A stretch of 64,000 nucleotides of DNA, taken from the NCBI RefSeq assembly GCF_014205015.1, contig NZ_JACHMO010000001.1, positions 6,076,001 through 6,140,000 of the forward strand, written 5' to 3'. Below, piece by piece: positions 1 to 64,000 of the stretch. Origin of the DNA: Saccharothrix ecbatanensis. GTDB lineage: Bacteria; Actinomycetota; Actinomycetes; Mycobacteriales; Pseudonocardiaceae. Within the stretch, counting starts at the first letter, position 1, and each line of letters starts with the position of its first letter. The notes under the pieces are model-generated. The model worked only from the letters and a program-made list of their open reading frames with translations. It was not told where the DNA came from and did no database searches. A program made the position numbers and the translations under genes.

Positions 1-333
1 GTTGTCCCCGCCATTGGCGAACGTCACCGCCGCCACCCCGAGCGCGCCGGACGCCACCGGTTCGGCGTCCTCCCCGCCGCGCCACGCCTGCCACGCCGCC
101 TTCACCCCGAGCGCCAACGGCAGCAGCCCCAGCCACGGCAGCACGGACGCGGGCAGCAGCGACGCACCCCAAGCGGCGGCCACCGCGACCACCAGGATGC
201 CGACGAAACCCAGGTACTGGCCCAGCACCACCCGCCACGCCGGCACGCCCCGCGAGAAGAACAAGGCCAGCAGCACGAGGTCGTCCACGTTGGTCACCGC
301 GAACAAGCCGACGGCGCGAAGGATGTCCTGCAC
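1..333 (-). CDS. CadD-type cadmium resistance transporter, N-terminal part (cut by left edge)
   Basis: About 111 N-terminal residues are visible and the frame is still open at base 1. The protein begins QDILRAVGLFAVTNVDD followed by VLLALFF, the hallmark start of the CadD/PF03596 cadmium-resistance transporter family, in which the Asp pair sits in the first membrane helix. Hydrophobic stretches continue (LGFVGILVVAVAAAW and LPWLGLLPLALGVKAAW), and the last visible residues FANGGDN match a conserved family loop. A GTG at 333 has an AAGG element about 8 bases upstream. An in-frame GTG at 354 is the alternative and would leave only 2 bases to the divergent thioesterase gene. The expected role is an inner-membrane efflux protein; cadmium as substrate is family knowledge, not shown here. 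Confidence 0.72.
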   Translation of the reverse strand, partial: MQDILRAVGLFAVTNVDDLVLLALFFSRGVPAWRVVLGQYLGFVGILVVAVAAAWGASLLPASVLPWLGLLPLALGVKAAWQAWRGGEDAEPVASGALGVAAVTFANGGDN

Positions 334-356
334 CGGCGAAACCTTAAAGTGCACGG

Positions 357-770
357 ATGAACGGACCCGCGGACATGCTCGCCAACGACGCCGCGTCGGC
401 CGCGCTCGGCATCCGGGCGCTCGAACTCGGCGAAGGCACCGCCCGCCTCGCCATGACGGTCACCGACCTGATGGTGAACGGCCACGGGATCGGCCACGGC
501 GGCTACGTCTTCCTGCTCGCCGACACGGCCTTCGCCTGCGCGTGCAACCGCCACGGCTCGGTGACCGTGGCGGCGCAGGCGGAGATCGATTTCATCGCCC
601 CCGTGCACGCGGGAGACGAGTTGGTGGCCGAAGCGGTGGAGCGGGCCAGGTTCGGCCGGAGCGGTATCTACGACATCACCGTGCGCCGTGGCGACCAGGT
701 GGTGGCCGAATTCCGCGGCCGGAGCCGGACCCTCAGGCCGAACGGCGCAGACCCAGCACCTGAAGGGTGA
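357..770 (+). CDS. PaaI-like hotdog acyl-CoA thioesterase
   Basis: This 137-residue protein has the size of a single hotdog domain. The segment GHGIGHGGYVFLLADTAFA (about residues 42-60) is the PaaI signature: the HGG turn and the following Asp place and activate water on the thioester. Later FIAPVHAGDELVAEA is the typical second half of the fold. PaaI proteins hydrolyse hydroxyphenylacetyl-CoA and related thioesters in the cytoplasm as tetramers. No other phenylacetate genes are nearby, so the substrate is unknown and it may be a general housekeeping thioesterase. It is divergent from the CadD-type gene and its 3' end overlaps the next, convergent gene by 38 bases. Confidence 0.82.
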   Translation: MNGPADMLANDAASAALGIRALELGEGTARLAMTVTDLMVNGHGIGHGGYVFLLADTAFACACNRHGSVTVAAQAEIDFIAPVHAGDELVAEAVERARFGRSGIYDITVRRGDQVVAEFRGRSRTLRPNGADPAPEG

Positions 771-1122
771 TGAACCCGAGCACGGCGACCGCTTGGGCGA
801 CGATCAGGAAAACGCCCAGCCCGGTCACCGGGAACCACCCGGCGAACGCGGTCAGGAAGCTGTCCAGCACCCACACCGAATTGCCGATCACCACCACCGC
901 GACCAGTGGGCGAATGGGCCGCAGACCGAGGATGAAAACGCCGACGCCATAGCCGAGCAGGAACACGCTGAGCCCGATCACGAGCCCGTGGGGCAACCCC
1001 GTCGGGAGGTCGTTGAACAGCAGGGCCATCAGACCGAGCCCGGCCGAGGCGACACCGTCGAGCTTGAGGGCGAAGCGGAGCAGACCGTCGTTGCGGACCT
1101 GAGGTGCCTGAGTTGTCGTCAT
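733..1122 (-). CDS. Four-helix integral membrane protein of unknown function
   Basis: The 129-residue product has a short polar N-terminus (MTTTQAPQVRNDGLLRFALK) and four hydrophobic segments at roughly residues 22-38, 46-66, 71-92 and 97-122, ending in the basic tail GLRRSA. I do not recognise a named family; small four-helix proteins of this kind are common in actinomycetes. Upstream of the ATG the minus strand reads TAGCTT, seven bases, then ATG, which suggests a leaderless transcript starting at or next to the start codon. It converges on the thioesterase gene and overlaps its 3' end by 38 bases. No enzymatic motif is visible. Confidence 0.72.
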   Translation of the reverse strand: MTTTQAPQVRNDGLLRFALKLDGVASAGLGLMALLFNDLPTGLPHGLVIGLSVFLLGYGVGVFILGLRPIRPLVAVVVIGNSVWVLDSFLTAFAGWFPVTGLGVFLIVAQAVAVLGFITLQVLGLRRSA

Positions 1123-1188
1123 GGCCCAAAAGCTATGGTCAGGTCCACTGCCATCGGTACGCCAAGCACTGCCAACGGCTGCCAGTGT

Positions 1189-2361
1189 TCAGCTCACGAC
1201 CTGGGCTGAAAGGTCTTCCGCCACCAGTCGAGCGCCCGCGTTCTGCCAGTTGTGCAGCGTCCGCTCCGGCACCTGGTTCACGAACCACGCCAACGCCCGC
1301 CGCGCCTCCGGATCGAGGTCCTCGCGCTTGGTCCGCATGCTGTACGGCCGGATGCCGACCACGTAGTAGAAGTACAGCGCGTTGTAGTGCCGCCATTCGT
1401 CGCTGGTGCCGAACTCGCCGTCCCGAGGTTTGAGCCGGAGAATGCTCTCCATCAACAACGACTTCAACTCCGCCGCACGTTCCAGCGGTTGGTCGGACGC
1501 ACCCCGCGCGGCCAGCCGGGCGTCGATCACCGGCAATTCGGTCAACGGGCTGGCGACCAGCTTGCCCAGGTCGCCGTAATTGCTCAGGGCGCGCCGGGTC
1601 AGCTTCACGAATTCGGTCTTGTCCAACGGCGCACGGCGGGGCAGCGCCTCGGCCGCGTCACGCAGTTCGGCGCGCGAAGCGGCCACCTCGGGCACCGCCA
1701 CCTTGTCCACCAGCAACGCCAGCGGGTTGGCCAGCACCTGCACCGCGATCGCGGCGGCGACCGTCCCGTACAGCAGCGGCAGCAGCCGGTCGTCCAGGAA
1801 CAACGCCACCTGCCCGCCGAACACCCCCGCCAACCCAGCCGACGTGAGCAGCGAGCGCACCATGTCCGCCCGGATCGCCTCGCCCTCGTCGAACGCGTCC
1901 GCCACGGCCACGATCACCCCGAACACCAGCAGGTCGACCCCCGCCGACGCGAGCACCAACGCCTCGGGCAGCACGTCCACCGCCACCACCGCGCAGCTCA
2001 GGCCGAACAGGATCGTCGCCGCGCCCAGCAACGCCCGCCGCAACCGCAGACACAGCACCAGAGCGGCGGCCAACGGCACCAGCACCACGAACGGCGCGAA
2101 GTAAGCCGCCACCAGCAACGGCAGCGCGCTCCACCGCCACCAACGCTCATAACGCACCGGCAGCCAGCACACGACCACACCCGTCCACGCCACCGCGGAC
2201 ACCGCCAACAGCATCGGCGGCACCGGCAGGACGAGCACCAGCGCGTAGTTGAGCAACCCGATCGAGGCACGCTGGAGCAGCGGTTTCCGGGGATCGCGCA
2301 CGAGCAGGTAGAGGCCGAGCCACCAGGCGAGGCCGAAGGTCACCACCGACACCGCGATCAC
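1189..2361 (-). CDS. Polytopic membrane protein with a conserved cytosolic C-terminal domain, function unknown
   Basis: The protein has 390 residues. About the first 225 are mostly hydrophobic, with some six to eight membrane segments. From about residue 235 it becomes soluble and alpha-helical (APLDKTEFVKLTRRALSNYG, then TELPVIDARL, SILRLKPR and EWRHYNALYFYYVVGIRPYS). The C-terminal block looks conserved rather than low complexity, but I cannot name the family; a membrane-anchored sensor or regulator of the LuxR or kinase-associated type is one possibility. The GTG start is preceded on the minus strand by a near-consensus TAGTAT box and six bases, so a leaderless mRNA is likely. It is divergent from the DUF6584-like gene, with a short shared promoter region of about 40 bases. 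Confidence 0.72.
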   Translation of the reverse strand: MIAVSVVTFGLAWWLGLYLLVRDPRKPLLQRASIGLLNYALVLVLPVPPMLLAVSAVAWTGVVVCWLPVRYERWWRWSALPLLVAAYFAPFVVLVPLAAALVLCLRLRRALLGAATILFGLSCAVVAVDVLPEALVLASAGVDLLVFGVIVAVADAFDEGEAIRADMVRSLLTSAGLAGVFGGQVALFLDDRLLPLLYGTVAAAIAVQVLANPLALLVDKVAVPEVAASRAELRDAAEALPRRAPLDKTEFVKLTRRALSNYGDLGKLVASPLTELPVIDARLAARGASDQPLERAAELKSLLMESILRLKPRDGEFGTSDEWRHYNALYFYYVVGIRPYSMRTKREDLDPEARRALAWFVNQVPERTLHNWQNAGARLVAEDLSAQVVS

Positions 2362-2373
2362 CCGCCGATACTA
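2362..2373 (-). promoter_or_regulatory. -10 element TAGTAT six bases before the GTG at 2361
   Basis: On the minus strand TAGTAT occupies 2373-2368, followed by CGGCGG and the GTG start. The box is close to the actinobacterial sigma-A -10 consensus and the spacing puts the transcription start on the initiation codon, so no leader or Shine-Dalgarno site would exist. Confidence 0.5.
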
Positions 2374-2402
2374 CGGTTGCCGGGGCTGGGACGATGTCGC
2401 TC

Positions 2403-2909
2403 ATGCCGGTCGAGCTGACCCTCCGCAAAGCCGCCGAAGAGGTCGAGCGCGGTGACCTCGCCAGCGTGCTGCGCGCGCGGCAACGCCTGATCGGGCTGGT
2501 CACGAGCTTCCCCGACCGGCTGGACCTGCGCGACCGCCTGGCGGCCGTGTGCCGCTTGCTCGGCGACGCGGCCCAGGCCGGCCGCTGGAGCTACCTGTCC
2601 GAGGTGCGCGACGAGGCGGAAGTGGCGGCGTTCGAACGCGCGTACCGCACGCCGCTGGCCCGGCTGGGGGCGTTGAACTGGGTGAGCGGCGAGTCCGGCG
2701 CGGCCACCCCGACCGCACGGGAACGGTTGGCGGCGTTGCAGTCCGCGTCCAACGCGCAGCTGCGCGCGGAACTGGCGGTGGCCGACGACCGCGACTCGTC
2801 GTGGGGCACGAATGCGTTGGTGCTGCTGGGTTTGGTGGTCGTGCTGCTGTGCTTCGTGGTGGGCGCGGTGACCCTCGTCATGTGGGTCTACCGGTGGTTC
2901 ACCGGGTGA
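2403..2909 (+). CDS. DUF6584-like protein with C-terminal membrane anchor
   Basis: The product of 168 residues (start MPVELTLRKAAEEVERGDL) is helical and charged for about 130 residues, with internal repeats of the type RARQRLIGLVTSFPDRLDLR and AAFERAYRTPLARLGALNW. It ends in one strong membrane helix (NALVLLGLVVVLLCFVVGAV) and a short tail, MWVYRWFTG. The helical part resembles the actinobacterial DUF6584 family, a TPR-like module. An ATG three codons earlier (2394) is possible. I prefer 2403 because GACGAT plus seven bases precedes it and the protein then begins like its relatives. It is probably a tail-anchored inner membrane protein facing the cytosol. The PLP-enzyme gene follows after 19 bases, so they may be co-transcribed, although that gene has its own promoter-like box. 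Confidence 0.7.
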   Translation: MPVELTLRKAAEEVERGDLASVLRARQRLIGLVTSFPDRLDLRDRLAAVCRLLGDAAQAGRWSYLSEVRDEAEVAAFERAYRTPLARLGALNWVSGESGAATPTARERLAALQSASNAQLRAELAVADDRDSSWGTNALVLLGLVVVLLCFVVGAVTLVMWVYRWFTG

Positions 2910-2928
2910 ACGGGCGCATGCTGGTGGG

Positions 2929-3801
2929 ATGACTGCCGACGTCACCGCCGCCGCCGACCGGATCCGCCCGTACGCCCGCCGCACCCCGTTGTGGCGCACG
3001 GAGGTCGACGGCCGGCCGATCGTGCTCAAGCTCGAACACCTCCAGCTCACCGGCTCGTTCAAGCTCCGGGGAGCGCTGAACACCCTGCTCGCCGCCGGTT
3101 CACCTGATCGCGTGGTCACGGCGTCCGGCGGGAACCACGGTCTGGGCGTGGCGAAGGCCGCGCAACTGCTCGGGCTGCACGCCACCGTGTACGTGCCGGT
3201 GAGCGCGCCGGAGGGCAAGGTCCGGCGGATCGAGGCCGCGGGCGCGAAGCTGATCCGGCACGGCGACACGTACGCGCAGGCCGTCGTGGCGGCCCACGAA
3301 GCGCCTGGCTTCTACGTTGAGGCGTACAACGACCCGATCGTTGTCGCAGGTCAGGGCACGGTCGCGGCCGAGGTGGTCGCCGACGCGCCGGACGTGGACG
3401 TGATCGCGGTAGCGGTCGGCGGCGGCGGGTTGGCCGCGGGCACGGCGCTGGCGTCGGGTCTGCCGACGATCGCGGTCGAGCCGGAGCACTGCTGCGCCCT
3501 GCACCACGCGCTCGCGGCGGGAATGCCGGTCGACGCCGAGGTGGACTCGGTCGCCGCGTCCGCGTTGGGCGCCACTCGGGTGGGTGACGTTCCGTTCGGG
3601 ATCCTCTCCTCCCACCCGGTGACGTCGGTGCTCGTGTCGGACGACGAGATCCTGGCCGCCCGGGACCGGCTGTGGGAGGAGTTCCGGCTGGCCGTCGAGC
3701 CGGCGGCGGCCGTGCCGTTCGCCGCGTGGCTGGCCGGTCGGGTGCCAGGCGACCTCCCGTGCGTCGTGCTGTGCGGCGCGAACACCGACTGGACCCCATG
3801 A
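2929..3801 (+). CDS. PLP-dependent threonine/serine dehydratase-like enzyme
   Basis: This is a 290-residue fold type II PLP enzyme. TGSFKLRGALNTL (about residues 44-56) contains the Schiff-base lysine, ASGGNHGLGVAKAAQLLG is the substrate-carboxylate and Asn loop, and VGGGGLAAGTAL is the glycine-rich phosphate-binding loop. There is no C-terminal ACT regulatory domain, so this is the short catabolic-type or serine racemase-like form rather than biosynthetic IlvA. It probably deaminates L-threonine or L-serine to the 2-oxo acid plus ammonia; the exact substrate cannot be read from the sequence. CATGCT lies six bases before the ATG, suggesting leaderless initiation. Its TGA directly abuts the TCA (TGA on the minus strand) of the sigma factor gene, forming the palindrome TGATCA. 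Confidence 0.82.
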   Translation: MTADVTAAADRIRPYARRTPLWRTEVDGRPIVLKLEHLQLTGSFKLRGALNTLLAAGSPDRVVTASGGNHGLGVAKAAQLLGLHATVYVPVSAPEGKVRRIEAAGAKLIRHGDTYAQAVVAAHEAPGFYVEAYNDPIVVAGQGTVAAEVVADAPDVDVIAVAVGGGGLAAGTALASGLPTIAVEPEHCCALHHALAAGMPVDAEVDSVAASALGATRVGDVPFGILSSHPVTSVLVSDDEILAARDRLWEEFRLAVEPAAAVPFAAWLAGRVPGDLPCVVLCGANTDWTP

Positions 3802-4782
3802 TCACGCCAGGTGGTCCGGCAGGCGGAACACCGGGAACAGGCCGGGGTCGTGGAACAGGGTGATCCGGCTGATGCCCGCGCCCGCGAGGGTGAGCACCAT
3901 CAGCGCGTGCGCCAAGTGCTCGCCCTTCGCGTCGCGCATGTAGACACCGAACGCGGGCTGTCCGTTGGCCTGAGTGGGCACCATCCGCATCGCGCCAGGG
4001 GTGCGCAGCCGGGTGGACAGGAACCGCTCGACGTTCGTCCGGCCGGCGAACCAGGTGGGGATCGGCGGCATCTCCAGCACCGCGTCCTCGGTCAGCAGCC
4101 GCACCAGCCCCGGCATGTCTGCGTTCTCGAACGCGGTCGCGTACCGGTCGACCAGGGCGCGCCGGTCCGGGTCGGTCGGCTGGACGACCTGGTCCTCGGC
4201 CGGGTCGGCCTCGGCGAGGCGCGCACGGGCCCGCTGGAGCGCGCTGTTGACCGCCGCCGTGGTGGTGCCGAGCAGTTCGGCGACCTCGGCCGCACGCCAG
4301 GCCAGCACGTCACGCAGCAGCAGCACGGCCCGTTGCCTCGGTGACAGGTGCTGCAAGGCGGCGGCGAACGCGAGACGGGTGATGTGCCGCGATTCCACGG
4401 TCGTCGCCGGGTCTGCGGGCGTGGAGCCGAACAGCGCGTCGGGGATCGGCTGCAACCACGGAATTTCGGGCTGTTTCGGCGCCAACGGGGCCTCCGGGTC
4501 GTCACTGGGGCCGGCTAGCCCGGACGGCATCGGACGGCGGGCCCGGCGTTCCAACGCCTTGAGGCACGCGCGGGTCGCGATCCGGTGCAGCCAGGTGCGC
4601 AGCGAAGACCGTCCCTCGAAGTTCGGGTAGCCGCGCCAGGCCAGCAGGTAGATCTCCTGGACCAGGTCCTCGGCCTCGTGGACCGAGCCGAGCATCCGGT
4701 AGCAGTGCGCCAGCAACTCCCGCCGGAACGGATCGGCGGCCGTGACGAAGTCCTCGTCCGCCGCCCGGGTCGTGGATGACAC
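3802..4782 (-). CDS. ECF sigma factor with C-terminal SnoaL-like domain (SigG/SigX5 type)
   Basis: The roughly 326-residue protein has three parts. Sigma region 2 carries LLAHCYRMLGSVHEAEDLVQ and SSLRTWLHRIATRACLKALE. Region 4 carries HLSPRQRAVLLLRDVLAWRA and GTTTAAVNSALQRARARL, a helix-turn-helix for the -35. A SnoaL/NTF2-like domain of about 120 residues follows (ALVDRYATAFENADMPGLVR to FHDPGLFPVFRL). This build matches the TIGR02960 / SigG type, in which the C-terminal domain replaces a separate anti-sigma factor. The GTG at 4782 is preferred over GTGs at 4785 and 4797 because the minus-strand AGAGGAG site lies five bases upstream. The small gene at 4848-5147 lies upstream on the same strand, separated by a strong hairpin. 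Confidence 0.87.
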   Translation of the reverse strand: MSSTTRAADEDFVTAADPFRRELLAHCYRMLGSVHEAEDLVQEIYLLAWRGYPNFEGRSSLRTWLHRIATRACLKALERRARRPMPSGLAGPSDDPEAPLAPKQPEIPWLQPIPDALFGSTPADPATTVESRHITRLAFAAALQHLSPRQRAVLLLRDVLAWRAAEVAELLGTTTAAVNSALQRARARLAEADPAEDQVVQPTDPDRRALVDRYATAFENADMPGLVRLLTEDAVLEMPPIPTWFAGRTNVERFLSTRLRTPGAMRMVPTQANGQPAFGVYMRDAKGEHLAHALMVLTLAGAGISRITLFHDPGLFPVFRLPDHLA

Positions 4783-4800
4783 CACTGCTCCTCTCACCGC

Positions 4801-4837
4801 CCGCCTGCCTGCCCGCGTCGACCGGGCAGGCAGGCGG
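4801..4837. terminator. Perfect 15-bp hairpin between the small ABM-like gene and the sigma factor gene
   Basis: CCGCCTGCCTGCCCG at 4801-4815 is exactly complementary to 4823-4837, with a 7-base loop. It sits just after the stop of the upstream minus-strand gene and 18 bases before the sigma start. It could be an attenuating terminator or an mRNA structure limiting sigma translation. There is no U-run. Confidence 0.55.
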
Positions 4838-4847
4838 CGCGGAAGCC

Positions 4848-5147
4848 CTACGCGAATCGGTAAGAGCCGACCAGGGTGGCCGCGGACCGGTCCACCCCGT
4901 CGACCAGCCGTTCGCCGAGCGCTTCCTGGAACTCCTTGAACGCGGGCAGGTCCACCAGCGGGCTCGTCTCCCCCTCGGACACCGCGAGGTGCATGAACGT
5001 CACGCCGTCCGCCAGCCGGAACGTCGCATAGCGCAGGCCTTCCGGTCGGCCCTCGTCCAACTGGGCGAACACCTGCCGCACCAGCCGCTCGTTCTCGTCG
5101 GCCACCTCGGCACGCGTCTCATAGCGAATCACGACCATCGAGCCCAT
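4848..5147 (-). CDS. Small conserved protein, possible dimeric alpha/beta-barrel (ABM-like) fold
   Basis: The start is the ATG at 5147, giving 99 residues, because GGAGGG lies seven bases upstream on the minus strand; a longer open frame to 5231 has no such site. The protein begins MGSMVVIRYETRAEVADENE and continues RLVRQVFAQLDEGRPEGLRY, ATFRLADGVTFMHLAVSEG and a helix FKEFQEALGERLVDG. The beta-alpha-beta-beta pattern with a monooxygenase-like RY..R.E strand suggests the dimeric alpha-beta barrel superfamily, but catalytic residues cannot be assigned. It is immediately upstream of the sigma factor on the same strand, so it may be co-transcribed and serve as a sensor or target for it (inference from position only). 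Confidence 0.72.
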   Translation of the reverse strand: MGSMVVIRYETRAEVADENERLVRQVFAQLDEGRPEGLRYATFRLADGVTFMHLAVSEGETSPLVDLPAFKEFQEALGERLVDGVDRSAATLVGSYRFA

Positions 5148-5312
5148 CTGCTTCCCTCCGTATCGCGGCGGGACATCCGCCGCCTGCCGGTACAGATCCG
5201 GGAAGTCGGGAAAACTCATCGCACCGGCCATCGCCTACGTTCCGAGTCGTACGTCGTAGTGCCGCTCTGCGCCCCACGCGGTGGCACGGCACCGTGAACC
5301 ACGCTTGATGGC

Positions 5313-5984
5313 ATGACGTCGACTCGCTTCGCCTACCGGGTGGCCGCGCTGCTGTTCCTGTCCGGCCTGGTCCACCTCGTGGTGTTCGCCGTGGACGGCG
5401 GTCCGTGGGAAGGGCCGGTGTCGTGGCGCAAGGCGGTGACGTTCGGCCTGTCGTTCGGGCTCACGCTCGCCACCTACGCGTGGGTCGGCGCACGGCTGCG
5501 CCTGCGTCCGGGCTGGGTGTGGCTGTTCACCGCCGCCTCCGTGCTGGAGGTGACGCTGACGACGCTCCAGGCGTGGCGGCGGGTGCCGTCGCACTTCAAC
5601 GAGGCCACGACGTTCGACCAGGTCGTCACCCGCGGGCTCACGGCGGGCGGCGTGATGCTCATCGTGTCGGTGGTCGCGCTGACCGTCACCGCGTTCACCG
5701 CCCGGCACCTCGCGCCGAGCATGCGACTGGCCGTGCGGGTGGGCACGACGACCCTCGTGGCGGCGTTGGCGTTCGGCGGGCTGATGATCGCCGAACGCGG
5801 CGGCTCGTGGAAGCTCGCGCACGGCGTGGCCATGCACGGCGTCCTGCTGCTGCCGGCCCTGGCCTGGGCCTTGGCCCTCACCACCACGTGGAGCGAACGG
5901 CGACGCAGCCGGACCGTCGCACTCGCGTCGGCCGGCTACTGCGCCCTCATCGTCGCCGCGGCCGGCTACAACGCGCTCGTCTGA
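5313..5984 (+). CDS. Six-helix integral membrane protein, function unknown
   Basis: The product of 223 residues starts MTSTRFAYRVAALLFLSGLV. About six hydrophobic segments follow, separated by short charged loops such as EGPVSWRKAVTFG and WRRVPSHFNEATTF. The last helix ends at the C-terminus (GYCALIVAAAGYNALV). No transporter or enzyme signature is recognised. CACGCT lies seven bases before the ATG and would give a leaderless transcript. The 3' end overlaps the convergent small gene by 19 bases. The gene stands alone between the sigma block and mnmA, so context gives no hint of role. Confidence 0.72.
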   Translation: MTSTRFAYRVAALLFLSGLVHLVVFAVDGGPWEGPVSWRKAVTFGLSFGLTLATYAWVGARLRLRPGWVWLFTAASVLEVTLTTLQAWRRVPSHFNEATTFDQVVTRGLTAGGVMLIVSVVALTVTAFTARHLAPSMRLAVRVGTTTLVAALAFGGLMIAERGGSWKLAHGVAMHGVLLLPALAWALALTTTWSERRRSRTVALASAGYCALIVAAAGYNALV

Positions 5985-6346
5985 CCTTCCCCGACGCCAC
6001 CGCCCGCCGCGGGACGGCACCGCACTCGATCCCCGAAAGACTCCACGACGCGCTCCTCCGAGCCACGCGCCTGCGGCGGCACCTCGATCTCCCGCTGCGC
6101 CGCCGGGTCCAACAGCTCGACCCGCTCGACCAAGACCTCCACCTCGGCGATAAGCCCCGCCCACTCGGGCCGGTGCAGGCGCTCCCGCACCACCCAGCGC
6201 AGCGTGCGGACCTCCGCGCGCAGCCGTTCGAACTGCTCCGGGTCGAGACGTTGCGCGGACGGGTGGTCGAGCTTGCTCGCGACCACCCTCACCCGGGTCC
6301 CTACATCCACCAGCGACCTCCGGCGTCGTGCGTTGTCATGCGGCAC
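5966..6346 (-). CDS. Small charged helical protein, hypothetical
   Basis: This 126-residue, Arg/Glu-rich sequence contains heptad-like stretches (RLDPEQFERLRAEVRTLRWV and LIAEVEVLVERVELLDPA), suggesting a short coiled coil, and ends in a glycine-rich tail. It lies 46 bases downstream of the mnmA stop on the same strand, so it could be the last gene of the mnmA operon. No family is recognised. The gene call rests on plausible composition and the lack of a better reading of this 400-base stretch, so confidence is moderate. Confidence 0.5.
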   Translation of the reverse strand: MPHDNARRRRSLVDVGTRVRVVASKLDHPSAQRLDPEQFERLRAEVRTLRWVVRERLHRPEWAGLIAEVEVLVERVELLDPAAQREIEVPPQARGSEERVVESFGDRVRCRPAAGGGVGEGQTSAL

Positions 6347-6392
6347 ATGCGCAGTGTCTCAGGCGACACCGACAAAACAACGACGCCTACCG

Positions 6393-7478
6393 TCAGCGGG
6401 TGGTGCTGATCGTCGCGCTGGCCAGCACGAGGTCGCCCGCGACCGGGTCTTCCCGGTACACCGCGACCGCCTGACCAGGCGCGACACCGCTCAACGGCGC
6501 GCGCAGCCGGACCAGCAGCTCGCCGTCCACGACTTCGGCAACTGCGGGCGCGAGGCCACCGTGCGCGCGCACCTGGGCGACGCACTCCACCGGACCGTCG
6601 AACTCGATCCGGGTCACCGGCCGCCGCGCCACGATCTCGGACACCTGGAGCTTCTCCGCCGCGCCGACCCGCACCGTGCCGCTCACGGGCTCCAGCGACA
6701 GCACGTACCGGGGCCGTCCGTCCGGCGCGGGCGCGTCGATGCCCAGGCCCTTGCGCTGGCCGACGGTGAACTCGTGCACGCCCACGTGCTGCCCGAGGAC
6801 GGCGCCGGTCTCGTCGTCCACCAGGACGCCGGGCTGCTCGCCGAGCTTGCGGGTCAGGAAGCCCTGCGTGTCGCCGTCCGGGATGAAGCAGATGTCGTGG
6901 CTGTCGGGCTTCTCCGCGACCTGGAGCCCGCGCTCGGCGGCCTCGGCGCGCACCCGCGCCTTCGTCGAGTCGCCCAGCGGGAACATCGCGTGCGCCAGCT
7001 GCTCGCGGGTCAGCGAGGCCAGCACGTACGACTGGTCCTTGCCGTCGTCGGCCGAGCGCCGCAGCTCGATCACGCCATCCACAGTGGACAACCGGGCGTA
7101 GTGCCCGGTGCAGACCGCGTCGAAGCCGAGCGCGATCGCCTTGTCCAGCAACGCCTCGAACTTGATCTTCTCGTTGCACCGCAGGCACGGGTTCGGGGTG
7201 CGGCCGGCCGCGTACTCGGCCACGAACTCGTCCACGACCTCCTCGGTGAACCGCTCCGCGAAGTCCCAGACGTAGAACGGGATGCCGAGCACGTCCGCCG
7301 CGCGCCGCGCGTCCCGGGCGTCCTCGATGGTGCAGCAGCCGCGGGCGCCGGTGCGCAGCGTGCCGGGCTTGGCCGACAACGCGAGGTGCACGCCGGTCAC
7401 CTCGTGGCCCGCATCGACCGCCCGCGCCGCGGCCACGGCGGAATCCACCCCGCCGCTCATCGCCGCCAGCACCCGCAT
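6393..7478 (-). CDS. mnmA: tRNA-specific 2-thiouridylase MnmA
   Basis: MnmA installs the 2-thio group on U34 of Lys, Glu and Gln tRNAs, using sulfur relayed from a cysteine desulfurase and ATP to adenylate the base. The 361-residue length is standard. [20 protein letters not shown] carries the PP-loop [20 protein letters not shown] holds the first catalytic cysteine, and [18 protein letters not shown] holds the second. A C-terminal beta-barrel follows ([12 protein letters not shown], then [12 protein letters not shown]). The ATG at 7478 is chosen because GGAGG precedes it and it lies five bases after the desulfurase stop. The desulfurase is immediately upstream on the same strand, so donor and acceptor of sulfur are made together, as in mycobacteria. 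Confidence 0.96.
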
Positions 7479-7483
7479 ACCCG

Positions 7484-8773
7484 TCACACCTCCGCTGTCG
7501 TCTGACTCCCGGCCCGGCCGGCCGCAGCAGTCGTCTGATTGTCGGCCCGGCCGCCGGTCGTCTGATTGTCGGTCTGGCCGACGGTCGTCTGATTGTCGGC
7601 CCGGCCGACGGAAAGCCTCTTCAACCCCGCGATACCCGCCGTCCGCGCCCGCTCCACCACCGGCCCGATCACCTCGGCCAGCCTCCGCACCTCCGCCGCC
7701 GTCGACGTGTGGCCGAGCGTGAACCGCAAAGACCCGCGGGCCAACACCGGGTCGACACCCATCGCCAGCAGCACGTGGCTGGGCTGCGCCACACCCGCCG
7801 TGCACGCCGAACCGGTCGAGCACTCGATGCCCTTGGCGTCCAACAGCATCAGCAGGCTGTCGCCCTCGCAGCCGGGGAACGTCAGGTGCGCGTTGCCGGG
7901 CAGCCGGTGCACCGGGTCGCCGTTCACCGCGACGTCCGGCACGACCCGCCGCACGGACTCCACCAGCTCGTCCCGCAGCGCGGCCACCGAAGCCGCCGTC
8001 GACAGCTGGTGCTCCACCGCGTGCCGCACCGCCGCCGCCATGCCGACGATCGACGGCACGTCCAGCGTGCCGGACCGCACGTCCCGCTCCTGCCCACCGC
8101 CGTGCTGCAACGGCGTCGTCGCCACGTCACGCCCGAGCAGCAGCACGCCGACCCCGTAGGGCCCGCCGACCTTGTGCCCGGTGAGCGTCAACGCCGACAC
8201 GCCCGACCCGGTGAAGTCGACCGGCAGCGCGCCGATGGCCTGCACCGCGTCGGTGTGGAACGGCACCGCCTGCGCGGCGGCCAAGGCGGCCAGCTCGCGC
8301 ACCGGGTTGACCGTGCCGACCTCGTTGTTCGCCCACATCGTGGTGACCACGGCGACGTCGTCGTCCAACGCGTCCGCCAGCACCTCGGGCCGGATCCGGC
8401 CGAGCCCGTCGGGCTCCAGCCACGTGACCTCGGCGCCCTCGTGCTCGGCCAGCCACTGCACCGCGTCCAGCACGGCGTGGTGCTCCACGGACGACGCCAC
8501 CACCCGACGACGCCGGGACGTGCGGCGGGACCAGTAGATGCCCTTGACCGCGAGGTTGTCGCTCTCCGTGCCGCCGCTGGTGAAGATGACCTCGGAGGGT
8601 CGCGCGCCGAGGGCGTCCGCGATGTCCTCCCGGGCCTCCTCGACCGCCCGCCGCGCCCGACGCCCCGAGGTGTGCAACGACGAGGCGTTGCCCGTGGTGG
8701 ACAACGCCCGGGTCATCGCCTCGATCGCCTCGGGGAGCATGGGGGTCGTGGCGGCGTGGTCGAAGTAGGCCAT
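7484..8773 (-). CDS. iscS: Cysteine desulfurase (IscS/NifS class) with a repetitive C-terminal tail
   Basis: This PLP enzyme of 429 residues removes sulfur from L-cysteine for MnmA and possibly Fe-S assembly. [16 protein letters not shown] is the family N-terminus, [13 protein letters not shown] binds the cofactor phosphate, [13 protein letters not shown] (about residue 198) holds the PLP lysine, and [20 protein letters not shown] (about residue 325) holds the mobile catalytic cysteine. Homologues end near [14 protein letters not shown]. Here about 45 more residues follow, built from 9-residue repeats of the type VGRADNQTT, encoded by a 27-bp tandem repeat. The ATG at 8773 overlaps the MFS stop (TGATG), so translation is probably coupled. 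The stop lies five bases before the mnmA ATG. Confidence 0.94.
7498..7611. repeat. 27-bp tandem repeat inside the 3' end of the cysteine desulfurase gene
   Basis: Plus-strand units beginning TCGTCTGATTGTCGG start at 7531, 7558 and 7585, each 27 bases long. A degenerate fourth unit is at about 7498-7530. Because 27 is a multiple of 3 the repeat stays in frame and is read on the minus strand as repeated [12 protein letters not shown] nonapeptides. Confidence 0.9.
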
Positions 8774-10143
8774 CAGTTTTCCAGGGTAGCCCGGCGCAGC
8801 CTGCCCGCGAGCACCGCACCGAGCACCGAGACGCCCACCATCAACAGGTCGAACGGCAGCACGGCGGCCGTGGGGGCGGCGGCCGAGGCGATGGTGGTGA
8901 TCAGCACACCGCCCAGTCCGACCAGCAGCGCGGCGCCCAGCATGTCGCTGATCTGGAGGGCCGAGGAGTTGAACCCCCGGTCGACCTCGGACGACGCGCC
9001 CAGCGTGAGCACGCTCAGACTGGACATCGCCATCCCCATCCCGGCTCCGGCGACCGCCCACAGGATCGGCGTGGCCCAGGCCGGGCCCCACGAAGGTGCG
9101 ATGAGCGTCACGCCGGAGATGCCCACGGCGTTGAGCACGAACCCCCAGCGGACCAGCTTCTCGCGCGGGATGTCCGGCCTGCGCGACTGCCACCAGGCGG
9201 CGCTGGACCAGCCGAGCGCGCTGAGCGTCAACGGGATGCCGGCGGCGATGGCCGAGTAGCCGTGCACGGCGGTCAGGGTGAGCGGGATGAACGCCTCGGC
9301 GGCGAAGAACGAGCCGGCCAGCAGCCCTCGGGCCAGGATCGTCACCGGCAGGCCGCGACGCGCGGTGAGCGTGCCCTTGGGCAGCAGCACGCGCAGTGCG
9401 GGAGCCAGCGCGACCAGCCCGGCCGCCCCGATCGCCAGGTTGACGGCAGTCGGGTGCTGGGCCGCCCAGCTCAGGGCCGCGACACCGAACCCGGCGCCGA
9501 GCGCGGCCAGCGGAAGTCCGCGCCGGGTGTTCTGGTCAGGCGTGTGCGGGGGCAGGTTCCGCAGCACGGGCACCAGCAGGAACACCCCGATCAGCACGAA
9601 CGGCGCGAGCCCCAGGAACACCCACCGCCAGCTCACCACCTCGGTCAGCCACCCGGACACCGCCGGCCCGACCAGCGACGGCACCACCCAGGCGGACGCG
9701 AGCATGCCGAACACCGTCGGCCGGTCCCGTTCGGGGTAGACGAGCCCGATCAGCACGTAGACCGCGACCACCTGCGCCCCGCCGCCGATGCCCTGGAGCA
9801 CCCGGCCGAGGAGCAGCTGGGTCATGTCCTGCGCGAGACCGGCGACGATCAGGCCCACGAGGAACAGCGTGGGCCCGATGAGCAGCGACGGTCTCGGCCC
9901 GCGCAGGTCGCTCAGCCGCCCGGACAGCACGGTGGCGACCACGCTGGCGGCCAGGAAGGCCAGGAACGGCCACGCGTACATCTCGTTGCCGTCGAGGTCC
10001 GCGACCATCCGCGGCATGGCCGTGCTGACACCCATGTTCTCGAACGCGAGCAGCGTGACGAGAAGGATGATCCCGACCGTCGGCCCCCGCCGTTCGGGCG
10101 TCCACAGATTGCTCTTACCGGTCGTCTCCGCTGTCGTCGTCAC
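8773..10143 (-). CDS. Major facilitator superfamily transporter (drug:proton antiporter type)
   Basis: The protein has 456 residues and some 12-14 membrane helices. Recognisable MFS marks are the first-helix segment [18 protein letters not shown], the loop 2-3 motif [28 protein letters not shown] in helix 4, and the antiporter-like motif C region [20 protein letters not shown]. It resembles EmrB/DHA-type multidrug exporters; the substrate is unknown. The start is GTG at 10143, with AACCAT seven bases upstream. The stop codon overlaps the desulfurase ATG by one base, which ties an exporter translationally to a sulfur-transfer enzyme. That arrangement is not part of the mycobacterial version of this locus and looks like a lineage-specific insertion. 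Confidence 0.88.
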
Positions 10144-10314
10144 GGCTCAATGGTTCAACCTCTACCCGGGTGGAGGTCAAGGCCATATGACGCAGGTCGG
10201 CCAGGTGCGCAATCCGGGCCATGACGCCGTCCCAGCGCCGCCTCGCGACCGCGGCCTCTGGCAGTGCACCTGAGGCCGAGTCGCGGGTGACGCCGGTCAG
10301 CCACCCGCGTCCGG

Positions 10315-11184
10315 TCAGGCCGCCCGGGTCCGGTCGGCCACCGCGTGCACCGGTTGCACGGGCAGTTCGACCGACCCGAACGCGACCCGTTCCGACTCCT
10401 GCTGGACGAGCGCCGCCAACTCCCGGCGCGTCGACGCACGACCCGGCGCGACCTCGTCCAGCACGTGCACCTCCACCACCAGCCCACGCGCGCTCAGCAC
10501 CCGTCGCATCGAGTCGACCAGCGTGTCGGACCCGATGAACGCCGGCCGCGTGGACGGCGTCGTGCCCTGGAGGTACCGCAGCACCACGGGCCGCACCGGC
10601 ACACCGGCGTCCAAAGCCGCCTGGAACAGCGCGGGCCGGTAGCGGCCGGACGCCACGCCGCACCACGTCGTCCCCTCGGCGTGCACGCCGACCGCCGCGC
10701 CGTCACGCAGCGCCGCGGCCAACTCGGCCACCGTCCCCGGCAGCAGCGACAGCCGCTCCCGGTCCAGGTAGACCGTGCGCGCCGCGGTGATGAGCCGACC
10801 GAGGACCGGCCAGTCCCGGATGTCCCGCTTGGCCACCAGCCGGATCGGCTGCACCGCGTCGATCGCCAACTCGTCCAGCCACGACACGTGGTTCGACACG
10901 ACCAGCACACCGCGTCCCGGGTTGTCCTGGAACACCGGCCCGATCACCCGCAGCCGCACGCCGAACGCCCCCAGCAGCGCCCGGAACCACCGCCGCAGCA
11001 ACACCGTCCGGGCGTGCCCGCGAACGCACAGCACGGCCAGGACCACGAGAGCGCCACACAGCATCACCGTCGTCGCCGCCATCGCCCGCCACACCGCCCG
11101 GACCACCCCGACCGACGCCGACGAGTGGTCCACGCACCCGTCACCACAGGGCGAGACGGGCATCCACGGGTGCTTCGCGCTCAC
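10315..11184 (-). CDS. PlsC-family 1-acyl-glycerol-phosphate / lyso-ornithine-lipid acyltransferase (OlsA-like)
   Basis: This 289-residue protein has one N-terminal membrane helix (about residues 25-55). The acyltransferase block follows: [12 protein letters not shown] holds the catalytic H(X4)[21 protein letters not shown] is block II, and [11 protein letters not shown] is block III, with HAEG in place of the usual FPEG. It transfers an acyl group to a lysolipid hydroxyl at the membrane. The start is GTG at 11184, overlapping the preceding gene's stop by four bases (GTGA), so the two proteins are translated together. The partner is an OlsB-like N-acyltransferase, so a lyso-ornithine lipid is a likelier acceptor than lysophosphatidate (inference). 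The pair corresponds in position to Rv3026c-Rv3027c. Confidence 0.85.
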
Positions 11185-11951
11185 GCCGTCTCCCCGAGGA
11201 AGAACTTCAGATAACGCTGGTCCACCCGCTCCATGCCCAGCAGCACCGGCAGGTCGGCCACGCCGAAGTCGGCGTCCAACGCCGGCCGCCCGCACACCCA
11301 CGCGCCCAGCCGCAGGTACCCCTTGAGCAACGGCGGCAGCACGGTCTTGTCCGGCCGCGCGACCGAGTCCACGTCCCAGGGCGTCAACGGCGTCACGCGG
11401 TACTCCTCGGGCGCGTGGTGCTTGGCCGCCACGACGTCCCACACGCCCGCCGCGAACGACCCGCCGTCGTGCAGCGGCACGGACGCGCAGCCGATCAGCC
11501 ACGAGTGCCCGGAAAGCAGCATGTACCGGGCGATACCGGCCCACACCAGCGACACCACGGCGCCGTTGCGGTGGTCCGGGTGCACGCACGACCGCCCGGT
11601 CTCCACCAGGGACGACCGCAGGGGGTCCAGGGCGGACAGATCGAACTCGCCGTCCGAGTACAGCCGCCCGGCCTCGGCGGCCCGCTCCGGCGGCAGCATC
11701 CGGTACGTGCCGACGATGTCGCCGGTCCGGTCGTCCCGCACCACCAGGTGGTCGCAGAACTGGTCGAAGTAGTCGACGTCGTGCCCCGGCACGGAGGTGC
11801 GCAGCACAGCGCCCATCTCGGCGGCGAACACCTGGTGCCGCAGCCGCTGCGCGGCCACGACCTCGTCGCTGTCACGCGCGACCAACAGGGAGTAGCGCGG
11901 CGCGTCGGAAGCGGCGTCACCGGTGCTGACAAGCAGTTGCGGCTGCGTCAT
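11181..11951 (-). CDS. OlsB-like GNAT-fold N-acyltransferase
   Basis: The product has 256 residues. The core [42 protein letters not shown] and [20 protein letters not shown], then [20 protein letters not shown], matches the OlsB / hemolysin-like family. In that family a 3-hydroxyacyl group is moved from acyl carrier protein to the alpha-amino group of ornithine, the first step of ornithine lipid synthesis. The next gene is a PlsC-type O-acyltransferase that could complete the lipid. The ATG follows AGACCC with no obvious ribosome site. I see the family clearly; the ornithine substrate is inferred from the gene pair. The enzyme acts at the cytoplasmic face of the membrane. Confidence 0.82.
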
Positions 11952-12046
11952 GGGTCTGGTCTACCGACCGGTTGGCGACCGGGAGCAGGTCGTTCCGATG
12001 ACGCCTCAATGGCAGGTCGGTTAAACCCTGGTGAGGCCGCGAACGA

Positions 12047-12084
12047 CACGGGGGCCGCGCCACCGCGGTGGCGCGGCCCCCGTG
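12047..12084. terminator. Perfect 18-bp GC hairpin downstream of etfA
   Basis: CACGGGGGCCGCGCCACC at 12047-12064 pairs exactly with 12067-12084 across a 2-base loop. It lies 26 bases after the etfA stop, between two same-strand operons, and is the strongest hairpin in the window. No U-tract follows, which is normal for actinomycete terminators. Confidence 0.85.
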
Positions 12085-12109
12085 GGGTCCGATCGGACGA
12101 ACGTGCAGG

Positions 12110-13069
12110 TCAGCCCTTGCGCTTGCCGACCTCGTCGGTGAGCTGCGGCGCGACCGCGAACAGGTCGCCGACGACACCGAAGTCGGCGATCTCGAAGATC
12201 GGCGCCTCCGGGTCCTTGTTGACGGCGACGATGGTCTTGGACGTCTGCATGCCCGCCCGGTGCTGGATCGCGCCGGAGATGCCCAGCGCGATGTACAGCT
12301 GCGGCGAGACCGTCTTGCCGGTCTGGCCGACCTGGAACTGGTGCGGGTAGTAGCCGGAGTCCACCGCGGCACGGGACGCGCCGACGGCCGCGCCGAGGCT
12401 GTCGGCCAGCTTCTCCACGACCTCGAAGCTCTCCGCGCTGCCGACGCCACGACCACCGGACACGACGACCGAAGCCTCGGCCAGTTCCGGGCGGTCGCCG
12501 CCGACGACCGGCTCGCGGCCGGTCACCCTGGTGACCAGCGCCGGGTTGGCGGCGGGCGCCTCGACGGCCTGCTCGACCGCGTCGGCCGGGGACTCGGTGG
12601 CCTCCACGCCGCCGGGCCGCAGGGCGATGACCGGGACGCCGTTGGTGACCTTGGACTTCACCGCGTAGTCGCCACCGAAGATCGACTGCGTGGCGACGCC
12701 CTCGCCGTCGATGTCGACGGCGTCGTAGAGCAGACCGGAGCCGAGGCGCACGGCCAGCCGGCCCGCGACCTCCTTGCCCTCCAGCGTCGCCGCGACCAGC
12801 ACGGCCGCCGGCGACGAGGTGCCCGCGACCGCGGCGAGCGCGTCCACCTTCGGCGTGACCAGGTGGTTGGCCGCGTCCTCGGACTCCACCGCGTACACCT
12901 TCACCGCGCCGTAACGGCCCAGCGATTCCCTCACCTTGCCCGCGGTGCCGGGCGACCCCACGACCACCGCGGCCGGGTCGCCGAGACGGCGCGCGGCGGA
13001 TAGAAGCTCAAAGGTGACCTTCTTGACCTCGCCGTCGACGTGGTCGACGAGGACCAGGACTTCAGACAT
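12110..13069 (-). CDS. etfA: Electron transfer flavoprotein alpha subunit
   Basis: This 319-residue subunit carries the redox FAD of the ETF heterodimer, which accepts electrons from acyl-CoA dehydrogenases and passes them to the respiratory chain. The N-terminal half ([20 protein letters not shown]) packs on the beta subunit. The C-terminal FAD domain shows [60 protein letters not shown] and [20 protein letters not shown], all diagnostic. It starts 14 bases after the etfB stop in the same operon, as expected for a 1:1 complex. In the mycobacterial locus the same pair (fixA-fixB) occupies this position. The operon ends in an 18-bp hairpin. Confidence 0.97.
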
Positions 13070-13083
13070 TCGATTCCCCGCCT

Positions 13084-13866
13084 TCAGATGAGCTTCTGGT
13101 CGACCAGGTACGCGGCGATCTTCGAACCGCCGTCACCTGCGTCCTCGACACGCTGACCGGCGCTGCGCGGCGGCTTCGGAGCCGCCTCCAGCACCTGCGA
13201 CCAGGCGGCGCCGAGACCGACCTCGCCCGCGTCCAACCCGAGGTCGGCGACCGTGAGCGTGGTGACCTTCTTCTTCTTGGCCGCCATGATGCCCTTGAAC
13301 GACGGGTACCGGGGCTCGTTGATCTTCTCGGTCACGCTGACCACGACGGGCAGGCTCGCTTCGAGGTGCGAAACGCCCTCGTCGGTCTCCCGCTCGGCCT
13401 TGATGGTGGAGCCCTCGACGGTCACCTTGCGGACCTGCGTCACCTGCGGCACGCCCAGCAGCTCGGCCAGGATCGCCGGGATCGCGCCCGCACGGCCGTC
13501 GGTGGACTCGTTGCCCGCGATGACGAGGTCGAAGCCGTCGAGCGTGCCGATCGCCTTGGCGAGCACCTTGGCGGTGCTGAGCACGTCGGAGCCGTGGAGG
13601 GCTTCGTCGGAGACGTGGACGGCCTTGTCCGCACCCATGGAGAGCGCCTTGCGGATCGCGTCGGTAGCGCGGTCGGGACCCATCGCGACGACGGTCACCT
13701 CGCCGCCGTGCGCCTCCTGGAGCAGCAGCGCCTCTTCCACGGCGCGCTCGTTGATCTCGTCGAGCACGGCGTCCGCGGAGTCGCGGTCGAGGGTGTGGTC
13801 GGCGTCGGCGAGCTTGCGCTCGGACCAGGTGTCGGGCACCTGCTTGACCAGGACGACAATGTTCAT
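13084..13866 (-). CDS. etfB: Electron transfer flavoprotein beta subunit
   Basis: The 260-residue protein begins MNIVVLVKQVPDTWSERKLA, the canonical ETF-beta N-terminus, and binds structural AMP. Further marks are NERAVEEALLLQEAHGGEVT, AMGPDRATDAIRKALSMGAD, and the signature region DLVIAGNESTDGRAGAIPAI followed by LAELLGVPQVTQV. The ATG at 13866 is chosen because GAGGACCC lies directly upstream; a longer frame to 14040 has no start signal. It is the first gene of the etfB-etfA operon. A 278-base divergent region separates it from degV. Confidence 0.96.
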   Translation of the reverse strand: MNIVVLVKQVPDTWSERKLADADHTLDRDSADAVLDEINERAVEEALLLQEAHGGEVTVVAMGPDRATDAIRKALSMGADKAVHVSDEALHGSDVLSTAKVLAKAIGTLDGFDLVIAGNESTDGRAGAIPAILAELLGVPQVTQVRKVTVEGSTIKAERETDEGVSHLEASLPVVVSVTEKINEPRYPSFKGIMAAKKKKVTTLTVADLGLDAGEVGLGAAWSQVLEAAPKPPRSAGQRVEDAGDGGSKIAAYLVDQKLI

Positions 13867-14131
13867 GGGTCCTCTTCGACCTCCTGCGGACGGGCGGCGA
13901 CGCGGGTTGGCGACGGTAGTTGCCTGCGGTCGCCGGATTGTTCGTGACCCTGCCATGTCATCACCGCGTTGGCATGGTGGTGTCGGCCACCCCGATGTTA
14001 CCCACGAGTAGCCGGGGTGCAAACAGGAGCAAGCACCCACGACGCGTGATGATGCTCACTGACGGCAAGAGCGCATTCGGACAATGTCGTACCTCTCGAC
14101 GGCGGCGTTACAGACCCTCCCCCTACTCGAC

Positions 14132-14144
14132 TAGGTTCGAACGC
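14132..14144 (+). promoter_or_regulatory. -10 TAGGTT seven bases before the degV ATG (leaderless)
   Basis: TAGGTT at 14132-14137 plus CGAACGC reaches the ATG at 14145. No Shine-Dalgarno sequence precedes the ATG, so transcription probably starts on the start codon. Confidence 0.5.
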
Positions 14145-14987
14145 ATGTTCCGGCGAGTAGCGATTGTCACGGACTCCACCGCGTGCCTGCCGCAGCAGTT
14201 GACGGACCAACTCGGGGTTCGGGTGGCGCAACTCCAGGTTCGCATCGGATCCGTGGTGGACGACGAGGCCCGCGTGCCCGTGCCGAAGCTCGTGGACGCG
14301 ATGCGCGGGCAGGTCGACGTCGGCACCTCGCCGCCCGACCCGGGCGCGTTCTTCTGGGCGTACTCCGACGCCGCCGCTTCGGGCGTGGACGCGATCGTGT
14401 CCCTGCACATCTCGACCGCCCTGTCGCAGACCGTGGAGGCGGCACGTCAGGCCGCCACGCAGGTGCGGGTGCCGGTGCACGTGGTGGACACGCAGACGTG
14501 CGGCATGAGCCTCGGGTACGCGGTGGTCGCCGCCGCCACCGCGGCCGCCGCGGGCGGTGACGCGAACCGGGTGCTGGCCGCCGCCCAGCACAGCCTCCGC
14601 AACAGCACCGAGCTGTTCTACGTGGACACGCTCGAATACCTGCGGCGCGGTGGGCGGATCGGCCGGGCCGCCGCCCTGCTCGGGTCGGCGCTGTCGATGA
14701 AGCCGCTGCTGACCGTGGCCGACGGGCAGATCACGCCGCTGGACAAGGTGGTCGGCGGTGAGCGCGCGATGCGCAAGCTGATCGACATCGCGGTGAAGCG
14801 CGCGGGCCGGGAGGCGGTGGACATCGCGGTCGAGCACTTCGACGCGTCCGAACGCGCCGGGAAGGTGCTCGAAGCGCTGCGCGAGAAGCTGCCCAACGTG
14901 CGGCGGTTCCTGGTCACCCAGGTCAGCTCGGCGATCGGCGCGCACGTCGGCCCGGGCGCGCTCGGCGTCACGGTGTCGCCCGTCTAG
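14145..14987 (+). CDS. DegV family fatty-acid-binding protein
   Basis: The product has 280 residues. VAIVTDSTACLPQQL, SPPDPGAFFWAYSDAAASGV, VSLHISTALSQTVEAARQAA, VHVVDTQTCGMSLGYAVVAA, FYVDTLEYLRRGGRIGRAAA and LGSALSMKPLLTVADGQITP cover the whole DegV fold. DegV/FakB proteins hold a single fatty acid and, in bacteria with FakA kinase, present it for phosphorylation. No FakA-like gene is visible here, so the partner must be elsewhere or absent. The short start at 14145 is favoured by the family N-terminus and by the -10 box. Downstream are a nested hairpin and the small basic gene. Confidence 0.92.
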   Translation: MFRRVAIVTDSTACLPQQLTDQLGVRVAQLQVRIGSVVDDEARVPVPKLVDAMRGQVDVGTSPPDPGAFFWAYSDAAASGVDAIVSLHISTALSQTVEAARQAATQVRVPVHVVDTQTCGMSLGYAVVAAATAAAAGGDANRVLAAAQHSLRNSTELFYVDTLEYLRRGGRIGRAAALLGSALSMKPLLTVADGQITPLDKVVGGERAMRKLIDIAVKRAGREAVDIAVEHFDASERAGKVLEALREKLPNVRRFLVTQVSSAIGAHVGPGALGVTVSPV

Positions 14988-14991
14988 CGTC

Positions 14992-15026
14992 ACCCGTTCA
15001 GCCAGTTCAGGAACTCGGAAACGGGT
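14992..15026. terminator. Nested hairpin after degV
   Basis: ACCCGTT at 14992-14998 pairs with AACGGGT at 15020-15026, and AGTTC/GAACT pair inside the loop at 15004-15015. It follows the degV stop by five bases and precedes the ribosome site of the next small gene. It may terminate degV or structure the leader of the small gene. Confidence 0.4.
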
Positions 15027-15059
15027 TTGAGCGTTGAGCTGACAGGGAAGGAGGTCCGT

Positions 15060-15203
15060 ATGGCATCTCTGTTCAGCAAGATCGCCGAGTTCGCCCGCAG
15101 TCCCAAGGGCCGCCGCATCACCGACCAGGTCAAGCACGCGGCCAACGACCCGCGCAACCGGGCGAAGGCGCAGCAGCTGCTGCGCAAGTTCCGCAAGCGC
15201 TAG
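15060..15203 (+). CDS. 47-residue basic protein, conserved-looking, unknown function
   Basis: This short gene is well supported. AAGGAGGT, a perfect ribosome site, lies five bases before the ATG, and the product is a clean amphipathic basic peptide: MASLFSKIAEFARSPKGRR, then ITDQVKHAANDPRNRAKAQQ and LLRKFRKR. About a third of the residues are Lys or Arg. The pattern suggests nucleic-acid or membrane-surface binding, but no function is known to me. Its TAG overlaps the TAG of the convergent gene on the minus strand (CTAG). With such a strong ribosome site it is likely highly expressed. Confidence 0.82.
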   Translation: MASLFSKIAEFARSPKGRRITDQVKHAANDPRNRAKAQQLLRKFRKR

Positions 15204-15649
15204 TTCCCGAGAGCCGGTTCCCCGCCCAGCGCGGGCTTCGGCGTGTCGACCGCCTGTCTCGGCAAGTCACGGACCACGGGCGTGTCGCGGACCACGTGCA
15301 TGTGGCGAACTTCGTCCTGCCGCACGGGTTCCTCGGGTTCGGGGTCCGGTTCCGGGTCCGGCACGAGGGACAGCCTGGGCCGTGACGGCTCGGACGGCGG
15401 CAGTGCCGGCGGGATGCCCATGACCGGGTTGCGGTGGATCGGCCGGGTCGCGAAGTCCGCCGGCAGCCGCCGCAGGTCGATCATCGGCGTGAACCGGTCT
15501 GTCGGGTCTGTCCGGTCTGTCGTCGACGGTGTGGGCGCGGCCTGCGGGGGCGGCTGTTCGCGGTCACGCCTGAGCACGACGGACGTCAGCAGACAGCCCA
15601 ACGCGAACGCCAACGCGCACAACCCGACCACGAACACCACGCCCGACAC
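15200..15649 (-). CDS. Single-pass membrane protein with proline-rich tail
   Basis: The product of about 149 residues has an immediate N-terminal membrane helix (VVFVVGLCALAFALGCLLTS), a short basic stop-transfer segment (VVLRRDREQ), and then a long proline- and acid-rich region (PPPQAAPTPS, PDPEPDPEPEEPV) without fold signatures. GTG at 15649 is chosen because GAGGGGAG lies seven bases upstream on the minus strand; GTGs at 15652 and 15670 are alternatives. It follows the DivIVA-like gene by 13 bases on the same strand, so the two probably form an operon. A membrane adaptor for the coiled-coil protein is a reasonable guess from position only. Confidence 0.72.
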   Translation of the reverse strand: MSGVVFVVGLCALAFALGCLLTSVVLRRDREQPPPQAAPTPSTTDRTDPTDRFTPMIDLRRLPADFATRPIHRNPVMGIPPALPPSEPSRPRLSLVPDPEPDPEPEEPVRQDEVRHMHVVRDTPVVRDLPRQAVDTPKPALGGEPALGN

Positions 15650-15662
15650 CACCGCACTCCCC

Positions 15663-17084
15663 TCAAGCACCGACGCGCCGCCCGTCAGTGCCCGTCTGCT
15701 CCGAACTCGCCCGCGAACCTTTCCGCGCCGAACCCTTCGGCTCCTTCTGCGCCGAACCCGTCTTGGCCGAACCGGTCTTCGCCGACCCACCCGAGGCGGG
15801 ACCCACCTGGGCCGCGTCCTGCTGCGCGGAACCGCCCTGCACCGAACCCGTCTGGGCCGAACCCGTCTGGGCCGGTCCCACGGGTTCCGCGCTCACCCGT
15901 GCGGAACCCGCCTGTGCCGAACTCGTCTGCGCCGGGCCCACCTCGGCCGGACTCACCTGAGCCGGACTCGGCTGCCCCGAACTCGGCTGGACCGCGCTCA
16001 CCTGAGCCGCACTCACCTGAGCCGTGTTCACGTCGGCCGCGTTCACCTGGGCCGCACTCACCTGCTCCGGAGCCACCTGCCCGGCGCTTGCCTGCCCGGC
16101 GCTTGCCTGCCCATCGCCTACCTGCCCGGCGGTCGCCTGCGCCGCGGTCGTCTGCTCGGGAATCAGGTTCGGCACCCGGTCCGCCGCCTCGTCCAGCGCG
16201 ATCCGGGCCGCCGCGACCTGCGCCGCCACCGTCTGGCGCAGCTCACGCAGCGCATCCGCCTGCTGCTGGATCTCGGCAGTCCGCCGCGCCGTCTCACGCA
16301 CCGCGAGCTTGATCAGGAACGCCGCCCGCGCCTTGACCAACTGCTCCTGCTCCGCGAAGTGCCGCTCGGCCTCGTGCCGCTGCCTGGCCATGGTCAGCTC
16401 GAAGAAGTTCTGCGCCTTGGTCCGCTTGGCGTCGGACTCGGACTCCAACCGACCACACCGCTCCTCGGCCTCCCGCACCAGCCGCTCACCCTCCCGCTCG
16501 GCCTTCACCACGGCGGCGGCGCACTCGGCAGCGACCTCCTCCGCGCGTGCCTTGAGGTGCGCCTCGACCTCCACCTGACGGCGTTCCAGGTCGACTTCGT
16601 GCTGCTCCAACTCGGCGGCCCGACGGTTGGCGGCCTCACGCTGCTCACGGGCGCGGGCATCGGCCTCGGCGCACCGCTCCGCCAGCTCGTCCTCCACCCC
16701 GCGCCGGTACTCCGCCATCTCGGCCTCGGTGCGCTCACGCAGGGCCGCGACATCGCGCTCGGCACGCAGGCGCAGGTCGTTCGACTCCTCCTCGGCCATC
16801 ATGAGCATCCGGTGCATGCGCTCGCCGGCGCCCGTGGTCGTGCTGGGCGACATCTCCAGCCGCTCGATCCTGGTCCGGGCGTGCTCCAGGTCGCGCCTGG
16901 TCATCTCCAGCAGCTTGCGCAGGTCGGCCGCCTGGGCCAGCGCCTCGGCGCGGTCGAGGCCGAGGTACTTGAGCTGTTCTTCGAGGTTCTCCAGGTGCTC
17001 GATCACCTGACCCCGGTGGAATCCCCGGTAGACCACGTCGAAACCCGTGTGCAGCGGAACAATCTCCGGCTCTTTCGCACCCAT
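15663..17084 (-). CDS. DivIVA-like long coiled-coil protein with C-terminal pentad repeats
   Basis: The protein has 473 residues. The first 60 (HTGFDVVYRGFHRGQVIEHL, then ENLEEQLKYLGLDR) resemble a DivIVA/Wag31 N-terminus, which senses membrane curvature at poles. A nearly uninterrupted coiled coil follows to about residue 300, rich in Arg, Glu and Ala (EEESNDLRLRAERDVAALRE and similar). From about residue 305 the sequence changes to low-complexity pentads such as AQVSA, AQVNA and AQTGS, repeated some 25 times, ending in a basic tail. The plan resembles actinomycete polarity or cytoskeletal proteins (DivIVA, Scy, FilP) without being any of them. It is followed by a membrane-anchored proline-rich protein. 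A role in polar growth is inference. Confidence 0.78.
   Translation of the reverse strand: MGAKEPEIVPLHTGFDVVYRGFHRGQVIEHLENLEEQLKYLGLDRAEALAQAADLRKLLEMTRRDLEHARTRIERLEMSPSTTTGAGERMHRMLMMAEEESNDLRLRAERDVAALRERTEAEMAEYRRGVEDELAERCAEADARAREQREAANRRAAELEQHEVDLERRQVEVEAHLKARAEEVAAECAAAVVKAEREGERLVREAEERCGRLESESDAKRTKAQNFFELTMARQRHEAERHFAEQEQLVKARAAFLIKLAVRETARRTAEIQQQADALRELRQTVAAQVAAARIALDEAADRVPNLIPEQTTAAQATAGQVGDGQASAGQASAGQVAPEQVSAAQVNAADVNTAQVSAAQVSAVQPSSGQPSPAQVSPAEVGPAQTSSAQAGSARVSAEPVGPAQTGSAQTGSVQGGSAQQDAAQVGPASGGSAKTGSAKTGSAQKEPKGSARKGSRASSEQTGTDGRRVGA
15685..16150 (-). repeat. 15-bp/5-residue degenerate repeat tract coding the DivIVA-like C-terminus
   Basis: Some 25 consecutive five-residue units fitting A-Q-(V/T/P)-(S/N/G)-(A/P/S) are encoded here, giving a 15-base DNA periodicity. 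The antisense strand therefore also reads as a spurious pentapeptide-repeat protein. Codon choice stays GC-rich across the units. Confidence 0.8.
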
Positions 17085-17397
17085 GGCGGCCCCACTCGTC
17101 TGAAGATTGGCCGAGGTGCCGAGCGTAAGGCACCCGAGCGGCTCGTGACCACCCTCGACTACCCGCTCCGGACACCGTCCATGCGCGCCGCTGGCAGCGG
17201 AAACACCTATGGGGAAGATCTACTCAGGATCGCCGGACGTCACCCGATAGTGTTATTTGGACAAAGGAATCCACCGAAAAAGAATGCGTGCCGCGATAAT
17301 CACCAACCTTCGGCAATCCATAAGTTCACACGAAACAGTGACGTCTCAGTTGGCGGGCGATGCCTACCCGTGAGTAACGAGGAACTAGGCTGGTCGG
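17085..17397. other. 313-base intergenic region between divergent operons
   Basis: No gene is seen. The part from about 17225 to 17345 is distinctly AT-richer than the rest of the window. GGTGCC and GGCACC form a small inverted repeat at 17115-17134. TAGGCT at 17386-17391 is the -10 box for the GTG at 17398. The region should contain promoters for the DivIVA-like operon and for the methyltransferase-GH57-GT4 operon. Confidence 0.6.
17386..17397 (+). promoter_or_regulatory. -10 TAGGCT six bases before the GTG at 17398 (leaderless)
   Basis: TAGGCT plus GGTCGG leads directly into the GTG start of the methyltransferase gene. No ribosome binding site precedes it. Confidence 0.5.
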
Positions 17398-18144
17398 GTG
17401 ACCGTCGAGCCGCTGCCCCTCACCGGTGAGCGCACCGTCCCCGGCATCGCCGCCGAGAACTACTGGTTCCGGCGGCACGAGGCGGCGTACCTGGATCTGG
17501 TCCGGCACTGCGCCGGCGTGGTCGTGCTGGAGGCCGGCTGCGGCGAGGGTTACGGCGCCGCGTTGATCGCCGAGCACGCCGCGCGGGTCGTCGCGCTCGA
17601 CTACGACGAGATCACCGCCGCACACGTCGGCCGCGCGTACCCGGAGCTGGCCGTGCTGCGCGGGAACCTCGCGTCGCTGCCGCTGCGGGACGCGAGCGTG
17701 GACGTGGTGGCGAACCTCCAGGTCATCGAGCACCTGTGGGACCAGGAGGGCTTCCTCGCCGAGTGCGCGCGGGTGCTGCGGCCCGGTGGGCGGCTGCTGG
17801 TCACCACGCCCAACCGGATCACGTTCTCCCCCGGCCGGGACACCCCGCTCAACCCGTTCCACACCCGTGAGCTGGCACCCGCCGAGCTGGCCGAACTGCT
17901 GGTCGGCGCGGGCCTGCGGGTCGAGGTGCTGGCCGGTCTGCGGCACGGCCCCGGGCTGCGCCGGCTGGACGAGCGGTTCGGCGGGTCGATCATCGACGCG
18001 CAGGTGGCCGTGGTGGTGGAGGGCGGCGAGTGGCCCGCCGACCTGCTGGGCGCGGTGGCGTCGGTGCGCAGCGAGGACTTCGAGATCACCACCGACGACC
18101 TGGACGCGAGCCTTGACCTCGTCGCCGTGGCGGTGCGCCCGTGA
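17398..18144 (+). CDS. Class I SAM methyltransferase, Rv3030-like (methylglucan synthesis)
   Basis: The product has 248 residues. VVVLEAGCGEGYGAALIAEH is SAM motif I, VVALDYDEI motif II, LRDASVDVVANLQVIEHLWD motif post-II/IV, and VLRPGGRLLVTTPNRITF motif VI. It is the first gene of a tight three-gene operon with a GH57 branching enzyme and a GT4 glucosyltransferase. That is the arrangement of Rv3030-Rv3032, whose products build methylglucose lipopolysaccharide in mycobacteria; Rv3030 has been proposed as a glucan 6-O-methyltransferase. By that synteny this enzyme probably methylates sugar hydroxyls of an alpha-glucan. Its last four bases overlap the GH57 start (GTGA). Confidence 0.85.
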   Translation: MTVEPLPLTGERTVPGIAAENYWFRRHEAAYLDLVRHCAGVVVLEAGCGEGYGAALIAEHAARVVALDYDEITAAHVGRAYPELAVLRGNLASLPLRDASVDVVANLQVIEHLWDQEGFLAECARVLRPGGRLLVTTPNRITFSPGRDTPLNPFHTRELAPAELAELLVGAGLRVEVLAGLRHGPGLRRLDERFGGSIIDAQVAVVVEGGEWPADLLGAVASVRSEDFEITTDDLDASLDLVAVAVRP

Positions 18145-19616
18145 CGCACGAGGGGATGTTCTGCCTGGTGCTGCACAGCCACCTGCCGTGGCTCGCGCAC
18201 CACGGCGCCTGGCCGGTCGGCGAGGAGTGGCTGTACCAGGCGTGGGCGCACTCGTACCTGCCGGTGGCGGACCTGCTGGAGCGGTTCGCCGCCGAGGGCC
18301 GCGAAGACGTGCTCACGCTGGGCGTCACGCCGGTCCTGGCCGCCCAGTTGGACGATCCGTACACGCTGCGGGGTGTGCACGACTGGCTCGGGAACTGGCA
18401 GCTGCGGGCGCACAGCGCGTCGTCCCGGCTGCCGGACCTCGCTTCGCGCGAGCACCGTTCGTCAGCTTGGGCGTTGGAGCGGTTCGAGACGCGGTGGCGG
18501 CACGGTTTCTCGCCGTTGCTGCGGTCCTTGGTGGACTCGCGGGTGGTCGAGCTGCTGGGCGGACCGGCCACGCACCCGTTCCAGCCGCTGCTCGACCCCC
18601 GGCTGCGGGAGTTCTCGTTGCGGACCGGGCTCGCGGACACGGCGTACCGGATCGGGTCGACGCCGGAGGGCATCTGGGCGCCGGAATGCGCCTACGCGCC
18701 CGGTCTTGAGGACGACTACGCGCGGGCCGGTGTGCGGCGGTTCCTGGTGGACGGGCCGTCGCTGCGCGGCGACACGTCCGCCGGTCGGCCGGTCGGCTCG
18801 TCGGACGTGGTGTGCTTCGGGCGTGACCTTGAGGTGTCGTACCGGGTGTGGTCGCCGAAGGTCGGCTACCCGGGCGACCCGGCGTACCGGGACTTCCACA
18901 CCTACGACCACCCCAGCGGGCTCAAGCCGTCCCGGGTGACGGGGAAGAACGTCGCGCCGTCGGACAAGCGGCCGTACGACCCGGAACTGGCGGCGGACGC
19001 CGTGCAGCGGCACGCGGCGGACTTCGTGGACACGGTGGTGCGGCGGCTGCGGGCGTTGAAGGAGCAGCACGGCAAGCCGTCCCTCGTGGTCGCCGCGTAC
19101 GACACAGAGCTGTACGGGCACTGGTGGCACGAGGGTCCGGCGTGGCTGGAGGCGGTGCTGCGGCTGATGCCGTCGGCGGGGGTGCGGGTGACGACGCTGC
19201 GCGGCGCCGTCGAGGCCGGGCACGTCGGCACGCCGGTCGAGCTGCCGCCGTCGTCGTGGGGCACGGGCAAGGACTGGCAGGTGTGGAACGGGCCCCAGGT
19301 CGGCGACATCGTGGACGGCAACGCTTCCGTGCAGCGGGACCTGCTCGCGCTCGACTTCTCGGGTGTGGTGCGCGACCCGGTCGCCGACCAGGCGGTGCGC
19401 GAGGCGCTGCTGGCGTTGTCGAGCGACTGGGCGTTCATGGTCACCAAGGACTCGGCCGCCGACTACGCCCGGTACCGGGCCAAGCTGCACGCGGACCGGT
19501 TCGCCGAGCTGGCGGCGCTGCGGCGGGCCGGACGCGGGCAGCGGCGGGCGGCCGAACTGCGGCGGGTCGACGGTCCTTTCGGGCACCTCGACGCGCGGGG
19601 GTTGGCCCTGTCGTGA
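18141..19616 (+). CDS. GH57-family 1,4-alpha-glucan branching enzyme (Rv3031-like)
   Basis: The protein has 491 residues with the GH57 (beta/alpha)7 barrel. CLVLHSHLPWLAHHGAWPVG is the family start. The catalytic Glu lies in GIWAPECAYAPGLEDDY (about residue 181) and the general acid Asp in VVAAYDTELYGHWWHEGP (about residue 319). GH57 branching enzymes cut an alpha-1,4 bond and re-form it as alpha-1,6. The window also holds a GH13 branching enzyme (glgB at 45.4 kb), so two unrelated enzymes for the same reaction coexist. This one presumably serves the methylated or lipo-glucan made by its operon partners. The GTG start overlaps the methyltransferase stop. Confidence 0.92.
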   Translation: MTHEGMFCLVLHSHLPWLAHHGAWPVGEEWLYQAWAHSYLPVADLLERFAAEGREDVLTLGVTPVLAAQLDDPYTLRGVHDWLGNWQLRAHSASSRLPDLASREHRSSAWALERFETRWRHGFSPLLRSLVDSRVVELLGGPATHPFQPLLDPRLREFSLRTGLADTAYRIGSTPEGIWAPECAYAPGLEDDYARAGVRRFLVDGPSLRGDTSAGRPVGSSDVVCFGRDLEVSYRVWSPKVGYPGDPAYRDFHTYDHPSGLKPSRVTGKNVAPSDKRPYDPELAADAVQRHAADFVDTVVRRLRALKEQHGKPSLVVAAYDTELYGHWWHEGPAWLEAVLRLMPSAGVRVTTLRGAVEAGHVGTPVELPPSSWGTGKDWQVWNGPQVGDIVDGNASVQRDLLALDFSGVVRDPVADQAVREALLALSSDWAFMVTKDSAADYARYRAKLHADRFAELAALRRAGRGQRRAAELRRVDGPFGHLDARGLALS

Positions 19617-19641
19617 CGGTGCGGAGATGCGAGGATGGCCC

Positions 19642-20892
19642 ATGCGCGTGCTGATGTTGTCGTGGGAGTACCCGCCGGTCGTCGTGGGTGGGTTGGGTCG
19701 GCACGTGCACGCGCTGGCCGGTCACCTGGCCGCGCAGGGGCACGACGTGGTCGTGCTGTGCCGCCAGCCGGCGGGGACGGACGCGATCACGCACCCGACG
19801 TCCGACTCCGTGGTCGACGGGGTGCGGCTGATCCGGGTGGCCGAGGACCCGACGCACCTGGTGTTCGAGCGGGACCTGGTGGCGTGGACGCTGGCCATGG
19901 GCCATGCCATGACGCGCGCCGGGTTGACGTTGCTGCGCGGTTGGCGGCCGGACGTGGTGCACGCGCACGACTGGCTCGTGACGCATCCGGCGATCGCGTT
20001 GGCCGACGCGTCCGGCGCTCCGTTGGTGGCGACCGTGCACGCGACCGAGGCGGGGCGCCACAGCGGGTGGCTGTCGCAGACGTTGAACCAGCAGGTGCAC
20101 TCGGTCGAGTGGTGGCTGGCGAACCGGGCGGACGCGGTGATCACGTGCTCGTCGGCGATGCGGGCCGAGGTGGCGCACCTGTTCGACGTGGAGCCTTCGT
20201 CGGTCACGGTGCTGCACAACGGCATCGAGCCGCGGCGGTGGCGGGTGCGTTCGAGCGACGTGGCCGCCGCCCGTGCCGCGCACAGTCCGGGCGGTGCGCC
20301 GTTGCTGCTGTTCTTCGGGCGGCTGGAGTGGGAGAAGGGCGTGCAGGACCTGCTCGCGGCGCTGCCCCGGATCCGGCGGGCGTGGCCGGGCACCCGGCTG
20401 GTCGTGGCCGGGTCGGGGATGAGCCGGGACTGGCTGGTGGAGCAGGCGCGCAAGCACAAGGTGCGGCGGGCGGTGGACTTCGTCGGGCACCTGTCGGACC
20501 GCGCGCTGGCGGCCACGTTGGCGGCGGCGGATTCCGTTGTGCTGCCGAGCAAGTACGAGCCGTTCGGCATCGTGGCACTGGAAGCCGCCGCCGCCGGCAC
20601 CCCGCTCGTGGCGTCGACCGCGGGAGGTCTGGGCGAGGTCGTGCTGGACGGCGTCACCGGCCTGTCGTTCGCGCCCGGTGACGTGGACGGTCTGACCACG
20701 GCGGTCCGGTCCGTGCTGGACGACCGCCCGTCGGCCCAACGCCGCGCCCGTGCCGCGAAAGCCCGCCTGGCGACCGACTTCGACTGGTCGAAGATCGCCG
20801 CCGACACCGCCGCCGTCTACCGGTCCGCCCGCGTCCACGACCATCCCGCGTTCGGCCGCCCCAAGATCCCCACCGGCAACGTCTTCCTCTGA
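19642..20892 (+). CDS. GT4 alpha-glucan glucosyltransferase (Rv3032-like)
   Basis: This GT-B glycosyltransferase of 416 residues begins MRVLMLSWEYPPVVVGGLGR, whose GGLGR loop binds the sugar nucleotide as in glycogen synthases. Further marks are VVHAHDWLVTHPAIAL, TVLHNGIEPRRWR, LLLFFGRLEWEKGVQDLLAA and the C-terminal YEPFGIVALEAAAAGTPLVA with the paired Glu residues. The family elongates alpha-1,4-glucan from ADP- or UDP-glucose. In M. tuberculosis the Rv3032 homologue makes glycogen and the methylglucose lipopolysaccharide backbone. The ATG at 19642 follows GAGGATGGCC after a 25-base gap from the GH57 stop. The gene ends 16 bases from the convergent oxidoreductase. Confidence 0.93.
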   Translation: MRVLMLSWEYPPVVVGGLGRHVHALAGHLAAQGHDVVVLCRQPAGTDAITHPTSDSVVDGVRLIRVAEDPTHLVFERDLVAWTLAMGHAMTRAGLTLLRGWRPDVVHAHDWLVTHPAIALADASGAPLVATVHATEAGRHSGWLSQTLNQQVHSVEWWLANRADAVITCSSAMRAEVAHLFDVEPSSVTVLHNGIEPRRWRVRSSDVAAARAAHSPGGAPLLLFFGRLEWEKGVQDLLAALPRIRRAWPGTRLVVAGSGMSRDWLVEQARKHKVRRAVDFVGHLSDRALAATLAAADSVVLPSKYEPFGIVALEAAAAGTPLVASTAGGLGEVVLDGVTGLSFAPGDVDGLTTAVRSVLDDRPSAQRRARAAKARLATDFDWSKIAADTAAVYRSARVHDHPAFGRPKIPTGNVFL

Positions 20893-20908
20893 CGGGACGC
20901 CCGAGCCC

Positions 20909-21850
20909 TCAGAGGGTGAGGACGATCTTGCCGGTGGTCCGGTTGGCTTCACCGAACTCGTGCGCCTTCACGACGTCCACCAGCGGGAACGTTTCGGCGA
21001 CCAGGACGTTCAGCTCACCGCGTTCCACCAGTCCGGCCACGTGCTGCAGCCCGGCGTGGTCAGGGGCCACGAAGAACGTGGTGGCCCGTACGCCCAGTTC
21101 CTCCGCCGCCACCCGGAGTTCCGGCAGCAGACCGGGGTTCGTCATGCCGACGTACACGCCGCCCGGCTTGAGCACCCGCATCGAACGACGCACGTAGTCG
21201 TCACCGCCGATCAGGTCGAGCACCGCGTCGACGTCCTCCAGCTCGGCGAAGTCCCGGGTCGTGTAGTCCACCAACTCGTCCGCGCCCAACTCGCGCAGCA
21301 GGTCGTGCTTCGCCGCACGCGCGGTGCCGATCACGTGGGCGCCCAGGGTCTTGGCGAGCTGCACGGCGAGGTGCCCGACACCACCGGCTGCGGCGTGCAC
21401 CAGCACCCGGTCACCCGGCTTGACCTTGGCGGCCTCGGTGAGGGACTGCCACGCGGTCAGCGCGGCCAGCGGCAGGGCCGCCGCGTGGACGTGGTCGACG
21501 TTGGCCGGCTTGCGGGCGAAGTGCCTCGCGGGGGCGGCCACGTACTCGGCGTACGCACCGGCCGCGCGCGGGAAGTGGGGCATCCCGAACACCTCGTCGC
21601 CGACCTCGAACCGGTTCTCCCCGGCCGGCACCGACACCACCACGCCGGAAACGTCCCAACCCGGCACCCACGGCGTGGTCAGCCAGTAGCCGTCCTTCCG
21701 CACCTTCCAGTCGACCGGGTTCACGCCGGCCGCGCGCACCTCGACCACGATCTCGTCCAGTCCCGGCACCGGCCGCGCGACGTCCCCGACCTTCATGACC
21801 TCGGGCTCGCCGAAGGCCTCGACCGTCACCGCTCGCATCTCGTTCGTCAT
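20909..21850 (-). CDS. NADP-dependent zinc-less alcohol dehydrogenase / quinone oxidoreductase
   Basis: The 313-residue protein is an MDR-superfamily oxidoreductase. MRAVTVEAFGEPEVMKVGDV is the family start, VRAAGVNPVDWKVRKDGYW the substrate side, and VLVHAAAGGVGHLAVQLAKT the Rossmann AxxGxxG loop. The cysteine and histidine zinc ligands of true alcohol dehydrogenases are absent, so it belongs to the quinone-oxidoreductase branch that reduces quinones or enones with NADPH. The ATG at 21850 is chosen over upstream in-frame codons because MTNEMRAVTV is a normal start. It is divergent from an HxlR repressor across 48 bases with repeated GGTACCT sites, so it is very probably the target of that repressor. 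Confidence 0.88.
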   Translation of the reverse strand: MTNEMRAVTVEAFGEPEVMKVGDVARPVPGLDEIVVEVRAAGVNPVDWKVRKDGYWLTTPWVPGWDVSGVVVSVPAGENRFEVGDEVFGMPHFPRAAGAYAEYVAAPARHFARKPANVDHVHAAALPLAALTAWQSLTEAAKVKPGDRVLVHAAAGGVGHLAVQLAKTLGAHVIGTARAAKHDLLRELGADELVDYTTRDFAELEDVDAVLDLIGGDDYVRRSMRVLKPGGVYVGMTNPGLLPELRVAAEELGVRATTFFVAPDHAGLQHVAGLVERGELNVLVAETFPLVDVVKAHEFGEANRTTGKIVLTL

Positions 21851-21871
21851 GGTCAACAGCTTCACAGGGGT

Positions 21872-21920
21872 GGTACCTCTTGTGAAGAAGGCACCTGAAT
21901 GGTATCTAGGTACCTTGTGT
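21872..21920. promoter_or_regulatory. Paired GGTACCT operator-like sites between oxidoreductase and HxlR regulator
   Basis: GGTACCTCTTGTG at 21872-21884 and GGTACCTTGTGT at 21909-21920 are near-identical and 37 bases apart. Each contains the palindrome GGTACC. A degenerate AGGCACCT lies between them at 21890-21897. The second site overlaps the start of the HxlR gene, as in autoregulation. Confidence 0.62.
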
Positions 21921-22324
21921 ATACCGTCCCTGACCTGCGTGCCCATGGCGGCGCGGACGCGTTCCTTCGGAATTGCGCGTCACGTGCCGTTCTCGACCTG
22001 TTGACCAACAAGTGGGTGTGCCTGGTGATCGGCGCCCTGCGGCCCGGCACGTTGCGGTTCGGCGAACTCCGCCGCCGGCTCGACGGCATCACCCAGAAGA
22101 TGCTCACCCAGACCTTGCGCGACCTGGAACGGGCGGGCCTCGTGCACCGCGCCGTCTACCCGAGCGTCCCACCGCGGGTGGAGTACAGCCTCAGCCCGTT
22201 GGGCGCCAACGTGGGCGGTCTGATGGACGCGATCCGGGTCTGGTCGGAGACCCACATCGACGACATCCGCCGTGCGCAGGAGGAGTACGACCGGAAGGCG
22301 GGCGAGGAGTTGCAGCCGGTCTAG
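21899..22324 (+). CDS. HxlR-family winged-helix transcriptional regulator
   Basis: The protein of 141 residues holds the HxlR winged helix. RNCASRAVLDLLTNKWVCLV contains the conserved Cys and the TxKW motif, FGELRRRLDGITQKMLTQTL is the recognition helix, and LERAGLVHRAVYPSVPPRVE with YSLSPLGANVG is the wing. HxlR proteins commonly sense thiol-reactive electrophiles or quinones through that cysteine and repress a neighbouring oxidoreductase, which fits the divergent gene. The ATG at 21899 follows GAAGAAGG by seven bases; GTG at 21917 is an alternative. The TAG stop overlaps the stop of the convergent acyltransferase (CTAG). Confidence 0.9.
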   Translation: MVSRYLVYTVPDLRAHGGADAFLRNCASRAVLDLLTNKWVCLVIGALRPGTLRFGELRRRLDGITQKMLTQTLRDLERAGLVHRAVYPSVPPRVEYSLSPLGANVGGLMDAIRVWSETHIDDIRRAQEEYDRKAGEELQPV

Positions 22325-23067
22325 GAGCCGTTCCGGGACTGCTCCAAGGCCTCCTGGGCCTTGCGGGCCATGTCTGCGACGGCGGCACGGCGCACGGCGT
22401 CGGCCTCGTAGTCCGCGCGGCGGTCCTTGACGACTTTCGCCGGGATGCCCACAGCGATCTTGAAGTCGGGCACGTCGCCCCGCACCACGGCGTGCGCGCC
22501 GATCACGCACCCGCGCCCGATCCGCGTGCCGCGGGTGACGGTGACCTTCGTGCCCAGCCAGCAGTCCGGCCCGATGCGCACCGGTGACTTCACGATGCCC
22601 TGGTCCTTGATCGGCAGGGTGACGTCGGCCGTCACGTGGTCGAAGTCGCAGATGTACACCCAGTCGGCGATCAGCGTGGCCGCGCCGATCTCCACGTCCA
22701 GGTAGCAGTTCACCGTGTTGTCCTTGCCGAACACGGCCTTGTCGCCGATCCGCAACGACCCCTCGTGACAGCGGATGGCGTTGCCGTCCCCGATGTGCAC
22801 CCACCGGCCGATCTCCAGCCGCCCGTAGCCGGGCCGGCAGTGCAGGTCGATGTTCTTGCCCAGGAACACCATCCCGCGCAGCACCACGTGCGGGTTCGCA
22901 ATCCGGAACCGCAACAGCCTCCAGTACCGCACCAGGTACCACGGCGTGTAGGCGCGATGCCTCACCACCCAGCGCAGTGACGCGAGGGTGAGGAACCTGG
23001 CCTGCGCCGGGTCACGGCGCGACCGACGCCACCTCGTCCACACCGGCGCACCCCACATGCTCGTCAC
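22321..23067 (-). CDS. Left-handed-beta-helix (hexapeptide) acyltransferase, Rv3034c-like
   Basis: The product has 248 residues. After a basic N-terminal segment the protein shows hexapeptide repeats typical of LbetaH acyltransferases: LEIGRWVHIGDGNAIRCHEG, SLRIGDKAVFGKDNTVNCYL, GPDCWLGTKVTVTRGTRIGR and GCVIGAHAVVRGDVPDFKIA, with the usual GIPAKVV cap. These enzymes move acetyl or other short acyl groups from CoA onto sugars. Its position next to the glucan operon matches Rv3034c, suspected of acylating methylglucose lipopolysaccharide. The GTG at 23067 is chosen because TACCCT plus six bases lies just upstream on the minus strand. It is divergent from a nucleoside hydrolase across an unusual 22-bp inverted repeat. 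Confidence 0.84.
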   Translation of the reverse strand: MTSMWGAPVWTRWRRSRRDPAQARFLTLASLRWVVRHRAYTPWYLVRYWRLLRFRIANPHVVLRGMVFLGKNIDLHCRPGYGRLEIGRWVHIGDGNAIRCHEGSLRIGDKAVFGKDNTVNCYLDVEIGAATLIADWVYICDFDHVTADVTLPIKDQGIVKSPVRIGPDCWLGTKVTVTRGTRIGRGCVIGAHAVVRGDVPDFKIAVGIPAKVVKDRRADYEADAVRRAAVADMARKAQEALEQSRNGS

Positions 23068-23079
23068 GCAGGCAGGGTA
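23068..23079 (-). promoter_or_regulatory. -10 TACCCT six bases before the acyltransferase GTG
   Basis: On the minus strand TACCCT (23079-23074) is followed by GCCTGC and the GTG at 23067. The expected -35 position falls inside the left arm of the 22-bp inverted repeat. Confidence 0.5.
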
Positions 23080-23090
23080 ACTGTGACATC

Positions 23091-23171
23091 GCCGCTGCTC
23101 CGCAGACGGCGGCCAGGTCGCCCGCATCGATGCCCACCGGGGCCACCGCCCGCCGTCTGCGGAGCAGCGGC
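23091..23171. promoter_or_regulatory. Perfect 22-bp inverted repeat spanning both -35 regions of a divergent promoter
   Basis: The arms at 23091-23112 and 23150-23171 are exact reverse complements and are separated by 37 bases. The core of each arm reads CTGCTCCGCAGACGGC or its complement. The arms lie where the -35 boxes of the acyltransferase and the nucleoside hydrolase are expected, and the -10 boxes lie just outside. This is what a shared operator, or a cruciform-forming switch, would look like. Confidence 0.8.
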
Positions 23172-23182
23172 AAACTAACCGA
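23171..23182 (+). promoter_or_regulatory. -10 CAAACT six bases before the nucleoside hydrolase GTG
   Basis: CAAACT at 23171-23176 plus AACCGA leads into GTG at 23183. No ribosome binding site is present, so the mRNA is probably leaderless. The first base of the box is the last base of the inverted-repeat arm. Confidence 0.45.
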
Positions 23183-24124
23183 GTGACTACTCCGCTCATC
23201 ATCGACACCGACCCCGGTGTGGACGACGCCCTGGCCATCGCGCTCGCCGCCGCCAGCCCCGAAGTCGAGTTGATCGGGGTGACCACCGTCTTCGGCAACG
23301 TCTCCCTGGAGAACACCACCCGCAACGCCTTGCGGCTGCTGGCACTCCTGGGCCGTGACGACGTTCCGGTCGGCGTTGGCGCGTCCCGACCGCTGATCCA
23401 CCCGCACCCGCACCTGTCCAGCGCGCACGGCGCCGACGGGCTCTCCGGCTACGCCCACACCCTCCCCGAACCGACCCGCGGCCCGGACCACCGTGACGCC
23501 GTCACGCTGATGCGTGAACTCCTCGAACAAGCCGACCGTCCCGTCACGATCGTCCCCATCGGCCCGCTGACCAACATCGCGCTGCTGCTCGCCGCGCACC
23601 CCCACCTGAAGCCGAAGATCGGCCGACTCGTCGTCATGGGTGGCGGGGTGCAGGGTGGCAACGTCACCGCCACCGCCGAGTTCAACCTCTGGAGCGACCC
23701 CGAAGCCGCCCGCCGCGTGCTGGTCGAGGAGGACGTGCCGACCACGCTCGTCCCGATGGACCTGACCCGCCGCTGCGCGGTGAGCGCCCAGTGGTTGACC
23801 GACCTGGCCAAGACCTCCGACGTCGCCGCCACGCTCGTCGGCCTCACCCCCGACTACCTGGAGACCTACCGGCGTTTCCTCGGCTGGGACGGGATGGCGG
23901 TGCACGACGCGGTCGCGGTGGCGGAGGCGGTTCGGCCGGGAATCCTGACGAGCACCCCGTTCCCGGTGGACGTCGACTGCTCGTTCGGCCCGAACCGGGG
24001 CGCGCTCGTGGTGGACCAACGGCTGGAGGTGGACAAGCCGAAGACGCTCGACATCACGATGGACGCCGACCTCGACGGCCTGCGCTCGTTCCTGTTCGAG
24101 AGGCTGGCACATCTGGCGGGCTGA
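23183..24124 (+). CDS. Inosine-uridine-preferring nucleoside hydrolase
   Basis: The product has 313 residues. PLIIDTDPGVDDALAIALAA carries the DTDPGxDD calcium site that defines the family. VPIGPLTNIALLL, VVMGGGVQGGNVTATAEFNL and AVHDAVAVAEAV supply the remaining metal and ribose contacts. The enzyme cleaves the N-glycosidic bond of purine and pyrimidine nucleosides to base and ribose for salvage. It is divergent from the hexapeptide acyltransferase, sharing the inverted-repeat promoter. The alpha/beta hydrolase gene lies 128 bases downstream with its own promoter-like box. The exact base preference is not readable. Confidence 0.92.
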   Translation: MTTPLIIDTDPGVDDALAIALAAASPEVELIGVTTVFGNVSLENTTRNALRLLALLGRDDVPVGVGASRPLIHPHPHLSSAHGADGLSGYAHTLPEPTRGPDHRDAVTLMRELLEQADRPVTIVPIGPLTNIALLLAAHPHLKPKIGRLVVMGGGVQGGNVTATAEFNLWSDPEAARRVLVEEDVPTTLVPMDLTRRCAVSAQWLTDLAKTSDVAATLVGLTPDYLETYRRFLGWDGMAVHDAVAVAEAVRPGILTSTPFPVDVDCSFGPNRGALVVDQRLEVDKPKTLDITMDADLDGLRSFLFERLAHLAG

Positions 24125-24252
24125 CTGCTCCTGACAGGATCGTTGGACGTGTCCGTAGCAGATGACGCCGCGCACGTTCGGCACCGCGTGCAGCAGTGGC
24201 TCCAGTCCGATGTGCTGCGGACCCGGTCACGGCCGGATGTGAGGATCGCGGC

Positions 24253-25104
24253 ATGAACTCGATCTTCGTCTTCGTCCACGGCACAGGCGGCAACTCGTTC
24301 CAGTGGGCGCCCATGACCCGCGAGTTGACCCTGCGCGGCCACCGGGCACTCGCCGTCGACCTGCCCGGCCACGGCTTCGGCGCCACGTTCACGGCGGCGT
24401 ACCAAGCACCCCAGGACCCGGCCGCGCTCGCCACCGCGCCGGCCGGCGCGGCACGGGTGAGCCACGCCGACGCCGTCGCGCACGTCATCGACGTGGTGCG
24501 GCGGGCGGCCGAACTCGGGCCGGTCGTGCTGGTCGGGCACAGCCGGGGAGGGATGACCGTGACATCGGTGGCGAACGCGGTGCCCGACCTGCTCCACCGG
24601 GTCGTCTACCTGTCCGCGTGGTGCTGCGTCGAGCTGGGCGCCGCCGGGTACATGGCGGAGCCGGAGAACGCGTCGAGCCTCCTCGACGACCTCGCTGACG
24701 TACTCGCGGCCGACCCGGCCGACCTGGGGGCATTCCGGTTGAACTGGCGCACCGCTAACCCGGCCGTGCTGACGAAGCTGAAGACCGCGCTACTGGACGA
24801 GGGCACGGAATCGGAGTTCCTGGCCGCCCTGAACACCCTGGAGCCGGACGACAGCCTGGACTCGGGCGACGACCGCGTCGATCCGACCGTCTGGAGCCAC
24901 CTGCCGCACACCTACATCCGGCTCACCGCGGACCGATCCCTGCCGATCGAACTACAGGACCGGTTCATCCGCGAGGCGGACGCCCTGACGCCGGGCAACC
25001 CGTTCGACGTGCACAGCGTCCACACCAGCCACCTCGGGCCGCTCGTCCACCCGGAGGAAGTCGCCACCCTGCTCTCCGGGCTGGTGATGCCCGGCAGCAG
25101 CTGA
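24253..25104 (+). CDS. Alpha/beta-fold hydrolase
   Basis: The protein has 283 residues. FVFVHGTGGNSFQWAPMTRE supplies the oxyanion-hole HG, VVLVGHSRGGMTVTSVANAV the nucleophile elbow with Ser (GHSRGG), and HTSHLGPLVHPEEVATLL the likely catalytic His. The acid is probably an Asp or Glu before TPGNPFDV. The fold resembles salicylate-esterase or MhpC-like hydrolases; the substrate is unknown. There is no signal peptide, so it is cytoplasmic. GAGGAT plus six bases precedes the ATG, which can be read as a -10 box or a weak ribosome site. The gene converges on the methyltransferase block 64 bases away. Confidence 0.83.
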   Translation: MNSIFVFVHGTGGNSFQWAPMTRELTLRGHRALAVDLPGHGFGATFTAAYQAPQDPAALATAPAGAARVSHADAVAHVIDVVRRAAELGPVVLVGHSRGGMTVTSVANAVPDLLHRVVYLSAWCCVELGAAGYMAEPENASSLLDDLADVLAADPADLGAFRLNWRTANPAVLTKLKTALLDEGTESEFLAALNTLEPDDSLDSGDDRVDPTVWSHLPHTYIRLTADRSLPIELQDRFIREADALTPGNPFDVHSVHTSHLGPLVHPEEVATLLSGLVMPGSS

Positions 25105-25168
25105 CCCCTGCACGCCCACCGGACAACACCCCATCCGACAAGATCAAACTATCGACGAGGTCATTCTG

Positions 25169-26326
25169 TTAGGACTTCCCAGTGCGCTCGGCGTGCGCGA
25201 GTAGGTAGATCGGGCGGCGGCCGACCCTGGTCAGCGCCACGGTCGCCTCACCCGATCCGCTGAGCTTCAGCCTCGGCCGCAACGCGTTCGGGTCAACGTC
25301 CAGGCCGCGCACCAGGATCTCCAGCCGCCCGACGTCGTGCGCCCGCAGCACCGACCGCAACGTCTTCTCGCTGTAGTGCCCGTGCTCCACCACCCGGAAC
25401 GCCCGCACACCCGGCGGCGGCGTGGGACCGGTCAGGTAGGCGATCCGCTCGTCCAGCTGCGCCAACCCGTGCCGCGCCGCGTAGTGCCGCACCAGCCCCG
25501 CCCGCACCACCGCGCCGTCCGGGTCGACCAGCCACTCGTCGGGCTCGCCCACCGGGCAGTCGTCCGGGTCGGCGGAGGTGATCGTCCACTCAGGACCGTC
25601 CGACCGCAACACGGTCGCACGCCGCGACACGCCCGGAGTGGCCAGGCCGCGCGTCCACAGGCACGCCTCGCGCACCTGCCCGTCCAACGACACCAGCTCG
25701 ACCTCGTCCGCCCACGGCGCGACCGCGAAGTCCACGCCCGGCGCGCACTTCACCGCCAGGTCACGCCCCGCATACGCGTCGGCCAGCTCGTCCAACGGGG
25801 GCGCGAAGTCGGCCGGGCGCCACGTCCGCCGCCCGGTCGCGTCCCGCCGCGCCGGGTCCGCGATCACCGGGACACCCCGCGACACCGGCCGCAACGCGTC
25901 CGCCCGCACCAGCGGCACCCCGTCACCGAGGTTGTGCCGCGCCATGGCCAGCCGCACCGGGTCCAGGTCCGACCCGATCGACCCCTCGGGCAACGCTCCC
26001 AAGTCCGCGCCGATCGAGCACGTCACGTCGTGCGCCGGACCGCTGAACCGACGTGCCCGGTGCGCCGCCACCTGATGCGGTGTGGCCTGTTGCAGGGCTT
26101 CGGAGGTGAAGAGCCCGTCCCTGAACAAGACCTTGGACGCCTTGCGGCGCAACAACAACGTCTCCAGCACCGCCGCGAAGTGCGTCGGTGACACCTGCTT
26201 CGTCAGCTTCACGTCGTCAAGCCGCGACGCGGGCGTCAACGGCAGGTCGGCCAGCGACGACAACGCGGCGCGCCCGGCATCGGAACGCAGGTACGCCACG
26301 TCGTCGAGGCTGAACGCGTACCCCAT
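25169..26326 (-). CDS. SAM-dependent methyltransferase with THUMP-like domain (Rv3037c-like)
   Basis: The product has 385 residues. An N-terminal helical region (LDDVAYLRSDAGRAALSSLA, then QVSPTHFAAVLETLLLRRKA) is followed by a Rossmann methyltransferase core with VTCSIGADLGALPEGSIGSD, VPLVRADALRP and VIADPARRD. The C-terminal part (RLEILVRGLDVDPNALRPRL, then GRRPIYLLAHA) resembles the THUMP-like domain of this actinobacterial family. The target is unproven. THUMP domains suggest RNA, while the locus, next to methylglucan genes, suggests a sugar. The ATG overlaps the stop of the upstream methyltransferase gene by one base (TGATG), so the two are co-translated. Confidence 0.82.
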   Translation of the reverse strand: MGYAFSLDDVAYLRSDAGRAALSSLADLPLTPASRLDDVKLTKQVSPTHFAAVLETLLLRRKASKVLFRDGLFTSEALQQATPHQVAAHRARRFSGPAHDVTCSIGADLGALPEGSIGSDLDPVRLAMARHNLGDGVPLVRADALRPVSRGVPVIADPARRDATGRRTWRPADFAPPLDELADAYAGRDLAVKCAPGVDFAVAPWADEVELVSLDGQVREACLWTRGLATPGVSRRATVLRSDGPEWTITSADPDDCPVGEPDEWLVDPDGAVVRAGLVRHYAARHGLAQLDERIAYLTGPTPPPGVRAFRVVEHGHYSEKTLRSVLRAHDVGRLEILVRGLDVDPNALRPRLKLSGSGEATVALTRVGRRPIYLLAHAERTGKS

Positions 26327-27279
26327 CAGACCGGCTTGCGGCCGGTCACGGAGACGTTGTAGAAGACCTCTCGCGGCAGGACCTTGGACAGCACGTTCTC
26401 GTCCACCCAGGCCAACCGCTGCCACGTCTTGTACGCGAACATCGCCCAGCCGTAGCCCAACTTCTCGCGCGGCACGGCGGCCTCGAACGTGCGCACCGGC
26501 CAGCCGAACAGCGCCGCCGACAGCTCTTCCGTCACCGCGCGCACGCCGACCGCGCCGGCCGAACGCGCCGTCCGCTCCAGGTCCGCCGGGTCGAACGTGT
26601 GCAGGTCCACCACCGCTTCGAGCGCCGCCGCGCGGGACGACTCGTCCAGCTCCTCCTGCGGCCGACGCCAGTCGCTCAGCGGACCGAGTTTCGTCACGTT
26701 GGTGGTCAGCCACCACGTCAGCTGCCCGAGCTTGCGGGCGTAGAAGTTGCCCACGTTCGTCGGGTCGCCGGCGAACACGAACTTGCCGCCCGGCTTGAGC
26801 ACCCGCAGCACCTCGCGCATCGCGGCGGCCACGTCCGGGATGTGGTGCAGCACCGCGTGCCCCACCACCAGGTCGAACGTGTCGTCGTCGTACGGGATGC
26901 GCTCGGCGTCGGCCACCCGGCCGTCGACCGGCAGCTCCAGCTGCTTGGCGTTGCGCAGCGCCACCTCGACCATGCCCGGCGACAGGTCCGTCACCGAACC
27001 GCGCTCGATCACGCCGCCCTGCATCAGGTTGAGCAGGAAGAACCCGGTGCCGCAGCCCAGCTCCAACGCGTGCTCGTACGGCCCGACGTCACCCGCGACC
27101 GCGCGGAACCGGTCGGTGGCGTAGGTGATGCAGCGCTCGTCGTACGAGATGGACCACTTCTCGTCGTACGTGTCGGCTTCCCAGTCGTGGTAGAGCACGT
27201 TCGCCAGTTTGGGGTCCTTGTACGCCGCCTGCACTTCCTCTGCGGTCGCGTGCGGGTGGGGCTTGGGATCAACGGCCAC
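26326..27279 (-). CDS. Class I SAM methyltransferase (Rv3038c-like)
   Basis: The product has 317 residues. EHALELGCGTGFFLLNLMQG is SAM motif I, IPYDDDTFDLVVGHAVLHHI motifs II-IV, and VLRVLKPGGKFVFAGDP motif VI. The C-terminal 120 residues are helical and end VLPREVFYNVSVTGRKPV, as in the Rv3038c family. The substrate is unknown. It starts with GTG at 27279, overlapping the 3' end of echA by 11 bases, and its own stop overlaps the next methyltransferase gene. Two adjacent methyltransferases in one operon with an enoyl-CoA hydratase and an ABC ATPase is the conserved actinobacterial arrangement, and small-molecule O- or C-methylation is likely. Confidence 0.86.
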   Translation of the reverse strand: MAVDPKPHPHATAEEVQAAYKDPKLANVLYHDWEADTYDEKWSISYDERCITYATDRFRAVAGDVGPYEHALELGCGTGFFLLNLMQGGVIERGSVTDLSPGMVEVALRNAKQLELPVDGRVADAERIPYDDDTFDLVVGHAVLHHIPDVAAAMREVLRVLKPGGKFVFAGDPTNVGNFYARKLGQLTWWLTTNVTKLGPLSDWRRPQEELDESSRAAALEAVVDLHTFDPADLERTARSAGAVGVRAVTEELSAALFGWPVRTFEAAVPREKLGYGWAMFAYKTWQRLAWVDENVLSKVLPREVFYNVSVTGRKPV

Positions 27280-28048
27280 TGAACTTCGCCTTCCCCGGCC
27301 CGTTCTCGATGAACGACGCCATGCCTGTCTTCTGGTCCTCGGTGGCGAACATCGCCGCGAACAACTGGCTCTCCAGCTTCAGGCCGTTGCCCAGGTCGGT
27401 GTCCAGCCCGCCGTCGATCGCGGCCTTCGCGGCGGCGTACGCGCGCACCGGGCCGTTCACGAACTGGCCGGCCCACCGGCGGGCCGCCTCGTACACGTCG
27501 TCCGGCGCCACGACCTCGTCCACCATCCCGATCCGCAACGCCTCCTCGGCGCCGACGAACCGGCCGGTGTAGATCAGGTCCTTCGCGCGGGACGGGCCGA
27601 TCAGCCTCGGCAGGCGCTGCGTGCCGCCCATGCCCGGGATCACGCCGAGCAGGATCTCCGGCTGGCCGACCTTGGCGTTGTCGCCCGCGATCCGCCGGTC
27701 CGCGCACAGCGCCAGCTCGAAGCCGCCGCCCAGCGCGTACCCGGTGATCGCGGCCACGGTCGGCTTCGGGATCTCCTCAACCGCGCGCAGCGCCGACGTG
27801 AACGAGCCCGCGCGGGACGCCATCTCGGCGTACGACAGGTCGGCCATCTCCTTGATGTCCGCACCCGCCGCGAACACCTTCTGCCCGCCGTAAACGATCA
27901 CGGACCACACGTCGGCGCGGTCGGCCGCCTCGTGCGCGGCGGACCGGATCTCCTCTTGGACCTGCCTGTTCAGCGCGTTCATCGGCGGGCGGTCCAGCCG
28001 GATGGTGCCGATGCCGTCCTCGACTTCGAGCCTCACGAACTCAGCCAC
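27269..28048 (-). CDS. Enoyl-CoA hydratase/isomerase (EchA17-like)
   Basis: This 259-residue crotonase-fold protein shows GTIRLDRPPMNALNR, KVFAAGADIKEMADLSYAEM (first oxyanion-hole segment) and AITGYALGGGFELALCADRR (second oxyanion hole with catalytic Glu). ILLGVIPGMGGTQRLPRLIG carries the second Glu/Gly region. It hydrates trans-2-enoyl-CoA in beta-oxidation; broad isomerase activity cannot be excluded. GAGGAGG before the GTG is a strong ribosome site. It is upstream of, and overlaps, the methyltransferase gene, and follows the ABC ATPase gene in the mycobacterial-type order. Confidence 0.92.
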   Translation of the reverse strand: MAEFVRLEVEDGIGTIRLDRPPMNALNRQVQEEIRSAAHEAADRADVWSVIVYGGQKVFAAGADIKEMADLSYAEMASRAGSFTSALRAVEEIPKPTVAAITGYALGGGFELALCADRRIAGDNAKVGQPEILLGVIPGMGGTQRLPRLIGPSRAKDLIYTGRFVGAEEALRIGMVDEVVAPDDVYEAARRWAGQFVNGPVRAYAAAKAAIDGGLDTDLGNGLKLESQLFAAMFATEDQKTGMASFIENGPGKAKFSGR

Positions 28049-28084
28049 AGGTCCTCCTCGACCTCCGCAGGTGCGCCTCGCAGG

Positions 28085-28888
28085 TTACCCCTCGGTAGCC
28101 TTGCGGCGGGCGAAGTACCTGTCACCCGACCGTTGGAGCTCCAACGGCTGGTCGAACGTCTTCGACAGGTTCTCCTCGGTCAGCACGTCCGCCAGCAGGC
28201 CCTGGGCCACGATGCCGCCGTCGCGCAGCAGCAGCCCGTGCGTGAAACCGGGTGGGATCTCCTCCACGTGGTGCGTGACCAGCACCGTCGCCGGCGCGTC
28301 CGGGTCGAGCGCCAGCTCCGAGAGCCGGGCCACCAGGTCCTCGCGACCACCCAGGTCGAGGCCGGCGGCGGGCTCGTCCAGCAGCAGCATCTCGGGGTCC
28401 GTCATCAACGCGCGGGAGATCAGCGTGCGCTTGCGCTCGCCCTCGGACAGGGTCCCGTAGGTGCGGTCGGCCAGGTGCTCGATGCCCATCGTGGCCAGCA
28501 GCTCCTTGGCCCGGCCGATGTCGAGCTTGCCGTATTCCTCACGCCACCGGCCCAGCACCCCGTACCCGGCGCTGACGACCACGTCGACGACCTTCTCCTC
28601 GGCCGGGACGCGCCCGTTCAACGCCGACGACGACAAGCCGATGCGGGTCTTCAGCTCGGACATGTCGGTCCGGCCGATCCGCTCGCCGAGCAGGTGCACC
28701 GTGCCCCTGGTCGGGTGCAGCTCGGCGCCGGCCAGCCGGAGCAGCGTGGTCTTGCCGGCCCCGTTGGGCCCGAGCACGACCCAGCGCTCGTCCAGCTCCA
28801 CGCTCCAGTCGACGTCCCCGACCAGCGTGGTCTTGCCACGTCGAACCGAAACACCCTGCATGTGGATGACCAGATCTTCGTTTTCCAC
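28085..28888 (-). CDS. Stand-alone ABC transporter ATP-binding protein (Rv3041c-like)
   Basis: The product has 267 residues. VVLGPNGAGKTTLLRLAGAE is Walker A, GTLSEGERKRTLISRALMTD the ABC signature, and MLLLDEPAAGLDLGGREDLV Walker B with D-loop. VTHHVEEIPPG supplies the H-loop. No permease gene is adjacent, so it is an orphan ATPase: either it pairs with a permease elsewhere or it acts as a soluble ABC protein like the ModF/YheS-related proteins. The GTG at 28888 is preferred because GAGGGC lies upstream and the N-terminus VENEDLVIHMQGVSVRRG is typical; longer frames extend to 28933. It is the first gene of the block and faces glgX. Confidence 0.88.
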   Translation of the reverse strand: MENEDLVIHMQGVSVRRGKTTLVGDVDWSVELDERWVVLGPNGAGKTTLLRLAGAELHPTRGTVHLLGERIGRTDMSELKTRIGLSSSALNGRVPAEEKVVDVVVSAGYGVLGRWREEYGKLDIGRAKELLATMGIEHLADRTYGTLSEGERKRTLISRALMTDPEMLLLDEPAAGLDLGGREDLVARLSELALDPDAPATVLVTHHVEEIPPGFTHGLLLRDGGIVAQGLLADVLTEENLSKTFDQPLELQRSGDRYFARRKATEG

Positions 28889-29013
28889 GCCTGCCCTCGC
28901 CCCGGTCGATGCCTCGCCGGCACAGTGTTTCATTGCCTCGGCTCCACGCCGGCGGCGACCTCGCCGCGTGCTGATCCCCAAACCACCCCTCCGGACTGGA
29001 AAGATCCGGGGGT

Positions 29014-31122
29014 ATGGCTGCCGACTCGATCCTGCTCGCGGGCCGACCGTTCCCCCTCGGGGCGTACCCGGAGGCCGGAGGTGTGCGCTTCGCGGTCTCG
29101 GCACCGCCCGCGGACGCCGTCGAAGTGTGCCTGATCAGCGAAGACGGCACGGAGGAGCGGGTGGAGCTGACCGAGCGCACGTTCGGCGTGTGGCACGGTC
29201 TGATCTCCGGCGTGACGCCCGGCCAGCGGTACGGCTACCGCGTGCACGGCCCGTACGACCCGGGCCGCGGCCTGCGGTGCAACCCCGCCAAGCTGCTCAT
29301 CGACCCGTATGCGACGCGAATCACGGGCACGCTGACCGACCTGGACGCGGCGCTGGGCTACGTGGACGACCCGATGCTCGGCGGCCCGTCCCCGGTCGAC
29401 TCGCTGGGCAGCGTGCCGCTGTCCGTGGTCACGTCGCCCGGAGGGCCGGACACGGGCGTGAAGCCGGACGTCCCGTTCGAGGAAGCGGTGATCTACGAGC
29501 TGCACGTGCGCGGGTTCACCAAGCTGCACCCGGCCGTGCCCGAGCACCAGCGCGGCACGTACCTGGGGATGGCGCACCCGGCCGTGGTGGAGCACCTGGT
29601 GCGGTTGGGCGTGACGTCGGTGGAGCTGCTGCCGGTGCACGCGTTCGTGGACGAGCCGCCGCTGATGCGGGCGGGCAGGCACAACTACTGGGGCTACTCG
29701 CCGCTGAGCTACTTCGCGCCGCACCCCGGCTACGCCAGCGAGCCGGGCCGGGAGGTGGAGGAGTTCCGCACGATGGTGTCCGCGATGCACGCCGTGGGCA
29801 TCGAGGTGATCATCGACGTGGTCTTCAACCACACCTGCGAGGGCGGGCCGGAGGGTCCGACGCTGTGCTACCGGGGCTTCGACGCGCCCGGCTACTACCT
29901 GCACATCGAGGGCGGCGGCACGCTCGACATCACCGGCTGCGGCAACACGACCGAGGCCGGGTCGCCGCAGTTCGTGCGGCTGGTGACGGACTCGCTGCGG
30001 TACTGGGCCACCGAGATGGGCGTGGACGGGTTCCGGTTCGACCTGGCGTCGACGCTGGGCCGGCCCGGTGGCGGCCGGTTCGACCGGGCTTCGGCGATGC
30101 TGACCGCGATCACGAGCGACCCGGTCCTGTCCCGGTGCAAGCTGATCGCGGAGCCGTGGGACGCGACCGGCGACGGGTACCGCGTGGGCGATTTCGGCGT
30201 GCAGTGGGCCGAGTGGAACGGCCGTTACCGCGACACCGTGCGCGACTTCTGGCGTGGGATGACGAACGTGCGCGACCTGGCGTACCGGCTGTCCGGGTCG
30301 TCCGACCTGTACGCCGACGACCTGCGCCGGCCGTGGCAGTCGATCAACTTCATCACCGCGCACGACGGGTTCACGCTGCGGGACCTGGTGTCCTACAACG
30401 AGAAGCACAACCTCGCCAACGGTGAGGACAACCGTGACGGCACGAACGACAACCGGTCGTGGAACTGCGGTGTGGAAGGCGACACGGACGACGCGGCGGT
30501 GCTGGCGCTGCGGGCGCGGCAGGCGCGGAACCTGTTCGCCACGCTGATGCTGTCCACCGGCACGCCGATGCTGGCGGCGGGTGACGAGCAGTGGCGCACG
30601 CAGGACGGCAACAACAACGCGTACTGCCTGGACGACGAGACGTCGTGGATGGACTGGAAGCTCGCCGGCGAGGGTGAGGCGATGCTGGCGTTCGCCCGGC
30701 GGGTGATCAACCTGCGCGGCGCGTCGCCGGCGTTGCGGCAGCCGCAGTTCTTCGACGGCCGGACCACGGCGTCCGGTGCGCCCGACCTGGTGTGGTTCCG
30801 GCCGGACGGCGAGGAGATGGCCGAGACCGACTGGTTCGACGAGGGCCGCAGGTTCCTCGGCATGTGGATCGACGGGTCGAACAGCCTGTCCCGTTCGCGT
30901 GACGGCGAGTTGGTGTCGGACGACTCGTGGCTGCTGCTCATGCACGCCGGGGCGGAGCCGATCGACGTGACGCTGCCGGGGCCCGAGTACGGCGGGCGGT
31001 ACGAGCCGACGCTCGACTCGACGACGGCGGACGGCTCGCCGTCGGTGGCCGGGACGCTGGGCGCCGGTGCGACGGTCGTGCTGCGCGGTCGCTCCCTGTT
31101 GCTGCTCCGGGTGCCGAACTGA
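29014..31122 (+). CDS. glgX: Glycogen debranching enzyme GlgX
   Basis: GlgX hydrolyses alpha-1,6 branch points left after phosphorolysis. The 702-residue protein has an N-terminal CBM48 domain (GAYPEAGGVRFAVSAPPADA, then YGYRVHGPYDPGRGLRCNP) and a GH13 barrel. The nucleophile is in VDGFRFDLASTLGR (about residue 341), the acid in LIAEPWDATGDGY (about 379), and the third carboxylate in INFITAHDGFTLRDLV (about 449). NGEDNRDGTNDNRSWNCG is the debranching-enzyme loop. It is the first gene of the alpha-glucan island, transcribed alone and divergent from the ABC ATPase. GlgP at 33.8 kb is its natural partner. Confidence 0.96.
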   Translation: MAADSILLAGRPFPLGAYPEAGGVRFAVSAPPADAVEVCLISEDGTEERVELTERTFGVWHGLISGVTPGQRYGYRVHGPYDPGRGLRCNPAKLLIDPYATRITGTLTDLDAALGYVDDPMLGGPSPVDSLGSVPLSVVTSPGGPDTGVKPDVPFEEAVIYELHVRGFTKLHPAVPEHQRGTYLGMAHPAVVEHLVRLGVTSVELLPVHAFVDEPPLMRAGRHNYWGYSPLSYFAPHPGYASEPGREVEEFRTMVSAMHAVGIEVIIDVVFNHTCEGGPEGPTLCYRGFDAPGYYLHIEGGGTLDITGCGNTTEAGSPQFVRLVTDSLRYWATEMGVDGFRFDLASTLGRPGGGRFDRASAMLTAITSDPVLSRCKLIAEPWDATGDGYRVGDFGVQWAEWNGRYRDTVRDFWRGMTNVRDLAYRLSGSSDLYADDLRRPWQSINFITAHDGFTLRDLVSYNEKHNLANGEDNRDGTNDNRSWNCGVEGDTDDAAVLALRARQARNLFATLMLSTGTPMLAAGDEQWRTQDGNNNAYCLDDETSWMDWKLAGEGEAMLAFARRVINLRGASPALRQPQFFDGRTTASGAPDLVWFRPDGEEMAETDWFDEGRRFLGMWIDGSNSLSRSRDGELVSDDSWLLLMHAGAEPIDVTLPGPEYGGRYEPTLDSTTADGSPSVAGTLGAGATVVLRGRSLLLLRVPN

Positions 31123-31203
31123 CCGGTCCGGGTTGCCGGAAACGTCGGCCACCGAGGCAATCCTGCCTGGTGGGAGGCTGTGCGCGGGTCGTGGGTTTCG
31201 TGC

Positions 31204-31215
31204 CACCATGCCGGG
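31204..31215 (+). promoter_or_regulatory. -10 CACCAT six bases before the leader-peptide GTG
   Basis: CACCAT at 31204-31209 plus GCCGGG reaches GTG at 31216. The leader would be translated from the very 5' end of the mRNA. Confidence 0.45.
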
Positions 31216-31314
31216 GTGGCCCGCCCGTTGCTGACTTGGCGTGACCGCACGATCGACCTCCTGCTGGTGGCGTCGTGCGGGTGTAGCCGGACGCGACGCG
31301 GCCGGTCGTCCTGA
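31216..31314 (+). CDS. 32-residue cysteine-containing leader peptide for the cysteine dioxygenase operon
   Basis: This short reading frame starts with GTG at 31216 and encodes VARPLLTWRDRTIDLLLVAS, then CGCSRTRRGRSS. The middle (RTIDLLLVASCGC) resembles the actinobacterial putative-leader-peptide type (core like HVDLxRVAS..C) found before sulfur-metabolism genes. Two Cys codons, TGC and TGT, flank one Gly codon at 31276-31284. A 13-bp hairpin begins six bases after the second Cys codon. The TGA lies in its loop. Initiation is probably leaderless. Ribosome pausing on the Cys codons would change folding of the hairpin and so expression of the dioxygenase and rhodanese downstream. The attenuation role is inference; the family resemblance and layout are seen. 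Confidence 0.6.
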   Translation: MARPLLTWRDRTIDLLLVASCGCSRTRRGRSS

Positions 31315-31335
31315 CGCTTGGCGCCGCGTCGCGTC
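31290..31335 (+). promoter_or_regulatory. Attenuator-like hairpin overlapping the leader peptide stop
   Basis: GACGCGACGCGGC at 31290-31302 and its exact complement at 31323-31335 form a 13-bp stem with a 20-base loop that holds the leader's TGA at 31312-31314. TTGAT follows. The dioxygenase ribosome site AGGAG at 31368-31372 lies 33 bases downstream, so control is more likely transcriptional than by direct occlusion. Confidence 0.6.
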
Positions 31336-31380
31336 TTGATCGCTACCCCGCCCGATTCGTAGCCATCAGGAGCGACCCCC

Positions 31381-31959
31381 GTGACCGCGACTCTCGCGCG
31401 CGCCGACCTGCACCCGAAACTGGACGTGCGGTTCCTGCGCGACCTCATCCACCCCGAACGCGACCTGTGGACGCCGCGCGAACTGCGTGAGCTGACGTCC
31501 GCGGTCGCCTCCGAGCTGACCACGCCGTTGCTGGACATCCTCGACTTCGACCCGGATCGGCGCTGGTGGGCACGGCTCGGGCTGACCGGTGGCGTCGAGC
31601 TGTGGCTGCTGAGCTGGCTGCCAGGTCAGGGCACCGAGCCGCACGACCACGGTGGCGCGGCGGGCTCGTTCAGCGTGTTGACCGGTGAGCTGGCGGAGGA
31701 CTACCGGTACCCCGGTGGGCCGATCCGCAGCGCGTCGCGTCCTGTCGGGAGCGTTTTGGGCTTCGGGGCGGGGCGTGCGCACCAGGTGGTGAACCGCGGC
31801 GCCGTCGGTGCGGCGAGCGTGCACGCCTACTCGCCGCCGTTGGTGCCGACGCGGGAGTACGCGAGCCTGGCGGACGTCCCGCACGAGATCCCGCCGTTGC
31901 CCGCCCGGCGGCTGCCGTTGGAGCAGCTGCGCGTCCTGGCCGACCTGGAGGGTCCGTGA
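31381..31959 (+). CDS. Cysteine dioxygenase family protein (cupin)
   Basis: Cysteine dioxygenase oxidises L-cysteine with O2 to cysteine sulfinate using mononuclear iron. The protein has 192 residues. LPGQGTEPHDHGGAAGSFSV gives the first cupin motif with two iron His residues (HDH), and GFGAGRAHQVVNRGA gives the third His. AGGAG lies eight bases before the GTG start. It is preceded by the Cys-codon leader and followed by a rhodanese whose GTG overlaps its TGA. Leader, cysteine oxidation and sulfur transfer together make a small cysteine or sulfane-sulfur handling operon. Thiol dioxygenases for other substrates (3-mercaptopropionate) share the fold, so cysteine is the best but not the only choice. 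Confidence 0.88.
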   Translation: MTATLARADLHPKLDVRFLRDLIHPERDLWTPRELRELTSAVASELTTPLLDILDFDPDRRWWARLGLTGGVELWLLSWLPGQGTEPHDHGGAAGSFSVLTGELAEDYRYPGGPIRSASRPVGSVLGFGAGRAHQVVNRGAVGAASVHAYSPPLVPTREYASLADVPHEIPPLPARRLPLEQLRVLADLEGP

Positions 31960-32342
31960 GTGCCGAGCAGTTGCTGGACGAAGCCCGTCGTGACCTGACC
32001 CGCGTGCCGCCGGACCGGCTGGCGGAGCTGTCGGACGTCTTGGTGATCGACATCCGCCCGCACCACGACCGTGCCGCCGAGGGTGAGGTCCCCGGCTCGA
32101 TCCCGGTGGAGCGGATCGTCCTGGAATGGCGGCTGGACCCGTCCGGCACGCACCGCATCACCGGCTTCACCGCCGACACCACCGTGGTCGTGCTGTGCAA
32201 CGAGGGCTACGCGTCCAGCCTCGCCGCCCGTGACCTCCAACGCGTCGGCCTGCCCAACGCCACGGACCTGATCGGCGGCTTCCGCGCCTACGCCGCCGCC
32301 GGCCTCCCCGTCCGCCCCGGCGCCACCCAAGCCGTCACCTGA
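31956..32342 (+). CDS. Rhodanese-domain sulfurtransferase
   Basis: This single rhodanese domain of 128 residues has VLVIDIRPHHDRAAEGEVPG as the first half, and VVVLCNEGYASSLAARDLQR as the active loop with the persulfide-forming Cys. ATDLIGGFRAYAAAGLPV is the terminal helix. It transfers sulfane sulfur or detoxifies persulfides. The GTG overlaps the dioxygenase stop (GTGA), so the proteins are co-translated. Cysteine dioxygenase plus rhodanese pairs occur in actinomycetes and suggest linked oxidation and sulfur relay. Downstream is a large inverted-repeat array that probably ends the transcript. Confidence 0.92.
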   Translation: MSAEQLLDEARRDLTRVPPDRLAELSDVLVIDIRPHHDRAAEGEVPGSIPVERIVLEWRLDPSGTHRITGFTADTTVVVLCNEGYASSLAARDLQRVGLPNATDLIGGFRAYAAAGLPVRPGATQAVT

Positions 32343-32369
32343 CCGCCGTCCCGTCCCGTCCCGAGCGTT

Positions 32370-32540
32370 GAATTCACCCGTCCTGAACGTAGGACTCACC
32401 CGTCCCCAACGTAGGACTCACCCGTTCTGAACGTAGGACTCACGCGAGGTTGGGGTGAGTCCTACGTTCAGGACCCGTGAGTCCTACGTTCAGGACAACC
32501 GTGTCCTACGTTCGGAACGGATGAATTCAACGTTCAGGAC
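32370..32540. repeat. Palindromic array of a 22-bp intergenic repeat (AACGTAGGACTCAC family)
   Basis: AACGTAGGACTCAC occurs at 32386-32399, 32408-32421 (22-base period) and 32430-32443. Its reverse complement follows at 32455-32468 and 32477-32490, with a shortened copy at 32501-32512. TGAATTCA-type ends flank both sides (about 32369-32376 and 32522-32529). The whole block can fold into one long hairpin of more than 70 bases per arm. A single perfect palindrome of the same motif lies at 57785-57829. No gene is present in this gap of about 230 bases. Confidence 0.9.
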
Positions 32541-32576
32541 CGGAACCGGGGCTGGGGCGGTAGCGTCTCCAGGTTC

Positions 32577-33701
32577 GTGTGGAAAGTGCTGACCGGGCTG
32601 GTCCTGGTCGTCCTCGTGGTCTGGCGGCCGAGCGTCGCGACGTTCGGCGGGGCCGCGTGCGGCGTGTTGGCCGTGCTCGCCCTGCTGCAACTCGGGTTGC
32701 TGGTGGGCGCCGGGCTGTTCGGTGTGCGCGTCCCGTTGGTGGAGATCGGGGTCGGCGGCGAGGTCCGCACGTGGACGCGGCCCCACCTGCGGGTGGTGTG
32801 GCGGACGATCCCGCTGCTCTTCGCGGTCGGCCTCACGTCGGTCAAGGCGCACGCCCGCCGTCGGCTGTGGCTGACCGGGCTGACGTCCCTGCTGCTGACC
32901 ACCGCGGCCACCACTGTGGTCTGGCTCGGCGCGCTGGTCTGGTCCGACTCGGACCAGCCGTTCCTGCGCGGCTTCGCGGTCGCGGGCACGGCGGTGCTGC
33001 TCAACTCCCTGTGGCCACGACGCGGCGCGGGCACCACGTCACCCGGCTGGTTCGTGTTCGCCCTGCCCCGCGTGACCGGCCGCACGGCCGCCGAGTTCGA
33101 CGCCACGCCGATGGTCAACCAGGTGTCCGACGCGCTCGGCGCCGGTGACCTGGACCGGGCCGAGGTGATCGCGAACGACCTCATCGAACGCCACCCGACC
33201 CTGCTGGTCGCGATCGGCGCGCACCTCGCTGTGCTGACGTTGCGCACGAAGTACGGCGAGGCGCTGCAACTGGTCAGCGGTCTGATCGGACGCACCGACC
33301 TGGAGCAGCGGGACATGGCGTTCGTGCTGGCGGAGATGGCCAGTTCGACCGCCAACGCGATCGAGGGCGGCCAACTGCCCCTGGACGTCGGTCTCCCGGC
33401 GGCGAAACGGGCCGTGGACGGCGCGATGCAGTTCGGCTACCCACGCCACCGGTGCACCGGCACGCTGGCGCAACTGGCGTTGATCGAGAACGACCACGCC
33501 GCCGCGCTGACCCTCGCCACCCAGGCCAGGAACAGCAGCGAAAGCGGTTTGGCCCGCGCCGACGCCTTGGCCACGATGGCCCGTGCGCAGATGGCGTCGG
33601 GCGATAACGCGGCGGCCCGCGTGACGCTCGTCGAGGCACAGGAACTGGCCGGCTGGATGCCCCGCGTCGCGGAAACCACCGCCCGGCTCGGCATCAGCTG
33701 A
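32577..33701 (+). CDS. Membrane protein with C-terminal TPR-like domain, unknown function
   Basis: The product of 374 residues has about four membrane helices within residues 1-145. A soluble helical domain follows, with antiparallel TPR-like pairs (FDATPMVNQVSDALGAGDLD, RAEVIANDLIERHPTLLVAI, AALTLATQARNSSESGLARA, DALATMARAQMASGDNAAAR). TPR domains bind protein partners, and none is identifiable nearby. The GTG at 32577 is preceded by TAGCGT and ten bases. It follows the repeat array and converges on glgP across a bidirectional terminator. I do not recognise the family by name. Confidence 0.75.
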   Translation: MWKVLTGLVLVVLVVWRPSVATFGGAACGVLAVLALLQLGLLVGAGLFGVRVPLVEIGVGGEVRTWTRPHLRVVWRTIPLLFAVGLTSVKAHARRRLWLTGLTSLLLTTAATTVVWLGALVWSDSDQPFLRGFAVAGTAVLLNSLWPRRGAGTTSPGWFVFALPRVTGRTAAEFDATPMVNQVSDALGAGDLDRAEVIANDLIERHPTLLVAIGAHLAVLTLRTKYGEALQLVSGLIGRTDLEQRDMAFVLAEMASSTANAIEGGQLPLDVGLPAAKRAVDGAMQFGYPRHRCTGTLAQLALIENDHAAALTLATQARNSSESGLARADALATMARAQMASGDNAAARVTLVEAQELAGWMPRVAETTARLGIS

Positions 33702-33734
33702 GGACTGAGCACTGAGCACTGAGGACTGCGACAA

Positions 33735-33771
33735 AGCGGCGCCCGCCCCGAGATCCGAGGCGAGCGCCGCT
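33735..33771. terminator. Bidirectional terminator between the TPR membrane protein gene and glgP
   Basis: AGCGGCGCCCGCC at 33735-33747 pairs with GGCGAGCGCCGCT at 33759-33771 with one C-A mismatch, loop 11 bases. AAAA follows at 33777 on one side and AAA precedes on the other, so each strand has a short U-run. The genes on either side converge here. Confidence 0.72.
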
Positions 33772-33784
33772 CCCAGAAAAGAAC

Positions 33785-36355
33785 TCAGTTCGCCAGCACG
33801 ACCCGGCCCAGCTCGGCCGGTGACGCCAGCAGGTCGTGCCGGGGCAGCACGCGCACCGTGTAGCCCACCGCGCCCGCGTGCGGCAACGGCACCTCGATCT
33901 CGTAGTTCCCGTTCCCCGCGTAACGCATCCCGTGCGTGACCACGTCATACAGCTCGTCCGAGTCGCCCACGCGGCCCAACGCCACCTGCACGTCCACCTC
34001 GGACGGCTCCAACCCGGCCAGCTCCACCCGCGCACGCACGGCCACCGGCGAACCGAGGTTCGGCGTGACCGACCCGTTCAGCGACATCTCCGACTCCAGC
34101 ACCCGCACCCGCGTCCACGACGCCCGCAGCCGCTGCCGGTACGCCGCCAACTCCTTCGCGCCACGGAACCCCTCACCGACCACCGAAGCAGCCGACGACG
34201 CGGCGGGCGCGTACAGGTTCTCCACGTACTCGCGCACCATCCGCGACGCCTGCACGGCCGGGCCGAGCGACGCCAGCGTGTGCCGCACCATGGCCAGCCA
34301 CCGGGTCGGCACGCCGTCGTCGCCCCGGTCGTAGAACAGCGGCGCGACCTGGTTGCCGAGCAGGTCGTACAGCGCGGCGGCCTCCAGGTCGTCACGCCGG
34401 GTCGGGTCGGTGATGCCGTCGGCGGTCGGGATGGCCCAGCCGTTGCTGCCGTCGTACAGCTCGTCCCACCAGCCGTCGCGGATCGACAGGTTCAGCCCGC
34501 CGTTCAGCGCCGACTTCATGCCGGACGTGCCGCACGCCTCCAGCGGGCGCATCGGGTTGTTCAGCCACACGTCGCAGCCCCAGTACAGGTACCGGGCCAT
34601 GGACATGTCGTAGTCGGGCAGGAACACGATCCGGTGCCGCACGCCCGCGTCGTCGGCGTAGCGCACGATCTGCTGGATCAGCGCCTTGCCGCCGTCGTCG
34701 GCCGGGTGCGACTTGCCCGCGACGACCAGCTGCACCGGCCGTTCCGGGTGCAGCAGCATCGCGCGCAGCCGCTCCGGGTCGCGCAACATCAGCGTGAGCC
34801 GCTTGTACGTCGGCACGCGGCGGGCGAAGCCGACGGTCAGCACGTCCGGGTCGAACACCGAGTCGGTCCAGCCCAGCTCCAACGCCGACGCGCCGCGCTG
34901 CAACCACGACGCGCGCGTGCGGCGGCGGACCTCGCCGACCAGCTTGGCGCGCAGCTCGTTGCGCAGCTCCCACAGCCGCTGGTCGGTGACCGGCTCGAAC
35001 CCGTGCAGGCCGACGCCCGAGTCCTCGGAGTCGCCGAGCAGCCTGCTCATCTCGGTGGCGGCCCACGTCGGACCGTGCACGCCGTTGGTGACCGAGCCGA
35101 TCGGCACCTCGGACGCGTCGAAGCCGGGCCACAGGGCGCGGAACATGTCACGGCTCACGCGACCGTGCAGCTTGGACACGCCGTTGGCGCGCTGTGCCAG
35201 CCGCAGGCCCATGTGCGCCATGTTGAACAGGCCGGGGTTCTCCTCGGCGCCGAGGGCGAGGATGCGCTGGGTGTTCACGCCCGGCAGCAGCGTCTCCGGG
35301 CCGAAGTAGTGCTGGACCAGGTCCACCGGGAACCGGTCGATGCCCGCCGGGACGGGCGTGTGCGTGGTGAACACCGTGCCCGCGCGGACCGCCGCCAACG
35401 CCTGGTCGAAGTCCAGGCCCTCGACGGTGACCAGCTCGCGGATGCGTTCGAGGCCGAGGAACCCGGCGTGGCCCTCGTTGGTGTGGAACACCTCCGGCGG
35501 GGTGTGGCCGGTCAGCTCGCAGTACGTGCGCACGGCCCGCACGCCGCCGATGCCGGCCAGGATCTCCTGCCGGATGCGGTGGTCCTGGTCGCCGCCGTAG
35601 AGGCGGTCGGTGACGCCGCGCAGGTCCTCGTCGTTCTCCTCCACGTCGGAGTCGAGGAGCAGCAGCGGGATGCGGCCGACCTGCGCCTTCCAGATCTTGG
35701 CCCGCAGCACCCGGTCGCCCGGCATGGCGACGTGCACCAGGATCGGCGCGCCGGACGGCTCGGTGAGCAGCTCCAGCGGCAGGCCGCGCGGGTCGAGGAC
35801 GGGGTAGTGCTCGATCTGCCAGCCGTCCAGGCTCAGGCCCTGCCGGAAGTAGCCGGACCGGTAGAGCAGACCGACCGCGATCAGCGGAACGCCCAGGTCG
35901 GAGGCCGCTTTCAGGTGGTCGCCGGCCAGCACGCCGAGACCGCCGGAGTAGTTCGGCAGGGCCTCGGTGACGCCGAACTCCATGGAGAAGTAGGCGATCG
36001 CCTTCGGCAGCGGCTGGAGCTCGTAGTTGCCGTGCTCCCGACGCTGCTGGACCTCGTCCTGGCGGCGCTGGAACCAGCGCGGCCCGGTCGTGTAGCGGTG
36101 CAGGTCGTCGGCCAGCGCGCGGGCGTGGGCGAGGAACTGCTCGTCGGCGGACAGCGCGTCGAGGCGTTCGGGCGCGACCACGGAGAGCAGGCGCAGCGGA
36201 TCACCGCTGTCGGCCCACAGCTCGGGGTCGACCGACGCGAACAGGTCCTGGGTCGGCTGGTGCCACGTCCAGCGCAGGTTCGTGGCGAGGGTGCCCAGGG
36301 CCGTCAACGGCTCGGGCAGGCTGGCTCGGACGGTGAACCGGCGAAGTGCTCGCAT
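33785..36355 (-). CDS. glgP: Alpha-glucan (glycogen/maltodextrin) phosphorylase GlgP
   Basis: GlgP cleaves terminal alpha-1,4-glucose with phosphate to glucose-1-phosphate, using PLP. The 856-residue length matches the TIGR02094 (Rv1328-like) branch. MRALRRFTVRASLPEPLTAL is the family start, AYFSMEFGVTEALPNYSGGL the N-terminal catalytic loop, VFHTNEGHAGFLGLERIREL the substrate-binding region, and LEACGTSGMKSALNGGLNLS holds the PLP lysine. The ATG at 36355 is used; a frame extending to 36394 lacks support. TAAGGT lies eight bases upstream on the minus strand. In M. tuberculosis it is adjacent to glgE and glgB, as broadly here. With glgX it forms the degradative arm of the island. Confidence 0.95.
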   Translation of the reverse strand: MRALRRFTVRASLPEPLTALGTLATNLRWTWHQPTQDLFASVDPELWADSGDPLRLLSVVAPERLDALSADEQFLAHARALADDLHRYTTGPRWFQRRQDEVQQRREHGNYELQPLPKAIAYFSMEFGVTEALPNYSGGLGVLAGDHLKAASDLGVPLIAVGLLYRSGYFRQGLSLDGWQIEHYPVLDPRGLPLELLTEPSGAPILVHVAMPGDRVLRAKIWKAQVGRIPLLLLDSDVEENDEDLRGVTDRLYGGDQDHRIRQEILAGIGGVRAVRTYCELTGHTPPEVFHTNEGHAGFLGLERIRELVTVEGLDFDQALAAVRAGTVFTTHTPVPAGIDRFPVDLVQHYFGPETLLPGVNTQRILALGAEENPGLFNMAHMGLRLAQRANGVSKLHGRVSRDMFRALWPGFDASEVPIGSVTNGVHGPTWAATEMSRLLGDSEDSGVGLHGFEPVTDQRLWELRNELRAKLVGEVRRRTRASWLQRGASALELGWTDSVFDPDVLTVGFARRVPTYKRLTLMLRDPERLRAMLLHPERPVQLVVAGKSHPADDGGKALIQQIVRYADDAGVRHRIVFLPDYDMSMARYLYWGCDVWLNNPMRPLEACGTSGMKSALNGGLNLSIRDGWWDELYDGSNGWAIPTADGITDPTRRDDLEAAALYDLLGNQVAPLFYDRGDDGVPTRWLAMVRHTLASLGPAVQASRMVREYVENLYAPAASSAASVVGEGFRGAKELAAYRQRLRASWTRVRVLESEMSLNGSVTPNLGSPVAVRARVELAGLEPSEVDVQVALGRVGDSDELYDVVTHGMRYAGNGNYEIEVPLPHAGAVGYTVRVLPRHDLLASPAELGRVVLAN

Positions 36356-36496
36356 GGCGTCGGACCTTATCCCCCATCCAGCGGTGCGGGACAACCGTCA
36401 CCCGGACCGATGCAGGGACCGATACAGCTTCACCTGCGGTTACAGGCTCCCGCGTGTTCTTTCGTACACACCCCGTCACTGTTGACGCAACCAGCG

Positions 36497-37372
36497 TCAT
36501 CCGGTCAGGGTCGCGCACCGCTCGCTCAGCTCACGGACTCGGGCCGTGAGCGCGTCCAGGTCTCCGTCGTGCGCGTCTGCGTCGGCCACTGCCACCAGCA
36601 ACCGCGAGTAGTCGGCCATGAGCGCCCGGAACCGCCGGTCGAACTCGTGGCCCTGCCCCGCGGTGTGCCGCCGGTCCAGGTCGATGACCTGCTGCGCGAG
36701 GACCGCCGTCTCGGCGCTCAGCACGCTGCGGGCGTCGGCCGACTCGTCCCGTCGCGCCGCACGGGTCACGGCGAGCCTGCCGGCGCGGCGCGCACCCGCG
36801 TAGAGGGCGAGCGAACCGGCCACCACGGCCCCGAGCGCCGCCGCCGCGACGAGGTACCGGGGCAGGGACGGGTTGATGGTGCGGGCGCCGTCGGGCAGGG
36901 TGCCGGCCTTCACGAGGAGGTCGTAGTTGACCACCGCGACCTTCAGCGCCTCCAGCGGCCGGTCGGGGAACTGGTCGACACCGCGGCCGATGACCGTCTC
37001 GGCGACCGCCGCCCGGCCGAAGTTCCCGTCGTCCCGGTCCGGGATGAGGGCGCAGCCGTAGCGCTCGTAGTCGTCGTCCTCGCGGCTGAGCACCAGCACG
37101 ATCGTGCCGTCGGCCGCGCGTTCGACGTCGGCGCAGGCCGCCCGCCGGTCCGCGCCGGACGGGAGCAGCACGACGACGAGCCGCCGGTTGCCGATGACCC
37201 GCTCGGCCGCCGCCTGGTCGATCCCGGTCCCGGGCGCGGCGTAGACCGAGGACGACCGCACCTGCCGCGCGATCGGCCCGTCGAGCACGCCGCCCGACCA
37301 CAGCGCCCACCCGGCCAGGACCAGGCAACCGAGGACCGCGACGCCGAACGGCGTGCGGAGGAAGCGCTTCAC
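36497..37372 (-). CDS. Membrane protein, third gene of an uncharacterised three-gene operon
   Basis: The product has 291 residues. An N-terminal helix (TPFGVAVLGCLVLAGWALWS) exports an outer domain of about 130 residues with AAERVIGNRRLVVVLLPSGA, DGTIVLVLSREDDDYERYGC and LIPDRDDGNFGRAAVAETVI. A second helix (YLVAAAALGAVVAGSLALYA) follows, then a cytosolic coiled coil of about 100 residues (RSVLSAETAVLAQQVIDLDR). Two cysteines sit in the outer domain (ADRRAACADVE and ERYGCAL) and could form a disulfide. The GTG overlaps the upstream stop (GTGA). No family name is certain. The extracellular part has a faint resemblance to TPM-like domains. Confidence 0.74.
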   Translation of the reverse strand: MKRFLRTPFGVAVLGCLVLAGWALWSGGVLDGPIARQVRSSSVYAAPGTGIDQAAAERVIGNRRLVVVLLPSGADRRAACADVERAADGTIVLVLSREDDDYERYGCALIPDRDDGNFGRAAVAETVIGRGVDQFPDRPLEALKVAVVNYDLLVKAGTLPDGARTINPSLPRYLVAAAALGAVVAGSLALYAGARRAGRLAVTRAARRDESADARSVLSAETAVLAQQVIDLDRRHTAGQGHEFDRRFRALMADYSRLLVAVADADAHDGDLDALTARVRELSERCATLTG

Positions 37373-38703
37373 ACGAGCCTCCCCGCGAGGTAGACGTCCG
37401 GTCGGTAGTCGGCGCGGCCCAGCGCGCGGGCGGCGGCGTCCAGCTCGGCCTCGGCGCCGTCCAGCAGGGTCCGCACGTGCCGGTCCGGCAGGTCGTTCGC
37501 CAACGCCTCCCCCGCCGCGCCGAGCTTGCCGATGCCCCGGGTGAGGTGCGGGTCGCGGGTCAGGCCGGACACCTCGACGGCCAGCGCCGTGAGGCCGGCG
37601 AGACGCGCGTTCGTGCTGTTCACCGGCGCGCGACCCGTCCTCCGGAGCACGGTCCGGGCGGACAGCGCCAGGAACACCACGACGCAGCCGGTGAACAGCC
37701 AGGGCAGCGCGGGCAGCGCCACCCGCAGCGGATCGGGCGGCTGGTAGGGCAGCGGGCGGTCGAACAGGCCCGCGTAGCGGACGTCGGCGACGCGGGCGAG
37801 GTAGGCGGCGAGCACGTTGCGCTGCGGGTAGTCGTAATGGCTGAGCCGGTCGCCGAACTGACCGTAGAAGCTCGCGGCGACCAGCTCGTCGAAGTCGGCG
37901 GCGTGCGGGCCGTGGTACTCGATCCACCACCCGTAGAGCACCACGATCGGGGTGTCGGGGAACAGCCCGGCCAGCGCGGGGCCGTACTGCGGCACGGGTT
38001 CGCCGAACGGCTGCCGCGGCAGCGCCACGTACAGCGCGGGGCGGTCCGGGAAGGCGGCCGACGCGGACTGCTCGGGCACCCGGTCGAGCGTCGCGCCCTC
38101 GGCGGTGTGCACGCCCGTGCGACGCAGGTCGTCGGCGACGGCGGCCAGTTCCGCTTCGGTCGGGTCACGCCACGTGTGCTGGTCGACCGACTCCGGCTCC
38201 GGCCGGTCGTTCAGCGCCGCGATCAGGGTCACGAGCTGGTCGGTCACGTCACCGGTGGCGAACTCGGCCCGCCAGCCCGCGACCCGGTCGGCGGACGACT
38301 GGTACAGCCCGCCGCTCACCTGGGTGCCGATCACCCGGACGGTCACGTCGTCCACCTCGCGGACGCTCTTGCGCTCGTCCTCGTCCAGTCCGGGCGGCGC
38401 GACCAGGATGCGCACGTCGTCGTCACCGATGACGTCCCGCACGCGCTCGTCGTCCCACGACGCGATGGCGCCCGGCAGGCGGACCACGTCGTCGGCGCGC
38501 ACCAGGGCCGCCATCTCGTCCACCGACGGCACGGTCACGTCGCCCAGCTCGCCCGCCTCCCCTTCCCCGATGGCGGCGGACGGCGAGGGCGACCGGCCGT
38601 AGCTGACGTCGACGTCCTGCCCCTGGGAGAGCAGGAAGACCACCAGGACGGCCACCGCGGCGGCCAGCGAGCCCCAGCGCACCCACTCGGTCCGCTTACT
38701 CAT
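37369..38703 (-). CDS. Membrane protein with large extracytoplasmic domain, second gene of the three-gene operon
   Basis: The protein has 444 residues. One helix near the N-terminus (GSLAAAVAVLVVFLLSQ) precedes an external domain of about 300 residues with the core SVDEMAALVRADDVVRLPGA, VRILVAPPGLDEDERKSVRE, RPALYVALPRQPFGEPVPQY and PDTPIVVLYGWWIEYHGPHA. A second helix (ALPWLFTGCVVVFLALSA) and a cytosolic helical tail follow. The membrane plan (helix, outer domain, helix, helical tail) is the same as in the next gene, suggesting two related or interacting subunits. Its ATG overlaps the upstream stop by eight bases (ATGAGTAA). The function is unknown. Confidence 0.74.
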   Translation of the reverse strand: MSKRTEWVRWGSLAAAVAVLVVFLLSQGQDVDVSYGRSPSPSAAIGEGEAGELGDVTVPSVDEMAALVRADDVVRLPGAIASWDDERVRDVIGDDDVRILVAPPGLDEDERKSVREVDDVTVRVIGTQVSGGLYQSSADRVAGWRAEFATGDVTDQLVTLIAALNDRPEPESVDQHTWRDPTEAELAAVADDLRRTGVHTAEGATLDRVPEQSASAAFPDRPALYVALPRQPFGEPVPQYGPALAGLFPDTPIVVLYGWWIEYHGPHAADFDELVAASFYGQFGDRLSHYDYPQRNVLAAYLARVADVRYAGLFDRPLPYQPPDPLRVALPALPWLFTGCVVVFLALSARTVLRRTGRAPVNSTNARLAGLTALAVEVSGLTRDPHLTRGIGKLGAAGEALANDLPDRHVRTLLDGAEAELDAAARALGRADYRPDVYLAGRLV

Positions 38704-39004
38704 CGGCGGCCCGCCACAGCGCGTCGGCCCGTTCCGCGCAGTCGGCGGCGGTCCGGGCCGCGGCCGTGCCGCCACGGTCGGCGACGAGGGCTTCGGCACG
38801 GGCCAGCAGCCGCTCGGCCTCGGCCACCTCACCGCGCGCCGCGTCCCGGCTGATCGCGGCGCTCCCGATCGCGGCCCGAGCCGCCGACCAGGCGACCAGC
38901 CGCTCCCGTTCCCGTGCCCGGAATCGGGGAACCACCACCACGGCGAACCCCGCCGCCACGATCAGCGCGCCGCCGATCGGCCACACCAGCCAGGTCAACG
39001 ACAT
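38696..39004 (-). CDS. Small membrane-anchored helical protein, first gene of the three-gene operon
   Basis: The product has 102 residues: a single N-terminal membrane helix (WLVWPIGGALIVAAGFAVVV) followed by about 75 charged helical residues with a heptad look (RARERERLVAWSAARAAIGS, GEVAEAERLLARAEALVADR). ATG at 39004 is favoured over an in-frame start at 39079 because GTGGAG lies upstream and the helix then starts at residue 3. The topology puts the coiled segment in the cytosol if the N-terminus is outside. It overlaps the next gene by eight bases. The family is unknown to me. Confidence 0.7.
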   Translation of the reverse strand: MSLTWLVWPIGGALIVAAGFAVVVVPRFRARERERLVAWSAARAAIGSAAISRDAARGEVAEAERLLARAEALVADRGGTAAARTAADCAERADALWRAADE

Positions 39005-39136
39005 GCGCAAGCACTCCACGTGGTCGGACGAGCGAAAACTGGATCGGCCGATTCTCCACAACCACGTCCCGCTGTCCATCCCCCGGCACGACGCGCGGCC
39101 CCATCAGCGAACGTCGACGCCACACAGTGCACGAGG

Positions 39137-39148
39137 CACAGTGGACGG
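39137..39148 (+). promoter_or_regulatory. -10 CACAGT six bases before the IMPase-family GTG
   Basis: CACAGT at 39137-39142 plus GGACGG leads to GTG at 39149, with no ribosome site. This is the same geometry as other leaderless starts in the window. Confidence 0.45.
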
Positions 39149-39973
39149 GTGCCGGACTCCGATGCCGAACTCGCCGTCCGATCCGCCGTGGCCGGGGCCG
39201 ACGTCGTCCGGTCGTTCTTCGGCGGTCCGCTGGAGCGGATCGCCAAGGAGTCGGGCGACTTCGCCACCGAGGCGGACGTCGCCGCCGAACGCGCGATCAT
39301 CGCCATCCTGCGCGGCGCGCGTCCCGAGGACCGGATCACCGGCGAGGAACTCGGCGACGTGGGCCCGCCCGCTTCCGCCCGGTCGTGGCTGGTCGACCCG
39401 CTGTGCGGAACGGCCAACTTCTCCGCCGGCACACCGCTCGTCGCGGTCAACGTCGCTCTTCGCGTCGGTGAGGGCATCGTCGCGGCGGCGGTGGCCGACC
39501 CGTTCTCGGGCGAGGTGTTCTGGACCGACGGCGAGGTCGCCCGGGTCCGTGCCGCAGGCCAGGACGTGCCACTGGCGCCGGACGCGGCGAGTCGCCTGGT
39601 CGACGTCAACGTCGACCCGCCGTTCCCGAACCGCGACCGGTTCCTGGCCGCGCGACTGCTGCACGACCGGGCGTTCGGTGACGCGTTCGGCGCACGGGTG
39701 CTGTCGACATCGCTGGCGCTGGCGTGGGTGGCCGCCGGGCGGCGAGTGGCCTACGTCACCGACGGGGACGTGCGCGACAGCGTGCACTTCGCGGCCGGCA
39801 TCGCGCTGTGCCGGGCTGCGGGGTGCGTGGTGACCGGTCTGGCCGGACAACCTCTCCACCACGGCGCCCAAGGGCTCGTGGCCGCGTCCGACGGCGCCAC
39901 CCACAGGACGCTCATCCGGATGATCACCGGCCAGGCAGACCCGCACGGGTGGCCGGTGGATGTCGATCAGTGA
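39149..39973 (+). CDS. Inositol monophosphatase-family protein with altered metal site
   Basis: The 274-residue protein has the IMPase fold: GDFATEADVAAERAIIAILR, ITGEELGDVGP (the GEE metal motif) and SWLVDPLCGTANFSAG. The last motif is normally DPxDGTxN; here the second Asp is Cys, so one metal ligand is missing. Later VRDSVHFAAGIALCRAAGCV corresponds to the WDxAAG motif with Asp retained but Trp replaced. Classical activity on inositol phosphates is therefore doubtful. A related DPLCGT subgroup is, from memory, found in other actinomycetes. It lies between the three-gene membrane operon (divergent) and glgE, so a sugar phosphate ligand is conceivable. Confidence 0.82.
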   Translation: MPDSDAELAVRSAVAGADVVRSFFGGPLERIAKESGDFATEADVAAERAIIAILRGARPEDRITGEELGDVGPPASARSWLVDPLCGTANFSAGTPLVAVNVALRVGEGIVAAAVADPFSGEVFWTDGEVARVRAAGQDVPLAPDAASRLVDVNVDPPFPNRDRFLAARLLHDRAFGDAFGARVLSTSLALAWVAAGRRVAYVTDGDVRDSVHFAAGIALCRAAGCVVTGLAGQPLHHGAQGLVAASDGATHRTLIRMITGQADPHGWPVDVDQ

Positions 39974-40071
39974 ACGACTCGGCGGATCGTCGCCCGAACG
40001 GTAGCGGCGTGGCAACGGAGCGGTAACGATCAAGAGGTGGGATTCTGTCTTCCATGGCGAGACGAATGCCG

Positions 40072-40087
40072 TCACCAAGTTTGGTGA
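40072..40087. promoter_or_regulatory. Palindrome TCACCAA-GT-TTGGTGA upstream of glgE
   Basis: Two perfect 7-base arms flank a 2-base centre in the 222-base gap before glgE. The site lies about 110 bases before the ATG, with ATAAGG and GTAGGA nearby as possible -10 sequences. The size and symmetry suit a dimeric repressor or activator of the glgE-treS-mak-glgB operon. Confidence 0.5.
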
Positions 40088-40195
40088 TCCACCCATAAGG
40101 GGTAGGACCAAACAGGAGTCCGGTGATGTTCCATCCGATCGCTGCGGGCAGACTTGCACGTGCACGCGTCACACCAGGTGAGAAGGGCGCTGCCG

Positions 40196-42181
<1,986 letters not shown>

Positions 42182-42284
42182 GAAAAAACCAGCCCGGTCC
42201 CCTTTACCGAGTCCCCGTGCCCGCCGAAGAGCACGAGGGACGATCGAACGCACCCCCAATGAGGTGGGACGAGGTGGAGCACAT

Positions 42285-44096
42285 ATGCATGAAGAGGCCC
42301 GACCCGACGCGGCGCTGGTAGGTCTGGAGAACGTGCCGCACACCGGTGAGGCCATCGGCGCCGACGGTCTGCTGGTGGAGCCGCAGGCAGAGGACTTCCG
42401 GTCGGCCAAGCTCGTGCCGCGCGAACGCGACTGGTTCAAGGGCGCGGTGTTCTACGAGGTGCTGGTGCGCGCGTTCAGCGACTCCAACGGCGACGGCACC
42501 GGCGACCTGCGCGGTCTCGCGTCCCGGCTGGACTACCTGGAGTGGCTCGGCGTCGACTGCCTGTGGCTGCCGCCCTTCTACGCGTCGCCGCTGCGTGACG
42601 GCGGGTACGACATCTCCGACTTCCGCGCGGTGCTGCCGGAGTTCGGCTCGGTCGACGACTTCGTCTACCTGCTGGACGAGGCGCACCGCCGCGGCATCCG
42701 GGTGATCACGGACCTGGTGCTCAACCACACGAGCGACGCCCACCCGTGGTTCCAGCAGTCGCGGACCGACCCGGACGGCCCGTACGGCGACTACTACGTG
42801 TGGAGCGACGACGACCAGCGCTACGCGGACGCGCGGATCATCTTCGTCGACACGGAGTCCTCGAACTGGACGTACGACCCGGTGCGCGGCCAGTTCTACT
42901 GGCACCGGTTCTTCTCCCACCAGCCCGACCTGAACTTCGAGAACCCGCACGTGCAGGAAGCCATGCTGGACACCCTCCGGTTCTGGCTGGACCTGGGCAT
43001 CGACGGGTTCCGGCTGGACGCCGTGCCGTACCTGTTCGAGCAGGAGGGCACGAACTGCGAGAACCTCCCGCGCACGCACGACTTCCTCAAGCGCTGCCGC
43101 AAGGTCGTCGACGACGAGTACCCCGGTCGGGTGCTCCTCGCCGAGGCGAACCAGTGGCCGTCGGACGTGGTGGAGTACTTCGGCAACCCCGAGGTCGGCG
43201 GCGACGAGTGCCACATGGCGTTCCACTTCCCGCTGATGCCGCGCATCTTCATGGCGGTCCGGCGCGAGTCGCGGTTCCCGATCTCGGAGATCCTGGCGCA
43301 GACGCCGCAGATCCCGGACGGCTGCCAGTGGGGCATCTTCCTGCGCAACCACGACGAGCTGACGCTCGAAATGGTGACCGACGAAGAACGCGACTACATG
43401 TACACCGAGTACGCCAAGGACCCGCGGATGAAGGCCAACATCGGCATCAGACGCCGACTGGCCCCGCTGCTGGAGAACGACCGCAACCAGCAGGAGCTGT
43501 TCACCGCGATGCTGCTGTCGCTGCCCGGCTCGCCCGTCCTCTACTACGGTGACGAGATCGGCATGGGCGACAACATCTGGCTGGGCGACCGCGACGCGGT
43601 GCGGACGCCCATGCAGTGGACCCCGGACCGCAACGCGGGCTTCTCCAGCTGCGACCCGGGCCGGATCTACCTACCGGTGATCATGGACCCGGTGTACGGC
43701 TACCAGGCGCTCAACGTCGAGGCCCAGCTGAACAACCAGTCGTCGCTGCTGCACTGGACCCGGCGGATGATCGAGGTGCGCAAGCAGCACCGCGCGTTCG
43801 CCGACGGCGACTTCACCGACCTCGGCGGCTCCAACCCGAGCGTGCTGGGCTACCGGCGGCGGTGGCGGCGGCCCGACGACCGCGAGGACGTCGTGCTGTG
43901 CGTGAACAACCTGTCGCGGTTCCCGCAGCCGGTCGAGCTGGACCTGTCGGAGCACCGCGGCAGCAGGCCCGTCGAGCTGACCGGCGGGGTGGTCTTCCCC
44001 ACCGTGGGCGACCTGCCCTACCTGCTCACCCTGCCCGGTCACGGCTTCTACTGGTTCCAGCTCGTGGAAGCCGGCGACGACAGCGAGGCGAGGTGA
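42285..44096 (+). CDS. treS: Trehalose synthase TreS (maltose alpha-D-glucosyltransferase)
   Basis: TreS interconverts trehalose and maltose and supplies maltose to the next enzyme. The product has 603 residues of the GH13_16 type. [20 protein letters not shown] is the family start and [20 protein letters not shown] the first conserved region. The nucleophile is in [17 protein letters not shown] (about residue 243), the acid in [15 protein letters not shown] (about 286), and the third carboxylate in [19 protein letters not shown] (about 355). GGTGGAGCACAT precedes the ATG at 42285. There is no fused maltokinase domain; the kinase is the next gene, starting five bases after this stop. Confidence 0.97.
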
Positions 44097-44101
44097 GGGA
44101 C

Positions 44102-45442
44102 GTGACCGAACCGCACGATCTGGTCGACAAGGTGATGACCGAGCTGCCCGAGTGGCTGCCGGCGCAGCGGTGGTTCGGCGGCAAGGACCGGCCGGTCACC
44201 TCTATCCGTCCACTTCGGACGTCCGTGCTGCGTGCCGAGGAGCCGGTGCTGGTGCACCTCGTGGTCGAGGTGGAGCAGCCCGACCGCAAGGAGCCGTACC
44301 AGCTGCTGGTCACCGACCACGTGGAGAACTACGACGCGACGGCCGTGCCGGAGCTGACCGGCGCGCTGCTCGACCTGATCGCCGAGGGTGGCGAGGTCGA
44401 GGGCCTGAAGTTCGAGCACGAGCCGGACGTGGAGATCACCACGGGGCTGCGCGGTCGGCCGATCACGTCCGAGCAGTCGAACACGTCGATCGTGTTCGGC
44501 AGCCAGTACATCCTCAAGCTGTTCCGCAAGCTCACCTACGGCGACAACCCCGACCTGGTGCTGCACCGCGCGCTGCACCAGGTCGGCTGCGAGCACATCG
44601 CCCAGCCGCTCGGGTCGATCACCGGCCGGCTCGACGGCCACACCACCACGGTCGGCATGCTCCAGCAGTTCATGCCCGACGCCGTGGACGGCTGGGCGAT
44701 GGCCACCACGAGCGTCCGCGACCTGATGGCCGAGGGCGATCTGCACGCGGACGAGGTGGGCGGCGATTTCGCCGGTGAGGCCCATCGGCTCGGGCAGGCA
44801 GTGGCGACCGTGCACGGGGATCTGGAGCGCGCGCTCGGCATCGAGCACGCGGACGCGGCGGACATCGACCGGACCGTGCGGGCGATGACGTCGCGGCTGG
44901 ACGAGGTGGTCGGGGCGGTGCCGGAGCTGCGGCCGTACGTGCCCGCGCTGCGGGAGGCGTTCGAGCAGGCCAGGGACACCCCGGACGCGGTCGTCACCCA
45001 GCACATCCACGGCGACCTGCACCTCGGCCAGGTGCTGCGCACCGTGCAGGGGTGGCTGCTGATCGACTTCGAGGGCGAGCCCGGGTCGCCCATCGCCGAG
45101 CGCACCGCGCTGCGCTCGCCATTGCGCGACGTGGCGGGGATGCTGCGATCCTTCGACTACGCGGCGCACCAGCTGCTCGTGGGTCAGCCGGAAGACCACC
45201 AGCTGACCGTGCGGGCGTTGGAGTGGTCGCGGCGCAACCGCGCGGCGTTCACCGAGGGCTACGCGGAGGCGGCGGCCTCGTCCGTCGGCGACCCGCGCAA
45301 GAGCGGCCACCTGCTGCGGGCGTTCGAGCTGGACAAGGCCGTGTACGAGGTCGCCTACGAGCACGCGAACAGGCCGGAGTGGTTGACGGTGCCGTTGTCG
45401 TCGATCGCACGGATCACTGGAGAGGGAGCGGTGCAGTCATGA
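44102..45442 (+). CDS. mak: Maltokinase (Mak/Pep2)
   Basis: Mak phosphorylates maltose at C1 with ATP, giving the GlgE donor. The product has 446 residues. [14 protein letters not shown] is the family N-cap, [20 protein letters not shown] supplies the ATP-binding Lys, and [20 protein letters not shown] the catalytic HGD loop. [20 protein letters not shown] holds the metal-binding DFEG. The GTG at 44102 gives [23 protein letters not shown] at 44093, overlapping the treS stop, is the alternative. The stop overlaps the glgB ATG by four bases. Coupling of TreS and Mak by proximity matches the TreS-Mak complex known in mycobacteria. Confidence 0.95.
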
Positions 45443-47595
45443 TCTCGCCCGAGGACGTCGACCGACTGCTGGCCGGGGCGCACCACGACCCGCACTCGGT
45501 GCTCGGCGTGCACCACGTCCCCGAGGGCGTGGTCGCGCGGGCGCTGCGTCCGGGCGCGTCCGCGGTGGCCGTGATGGCGGGTGACAAGCGCTTCGAGCTG
45601 GACCGGGTCACCGACGGGTTGTTCGCGGGCGAGCTGCCCGAGCACCCCGGCGACTACCGCCTGGACGTCGAGTACGGCGGCACGGTCGTGGAGGTGGACG
45701 ACCCGTACCGGTGGCTGCCCACCGTCGGCGAGCTGGACCTGCACCTGATCGGCGAGGGTCGGCACGAGCGGCTGTGGGACGTCCTGGGCGCGCGGGTGCG
45801 CACCTACGACACGCCGAACGGCACCGTCTCGGGCGTCTCGTTCGCCGTCTGGGCCCCGACGGCGCGCGGTGTGCGGGTGTGCGGCGACTTCGACGGCTGG
45901 GACGGCCGGGCCAACCCGATGAGGTCGCTCGGCTCGTCCGGCGTGTGGGAGATCTTCATCCCCGGCATCCCGGCGGGCACCAAGTACAAGTTCCGGATCC
46001 TCGGCCGCGACGGCGTGTGGCACGAGAAGGCCGACCCGATGGCGTTCGCCACCGAGAGGCCGCCGGCCACGGCTTCCGTCGTCACCCAGTCGACCTTCGA
46101 GTGGGGCGACGCGGAGTGGGAGGCCAAGCGCGACGCCACGCAGTGGATCGACGCGCCGGTGTCCGTGTACGAGGTGCACCTCGGCTCCTGGAAGCCTGGC
46201 CTGGGGTATCGCGAGCTGGCCACCGAGCTGGCGGACTACGTGGTGGACGCCGGTTTCACGCACATCGAGCTGATGCCGGTGGCCGAGCACCCGTTCGGCG
46301 GGTCGTGGGGCTACCAGGTGACGTCGTACTACGCGCCGACGTCCCGGTTCGGGTCACCGGACGACTTCCGGTTCTTCGTCGACACGCTGCACCAGCGCGG
46401 CATCGGCGTGATCATCGACTGGGTCCCCGCCCACTTCCCGCGCGACGCGTGGGCGCTGGCGAAGTTCGACGGCTCCGCCCTGTACGAGCACGAGGACCCG
46501 CGCCGGGGCGAGCACCCCGACTGGGGCACGCTGGTGTTCGACTTCGGGCGCAACGAGGTGCGGAACTTCCTGGTCGCGAACGCCCTGTACTGGATCGAGG
46601 AGTTCCACATCGACGGCCTGCGGGTCGACGCGGTGGCCTCGATGCTGTACCTGGACTACTCGCGCGAGGAAGGCCAGTGGCTGCCGAACCAGTACGGCGG
46701 CCGGGAGAACCTGGACGCGGTCCGGTTCCTCCAGGAGCTGAACGCCACCGTGTACAAGCGCCACCCCGGTGTGGTGATGGCGGCGGAGGAGTCGACGGCG
46801 TGGCCGGGCGTCTCGCGGCCGACGCACCTGGGCGGGCTCGGGTTCGGGTTCAAGTGGAACATGGGGTGGATGCACGACTCGCTGCACTACCTGTCGCGCG
46901 AGCCCATCCACCGGTCGTACCACCACAACGAGATCACGTTCTCGCTGGTGTACGCGTGGAGCGAGAACTTCGTGCTGCCGCTGTCGCACGACGAGGTCGT
47001 GCACGGCAAGGGGTCGTTGTGGCAGCGGATGCCGGGTGACGACTGGAACAAGGCGGCCGGGCTGCGGTCGCTGCTGGCGTTCATGTGGGCGCACCCCGGC
47101 AAGCAGCTGCTGTTCATGGGTGGCGAGTTCGGGCAGCGGGACGAGTGGTCGGAGGGCCGGTCGCTGGACTGGCACCTGCTGGAGTCACCGCTGCACGCGG
47201 GGCTGCTCGGGCTGGTCTCGGACCTGAACCGGGTCTACAAGGCGTCGCCGGCGCTGTACAGCGCGGACAACAAGCCGGAGGGGTTCTCGTGGATCGACGC
47301 GAACGACTCGGCGGGGAACGTGCTGAGCTTCCTGCGGGTCGGCGAGGACGGTTCGGTGATCGCGTGCGTGGCGAACTTCGCCGGCATGCCGCACCACGAC
47401 TACCGGATCGGCCTGCCGCTGGCCGGGCGGTGGCGTGAGGTGGTGAACACCGACTCGGAGGTGTACGGCGGGTCCGGGGTCGGGAACCTCGGCGGGGTGG
47501 TGGCGGAGGAGGAGCCGTGGCACGGGCGACCGGCTTCGGCGGTGCTCCAACTGCCGCCGGCGGGCGTGGTCTACCTGATGCCCGAGGGGTTCTGA
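45439..47595 (+). CDS. glgB: GH13 1,4-alpha-glucan branching enzyme GlgB
   Basis: GlgB introduces alpha-1,6 branches into the glucan made by GlgE. The product of 718 residues has an N-terminal N1 module ([20 protein letters not shown]), a CBM48 domain ([20 protein letters not shown], then [20 protein letters not shown]) and the catalytic barrel. The nucleophile is in [20 protein letters not shown] (about residue 395), the acid in [17 protein letters not shown] (about 450), and [15 protein letters not shown] holds the third Asp (about 517). The C-terminal all-beta domain ends in [10 protein letters not shown]. It is the last gene of the operon; a TnpB element begins about 16 bases after its stop. 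Confidence 0.97.
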
Positions 47596-47689
47596 ACTGC
47601 TGGCGGGTTGCTGAGTGTCCGTGAGCGAATGCGTGTTTGTGTGAGGGTTCGATTCGACATCCCGGCATGGGAGTCGTACGCGTGTTCGA

Positions 47690-47702
47690 TACGATGGGCT
47701 GT
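47690..47702 (+). promoter_or_regulatory. -10 TACGAT seven bases before the tnpB ATG
   Basis: TACGAT at 47690-47695 plus GGGCTGT leads to ATG at 47703 with no ribosome site. A leaderless tnpB transcript is implied. Confidence 0.45.
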
Positions 47703-49073
47703 ATGGGTGGCGGGGTGGTGATCCATGCGTACCGGTTCGTCCTGGATCCGAGCCCGGGTCAGGACGACGCGCTGCGGTCGCACTGCGGTGGGCGACGCTA
47801 CGCCTTCAACTGGGGCTTGGCGCGGGTGAAGGCGAACCTGGGGCAGCGGGAGGCCGAGAAGTCCTACGGCATCCCCGCCGACCGGCTCACGCCGTCGGTG
47901 TCGTGGTCGGCCTACAGCCTGCGCAAGGACTGGAACCGCGCCAAGGACGCGGTCGCGCCGTGGTGGGCCGAGAACTCGAAGGAAGCCTATTCTTCCGGCC
48001 TGGCCAACCTCGCGACCGCGCTGGGCGACTGGGCCGACTCCCGGAGCGGGAAGCGGCGTGGCCCACGGGTTGGGTTCCCGGGATTCAAGGGCAAGCGGTC
48101 CGGGTTGTCGTGTCGGTTCACCACCGGCGCGTTCGGCCTGATCGACGGCGACCGGCGGCACGTGAAGCTGCCCCGCATCGGCGCGGTCCGCACCCATGAG
48201 TCCACCCGCAAGCTCGCCCGGCACGTGGAGCGCGGCGCCGCCCGCATCCGCTCGGCCACCGTGTCGCACCGGGCCGGCCGGTGGTTCGTGTCGTTCTCCG
48301 TGGAGATCGCCCGCGACGACCCCGCACCCACGCGGCCCGACTCGGCAGTGGGTGTCGACCTGGGAGTCAAGTCCCTGGCGGTGCTGTCGACCGGCGAGAC
48401 CGTCCCGAACCCCCGCCACCTTGAGACCGCCCGGCGGGACCTGCGCCGCCTGCAACGCCAAGCCGCCCGTCGCGTCGGTCCGGACAAGCGCACCCGACGG
48501 CAGCCATCGCAGCGATGGCGCACGACCCAGGCGCGCATCGCGCGGCTGCACACCGCCGTGGCGAACGCGCGCCGCGACGGGCTGCACAAGCTCTCGACCC
48601 GCCTGGTCCGCACCCACGGCACGGTCGTGCTGGAAGACCTCAACGTGTCCGGCATGACGAAGAACCGCCGGCTGGCCCGGCATGTCGCCGGGGTCGGCAT
48701 GGCCGAACTCCGCCGTCAGATCGAGTACAAGGCGGCATGGTCGGGCGTGCGCGTGCACCTCGCCGACCGCTGGTATCCCAGCTCCAAGACGTGTTCGGGT
48801 TGTGGCGCGGTGAAAGCCAAGCTTCGCCTGTCCGAACGCACCTTCCGCTGCGACGCGTGCGGTCTGGTCCTGGACCGGGACCTCAATGCAGCACGCAACC
48901 TCGCCGCGCTCGCGCGACGCGAGACGTCCTCCCCGAGTTGCGGGGCGACGATAAACGAGCCCGCTGGAAACCCACGTCAGACCCGCGCCACGCGGGCAAC
49001 GGGTACCGCCACGGGAAGACCCGCACCGACCGGTGCGGGCCAACGTCGACACGGCAACGTGTCGACTGCCTGA
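47703..49073 (+). CDS. tnpB: TnpB RNA-guided nuclease (IS200/IS605-type), apparently intact
   Basis: TnpB proteins are RuvC nucleases guided by an omega-RNA from the element's right end. The product has 456 residues. HAYRFVLDPSPGQDDALRSH is the family start. The RuvC residues appear intact: Asp in SAVGVDLGVKSLAVLSTGE, Glu in GTVVLEDLNVSGMTKNRR, Asp in LVLDRDLNAARNLAALARR. The zinc finger is CSGCG plus CDACG. The Gly/Arg-rich tail RQTRATRATGTATGRPAPTG is encoded by DNA that also forms hairpins, as expected where omega-RNA overlaps the gene. ATG 47703 is chosen over 47637 because of the TACGAT box; internal GTGs at 47715 and 47718 are possible. All catalytic residues being present suggests that the nuclease is still active. 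Confidence 0.9.
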   Translation: MGGGVVIHAYRFVLDPSPGQDDALRSHCGGRRYAFNWGLARVKANLGQREAEKSYGIPADRLTPSVSWSAYSLRKDWNRAKDAVAPWWAENSKEAYSSGLANLATALGDWADSRSGKRRGPRVGFPGFKGKRSGLSCRFTTGAFGLIDGDRRHVKLPRIGAVRTHESTRKLARHVERGAARIRSATVSHRAGRWFVSFSVEIARDDPAPTRPDSAVGVDLGVKSLAVLSTGETVPNPRHLETARRDLRRLQRQAARRVGPDKRTRRQPSQRWRTTQARIARLHTAVANARRDGLHKLSTRLVRTHGTVVLEDLNVSGMTKNRRLARHVAGVGMAELRRQIEYKAAWSGVRVHLADRWYPSSKTCSGCGAVKAKLRLSERTFRCDACGLVLDRDLNAARNLAALARRETSSPSCGATINEPAGNPRQTRATRATGTATGRPAPTGAGQRRHGNVSTA

Positions 49074-49097
49074 ACACGCTGGACTCACGTTCACTCA
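48982..49097 (+). ncRNA. Candidate omega-RNA region at the tnpB 3' end
   Basis: Three strong stems lie in a row: CCCGCG/CGCGGG at 48982-48996, CCCGCACCG/CGGTGCGGG at 49020-49039, and GTCGACACG/CGTGTCGAC around a GCAA tetraloop at 49045-49066. They overlap the last codons of tnpB and lead to the putative right end, which is where omega-RNA scaffolds lie in IS605-type elements. The guide would be the flanking bases after about 49097. Confidence 0.5.
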
Positions 49098-49163
49098 CAC
49101 TTCAGGTAACGGACCGACTGATCGATCCGGTAGTGGCGGTGCCCGCCGTGCGATCCTTGATCG

Positions 49164-49958
49164 GTGACAGGCGAAGTGTGGGCGGTCGGCGAGGCTTACG
49201 AGGCGTACGTCGGGCGCTGGAGCCGTTCCGTGGCGGGGCTGTTCCTGGACTGGCTGAAGGTGCCGGAGGGCCGGCGCTGGCTGGACGTGGGGTGCGGCAC
49301 CGGGGCGTTGACGGCCGCCGTGCTGCGGGTCGAGGAGCCGGCGGAGGTGGTCGGCGTCGACCCGTCCGACGGGTTCCTGGCCACGGCGCGGGACCGGGTG
49401 ACGGACCGGCGGGCGAGCTTCCGGGCCGGTGACGCGCGGTCGCTGCCGTTCGCCGACGACGAGTTCGACGCGGTGGTCGGTGGTCTGTCGCTCAACTTCG
49501 TGCCGGATCCGGGTCGGGCCGTGGCCGAGTTCGCCCGCGTCACCGCGCCTGGTGGCGTCGTGGCGGCGTACGTGTGGGACTACGCCGAGGGCATGGCGAT
49601 CACGCGGTACTTCTGGGACGCGGCCACCTACCTCGACCCCGCCGCGAACGACCTGGACGAGGGCCGGCGGTTCCCGCTGTGCCGACCGGAGCCGTTGCAG
49701 GAGCTGTGGGCCGGGGCGGGCCTGGGTGCGGTGGAGGTGCGGGCGCTGGTCGTGCCGACCGTGTTCGCCGACTTCGACGACTACTGGCGTCCGTTCCTGG
49801 GCGGCCAGGGCCCGGCCCCCTCGTACACCGCGTCCCTGCCGGAGGACCGCCGCCGAGCGCTCCGCGAACTCCTCCGCACCCGCCTGCCCACCAAACCCGA
49901 CGGCTCCATCCCCCTCACCGCCCGCGCCTGGGCAGTCCGAGGCACCACCTCGGGGTGA
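49164..49958 (+). CDS. Class I SAM-dependent methyltransferase
   Basis: The product has 264 residues. RRWLDVGCGTGALTAAVLRV is SAM motif I, EVVGVDPSDGFLATARD motif II, ARSLPFADDEFDAVVGGLSL motif IV, and FARVTAPGGVVAAYVWDYAE motif VI. It belongs to the broad UbiE/methyltransf_11 group; the acceptor cannot be inferred. GATCCT plus six bases precedes the GTG, so leaderless. It lies just beyond the TnpB right end and its stop is 2 bases from the stop of the convergent small gene. No operon partner exists. Confidence 0.85.
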   Translation: MTGEVWAVGEAYEAYVGRWSRSVAGLFLDWLKVPEGRRWLDVGCGTGALTAAVLRVEEPAEVVGVDPSDGFLATARDRVTDRRASFRAGDARSLPFADDEFDAVVGGLSLNFVPDPGRAVAEFARVTAPGGVVAAYVWDYAEGMAITRYFWDAATYLDPAANDLDEGRRFPLCRPEPLQELWAGAGLGAVEVRALVVPTVFADFDDYWRPFLGGQGPAPSYTASLPEDRRRALRELLRTRLPTKPDGSIPLTARAWAVRGTTSG

Positions 49959-49960
49959 GG

Positions 49961-50416
49961 TCAGCGCCCGGCGAACCAGGCGTCCCGGCAAGCCTCCTGT
50001 TCGGCGACCGTGCCGATCAGGCCGGCCGGGTCGGCCTGACCGCCCGGGATGTCGGCGAACGTGTCCACCAGGTCTTCGTCCGTCGCCGTCGGCCCGCCAG
50101 GGCGCAGCACGTACACCTTCAACCCGCCGCCCATGTCCCGCGCCATGCCGCTCGGCCAGGTGTCGCGCCGCGCCCCCTGCACCACGACCGCCCAGCCCTC
50201 CGGTTCCAGTTGACGCCGCAGCCGGACCAGCGCCTCGAACGCGTCGGGGCCGGTGGCGGTGAACCGGTCCCGATCGGGCGCCAGTTCCACCCGGTAGGTC
50301 GGCCGCGGCCCGTCGTAGCCGTCCAGCCACACCCGCAGCGGCACCCGTTTCCGCACGTCGGCACGCACCACGAGCACTTCACGATCGACCAGGGGCCTGG
50401 GGTGGACGTCATTCAC
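49961..50416 (-). CDS. Hypothetical protein of about 151 residues
   Basis: The protein begins VNDVHPRPLVDREVLVVRAD and continues VRKRVPLRVWLDGYDGPRPT, YRVELAPDRDRFTATGPDAF, EALVRLRRQLEPEGWAVVVQ and ARRDTWPSGMARDMGGGLKV. It is soluble and mixed alpha/beta, with conserved-looking Trp, Gly and Arg positions and a C-terminus EACRDAWFAGR. I do not recognise the family. The GTG at 50416 follows GGTGGG on the minus strand. It is divergent from the first metallopeptidase lipoprotein and converges on the methyltransferase. Confidence 0.68.
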   Translation of the reverse strand: MNDVHPRPLVDREVLVVRADVRKRVPLRVWLDGYDGPRPTYRVELAPDRDRFTATGPDAFEALVRLRRQLEPEGWAVVVQGARRDTWPSGMARDMGGGLKVYVLRPGGPTATDEDLVDTFADIPGGQADPAGLIGTVAEQEACRDAWFAGR

Positions 50417-50503
50417 CCCACCATCCAAACGGATGACGACGCTCGCTGACAGGACATTTCCGGCCTCGCTGCCAAGCGGACCGCAGCAGGGGCCACGGGC
50501 AGG

Positions 50504-50515
50504 CACAATGGACCG
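50504..50515 (+). promoter_or_regulatory. -10 CACAAT six bases before the metallopeptidase ATG
   Basis: CACAAT at 50504-50509 plus GGACCG leads to the ATG at 50516, suggesting leaderless initiation. Confidence 0.45.
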
Positions 50516-51895
50516 ATGCGGCGCGCATCGGCTCGGCTGGTCCTGCTGGCGACAACCCTGCTGCTGGTCACCACCGCGTGCACCCAACTGGTCCCGGGCA
50601 GGCCGACGGCGGGCGAGTCCGTCACCAGGGGCACGGTCGACCCGAGCTTCATCCGGGGCACCGACGGCGGCCCCATCGACCAGCTCGCGGCGACCGCCCT
50701 CACGGACATCGACGCGTTCTGGGAAGAAGCCTTCCCGCAGACGTTCGCCAAGCAGTGGAAACCGCTGGAAGGCGGCATCTACTCGGTCGACACCACGGAT
50801 TCGTCCGCCAAGCCGCCGCCGTGCACCGAGAAGGCATCCGACGTCGAGGGCAACGCCTTCTACTGCCCCAGCGCCGACGCCATCGCCTGGGACCGCGCCG
50901 CGCTGCTGCCCGTCCTCAAGGACAGCTACGGCGACGCCGCCGTGGTGATCGTGCTGGCCCACGAGATGGGCCACGCCGTGCAGAACCGGATGGGCATCAC
51001 CCCGGAGGCCGAGCGCCGCCAACCGCAGCGGTTCCCCACGATCCTCACCGAGGCGATGGCCGACTGCTTCGCGGGCGCGTTCGTGAAGTGGGTGAACGAC
51101 GGCAAGTCCGAGCACCTGGACATCGGCTCCGACACGTTGGACTCGGCGCTCGGCGCGCTGATCACGTTCCGCGACCCGGTCGGCACGTCCGCCAACGACC
51201 AGTCCGCGCACGGCAACGCGTTCGACCGGGTGTCCGCGTTCCAGGACGGCTACCAGCAGGGCGTCAAGTTCTGCGCGGCCATGACGGTGGAGAACCGGGC
51301 GTTCACCCAGGAGGCGTTCACCACCGCCGACGACCGCGAGCGGGGCGGCAACCTGCCGTTCGACGAGATGCTGGAGTTCATCACCCCTGACCTGAACGAC
51401 TACTACGAGAGCTTGTCCACGCAGGCCGGCAAGACGTGGGCCGACCCGAAGGCCACCCCCACCGAGGAGGAGCCGGACTGCTCCGGCGACCAGGGCCCGG
51501 TGGCGTACTGCCCGGCGGACAAGGCGGTGGAGTTCGAGGTCAAGGCGGACCTCCCCGAGCTGCACGCCGAGATCGGCGACTACGCGACGGGCGTGCTGCT
51601 CGCCAGCCGGTACGCGTTGGCCGCGATGCAGGCCATGGGCGTCGAGCTGGAGGGCGAGGAAGCGGCGACCACGGCGTTGTGCCTGGCCGGCGCGTACACG
51701 CGGGAGGTGTTCGTCCGGCAGAAGGGGTTCGGGTTGTCGCCGGGCGACCTGGACGAGGCGGTCCGCGTGCTGCTCGCGTACGACTACGCGGCACGGGACG
51801 CGACGGGCTCGGCGGCGCTCGATCCCGGGTTCAAGCGGGTCGACGTGTTCCGCGGCGGCGTCATGGAGGGAACGAAAGCCTGCGGTTTGGCGTAG
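50516..51895 (+). CDS. Neutral zinc metallopeptidase lipoprotein, copy 1
   Basis: The product has 459 residues. The N-terminus MRRASARLVLLATTLLLVTT followed by ACTQLVPG is a lipoprotein signal with the lipobox Cys at residue 22. VVIVLAHEMGHAVQNRMGI contains HEXXH (HEMGH), and downstream ILTEAMADCFAGAFVKWV supplies a further Glu and Asp as in the YpfJ / putative neutral zinc metallopeptidase family. After about residue 300 it has a helical domain ending LDEAVRVLLAYDYAARDATG. It should be anchored outside the cell membrane. The substrate is unknown. The next gene is a diverged copy, 64 bases downstream, showing tandem duplication. Confidence 0.88.
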   Translation: MRRASARLVLLATTLLLVTTACTQLVPGRPTAGESVTRGTVDPSFIRGTDGGPIDQLAATALTDIDAFWEEAFPQTFAKQWKPLEGGIYSVDTTDSSAKPPPCTEKASDVEGNAFYCPSADAIAWDRAALLPVLKDSYGDAAVVIVLAHEMGHAVQNRMGITPEAERRQPQRFPTILTEAMADCFAGAFVKWVNDGKSEHLDIGSDTLDSALGALITFRDPVGTSANDQSAHGNAFDRVSAFQDGYQQGVKFCAAMTVENRAFTQEAFTTADDRERGGNLPFDEMLEFITPDLNDYYESLSTQAGKTWADPKATPTEEEPDCSGDQGPVAYCPADKAVEFEVKADLPELHAEIGDYATGVLLASRYALAAMQAMGVELEGEEAATTALCLAGAYTREVFVRQKGFGLSPGDLDEAVRVLLAYDYAARDATGSAALDPGFKRVDVFRGGVMEGTKACGLA

Positions 51896-51959
51896 CCGCG
51901 CGGGCCGGCCAAGTAGGGTTCGCACTCGGATCGGCACGGACCTGGGATGGGGCTTGGGC

Positions 51960-53393
51960 ATGGCTCGACGGGCTTGGGTAGCTGCGACGCTCGTCGCCGC
52001 GTTGGTGTCGACCGGGTGCACCCAGGTCGTGAGCGGGGCGGGCCGGTCGGAGCGGCCGGACGTCACCAAGGTCGCCGGGTTGGACATCACCACCGGTGAA
52101 AGCGGCGCGAAGCCGGGGGTGGCGGACGCCGACCTCCAGGTGGAGGGTGGCGACGGCGGCGAGATGGACCGGCTCGCGATCAACACGCTGGCCGACGTCG
52201 AGGAGTACTGGGCCGAGCAGCTGCCCGCGCGGTTCAACAAGGAGTTCCAGCCGGTGAAGCGGCTGGTGTCGTACGACTCCAACGGCGAGGGCGTGGAGAT
52301 CTGCCGCACCAACACGGCGGGTGTGGCGAACGCGTTCTACTGCTCGCTGGACGACTCGATCGCGTGGGACCGCGGTGAGCTGCTGCCGATGCTGGACGAC
52401 GCGTTCGGGCCGATGTCGGTGGTGACCGTGCTGGCGCACGAGATGGGTCACGCGATCCAGTACAAGCTCGGTGAGATCGGCGGGATCAACCAGGCCACGC
52501 CGTCGATCATCAAGGAGCAGCAGGCCGACTGCTACGCGGGCAACTTCTTCCGGTGGGTGGCGGAGGGCAAGTCCAAGCACTTCCGGATCTCGACCGGGCC
52601 CGGGTTGAACCAGGTGCTGGCGACGATGTTCTTCATCCGGGACGCGGCGGGGACGTCGGCCGAGAAGCAGGGCGCGCACGGCAGCGCGTTCGACCGGGTG
52701 GCGGCGTTCCAGTTCGGGTTCGCCGGTGATCCGACGCGGTGCGCGCAGATCGACGAAGCGGAGATCAAGGCGCGGATCACGCAGCAGAAGTTCGACTCGC
52801 AGGACCAGGACAAGGGGCTGGGCAAGGGCAACCTGAAGGTGGACGACCAGAAGTCGCTGGACCTGCTTGAGGAGTCTTTGCAGAAGGCGTTCAACCAGTC
52901 GGGCGCGACGCCGCCGTCGTTGACCGATTCCGCGTCGGACTGCCCGGACGTCTCCGAGACGTCGCCCGCGTCGTACTGCCCGGCGACGAACTCGATCTCG
53001 ATCGACCTGCCGGACCTGGTGAAGATCGGGACGCCGCCGAAGCGCGGGCAGAAGGGCGGCATCGGCGACTTCGCCGCGTTCGCCGAGGTGGCGTCGCGGT
53101 ACGCGTTGTCGATCCAGAAGGCGACCGGGTACGAGTTGGAGGGGCCGGCGGCGGGGTTGCGCACGGCTTGTCTGACCGGGGCTTGGGCCGGGGCCACGAA
53201 CCAGAACGGCGTGCGGCTGCGGTTGTCGTCCGGTGACCTGGACGAGGCGGTGGCCGAGTTGCTGGCCGACAAGAGCCTGATCGCCGCCGACGTGAACGGG
53301 ACCGTCGTCCCGTCCGGCTTCGCCCGCGTGGAGGCGTTCCGGGACGGCTTCTACCAGGGCTCGGGTCTCTGCACCCGCAAGTACTCGGGCTGA
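51960..53393 (+). CDS. Neutral zinc metallopeptidase lipoprotein, copy 2
   Basis: The product has 477 residues with the same plan as the preceding gene: lipoprotein signal MARRAWVAATLVAALVSTG then CTQVVSG (lipobox Cys), HEXXH in TVLAHEMGHAIQYKLGEIGG, and the second acid motif IIKEQQADCYAGNFFRWV. The C-terminal half repeats the helical domain (GDLDEAVAELLADKSLIAA). The copies share layout, and short blocks such as AHEMGHA, AFYC and GDLDEAV, but differ along most of their length, so the duplication is old. The ATG at 51960 is chosen; a TTG two codons earlier is possible. A hairpin follows the stop. Confidence 0.88.
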   Translation: MARRAWVAATLVAALVSTGCTQVVSGAGRSERPDVTKVAGLDITTGESGAKPGVADADLQVEGGDGGEMDRLAINTLADVEEYWAEQLPARFNKEFQPVKRLVSYDSNGEGVEICRTNTAGVANAFYCSLDDSIAWDRGELLPMLDDAFGPMSVVTVLAHEMGHAIQYKLGEIGGINQATPSIIKEQQADCYAGNFFRWVAEGKSKHFRISTGPGLNQVLATMFFIRDAAGTSAEKQGAHGSAFDRVAAFQFGFAGDPTRCAQIDEAEIKARITQQKFDSQDQDKGLGKGNLKVDDQKSLDLLEESLQKAFNQSGATPPSLTDSASDCPDVSETSPASYCPATNSISIDLPDLVKIGTPPKRGQKGGIGDFAAFAEVASRYALSIQKATGYELEGPAAGLRTACLTGAWAGATNQNGVRLRLSSGDLDEAVAELLADKSLIAADVNGTVVPSGFARVEAFRDGFYQGSGLCTRKYSG

Positions 53394-53433
53394 CCGCGCG
53401 GGAATTGTCGGTCCCTGCCGGCAGGATTAAGAA

Positions 53434-53462
53434 CAGGGGTCCCCCTGGGCGGAGGACCCCTG
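53434..53462. terminator. Hairpin between the metallopeptidase gene and the thioredoxin/TPR gene
   Basis: CAGGGGTCC at 53434-53442 pairs with GGACCCCTG at 53454-53462 around an 11-base loop. The flanking genes converge, so it probably acts in both directions. Confidence 0.6.
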
Positions 53463-53519
53463 CGAAGCAAACAGTGTGAACGAACCCGGTTCGAAGCGGA
53501 CCGGTGCGCTGCGGGTTGG

Positions 53520-54515
53520 TCAGTACAGAGCGCTGGCGAGGTTGCGGCGGGCCTTGGTCACGCGTTCGTCGTCCGGCGGGAACAGTTCGAACAGGTTCAC
53601 GAGGTGTTCGCGGACCTTGTCGCGGTCCTCGCCGTAAACCCGGCGCACCGTGTCGATCAGGCGCTTGAACGCCTTCTCCACGTCGTTCGTCGCCAACTCC
53701 AGATCGGCGGCGGCCAACTGGGCGTCCAGGTCGTCCGGGTTCCCGTCGGCCTTCGCGATCGCGTCCGACGGCACGGCCTCGGCCCGCGCGGTGAACCGGA
53801 CCTGTGCCAGCGCGGCCTTGGCCTCGGCGTTCGCCGGTTCGGCCGCCAGGATGGCCTCGTACGCGGCCTCGGCGGCGGCGAAGTCGCCCTGCTCGAACGC
53901 TTCCTCGGCAGCCGTGAAACGCGCGTCCTCCGGCTCGGCCATCGGCTCGTCATCGCCGACGGGCGACGCGCCGCGGTTCGCTTCCGCCGCCTTGATGCCG
54001 GGCAGTCGGTCACGCAGGGCGTCCAGCAGGCGGTCGATCCACTGGCCGAACTCCGCCTCCGGCAGCGGGCCGGCGAACGCGTCGATGGGCTGACCGCCGG
54101 CGATCGCCACGACGGTCGGCACCGACTGCACGCCGAACACCTGGCCGATCCGCGGGTTCGCGTCCAGGTCGACCCTGGCCAGCAGCCAGGTGCCGCCGCC
54201 CGCCCTGGCGGCGCGTTCGAGCACGGGTGAGAGCTGGCCCGCCTCGGGGCTCCACGTCGCGGTCAGCTCGACCACGACCGGCACTTCCAGGGAGCGCTCG
54301 ACAACCGACTGGAACGTCGCCTCGGTGACGTCCAGCACCCACGGGCTCGGACCGGCGTCCGAACCTCCGGCCCCGCCCGGCGGCGGGGGTGGGGTGGCGG
54401 CGCGCTGCCTCGCGGCGTCGGCACGGGCCTTCAGCGCGCCGAGGTCGACCGCCCCGGACAACGCGGCGGACATTGCGGCGGTCTTTCGGGGGTCTGGCCT
54501 TGTCACGCTCTCCAT
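53520..54515 (-). CDS. Thioredoxin-fold/TPR protein (YbbN/CnoX-like), lacking the CxxC motif
   Basis: The product has 331 residues. After a flexible N-terminus ([11 protein letters not shown]) a thioredoxin domain spans about residues 58-165: [40 protein letters not shown], and [20 protein letters not shown] with the cis-Pro. The active site WCxxC is replaced by WSPE, so it cannot do dithiol exchange. The C-terminal half has TPR repeats ([40 protein letters not shown]). The plan matches the co-chaperone YbbN/CnoX and mycobacterial Rv1324. In M. tuberculosis that gene is close to glgB-glgE-glgP, as here. A holdase or chaperone-linking role is likely by family. Confidence 0.9.
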
Positions 54516-54548
54516 CCTGGCACGAGACCGACCGCGGGACGCGCGCGG

Positions 54549-55394
54549 CTAGCCGGGGAGTTGCGCGACCGGGTCGATCGCCATCGGGTTCGTCCGCATG
54601 GCCTCGTTCAGGTGCCCCAACCGGCGGGCGATCGGGGTCATCAGGTCGACGAACCGGGCGGCGCCGGGCTCACCCAGGACGTCCCACGGACGGGCGGCGG
54701 CCTCGTCGGTACGACGTTCGACGTCCTCGCGGAGCGCCCGACCGGCCGACGTGAGCCCGCCGTCGAACAGACCTCGCCCGGTGAGCGACGCTTCGGCTTC
54801 CCGCCACTCCTCCTCCGACCAGCCCCGCGCCACACGCATGTAGGCGGGATCGAGGCCCTTGTCCGCGCTGAACAGCACCAACGTCTCGCACGGGTTCAGG
54901 TCAGCGGCCACCAAAGCGGCGATGTGGCCGTCACCCCTCGACTCGCGCAACGTCGTGCACGCCTGCCACAACGCGAGGTGGGGTTCGTCGGGAACGGGCA
55001 GCGCGCGGTTCGCCGCGGCGAGCACCCGACCCGCGATCGGCGCCGCTTCAGCCGCCTGTCCGGCCAGGTCGGCGGCCTCGGCCACGTCCAGGCTCTCCAA
55101 CATCCGGCGCAACGCCCGGTCGACGCCTTCCAGCCGTGCCTCGACGAACCTGGCGGGCTCGGCGACCCCCCACGCGTCGGGCAGCGCGCGGGCCACCATG
55201 CGCGGGTGGAAGCTGAAGAACGCGGCGGTGACGATCTCCGGCGGCACGGCGCCGAGCGGTGCCGCGCGCTGGGCGAAGTAGCCCATCCAGCCGCCCTTGC
55301 AGCCCAGCGCGTCGGTCACCGCCCGCGACTCCGGCGAGAAGTACGTCACGTCGTGGTAGGTCTCGAAGCGCAACCACAGGTCCCGGGGCGTCAT
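54549..55394 (-). CDS. SCO6745-family protein, function unknown
   Basis: The product of 281 residues is helical. PRDLWLRFETYHDVTYFSPE is the family N-terminus, WMGYFAQRAAPLGAVPPEIV follows, then AAFFSFHPRMVARALPDAWG, the most conserved block. The C-terminal half, GRGLFDGGLTSAGRALREDV, resembles a winged-helix segment. The family is widespread in actinomycetes and lacks an assigned role; a DNA- or ligand-binding function is possible. ATG at 55394 is chosen over TTG at 55403. The gene follows the thiamine-binding gene by 21 bases on the same strand. Confidence 0.8.
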   Translation of the reverse strand: MTPRDLWLRFETYHDVTYFSPESRAVTDALGCKGGWMGYFAQRAAPLGAVPPEIVTAAFFSFHPRMVARALPDAWGVAEPARFVEARLEGVDRALRRMLESLDVAEAADLAGQAAEAAPIAGRVLAAANRALPVPDEPHLALWQACTTLRESRGDGHIAALVAADLNPCETLVLFSADKGLDPAYMRVARGWSEEEWREAEASLTGRGLFDGGLTSAGRALREDVERRTDEAAARPWDVLGEPGAARFVDLMTPIARRLGHLNEAMRTNPMAIDPVAQLPG

Positions 55395-55415
55395 GCCCGG
55401 CAACTTACCGACGCG

Positions 55416-55718
55416 TCACGCCTCGCCGGCGAGGTGACGTTCGACCCGCTCCACCTTGGCCGTCAGCTGGCACGTGAAGCCGGGCCGGATGTCGGCCTTG
55501 AGCACCAGGCTCACCCTCGGAGCGGTGGCCTGCACAGCCTCCGTCGCCTTCTTCACCACCGCCATCACCTCGTCCCACTCGCCCTCGACCAGCGTGAACA
55601 TGGCGTTGGTCTCGTTGGGCAGGCCGGACTCCCGGACCACCCGCACGGCCTCGGCGACGGCCGCGGCCACCCCGTCGGACTCCCCGCCGAGCGGGCTGAC
55701 GCTGAACGCGACGAGCAC
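55416..55718 (-). CDS. MTH1187/YkoF-type thiamine-binding protein
   Basis: This protein of 100 residues has the DUF77/UPF0045 ferredoxin-like fold: [60 protein letters not shown] and [11 protein letters not shown]. Structures of this family show tetramers binding thiamine or its pyrimidine moiety. The start is GTG at 55718 because AGGAGG lies six bases upstream on the minus strand. It is divergent from a MarR regulator across 42 bases and upstream of the SCO6745-type gene, so the MarR protein may control the pair. Confidence 0.86.
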
Positions 55719-55748
55719 TGCTGCCTCCTGCGTGTCGGTACCCACTGG

Positions 55749-55760
55749 TAGCTTCGCCGC
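55749..55760 (+). promoter_or_regulatory. -10 TAGCTT six bases before the MarR ATG
   Basis: TAGCTT at 55749-55754 plus CGCCGC leads directly to ATG at 55761. The same 42-base gap must also hold the promoter of the divergent thiamine-binding gene. Confidence 0.5.
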
Positions 55761-56264
55761 ATGACGTCGCAGCCGTTGCCGTTCGACCCCATCGCGCGCG
55801 CCGCCGAGCTGTGGGAGAAGCGGATCGGCCCGTCGACGGCGATGGCCGCGGTCACCAGCGTCATGCGAGTACAGCAGATCATCCAGTCCGCGGTGGACGC
55901 CGCCCTCAAGCCGCACGGGCTGACGTTCGCGCGGTTCGAGGCGCTGGTGCTGTTGACGTTCGCCCGCACGGGCAGCCTGCCGATGCGGGTCATGGGCGAG
56001 CGCCTCCAGCTGCACCCGACGAGCGTCACGAACATCGTGGACCGGTTGGAGGCGGACGGGCTGGTGCGCCGCAACCCGCACCCGACCGACCGGCGCACCA
56101 CGCTGGTGGAGATCACCGAGGCGGGGCACAGCAGGCGTGAGGCCGCCACCGAGGCCGTGACGAGCGTCGACTTCGGGTTGCGCGGGCTGACCGACCGGCA
56201 GACCGAGCAGCTGACCGACCTGCTGGCGAAGGTCCGCCGCGCGGTGGGCGACTTCGAGGACTGA
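55761..56264 (+). CDS. MarR-family transcriptional regulator
   Basis: The product of 167 residues has the MarR winged helix: [40 protein letters not shown] (recognition helix) and [20 protein letters not shown] (wing with the conserved DxRxxx-type DRR), then [15 protein letters not shown]. Such proteins are dimeric repressors released by small phenolic or other ligands. The ligand is unknown. Targets are probably its own gene and the divergent thiamine-binding gene. Initiation looks leaderless. Confidence 0.92.
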
Positions 56265-56309
56265 GGTAATCCGTTCGACACGCGTCGGGGGTGCCGTCAC
56301 CCTGCACTC

Positions 56310-57341
56310 GTGCGGGAGATCAGGGCTCTGGTGACGGTCGGCGGTCGGTACGTGGGCGAGGCCGAGCCGTTCACCGTCGACAGCCCGTGGTGGAGCGACG
56401 TGCGTCCGGTGACCGAGCACTTGGACCGGGTGCTGGGCGTGACGACGAGCGTGTTGCGGCTGGTCGGCACAACATCTGGTGGTGCGCGTGACGGCGTGGT
56501 GACGTACCAGGTGGAGGCCGACCGCGTGCCGGACGGCTTGTCCTCGACCGGACGTCACGAGTTCCCCGATCACCCGTTGCGGTTGCCTTGGGCGCGTCCG
56601 GGTGGTCCCGCGGAATTGGTCGAGTGGGCGAGGCGGCACGTCGACGTGACCGGGTCGCCCGTGCAGGTGAAGACGTGGAACCTGTCGTGCCTGTACCGGC
56701 TGCCGACGGCGTCCGGTGCGGTGTGGGCCAAGGCGACGCCGCCGTTCATGGCGGACGAGGCCGCGGTGATCCGGCTGGTGGCGTCGGTCGACCCGTCGTT
56801 GGCGCCCGAGTTGATCGCGTCGGAGCCCGGTCGGGTGCTGTTGGGCGAGGCGTCCGGGGTGGACTGCTGGCAGCCGGACGACGAGGTGATCGAGCGGATC
56901 GTGCCGCGGTGGGTCGGTGTGCAGGCGGCAGTGGCCGGTGCGCCGAGGTTGCGGGTGCGCGGCGTGCCGGTGCCCGGTTTCGGGTTGCCGGACACGGTGC
57001 TGCACGGCGATTTCCACCCCGGCAACTGGCGGTCCGGCGGGGTCGTGCTCGACTGGGGTGACGCGCACTGGGGCCACCCGGCGTTGGACGCGGCGCGGTT
57101 GATCGGGTTCGTGGCGCCGGAGGTGCGTCCGGCGGTCGAACGGGCTTGGGTCGACGCGTGGTTGAGCCACTACCCGTCGAGCGACCCGGCGAGTGCGCTG
57201 CGGCACGCGCGGCCGGCGTCACACCTCGTGGGCGCGTTGGTGTACCAGGAGTTCCTGGACAACATCGAGCCGAGCGAACGCGTGTACCACCTCGGTGACC
57301 CGGAGGCGGAGTTGGCGCGCGCCCAGGCGTTCGCGGTCTGA
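56310..57341 (+). CDS. Aminoglycoside phosphotransferase-fold (APH) kinase-like protein
   Basis: The product has 343 residues. The N-terminal third ([40 protein letters not shown]) is unlike typical APH and may be a substrate module. The kinase-like part carries [20 protein letters not shown] (Trp/Asn/Ser loop), the catalytic [18 protein letters not shown] and the metal motif [23 protein letters not shown]-fold proteins phosphorylate small molecules or maltose-like sugars; the HGDFHPGN loop is complete, so it is likely active. The substrate is unknown and antibiotic resistance should not be assumed. GTG at 56310 follows CACCCT plus six bases. Confidence 0.83.
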
Positions 57342-57359
57342 GCCCCAGTCGTTGAGGGT

Positions 57360-57439
57360 CTCAGTCGCCGGCGCTCTCAGTCGCCGGCGGTCTCAGTCGC
57401 CGGCGGTCTCAGTCGCCGGTGCTCTCAGTCGCCCGCGGT
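57360..57439. repeat. Five copies of a 16-bp tandem repeat between convergent genes
   Basis: CTCAGTCGCCGGCGGT-type units start at 57360, 57376, 57392, 57408 and 57424; units 2 and 3 are identical and the others differ at one or two positions. The last unit overlaps the final codons and stop of the DUF3817 gene on the minus strand. Each unit would supply a TGA on that strand. Confidence 0.9.
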
Positions 57440-57739
57440 CTGCGCCTCGGCCAGCCGCCCGGTCTTGTTGGCCCAGCGCTCGAACACCACGGTGCCGAAC
57501 GGCGGGATGCTCGCGAGCAGGCCGAAGATCAGCGTCCGGCGGTCCCAGCGCTGCGCCAGCATCAGCGTGACGAGGATGTAGCCGACGAAGATCACACCGT
57601 GCACCGGGCCGAAGATCTTCACGCCGATCTCGTTCCCGACCACGACGTACTTGAAGAACATGCCGATCAGCAGACCGGCCCACGACACCGCCTCTGCCAT
57701 GGCGAGGAGCCGGAACCGACCAACAGCGCTGCTAAACAT
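57425..57739 (-). CDS. DUF3817-family integral membrane protein
   Basis: The product of 104 residues has three membrane helices: FRLLAMAEAVSWAGLLIGMF, HGVIFVGYILVTLMLAQRWD, and TLIFGLLASIPPFGTVVFER, then a short charged tail. The pattern RFRLLAMAEAVSW...VGNEIGVKIFGPVHG is typical of DUF3817, whose function is unknown. The ATG at 57739 is chosen because CACAAT plus seven bases precedes it; the ATG at 57748 overlaps that box. Its 3' end runs into the 16-bp tandem repeat. Confidence 0.88.
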   Translation of the reverse strand: MFSSAVGRFRLLAMAEAVSWAGLLIGMFFKYVVVGNEIGVKIFGPVHGVIFVGYILVTLMLAQRWDRRTLIFGLLASIPPFGTVVFERWANKTGRLAEAQTAGD

Positions 57740-57784
57740 GGCTCCCATTGTGGCCAGTGACCGCCCTCACCAGCCCTCCACCCC

Positions 57785-57829
57785 CCCGTGAGTCCTACGT
57801 TCACGTCCCGTGAACGTAGGACTCACGGG
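57785..57829. terminator. 21-bp perfect palindrome of the AACGTAGGACTCAC repeat family
   Basis: The arms at 57785-57805 and 57809-57829 are exact complements around a TCC loop. Each contains the GTGAGTCCTACGTTCA sequence found in the array at 32.4 kb. It lies five bases after the stop of the ABC permease gene, so it very likely ends that operon's transcript. Confidence 0.82.
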
Positions 57830-57833
57830 TGGG

Positions 57834-58877
57834 TCAGTCTTCCCAGCGGAAGAGGCGGACGGCCAGGAAGCCGACCACGAGGGTGAAGCCGATCAGGACG
57901 GCGGACGGGACCAGGAGGGCTTCGACGCCCTTGCCCCGGACCAGGACGTCCAGCATGCCGTCGTTCATGTGCCGCAACGGGAACACGTTGGAGACGGCCT
58001 GGAGCCAGCCTGGCGCGTTCTCCACCGGGAAGAACGTGCCGGACAGGAACGCCATCGGCAGGATGATGATGTTCGCCGCGCCGGACGCCGCCTCCTCCGT
58101 CTTGCAGAACGCCCCGACGAGCATGCCGATCGCGAAGAACGCCGTGGTGCCCAGCACCAGCAACGGCAGCGCCAGGTACCACTGGCCGGTCAGCTTGAGC
58201 CCGAACAGGGGCAGCATCGCGACCGCGACGAACACGATCCCCTGCGCCACCGCCGTGCCCACGCTCACCAGCACGCGGGACGAGAGGACCGTCATCGCGC
58301 TCACCGGAGCCAGCCGGATCCGCCGCAGCACCTGCTTCTTCCGCCACGACACCATGGTCAGCGCCGCGCCGAACACACCCGAGATCGAGATCGCCCACGA
58401 CAGGATGCCGGGCGTCAGGTACTGGATCGGCTTGAGCGACGCGTCCTCGACCGGCTTGGCCTCCAGCGTGAACTTGGGCGTGACCTGCGCCGCACCGAGG
58501 TTGATCTTGTCGACCACGCCGGACACGATGCCGATCACGGTGCCCGCCGCGACCTGGTCGCTGGCCGCGAACGTCACGTCGACCCGGTCGCCGTTCACCA
58601 CCACGGCCGCGGGCAGGTCGCCGTCGTTCACCTTCTGCCGCGCGGTCGCCTCGTCCCCGTACTTCTCCAGCTCCAACGCGCCGGTCTGCTCCAACGCCGA
58701 CAGCACCGGCCCGTCACCGACGGCCGCGATCTTCGTCTTGTCGCTGCCCGCGTCGCTGAACAGCAGGCCGAACACGACCAGGAACATCAACGGGAACAGG
58801 AAGACGAAGAACAACGTCATCTTGTCCCGCAGGAAACCCTTGATCATGGCGGCCGACAGGCTCTTGAAGGCGGTCAT
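57834..58877 (-). CDS. ABC-2 type transporter permease
   Basis: The product has 347 residues with one N-terminal helix (MTLFFVFLFPLMFLVVFGLL), a soluble extracytoplasmic loop of about 120 residues (KTKIAAVGDGPVLSALEQTG to VDKINLGAAQVTPKFTLEAK), and five C-terminal helices with the ABC-2 core (GILSWAISISGVFGAALTMV, SWRKKQVLRRIRLAPVSAMT, AFLSGTFFPVENAPGWLQAV). This is the DrrB/YhgE-like export permease pattern. It works with the ATPase encoded immediately upstream; the ATG overlaps that stop by four bases. The exported compound is unknown: drug, lipid or peptide are all possible. Confidence 0.92.
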   Translation of the reverse strand: MTAFKSLSAAMIKGFLRDKMTLFFVFLFPLMFLVVFGLLFSDAGSDKTKIAAVGDGPVLSALEQTGALELEKYGDEATARQKVNDGDLPAAVVVNGDRVDVTFAASDQVAAGTVIGIVSGVVDKINLGAAQVTPKFTLEAKPVEDASLKPIQYLTPGILSWAISISGVFGAALTMVSWRKKQVLRRIRLAPVSAMTVLSSRVLVSVGTAVAQGIVFVAVAMLPLFGLKLTGQWYLALPLLVLGTTAFFAIGMLVGAFCKTEEAASGAANIIILPMAFLSGTFFPVENAPGWLQAVSNVFPLRHMNDGMLDVLVRGKGVEALLVPSAVLIGFTLVVGFLAVRLFRWED

Positions 58878-59788
58878 GCGCGGTACTCCCGTCCGGTCAG
58901 GTCGAGGAACACGTCCTCCAACGTGGCCGTGCGCACCTGGAGCCCGTCCAAGGTGCCGCGTTCGGCGAGCGCCGACAGGACCGGCGCGGGCTTGCGGGTG
59001 GAAATGGTCAACGAGACCTCGTCCTCGTGCGCGTCCTCGACGCCGGTGATGCCGCGGGCCGCCTCACGCGTGAGCACGCCCTTCTGCAACACGACGTGCG
59101 TCGGCGCGTTCAGGCCCCGGACCAGCGTCGCGGGCGCGTCCATGGCCAGGATCCGGCCCCGGTCCATGATCGCCACCCGGTCGCACAGGATCTCGGCCTC
59201 GTCCAGGTAGTGCGTGGTGTAGACGATGGTCTTGCCCCTCGCCTGGATCGCCCGCAGCACGTCCCACAGGTTGCGCCGGGCCTGCGGGTCGAGCGCCGCG
59301 GTCGGCTCGTCCAGAAAGACGATGTCCGGGTCGTGCACCAACGCGCACGCGATCGACAACCGCTGCCGCTGGCCCCCGGACAGCTTGTTCTCCTGCACGT
59401 TCGCCTTGTCGGTCAAGCCGACCAGTTCCAGCATGTCGTCGGCCGTCTGCCTGCTCACCCCGTACAGCGACCCGAACGTCTGCAACTGCTCCCGCGCGGT
59501 CAGCTTCTCGAAGAAGCTGGACGCCTGGAGCTGCACGCCGATCCTCGGCAGCAGCTTCGCGTTGCGCGGCCACGGCTCCTCGCCCAGCAGCGTCACCTGC
59601 CCGGCGTCCGCCTTGCGCAGCCCCTCGACGATCTCCAGCGTGGTGGTCTTGCCCGCCCCGTTCGGCCCCAGGATGCCGAAGAACTCCCCCTCGGCGACGG
59701 TGAACGAAACCCCGTCTACCGCCTTCAGCTCGCCGTAGCTCTTTCTGATGTCCGCAACCACGACGGCCGGTATGCGTGCCCCTGTCAT
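58874..59788 (-). CDS. ABC-2 type transporter ATP-binding protein (DrrA-like)
   Basis: The product has 304 residues. FFGILGPNGAGKTTTLEIVE is Walker A, LSGGQRQRLSIACALVHDPD the signature, and VFLDEPTAALDPQARRNLWD Walker B, followed by IVYTTHYLDEAEILCDRVAI with the H-loop. The C-terminal DrrA-type regulatory part ends in VRTATLEDVFLDLTGREYRA. ATG at 59788 is chosen because TACCGT plus six bases lies just upstream on the minus strand; a frame to 59833 has no support. It forms an exporter with the downstream permease, ended by the 21-bp palindrome. Confidence 0.93.
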   Translation of the reverse strand: MTGARIPAVVVADIRKSYGELKAVDGVSFTVAEGEFFGILGPNGAGKTTTLEIVEGLRKADAGQVTLLGEEPWPRNAKLLPRIGVQLQASSFFEKLTAREQLQTFGSLYGVSRQTADDMLELVGLTDKANVQENKLSGGQRQRLSIACALVHDPDIVFLDEPTAALDPQARRNLWDVLRAIQARGKTIVYTTHYLDEAEILCDRVAIMDRGRILAMDAPATLVRGLNAPTHVVLQKGVLTREAARGITGVEDAHEDEVSLTISTRKPAPVLSALAERGTLDGLQVRTATLEDVFLDLTGREYRA

Positions 59789-59800
59789 GGCTGGACGGTA
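59789..59800 (-). promoter_or_regulatory. -10 TACCGT six bases before the ABC ATPase ATG
   Basis: On the minus strand TACCGT (59800-59795) plus CCAGCC leads to ATG at 59788. No ribosome binding site is present. Confidence 0.45.
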
Positions 59801-59905
59801 ATCCGCGCCGTGAGCCGGTTGTGACCGATCCATAGGTTCACGACATAAGTGAACGTCGATCGAGACTTTCGAACGACGGTGTGGTGGCTGTCCGCGCGGA
59901 ACCGG

Positions 59906-62209
59906 CTACGAGGGGTGCTCACCTGTGCAGGGCGAGGGTGGCGTGGAACCGGGACCGGTGGCCCACGTCGCCTCCTCCGGGTCCTCCGTGAGGCCGAAGT
60001 CGAGCCGTTCGCCCTGCTTGAGCCGGCCGTAGTTCAGGTACGCCTTGTCCCGTGGCGCGGCGCCTACCCGCAAAGACCGCACGTACTGGAGCTTGGACGA
60101 GTCCGCGCCGGCGGCGGTGATGGTGATGTCACGGCCGTTCTCCAGGTGGATCACCGCCTGGCTGAACCTCGGCGCGTTCAGCACGAACTCCCCCGTGCCA
60201 GGCATCACCGGGTACATGCCCAGCGCGCTGAACACGTACCACGCGGACATCTGGCCCAGGTCGTCGTTGCCCGTCACGCCGTTCGGCGCGTCCACGAACA
60301 ACGTCTGCGCCGCCCGCACCACGGCCGACGTCTTCCACGGCTGCCCCACGAGCGCGTACATCCACGGCACGTGCAGGTCCGGCTCATTGTTCGGGTTATA
60401 TCGATACTGGTTGTAGTAGTTATATGGCCCGACGACCCACTTCTCCCGGACCGTCTTCGCCGGGTCGGCCACCAGGTCGGGGTAGGCGAAGAAGTCGTCC
60501 AGCCGGGCGAGGGACGCGTCCTTCCCGCCCTGCCGTTCCACCAGCCCGGCCACGTCCTGCTGCGCCAGCCACTGGTACTGCCACGCCGTGCCCTCGTGGA
60601 ACCCGTCCTGGCCCTGCGGGGTGAACGGGGTCAGCCACTCGCCATTGGCCAGCTTCGGCCGGGGGAACCCGGTGAAGCCGCGGTCGGACACCGTGCCGTC
60701 CCACAGCACCCGGTAGTTCAGCCCACGCCCGCGCAGTGCCGCCGCGTCGTCGGCGTGGCCCAGTTCAGCGGCCATGATCGACAGCGAGCAGTCCGCCAAC
60801 GCGTACTCCAACGTCGCCGAAGCGCCGTGGTGCGGGTCGACGTCCTGCCCCTTCTTCGGGAAGTTCTTGTCGTACTGCACGAATCCATTCGCCAGGTACG
60901 AAGGGTTGCCCACCCGACCCTCGAACGGCGACGACGCCGGCGGCACGGAGGTCGCGTTCTGCCACAACGCCCGGTACGCCTGCTCCTCCAACCCCTCCAG
61001 CGCACCGAACCGCCACAGGTCCACCAGGAACGGGGTGACGGGATCGCCCGTCATGGTGTTGGTCTCCTGGTTGGCGTACGCCCACCGGGGCAGCCACCCG
61101 CCCTGCTCGTGGATCGCCAGCACGGACCGGGCGATGTCCTTCGCACGCGCGGGCCTCAGCAGCGCCAGCAACTGGTTCTGGGCGCGGTAGGTGTCCCAGA
61201 GCGAGAAGTACTCGTAATACGTCCAGCCGTCCGCGTGGTGCACCTGGTTGTCGAACCCGCGGTACCGGCCGTCCACGTCGTTGCCCGTCAACGGCTGCAA
61301 CAGCACGTGGTAGAGCGCGGTGTAGAAGACCGTGCGGTCCGTCCCTGCAGCGGAGACCTCGACGCTCGACAGCTCCCGTCGCCACGCGTCCTGCGCCGCG
61401 GCACGCAACGCGTCGAACGACTTGCCCTTGGACTCGCCGAGGTTCTTCGTCGCGCCTTCCGCGTCCACGTGCGAGATCGCGGTGGCCGCGGTGACCGGGC
61501 CGTCGTCGAACGTCACCCACTGGCCGCGCAGCCCCGAACCGCCGTCCGCGCCACCCCAGTTGCCGGTCGCCTCGAACGGCCGGTCGAACGTCGTGGTGAA
61601 GTACGTCGTGTAAGCCTTGCCGCCGCAGAACGCCTGCGACACCACGGTTCCCGCCAACGTCCGGTCGTCCACCACCCGGATCGAACTGGCGAACACGGGC
61701 TCCTTGTCGTTCGCCTGACCGACGTTCACCAGCACGTGCGGCGTCACACCCGCGGGGAACGTGAACCGCTCCACCCCCGAACGGGTCGTCGCCGTCGTCT
61801 CCACCGTGATGCCGGACGCCAGCCGCACGCGGTAGTAGCCGGGCTTGCCGACCTCGCCGTCGTGCGTGTACCTGGCGCCGTAAGAGCGGTGGTCGAAGCT
61901 GCGCGGCAGACCCGTGGTCGGCAGGATCGACACCAGCCCGCCCTGCTCGTAGCAGCCCGCGCCGGACAGGAAGAAGTGCCCGAACCCGCGGATCACCGGG
62001 TCGTCGTAGCGGTAACCGGCGTAGTGCGAGCCGATCGGGCTGGAGTGCGCCATGCCGAACGGCATCGACGCGCCGGGGAACGTGTTCCCGTCGTCCTTGG
62101 TACCGATGAACGTGTTCACCGACTCGACGGGATCAGGACTGGCTGCCGTTGCCGTCACGGGACTCACCATAACCGCCACCACCAGGGCCGACAGGATCAC
62201 ACGGAACAC
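59906..62209 (-). CDS. Secreted GH92 alpha-mannosidase-type glycosidase
   Basis: The product of 767 residues starts with a signal peptide (ILSALVVAVMVSPVTATAAS). The N-terminal beta-sandwich shows VESVNTFIGTKDDGNTFPGA, GMAHSSPIGSHYAGYRYDD and GFGHFFLSGAGCYEQGG. The (alpha/alpha)6 barrel carries EYFSLWDTYRAQNQLLALLR, HHGASATLEYALADCSLSIM, the GH92 signature GVTGNDDLGQMSAWYVFSAL, and GMYPVMPGTGEFVL. GH92 enzymes are calcium-dependent exo-alpha-mannosidases, mostly alpha-1,2. It is downstream of a second GH92 gene by 40 bases, and GAAGGGAG precedes the GTG, so the two are probably co-transcribed. One short stretch (about 60390-60430) uses unusually AT-rich codons. Confidence 0.93.
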   Translation of the reverse strand: MFRVILSALVVAVMVSPVTATAASPDPVESVNTFIGTKDDGNTFPGASMPFGMAHSSPIGSHYAGYRYDDPVIRGFGHFFLSGAGCYEQGGLVSILPTTGLPRSFDHRSYGARYTHDGEVGKPGYYRVRLASGITVETTATTRSGVERFTFPAGVTPHVLVNVGQANDKEPVFASSIRVVDDRTLAGTVVSQAFCGGKAYTTYFTTTFDRPFEATGNWGGADGGSGLRGQWVTFDDGPVTAATAISHVDAEGATKNLGESKGKSFDALRAAAQDAWRRELSSVEVSAAGTDRTVFYTALYHVLLQPLTGNDVDGRYRGFDNQVHHADGWTYYEYFSLWDTYRAQNQLLALLRPARAKDIARSVLAIHEQGGWLPRWAYANQETNTMTGDPVTPFLVDLWRFGALEGLEEQAYRALWQNATSVPPASSPFEGRVGNPSYLANGFVQYDKNFPKKGQDVDPHHGASATLEYALADCSLSIMAAELGHADDAAALRGRGLNYRVLWDGTVSDRGFTGFPRPKLANGEWLTPFTPQGQDGFHEGTAWQYQWLAQQDVAGLVERQGGKDASLARLDDFFAYPDLVADPAKTVREKWVVGPYNYYNQYRYNPNNEPDLHVPWMYALVGQPWKTSAVVRAAQTLFVDAPNGVTGNDDLGQMSAWYVFSALGMYPVMPGTGEFVLNAPRFSQAVIHLENGRDITITAAGADSSKLQYVRSLRVGAAPRDKAYLNYGRLKQGERLDFGLTEDPEEATWATGPGSTPPSPCTGEHPS

Positions 62210-62249
62210 GGTCTCTCCCTTCCAACCGAATGGATCAACCCTTGAGGGA

Positions 62250-64000
62250 TCAGGCGGAGCCGATGGAGAACACGTGGAACGTCCCGCCGGTCACCGAATC
62301 GGGCAGCGTCACCGACCGGATCTGCTTGCCCGCCTGCAACGCGATCGGCGCGGTGGCGAAGACGTGCACCTTGAGCTGCTGTGGCGTGCCGCTCGAGTTG
62401 TTCCGGTACGGCGTGGTGGCCACGATCCGGTTGCCGAACGACGGCGGCAGGTTCGCGCTGCCGCCCAACGCCCAGTCGGAGAACCCGACCTCGGCGTTCT
62501 GCGTGCTGCCGTCGGTGTAGGTGATCGTGAGCGTGCCGGACGCCTTGCCACCTCCGGCGCTGCCCAGCAGCCCGAGCTTCGTCGCACCGGCGGGCACGCC
62601 GACCGTCACCGTCTCACCGGAGGCGTTGACGTTGTCCGACTCACCGACCGGCGACGTCGGCCAGGCATAGGTGAGCCCGTCGGACGTGACCGTCCCGCCG
62701 GGCGTCAACCCCACGGCCGCCAGCGCCTCACGCGAGTAGCTCCACCCACCGCCGTCGAAATTGCCCACGGCCTGATCGGCGTCCGGTGACGTGCCGACGT
62801 TGTCGAACGCCGCACGCAGGCTCCCCGGCTCCGCCACCAGCACGGAGATCGTGGAGCGCTGGCCGTTGGAGAACGCCACGGGTATCCGGTGGGTCTGCTC
62901 GGCCGCACCCGCCGCGACCGCGACGGTCACCGTCACACCGGCCTTCTCCCCCGCCGGCACGGTCACCTCACCGGACGTCGGGGTGAGCGTGATCCCGGCC
63001 GGCGGCTGCGCGGTCCACGACACCTTGCCGCCGTCGCCGGAGAAGTCCTGGGCGCCGATCTTCACCGTGCCGCTGCCACCGGCGGGCAGCACCAGCCGTC
63101 CCGGTTCCACGTAGGCCTGCTGACCGACCTCGCCGTCCCGGAACGACGGCGGCGCGTCGGCCGGACCCGTGCCCCAGGTCGTCGGCGTCTCGGACAGCCC
63201 GAACTCCACCGTGCCGCCGTTGGCCACGAACGACTCGGGCAGCCAGGTACGCGTCTGCGCACGGCCGTTCAGCTTGAGGTCGGACACGTATGTGCCGCTG
63301 CCGGACGACTTGATCACGATCGGCGCGCCGTTCGGCCGGGTGATCGTCACCTCGCTGAACAGCGGGCTGTTGAGCACCAACTCGGCCCGGCCGGGGATCA
63401 CCGGGTACATGCCCAGCGCCGCCCACACGTACCAGGACGACATCTGGCCGAGGTCGTCGTTGCCCATCAGCCCGTCCGGGTCCGGACCGAACAGGTCGTC
63501 CACCGCGCGCCGCGTCACGGCCTGCGTCTTCGCGGGCGCGCCGGCCCAGTTGTAGAGCCACAGCGAGTGCATGATCGGCTCGTTGCCCAGGAACGCGTGC
63601 GGCTCGTCCGGACCGGCGTTGAGCTTGGTGAAGAACGTGTCCAGCCGGTCGCGGACCTTCGCGTCGCCGCCCATCGCGGTGAACAGGCCGCGCGCGTTGT
63701 ACGGGACCATCCACGTGTACTGGGCCGCGTTGCCCTCGACCCAGTTGTCCGGGCTGCCGGGCGTGAACGGCTCCACGTACGACCCGTCCCGGTTTCGCGG
63801 CTGGGTGTAGCCGGTGGCCGGGTTGAACACGTTCTGCCAGTACTGGGCGCGCTTCATGAACGTCTGCCAGGTGGCGCCGTCACCCAGCCTGCGGGCGAGG
63901 TCGGCGATGGCGAAGTCCGCGGTCGTGTACTCCAGGGTCGTCGCGGGCGCTCCCCACACGTTCCGCGCGCCCACCGGCACGTACCCGAGGTCCATGTACT
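62250..64000 (-). CDS. GH92-family glycosidase with C-terminal accessory domains (5' end beyond right edge)
   Basis: About 583 C-terminal residues are visible and the frame is open at the edge. The visible barrel part includes MDLGYVPVGARNVWGAPATT, LEYTTADFAIADLARRLGDG, the signature LMGNDDLGQMSSWYVWAALG and MYPVIPGRAELVLNSPLFSE. From about 62.9 to 63.1 kb it codes a NEW3-like immunoglobulin-type domain (DGGKVSWTAQPPAGITLTPT, GEKAGVTVTVAVAAGAAEQT). The last 180 residues (AVGNFDGGGWSYSREALAAV, GLTPGGTVTSDGLTYAWPTS, GFSDWALGGSANLPP) form an NPCBM-like or sugar-binding beta-sandwich. Such accessory modules suggest action on polymeric or cell-surface mannans. It is upstream of the shorter GH92 gene, which lacks these modules. 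Confidence 0.92.
   Translation of the reverse strand, partial: YMDLGYVPVGARNVWGAPATTLEYTTADFAIADLARRLGDGATWQTFMKRAQYWQNVFNPATGYTQPRNRDGSYVEPFTPGSPDNWVEGNAAQYTWMVPYNARGLFTAMGGDAKVRDRLDTFFTKLNAGPDEPHAFLGNEPIMHSLWLYNWAGAPAKTQAVTRRAVDDLFGPDPDGLMGNDDLGQMSSWYVWAALGMYPVIPGRAELVLNSPLFSEVTITRPNGAPIVIKSSGSGTYVSDLKLNGRAQTRTWLPESFVANGGTVEFGLSETPTTWGTGPADAPPSFRDGEVGQQAYVEPGRLVLPAGGSGTVKIGAQDFSGDGGKVSWTAQPPAGITLTPTSGEVTVPAGEKAGVTVTVAVAAGAAEQTHRIPVAFSNGQRSTISVLVAEPGSLRAAFDNVGTSPDADQAVGNFDGGGWSYSREALAAVGLTPGGTVTSDGLTYAWPTSPVGESDNVNASGETVTVGVPAGATKLGLLGSAGGGKASGTLTITYTDGSTQNAEVGFSDWALGGSANLPPSFGNRIVATTPYRNNSSGTPQQLKVHVFATAPIALQAGKQIRSVTLPDSVTGGTFHVFSIGSA

Follow-up and report, generated by a model that had tools for sequence, protein, structure and literature searches.

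Organization of the dioxygenase–rhodanese locus

The window, meaning the whole 64 000-nucleotide stretch of DNA analysed here, belongs to a genome that groups with Saccharothrix. At positions 31381–31959 of its forward strand lies the gene for a thiol (cysteine-type) dioxygenase of 192 aa, which matched PF05995 (Cysteine dioxygenase type I) with 54.5 bits, above the gathering score of 23, and whose best matches in other genomes were 92 % identical. It is followed on the same strand, with an overlap of 4 nt, by a gene for a rhodanese-domain protein (PF00581; 31956–32342). Arg65 of the dioxygenase aligns with an Arg of the B. subtilis CDO and was invariant in nine aligned sequences, which fits cysteine as the substrate. 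The operon is located between apparent glycogen debranching and glycogen phosphorylase genes (29014–31122 and 33785–36394; named from their translations), and a membrane-type ORF lies between the same two genes. At positions 32354–32544, 22-nt units are arrayed in two halves of opposite orientation, with 90-nt arms that are 82 % complementary. The genome contains 273 copies (136 forward, 137 reverse) of a 15-mer of this array, GAACGTAGGACTCAC, as against none for a reversed-letter control, and the array is a dispersed REP-like element. Elsewhere in the window (40574–40672), ARAGORN identified an unusually long tRNA-Arg (tcg) of 99 nt.

Upstream of the dioxygenase gene, and on the same strand, an ORF of 32 codons plus TGA (VARPLLTWRDRTIDLLLVASCGCSRTRRGRSS; 31216–31314) extends from GTG 31216 to the TGA at 31312–31314. 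It contains two Cys codons, TGC at 31276–31278 and TGT at 31282–31284, and the frame, both codons and the stop were confirmed as described in a previous sequence-only reading of this DNA. The conserved core of the encoded peptide, DLLLVASCGC, occupies 31255–31284 and is numbered here from its Asp (D0) to its second Cys (Cys9). A −10-like element, CACCAT, is present at 31204–31209, 6 nt upstream of the leader GTG. Of 77 loci, 73 showed the corresponding pattern, CANNAT-N(6 or 7)-RTG (GTG or ATG) in frame with the leader; none of 462 control windows did. A −10-like element at this distance from an in-frame start is the layout of a leaderless mRNA, and as read from the sequence it implies that the leader transcript has GTG 31216 at its start. 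Inspection by eye of the region upstream of the −10 element (31169–31176 in the window; also L049 and L059) revealed a GGTGRGAG-like box about 27 nt from the −10 element in many loci and, in Lentzea, an inverted repeat, GACGCTCT...AGAGCGTC, which suggests a possible operator.

Conservation of the leader among dioxygenase loci

Genome contigs were searched by dioxygenase alignment, and the best 80 of 203 relatives were kept for leader counts. By name, these 80 loci derive from Saccharothrix, Umezawaea, Lentzea, Actinosynnema, Kibdelosporangium, Amycolatopsis, Kutzneria, Saccharopolyspora and relatives; they are kin, so that counts over them overstate independence. With a strict motif, 62 of these loci proved to have a DRTIDLLLVASCGC-type leader ahead of the dioxygenase, and with a looser one 76 did; four orthologous loci (L079, L082, L087 and L102) gave no match even to the looser motif. 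Loose text matching indicated a rhodanese-like protein for the ORF that follows the dioxygenase in 73 of the 80. The frame is thus conserved in relatives, a point on which the sequence-only reading had called for a check, and it stands in cis before the dioxygenase–rhodanese pair as that reading had proposed.

The leaders found with the strict motif were aligned with that of the window (63 leaders), and a larger set combined the window with the leaders found by the looser motif (77 leaders). Asp0, Ser6 and Cys9 were unchanged in all 63 aligned leaders, with synonymous variation at third bases elsewhere. Conservation of the Cys codons, for which the earlier reading had also proposed a check, was established for one codon of the two: the second was TGT in 77 of 77 leaders, but the first encoded Cys in only 58 of 77, and 15 of the 63 aligned leaders have Ala, Ser or Gly in its place. 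The pN/pS ratio was 0.39 for codons 0 to 6 and 0.46 for codons −3 to 9, compared with 0.90 for the N-terminal stretch and 1.18 for the tail, where RNA pairing may act as a further constraint. The low ratio of the core relative to the N-terminal stretch and tail indicates selection on the peptide core itself. Such conservation at the amino-acid level would also be expected of a functional small protein that acts in trans and is accompanied by an incidental hairpin. This explanation is very improbable, given that the leader precedes the dioxygenase in cis at nearly all of the loci counted above and that the variation of its N-terminus and tail reduces the likelihood of a stable protein.

Leaders of this type are not confined to one dioxygenase. 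A second dioxygenase of the window genome, CDO2, is encoded about 100 kb away and is 42 % identical over the matched part. Its leader, MSFRAMIDGRGHIDLSLVASALCLSR, also contains TGT (L002; G000 6006792–6007088, minus strand), and CDO2-type leaders were present in 18 of 21 loci inspected (L002 and L198–L217). Among homologues of the dioxygenase from other families within the order, a leader was detected in five of 20 chosen matches; one of the 15 homologues without a leader had only 194 nt of upstream sequence. At one further locus, L163, an ergothioneine-dioxygenase-type gene (E 3e-60 to 8qfl) lies behind a canonical cysteine leader, RRHVDLSRVSSSLCCC. Ergothioneine dioxygenase was rejected as a general target of such leaders, since no leader occurred within 700 nt of 14 further orthologues in a search of 246 genomes.

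Relationship to known cysteine leaders

Mycobacterial polycysteine leaders are reportedly attenuators that respond to cysteine availability, as described by Canestrari in 2020. Cysteine leader peptides of actinobacteria were already known (PMC1262725, PMC4633059), and two reports describe mycobacterial cysteine sORFs as controlling downstream translation through cysteine-dependent elongation (PMC9031893, PMC13236596). The window leader resembles these attenuators in its cysteine codons and in the sulfur genes downstream, and would resemble them also in the leaderless sORF that its sequence layout predicts and in the proposed control of downstream translation. Polycysteine leaders of the type VDLCRVAGCCCCCCSC, detected in genomes of the order and taken as mycobacterial by resemblance, have the same D0...C9 spacing as the window leader and likewise use TGT at C9. 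The window leader differs from them in its lack of a contiguous Cys run, having instead C-G-C with one Cys invariant across 77 leaders, and in its target, a thiol dioxygenase with a rhodanese. Similarly, the cys leaders of Seliverstov et al. (2005; PMC1262725) are Cys-codon leaders before cys operons with no terminator; as far as the accessible part of that survey goes, those of Mycobacterium, P. acnes and B. longum have runs of Cys codons, and neither a dioxygenase nor a TGT rule is mentioned.

Matches to the NCBIfam family NF042934 (cis_reg_atten) came from 74 of 81 genomes of the order and from 110 of 148 sampled from the class. Two other leaders of the window genome passed its cut-off, and leaders of the same family as that of the window precede a sulfite/nitrite-reductase-type gene and a DUF4395 gene with a two-stretch rhodanese protein (CysA2-like) in this genome. 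The window peptide itself (31216–31311) gave no match to NF042934 at E≤1 and fell below the curated cut-off of 27 bits. A profile–profile comparison of window-type and NF042934 leaders gave a probability of 96.9 % (E 1.5e-10, 19 columns) and a score of 33.6, whereas the best of 60 column shuffles reached 14.6; the comparison is in part circular, since the motif had served to choose both sets. Within these motif-selected sets the two types have in common the motif DLxxVxSxxC and the D0-L1-V4-S6-C9 spacing; they differ in that the window leader has WRDRTIDLLL where NF042934 has RRHVDLxR. The family NF042935 was considered and found to be unrelated. The kinship with actinobacterial sulfur-gene leaders, to which the sequence-only reading had pointed, is supported. 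Judged by its sequence, the window leader is a divergent relative of the known actinobacterial cysteine leaders, namely NF042934 and the mycobacterial polycysteine attenuators.

Codon usage at Cys9

With all leader groups pooled, Cys9 was encoded by TGT in 156 of 158 leaders, comprising all 77 dioxygenase leaders, all 18 CDO2 leaders, all five leaders of dioxygenase homologues from other families and 56 of 58 NF042934 leaders. The last group consisted of 30 leaders from the order and 30 from the class (four shared) plus two of the window genome, with many further matches lying outside the sample; all 58 fitted the regular expression, and one locus (L138) did not in a separate reading of 32 loci. 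The 58 leaders cover 20 family labels, each with at least one TGT, and related loci among them are not independent. The two leaders without TGT were L146 and L033; L033 precedes the sulfite/nitrite-reductase-type gene of the window genome and has TGC at Cys9. The other Cys codons of the 58 NF042934 leaders were TGC in 64 cases and TGT in 14 (Fisher p 3e-22 versus Cys9), and the background share of TGT was 13–21 % (CDS-like frames of the window, 31 of 151; the 80 loci, 194 of 1529; surroundings of the NF042934 loci, 46 of 369).

RNA pairing was considered as the sole cause of this preference and rejected. An A partner for the third base of TGT was predicted (>0.5) in 43 of 77 dioxygenase leaders and in 23 of 56 TGT-bearing NF042934 leaders, and the third base was unpaired (<0.3) in 18 of 77 and 14 of 56, respectively. 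Since the third base is unpaired in part of the leaders, pairing alone is insufficient, and on these predictions it may explain part of the preference at most. Kinetic causes, such as wobble reading or a sulfur-modified tRNA, are put forward as ideas only. Among the papers listed in literature searches, none dealt, by its title or abstract, with a dioxygenase target, a single invariant Cys codon or a TGT rule.

Predicted hairpin and pairing of the Shine–Dalgarno sequence

A perfect 13-bp inverted repeat is formed by 31290–31302 and 31323–31335, with the leader stop codon inside its 20-nt loop, precisely as the sequence-only reading had claimed. Of 3000 dinucleotide shuffles of 31204–31380, one gave a perfect stem of this length or longer. 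The fold of 31216–31383 had an energy of −85.4 kcal/mol (z −3.04), and none of 200 shuffles was as good. In the minimum free energy (MFE) fold of the window the 13-bp stem is the top of a long hairpin that takes in the Leu codons (from 31258), both Cys codons and then the Shine–Dalgarno (SD) sequence of the dioxygenase. Below the upper stem, a central arm, GGGTGTAGC (31279–31287), pairs with GCTACCCC (31342–31349). At the base, an anti-SD arm within the leader codons, CTCCTGCTGG (31258–31267), pairs with CCATCAGGAG (31363–31372), a 3′ arm supported by inverted-repeat pairing and by the MFE fold, which contains the SD sequence AGGAG (31368–31372). All of these arms are on the forward strand.

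The upper stem was formed in 60 of 63 MFE folds. When own and foreign leader arms were compared for their fit to the own 3′ region across 77 loci, the own arm was better in 71 for the upper stem, 53 for the central arm and 54 for the anti-SD arm. With the SD chosen automatically as the purine run closest to the expected place, it paired mainly (at least three letters) with leader codons 0–3 in 13 of 16 Saccharothrix/Umezawaea folds, 14 of 15 Amycolatopsis folds and 12 of 22 folds of the Lentzea group, out of the 63. The anti-SD arm usually comprises codons 1–2 in Saccharothrix and lies one codon later in Amycolatopsis. A leader-internal hairpin, P1 (31245–31252/31273–31280), was considered as an antisequestor. 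By eye it seemed compensated in L022 and L030, but it was rejected as a core feature: only 36 of 63 loci retain all eight of its pairs, and in most Amycolatopsis loci it is disrupted with no compensating change.

Scanning 31000–31500 with a simple consensus gave no terminator-like site, and no Rfam family reached its gathering score within the 64-kb window. Of the layout proposed in the sequence-only reading, the conserved leader in cis is supported; no terminator was found in this interval, and in the window the predicted hairpin sequesters the SD. This combination fits translation attenuation better than textbook transcription attenuation, and the absence of a U-run intrinsic terminator from this interval sets the locus apart from trp-type transcription attenuators. 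The uORFC-8-2 cysS motif of Rhodobacterales, likewise an attenuator with a Cys-codon uORF, has an intrinsic terminator and tandem, mostly UGC, Cys codons (PMC8632094), in contrast to UGU and SD sequestration here. Pairing of leader codons with the SD of the downstream gene has a parallel in the LEU element of leuA (PMC1262725); that element has leucine codons and a pseudoknot instead, and the authors doubt attenuation there.

The lack of a U-run terminator within 31000–31500 also accords with Rho-dependent (or other) transcription attenuation, in which the long stem and leader translation would govern access of Rho rather than access to the SD; the 2005 survey proposed Rho for mycobacterial cys leaders for this same reason (PMC1262725). 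Against this mechanism, which we regard as unlikely, the leader arm of the window reaches exactly to the SD, and such an arm pairs with the SD in most Saccharothrix/Umezawaea and Amycolatopsis folds (see above); the mycobacterial relatives are described as translation attenuators in a further report (PMC13236596).

Modelled accessibility of the SD sequence

Accessibility of the SD was modelled by equilibrium folding of this very GC-rich RNA with a ribosome parked at Cys9 or at the stop codon. In free RNA it was low (median 0.054, n=77). A ribosome at Cys9 made the SD more open than in free RNA in 36 of 77 loci (p 0.57), giving no overall gain; by group, a gain was obtained in 13 of 16 Saccharothrix/Umezawaea loci (p 0.0055), in 21 of 39 others and in two of 22 Lentzea loci, where the SD of the free RNA was already more open (median 0.335). 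Measured against free RNA, the outcome thus favours the mechanism proposed below in Saccharothrix/Umezawaea and speaks against it in Lentzea. For the window, accessibility was 0.023 in free RNA, 0.167 with a 17/13-nt footprint and 0.031 with a 20/15-nt footprint, so that the gain was clear only with the smaller footprint. In 40 of 63 loci the SD was more hidden in the native leader than in synonymous shuffles, a weak effect (p 0.047). The stall at Cys9 exceeded the ribosome at the stop in 41 of 77 loci (p 0.23), with no significant difference in any group (Saccharothrix/Umezawaea, 9 of 16, p 0.61). That the modelling cannot tell stall from stop is a further point in favour of the Rho-dependent alternative.

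Proposed mechanism and the sign of control

It is rather likely that the leader and hairpin together constitute a cis-acting, cysteine-responsive translation attenuator that is ON when Cys-tRNA is scarce. The ribosome would translate the leader of a leaderless mRNA beginning at GTG 31216 and, under scarcity of Cys-tRNA, would stall at TGT 31282–31284, perhaps with help from the conserved nascent chain, DLxxVxSxxC. There it would keep the 5′ arm of the hairpin (31256–31302) off the dioxygenase SD and so permit translation of the dioxygenase and rhodanese. With ample Cys-tRNA, the ribosome would reach the stop codon in the loop and be released, and the hairpin would shut over the SD. Ribosomes thus probably sense cysteine shortage by way of a very small gene placed upstream of an operon for sulfur oxidation.

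The invariance of Arg65 fits cysteine as the substrate, and it is therefore odd for a cysteine-consuming enzyme to be ON during cysteine shortage. This problem of sign, raised in the sequence-only reading, stands, and the modelling does not settle it. It would be solved by an arrest peptide like TnaC that stalls ribosomes at high cysteine, so that the catabolic dioxygenase is induced by its substrate; such a peptide is compatible with the observation that D0, V4, S6 and C9 are conserved as amino acids while their third bases vary freely. However, the same motif occurs before sulfite-reductase-type and CysA2-like genes in this genome and, by eye from translations, before such genes in other genomes, and induction of those genes by high cysteine makes little sense. 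The mycobacterial relatives are also reported as cysteine-availability attenuators (PMC13236596, PMC9031893), and we consider TnaC-like arrest quite unlikely. By analogy with the mycobacterial attenuators and with the sister leaders before sulfite/nitrite-reductase-type and CysA2-like genes, we favour control that is ON at low cysteine. If the operon is ON at low cysteine, the dioxygenase would be a sulfur scavenger and not an enzyme of cysteine disposal, which would dissolve the catabolic paradox.

A broader proposal is held tentatively, at somewhat less than even confidence. The actinobacterial cysteine leaders may all be one ancient sensor, in which a single UGU wobble codon nine residues after a conserved Asp, with the nascent DLxxVxSxxC priming the stall, replaces a run of Cys codons, and thiol dioxygenases may belong to its regulon to release sulfur under cysteine shortage.

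These results extend a little-studied family of cysteine leaders to two kinds of thiol dioxygenase. The codon rule (TGT in 156 of 158 leaders) and the peptide rule were unforeseen by a plain picture in which Cys codons are counted. If the sign is as predicted, the name 'cysteine dioxygenase' would be a misleading label here, and the role of the enzyme would be sulfur supply.
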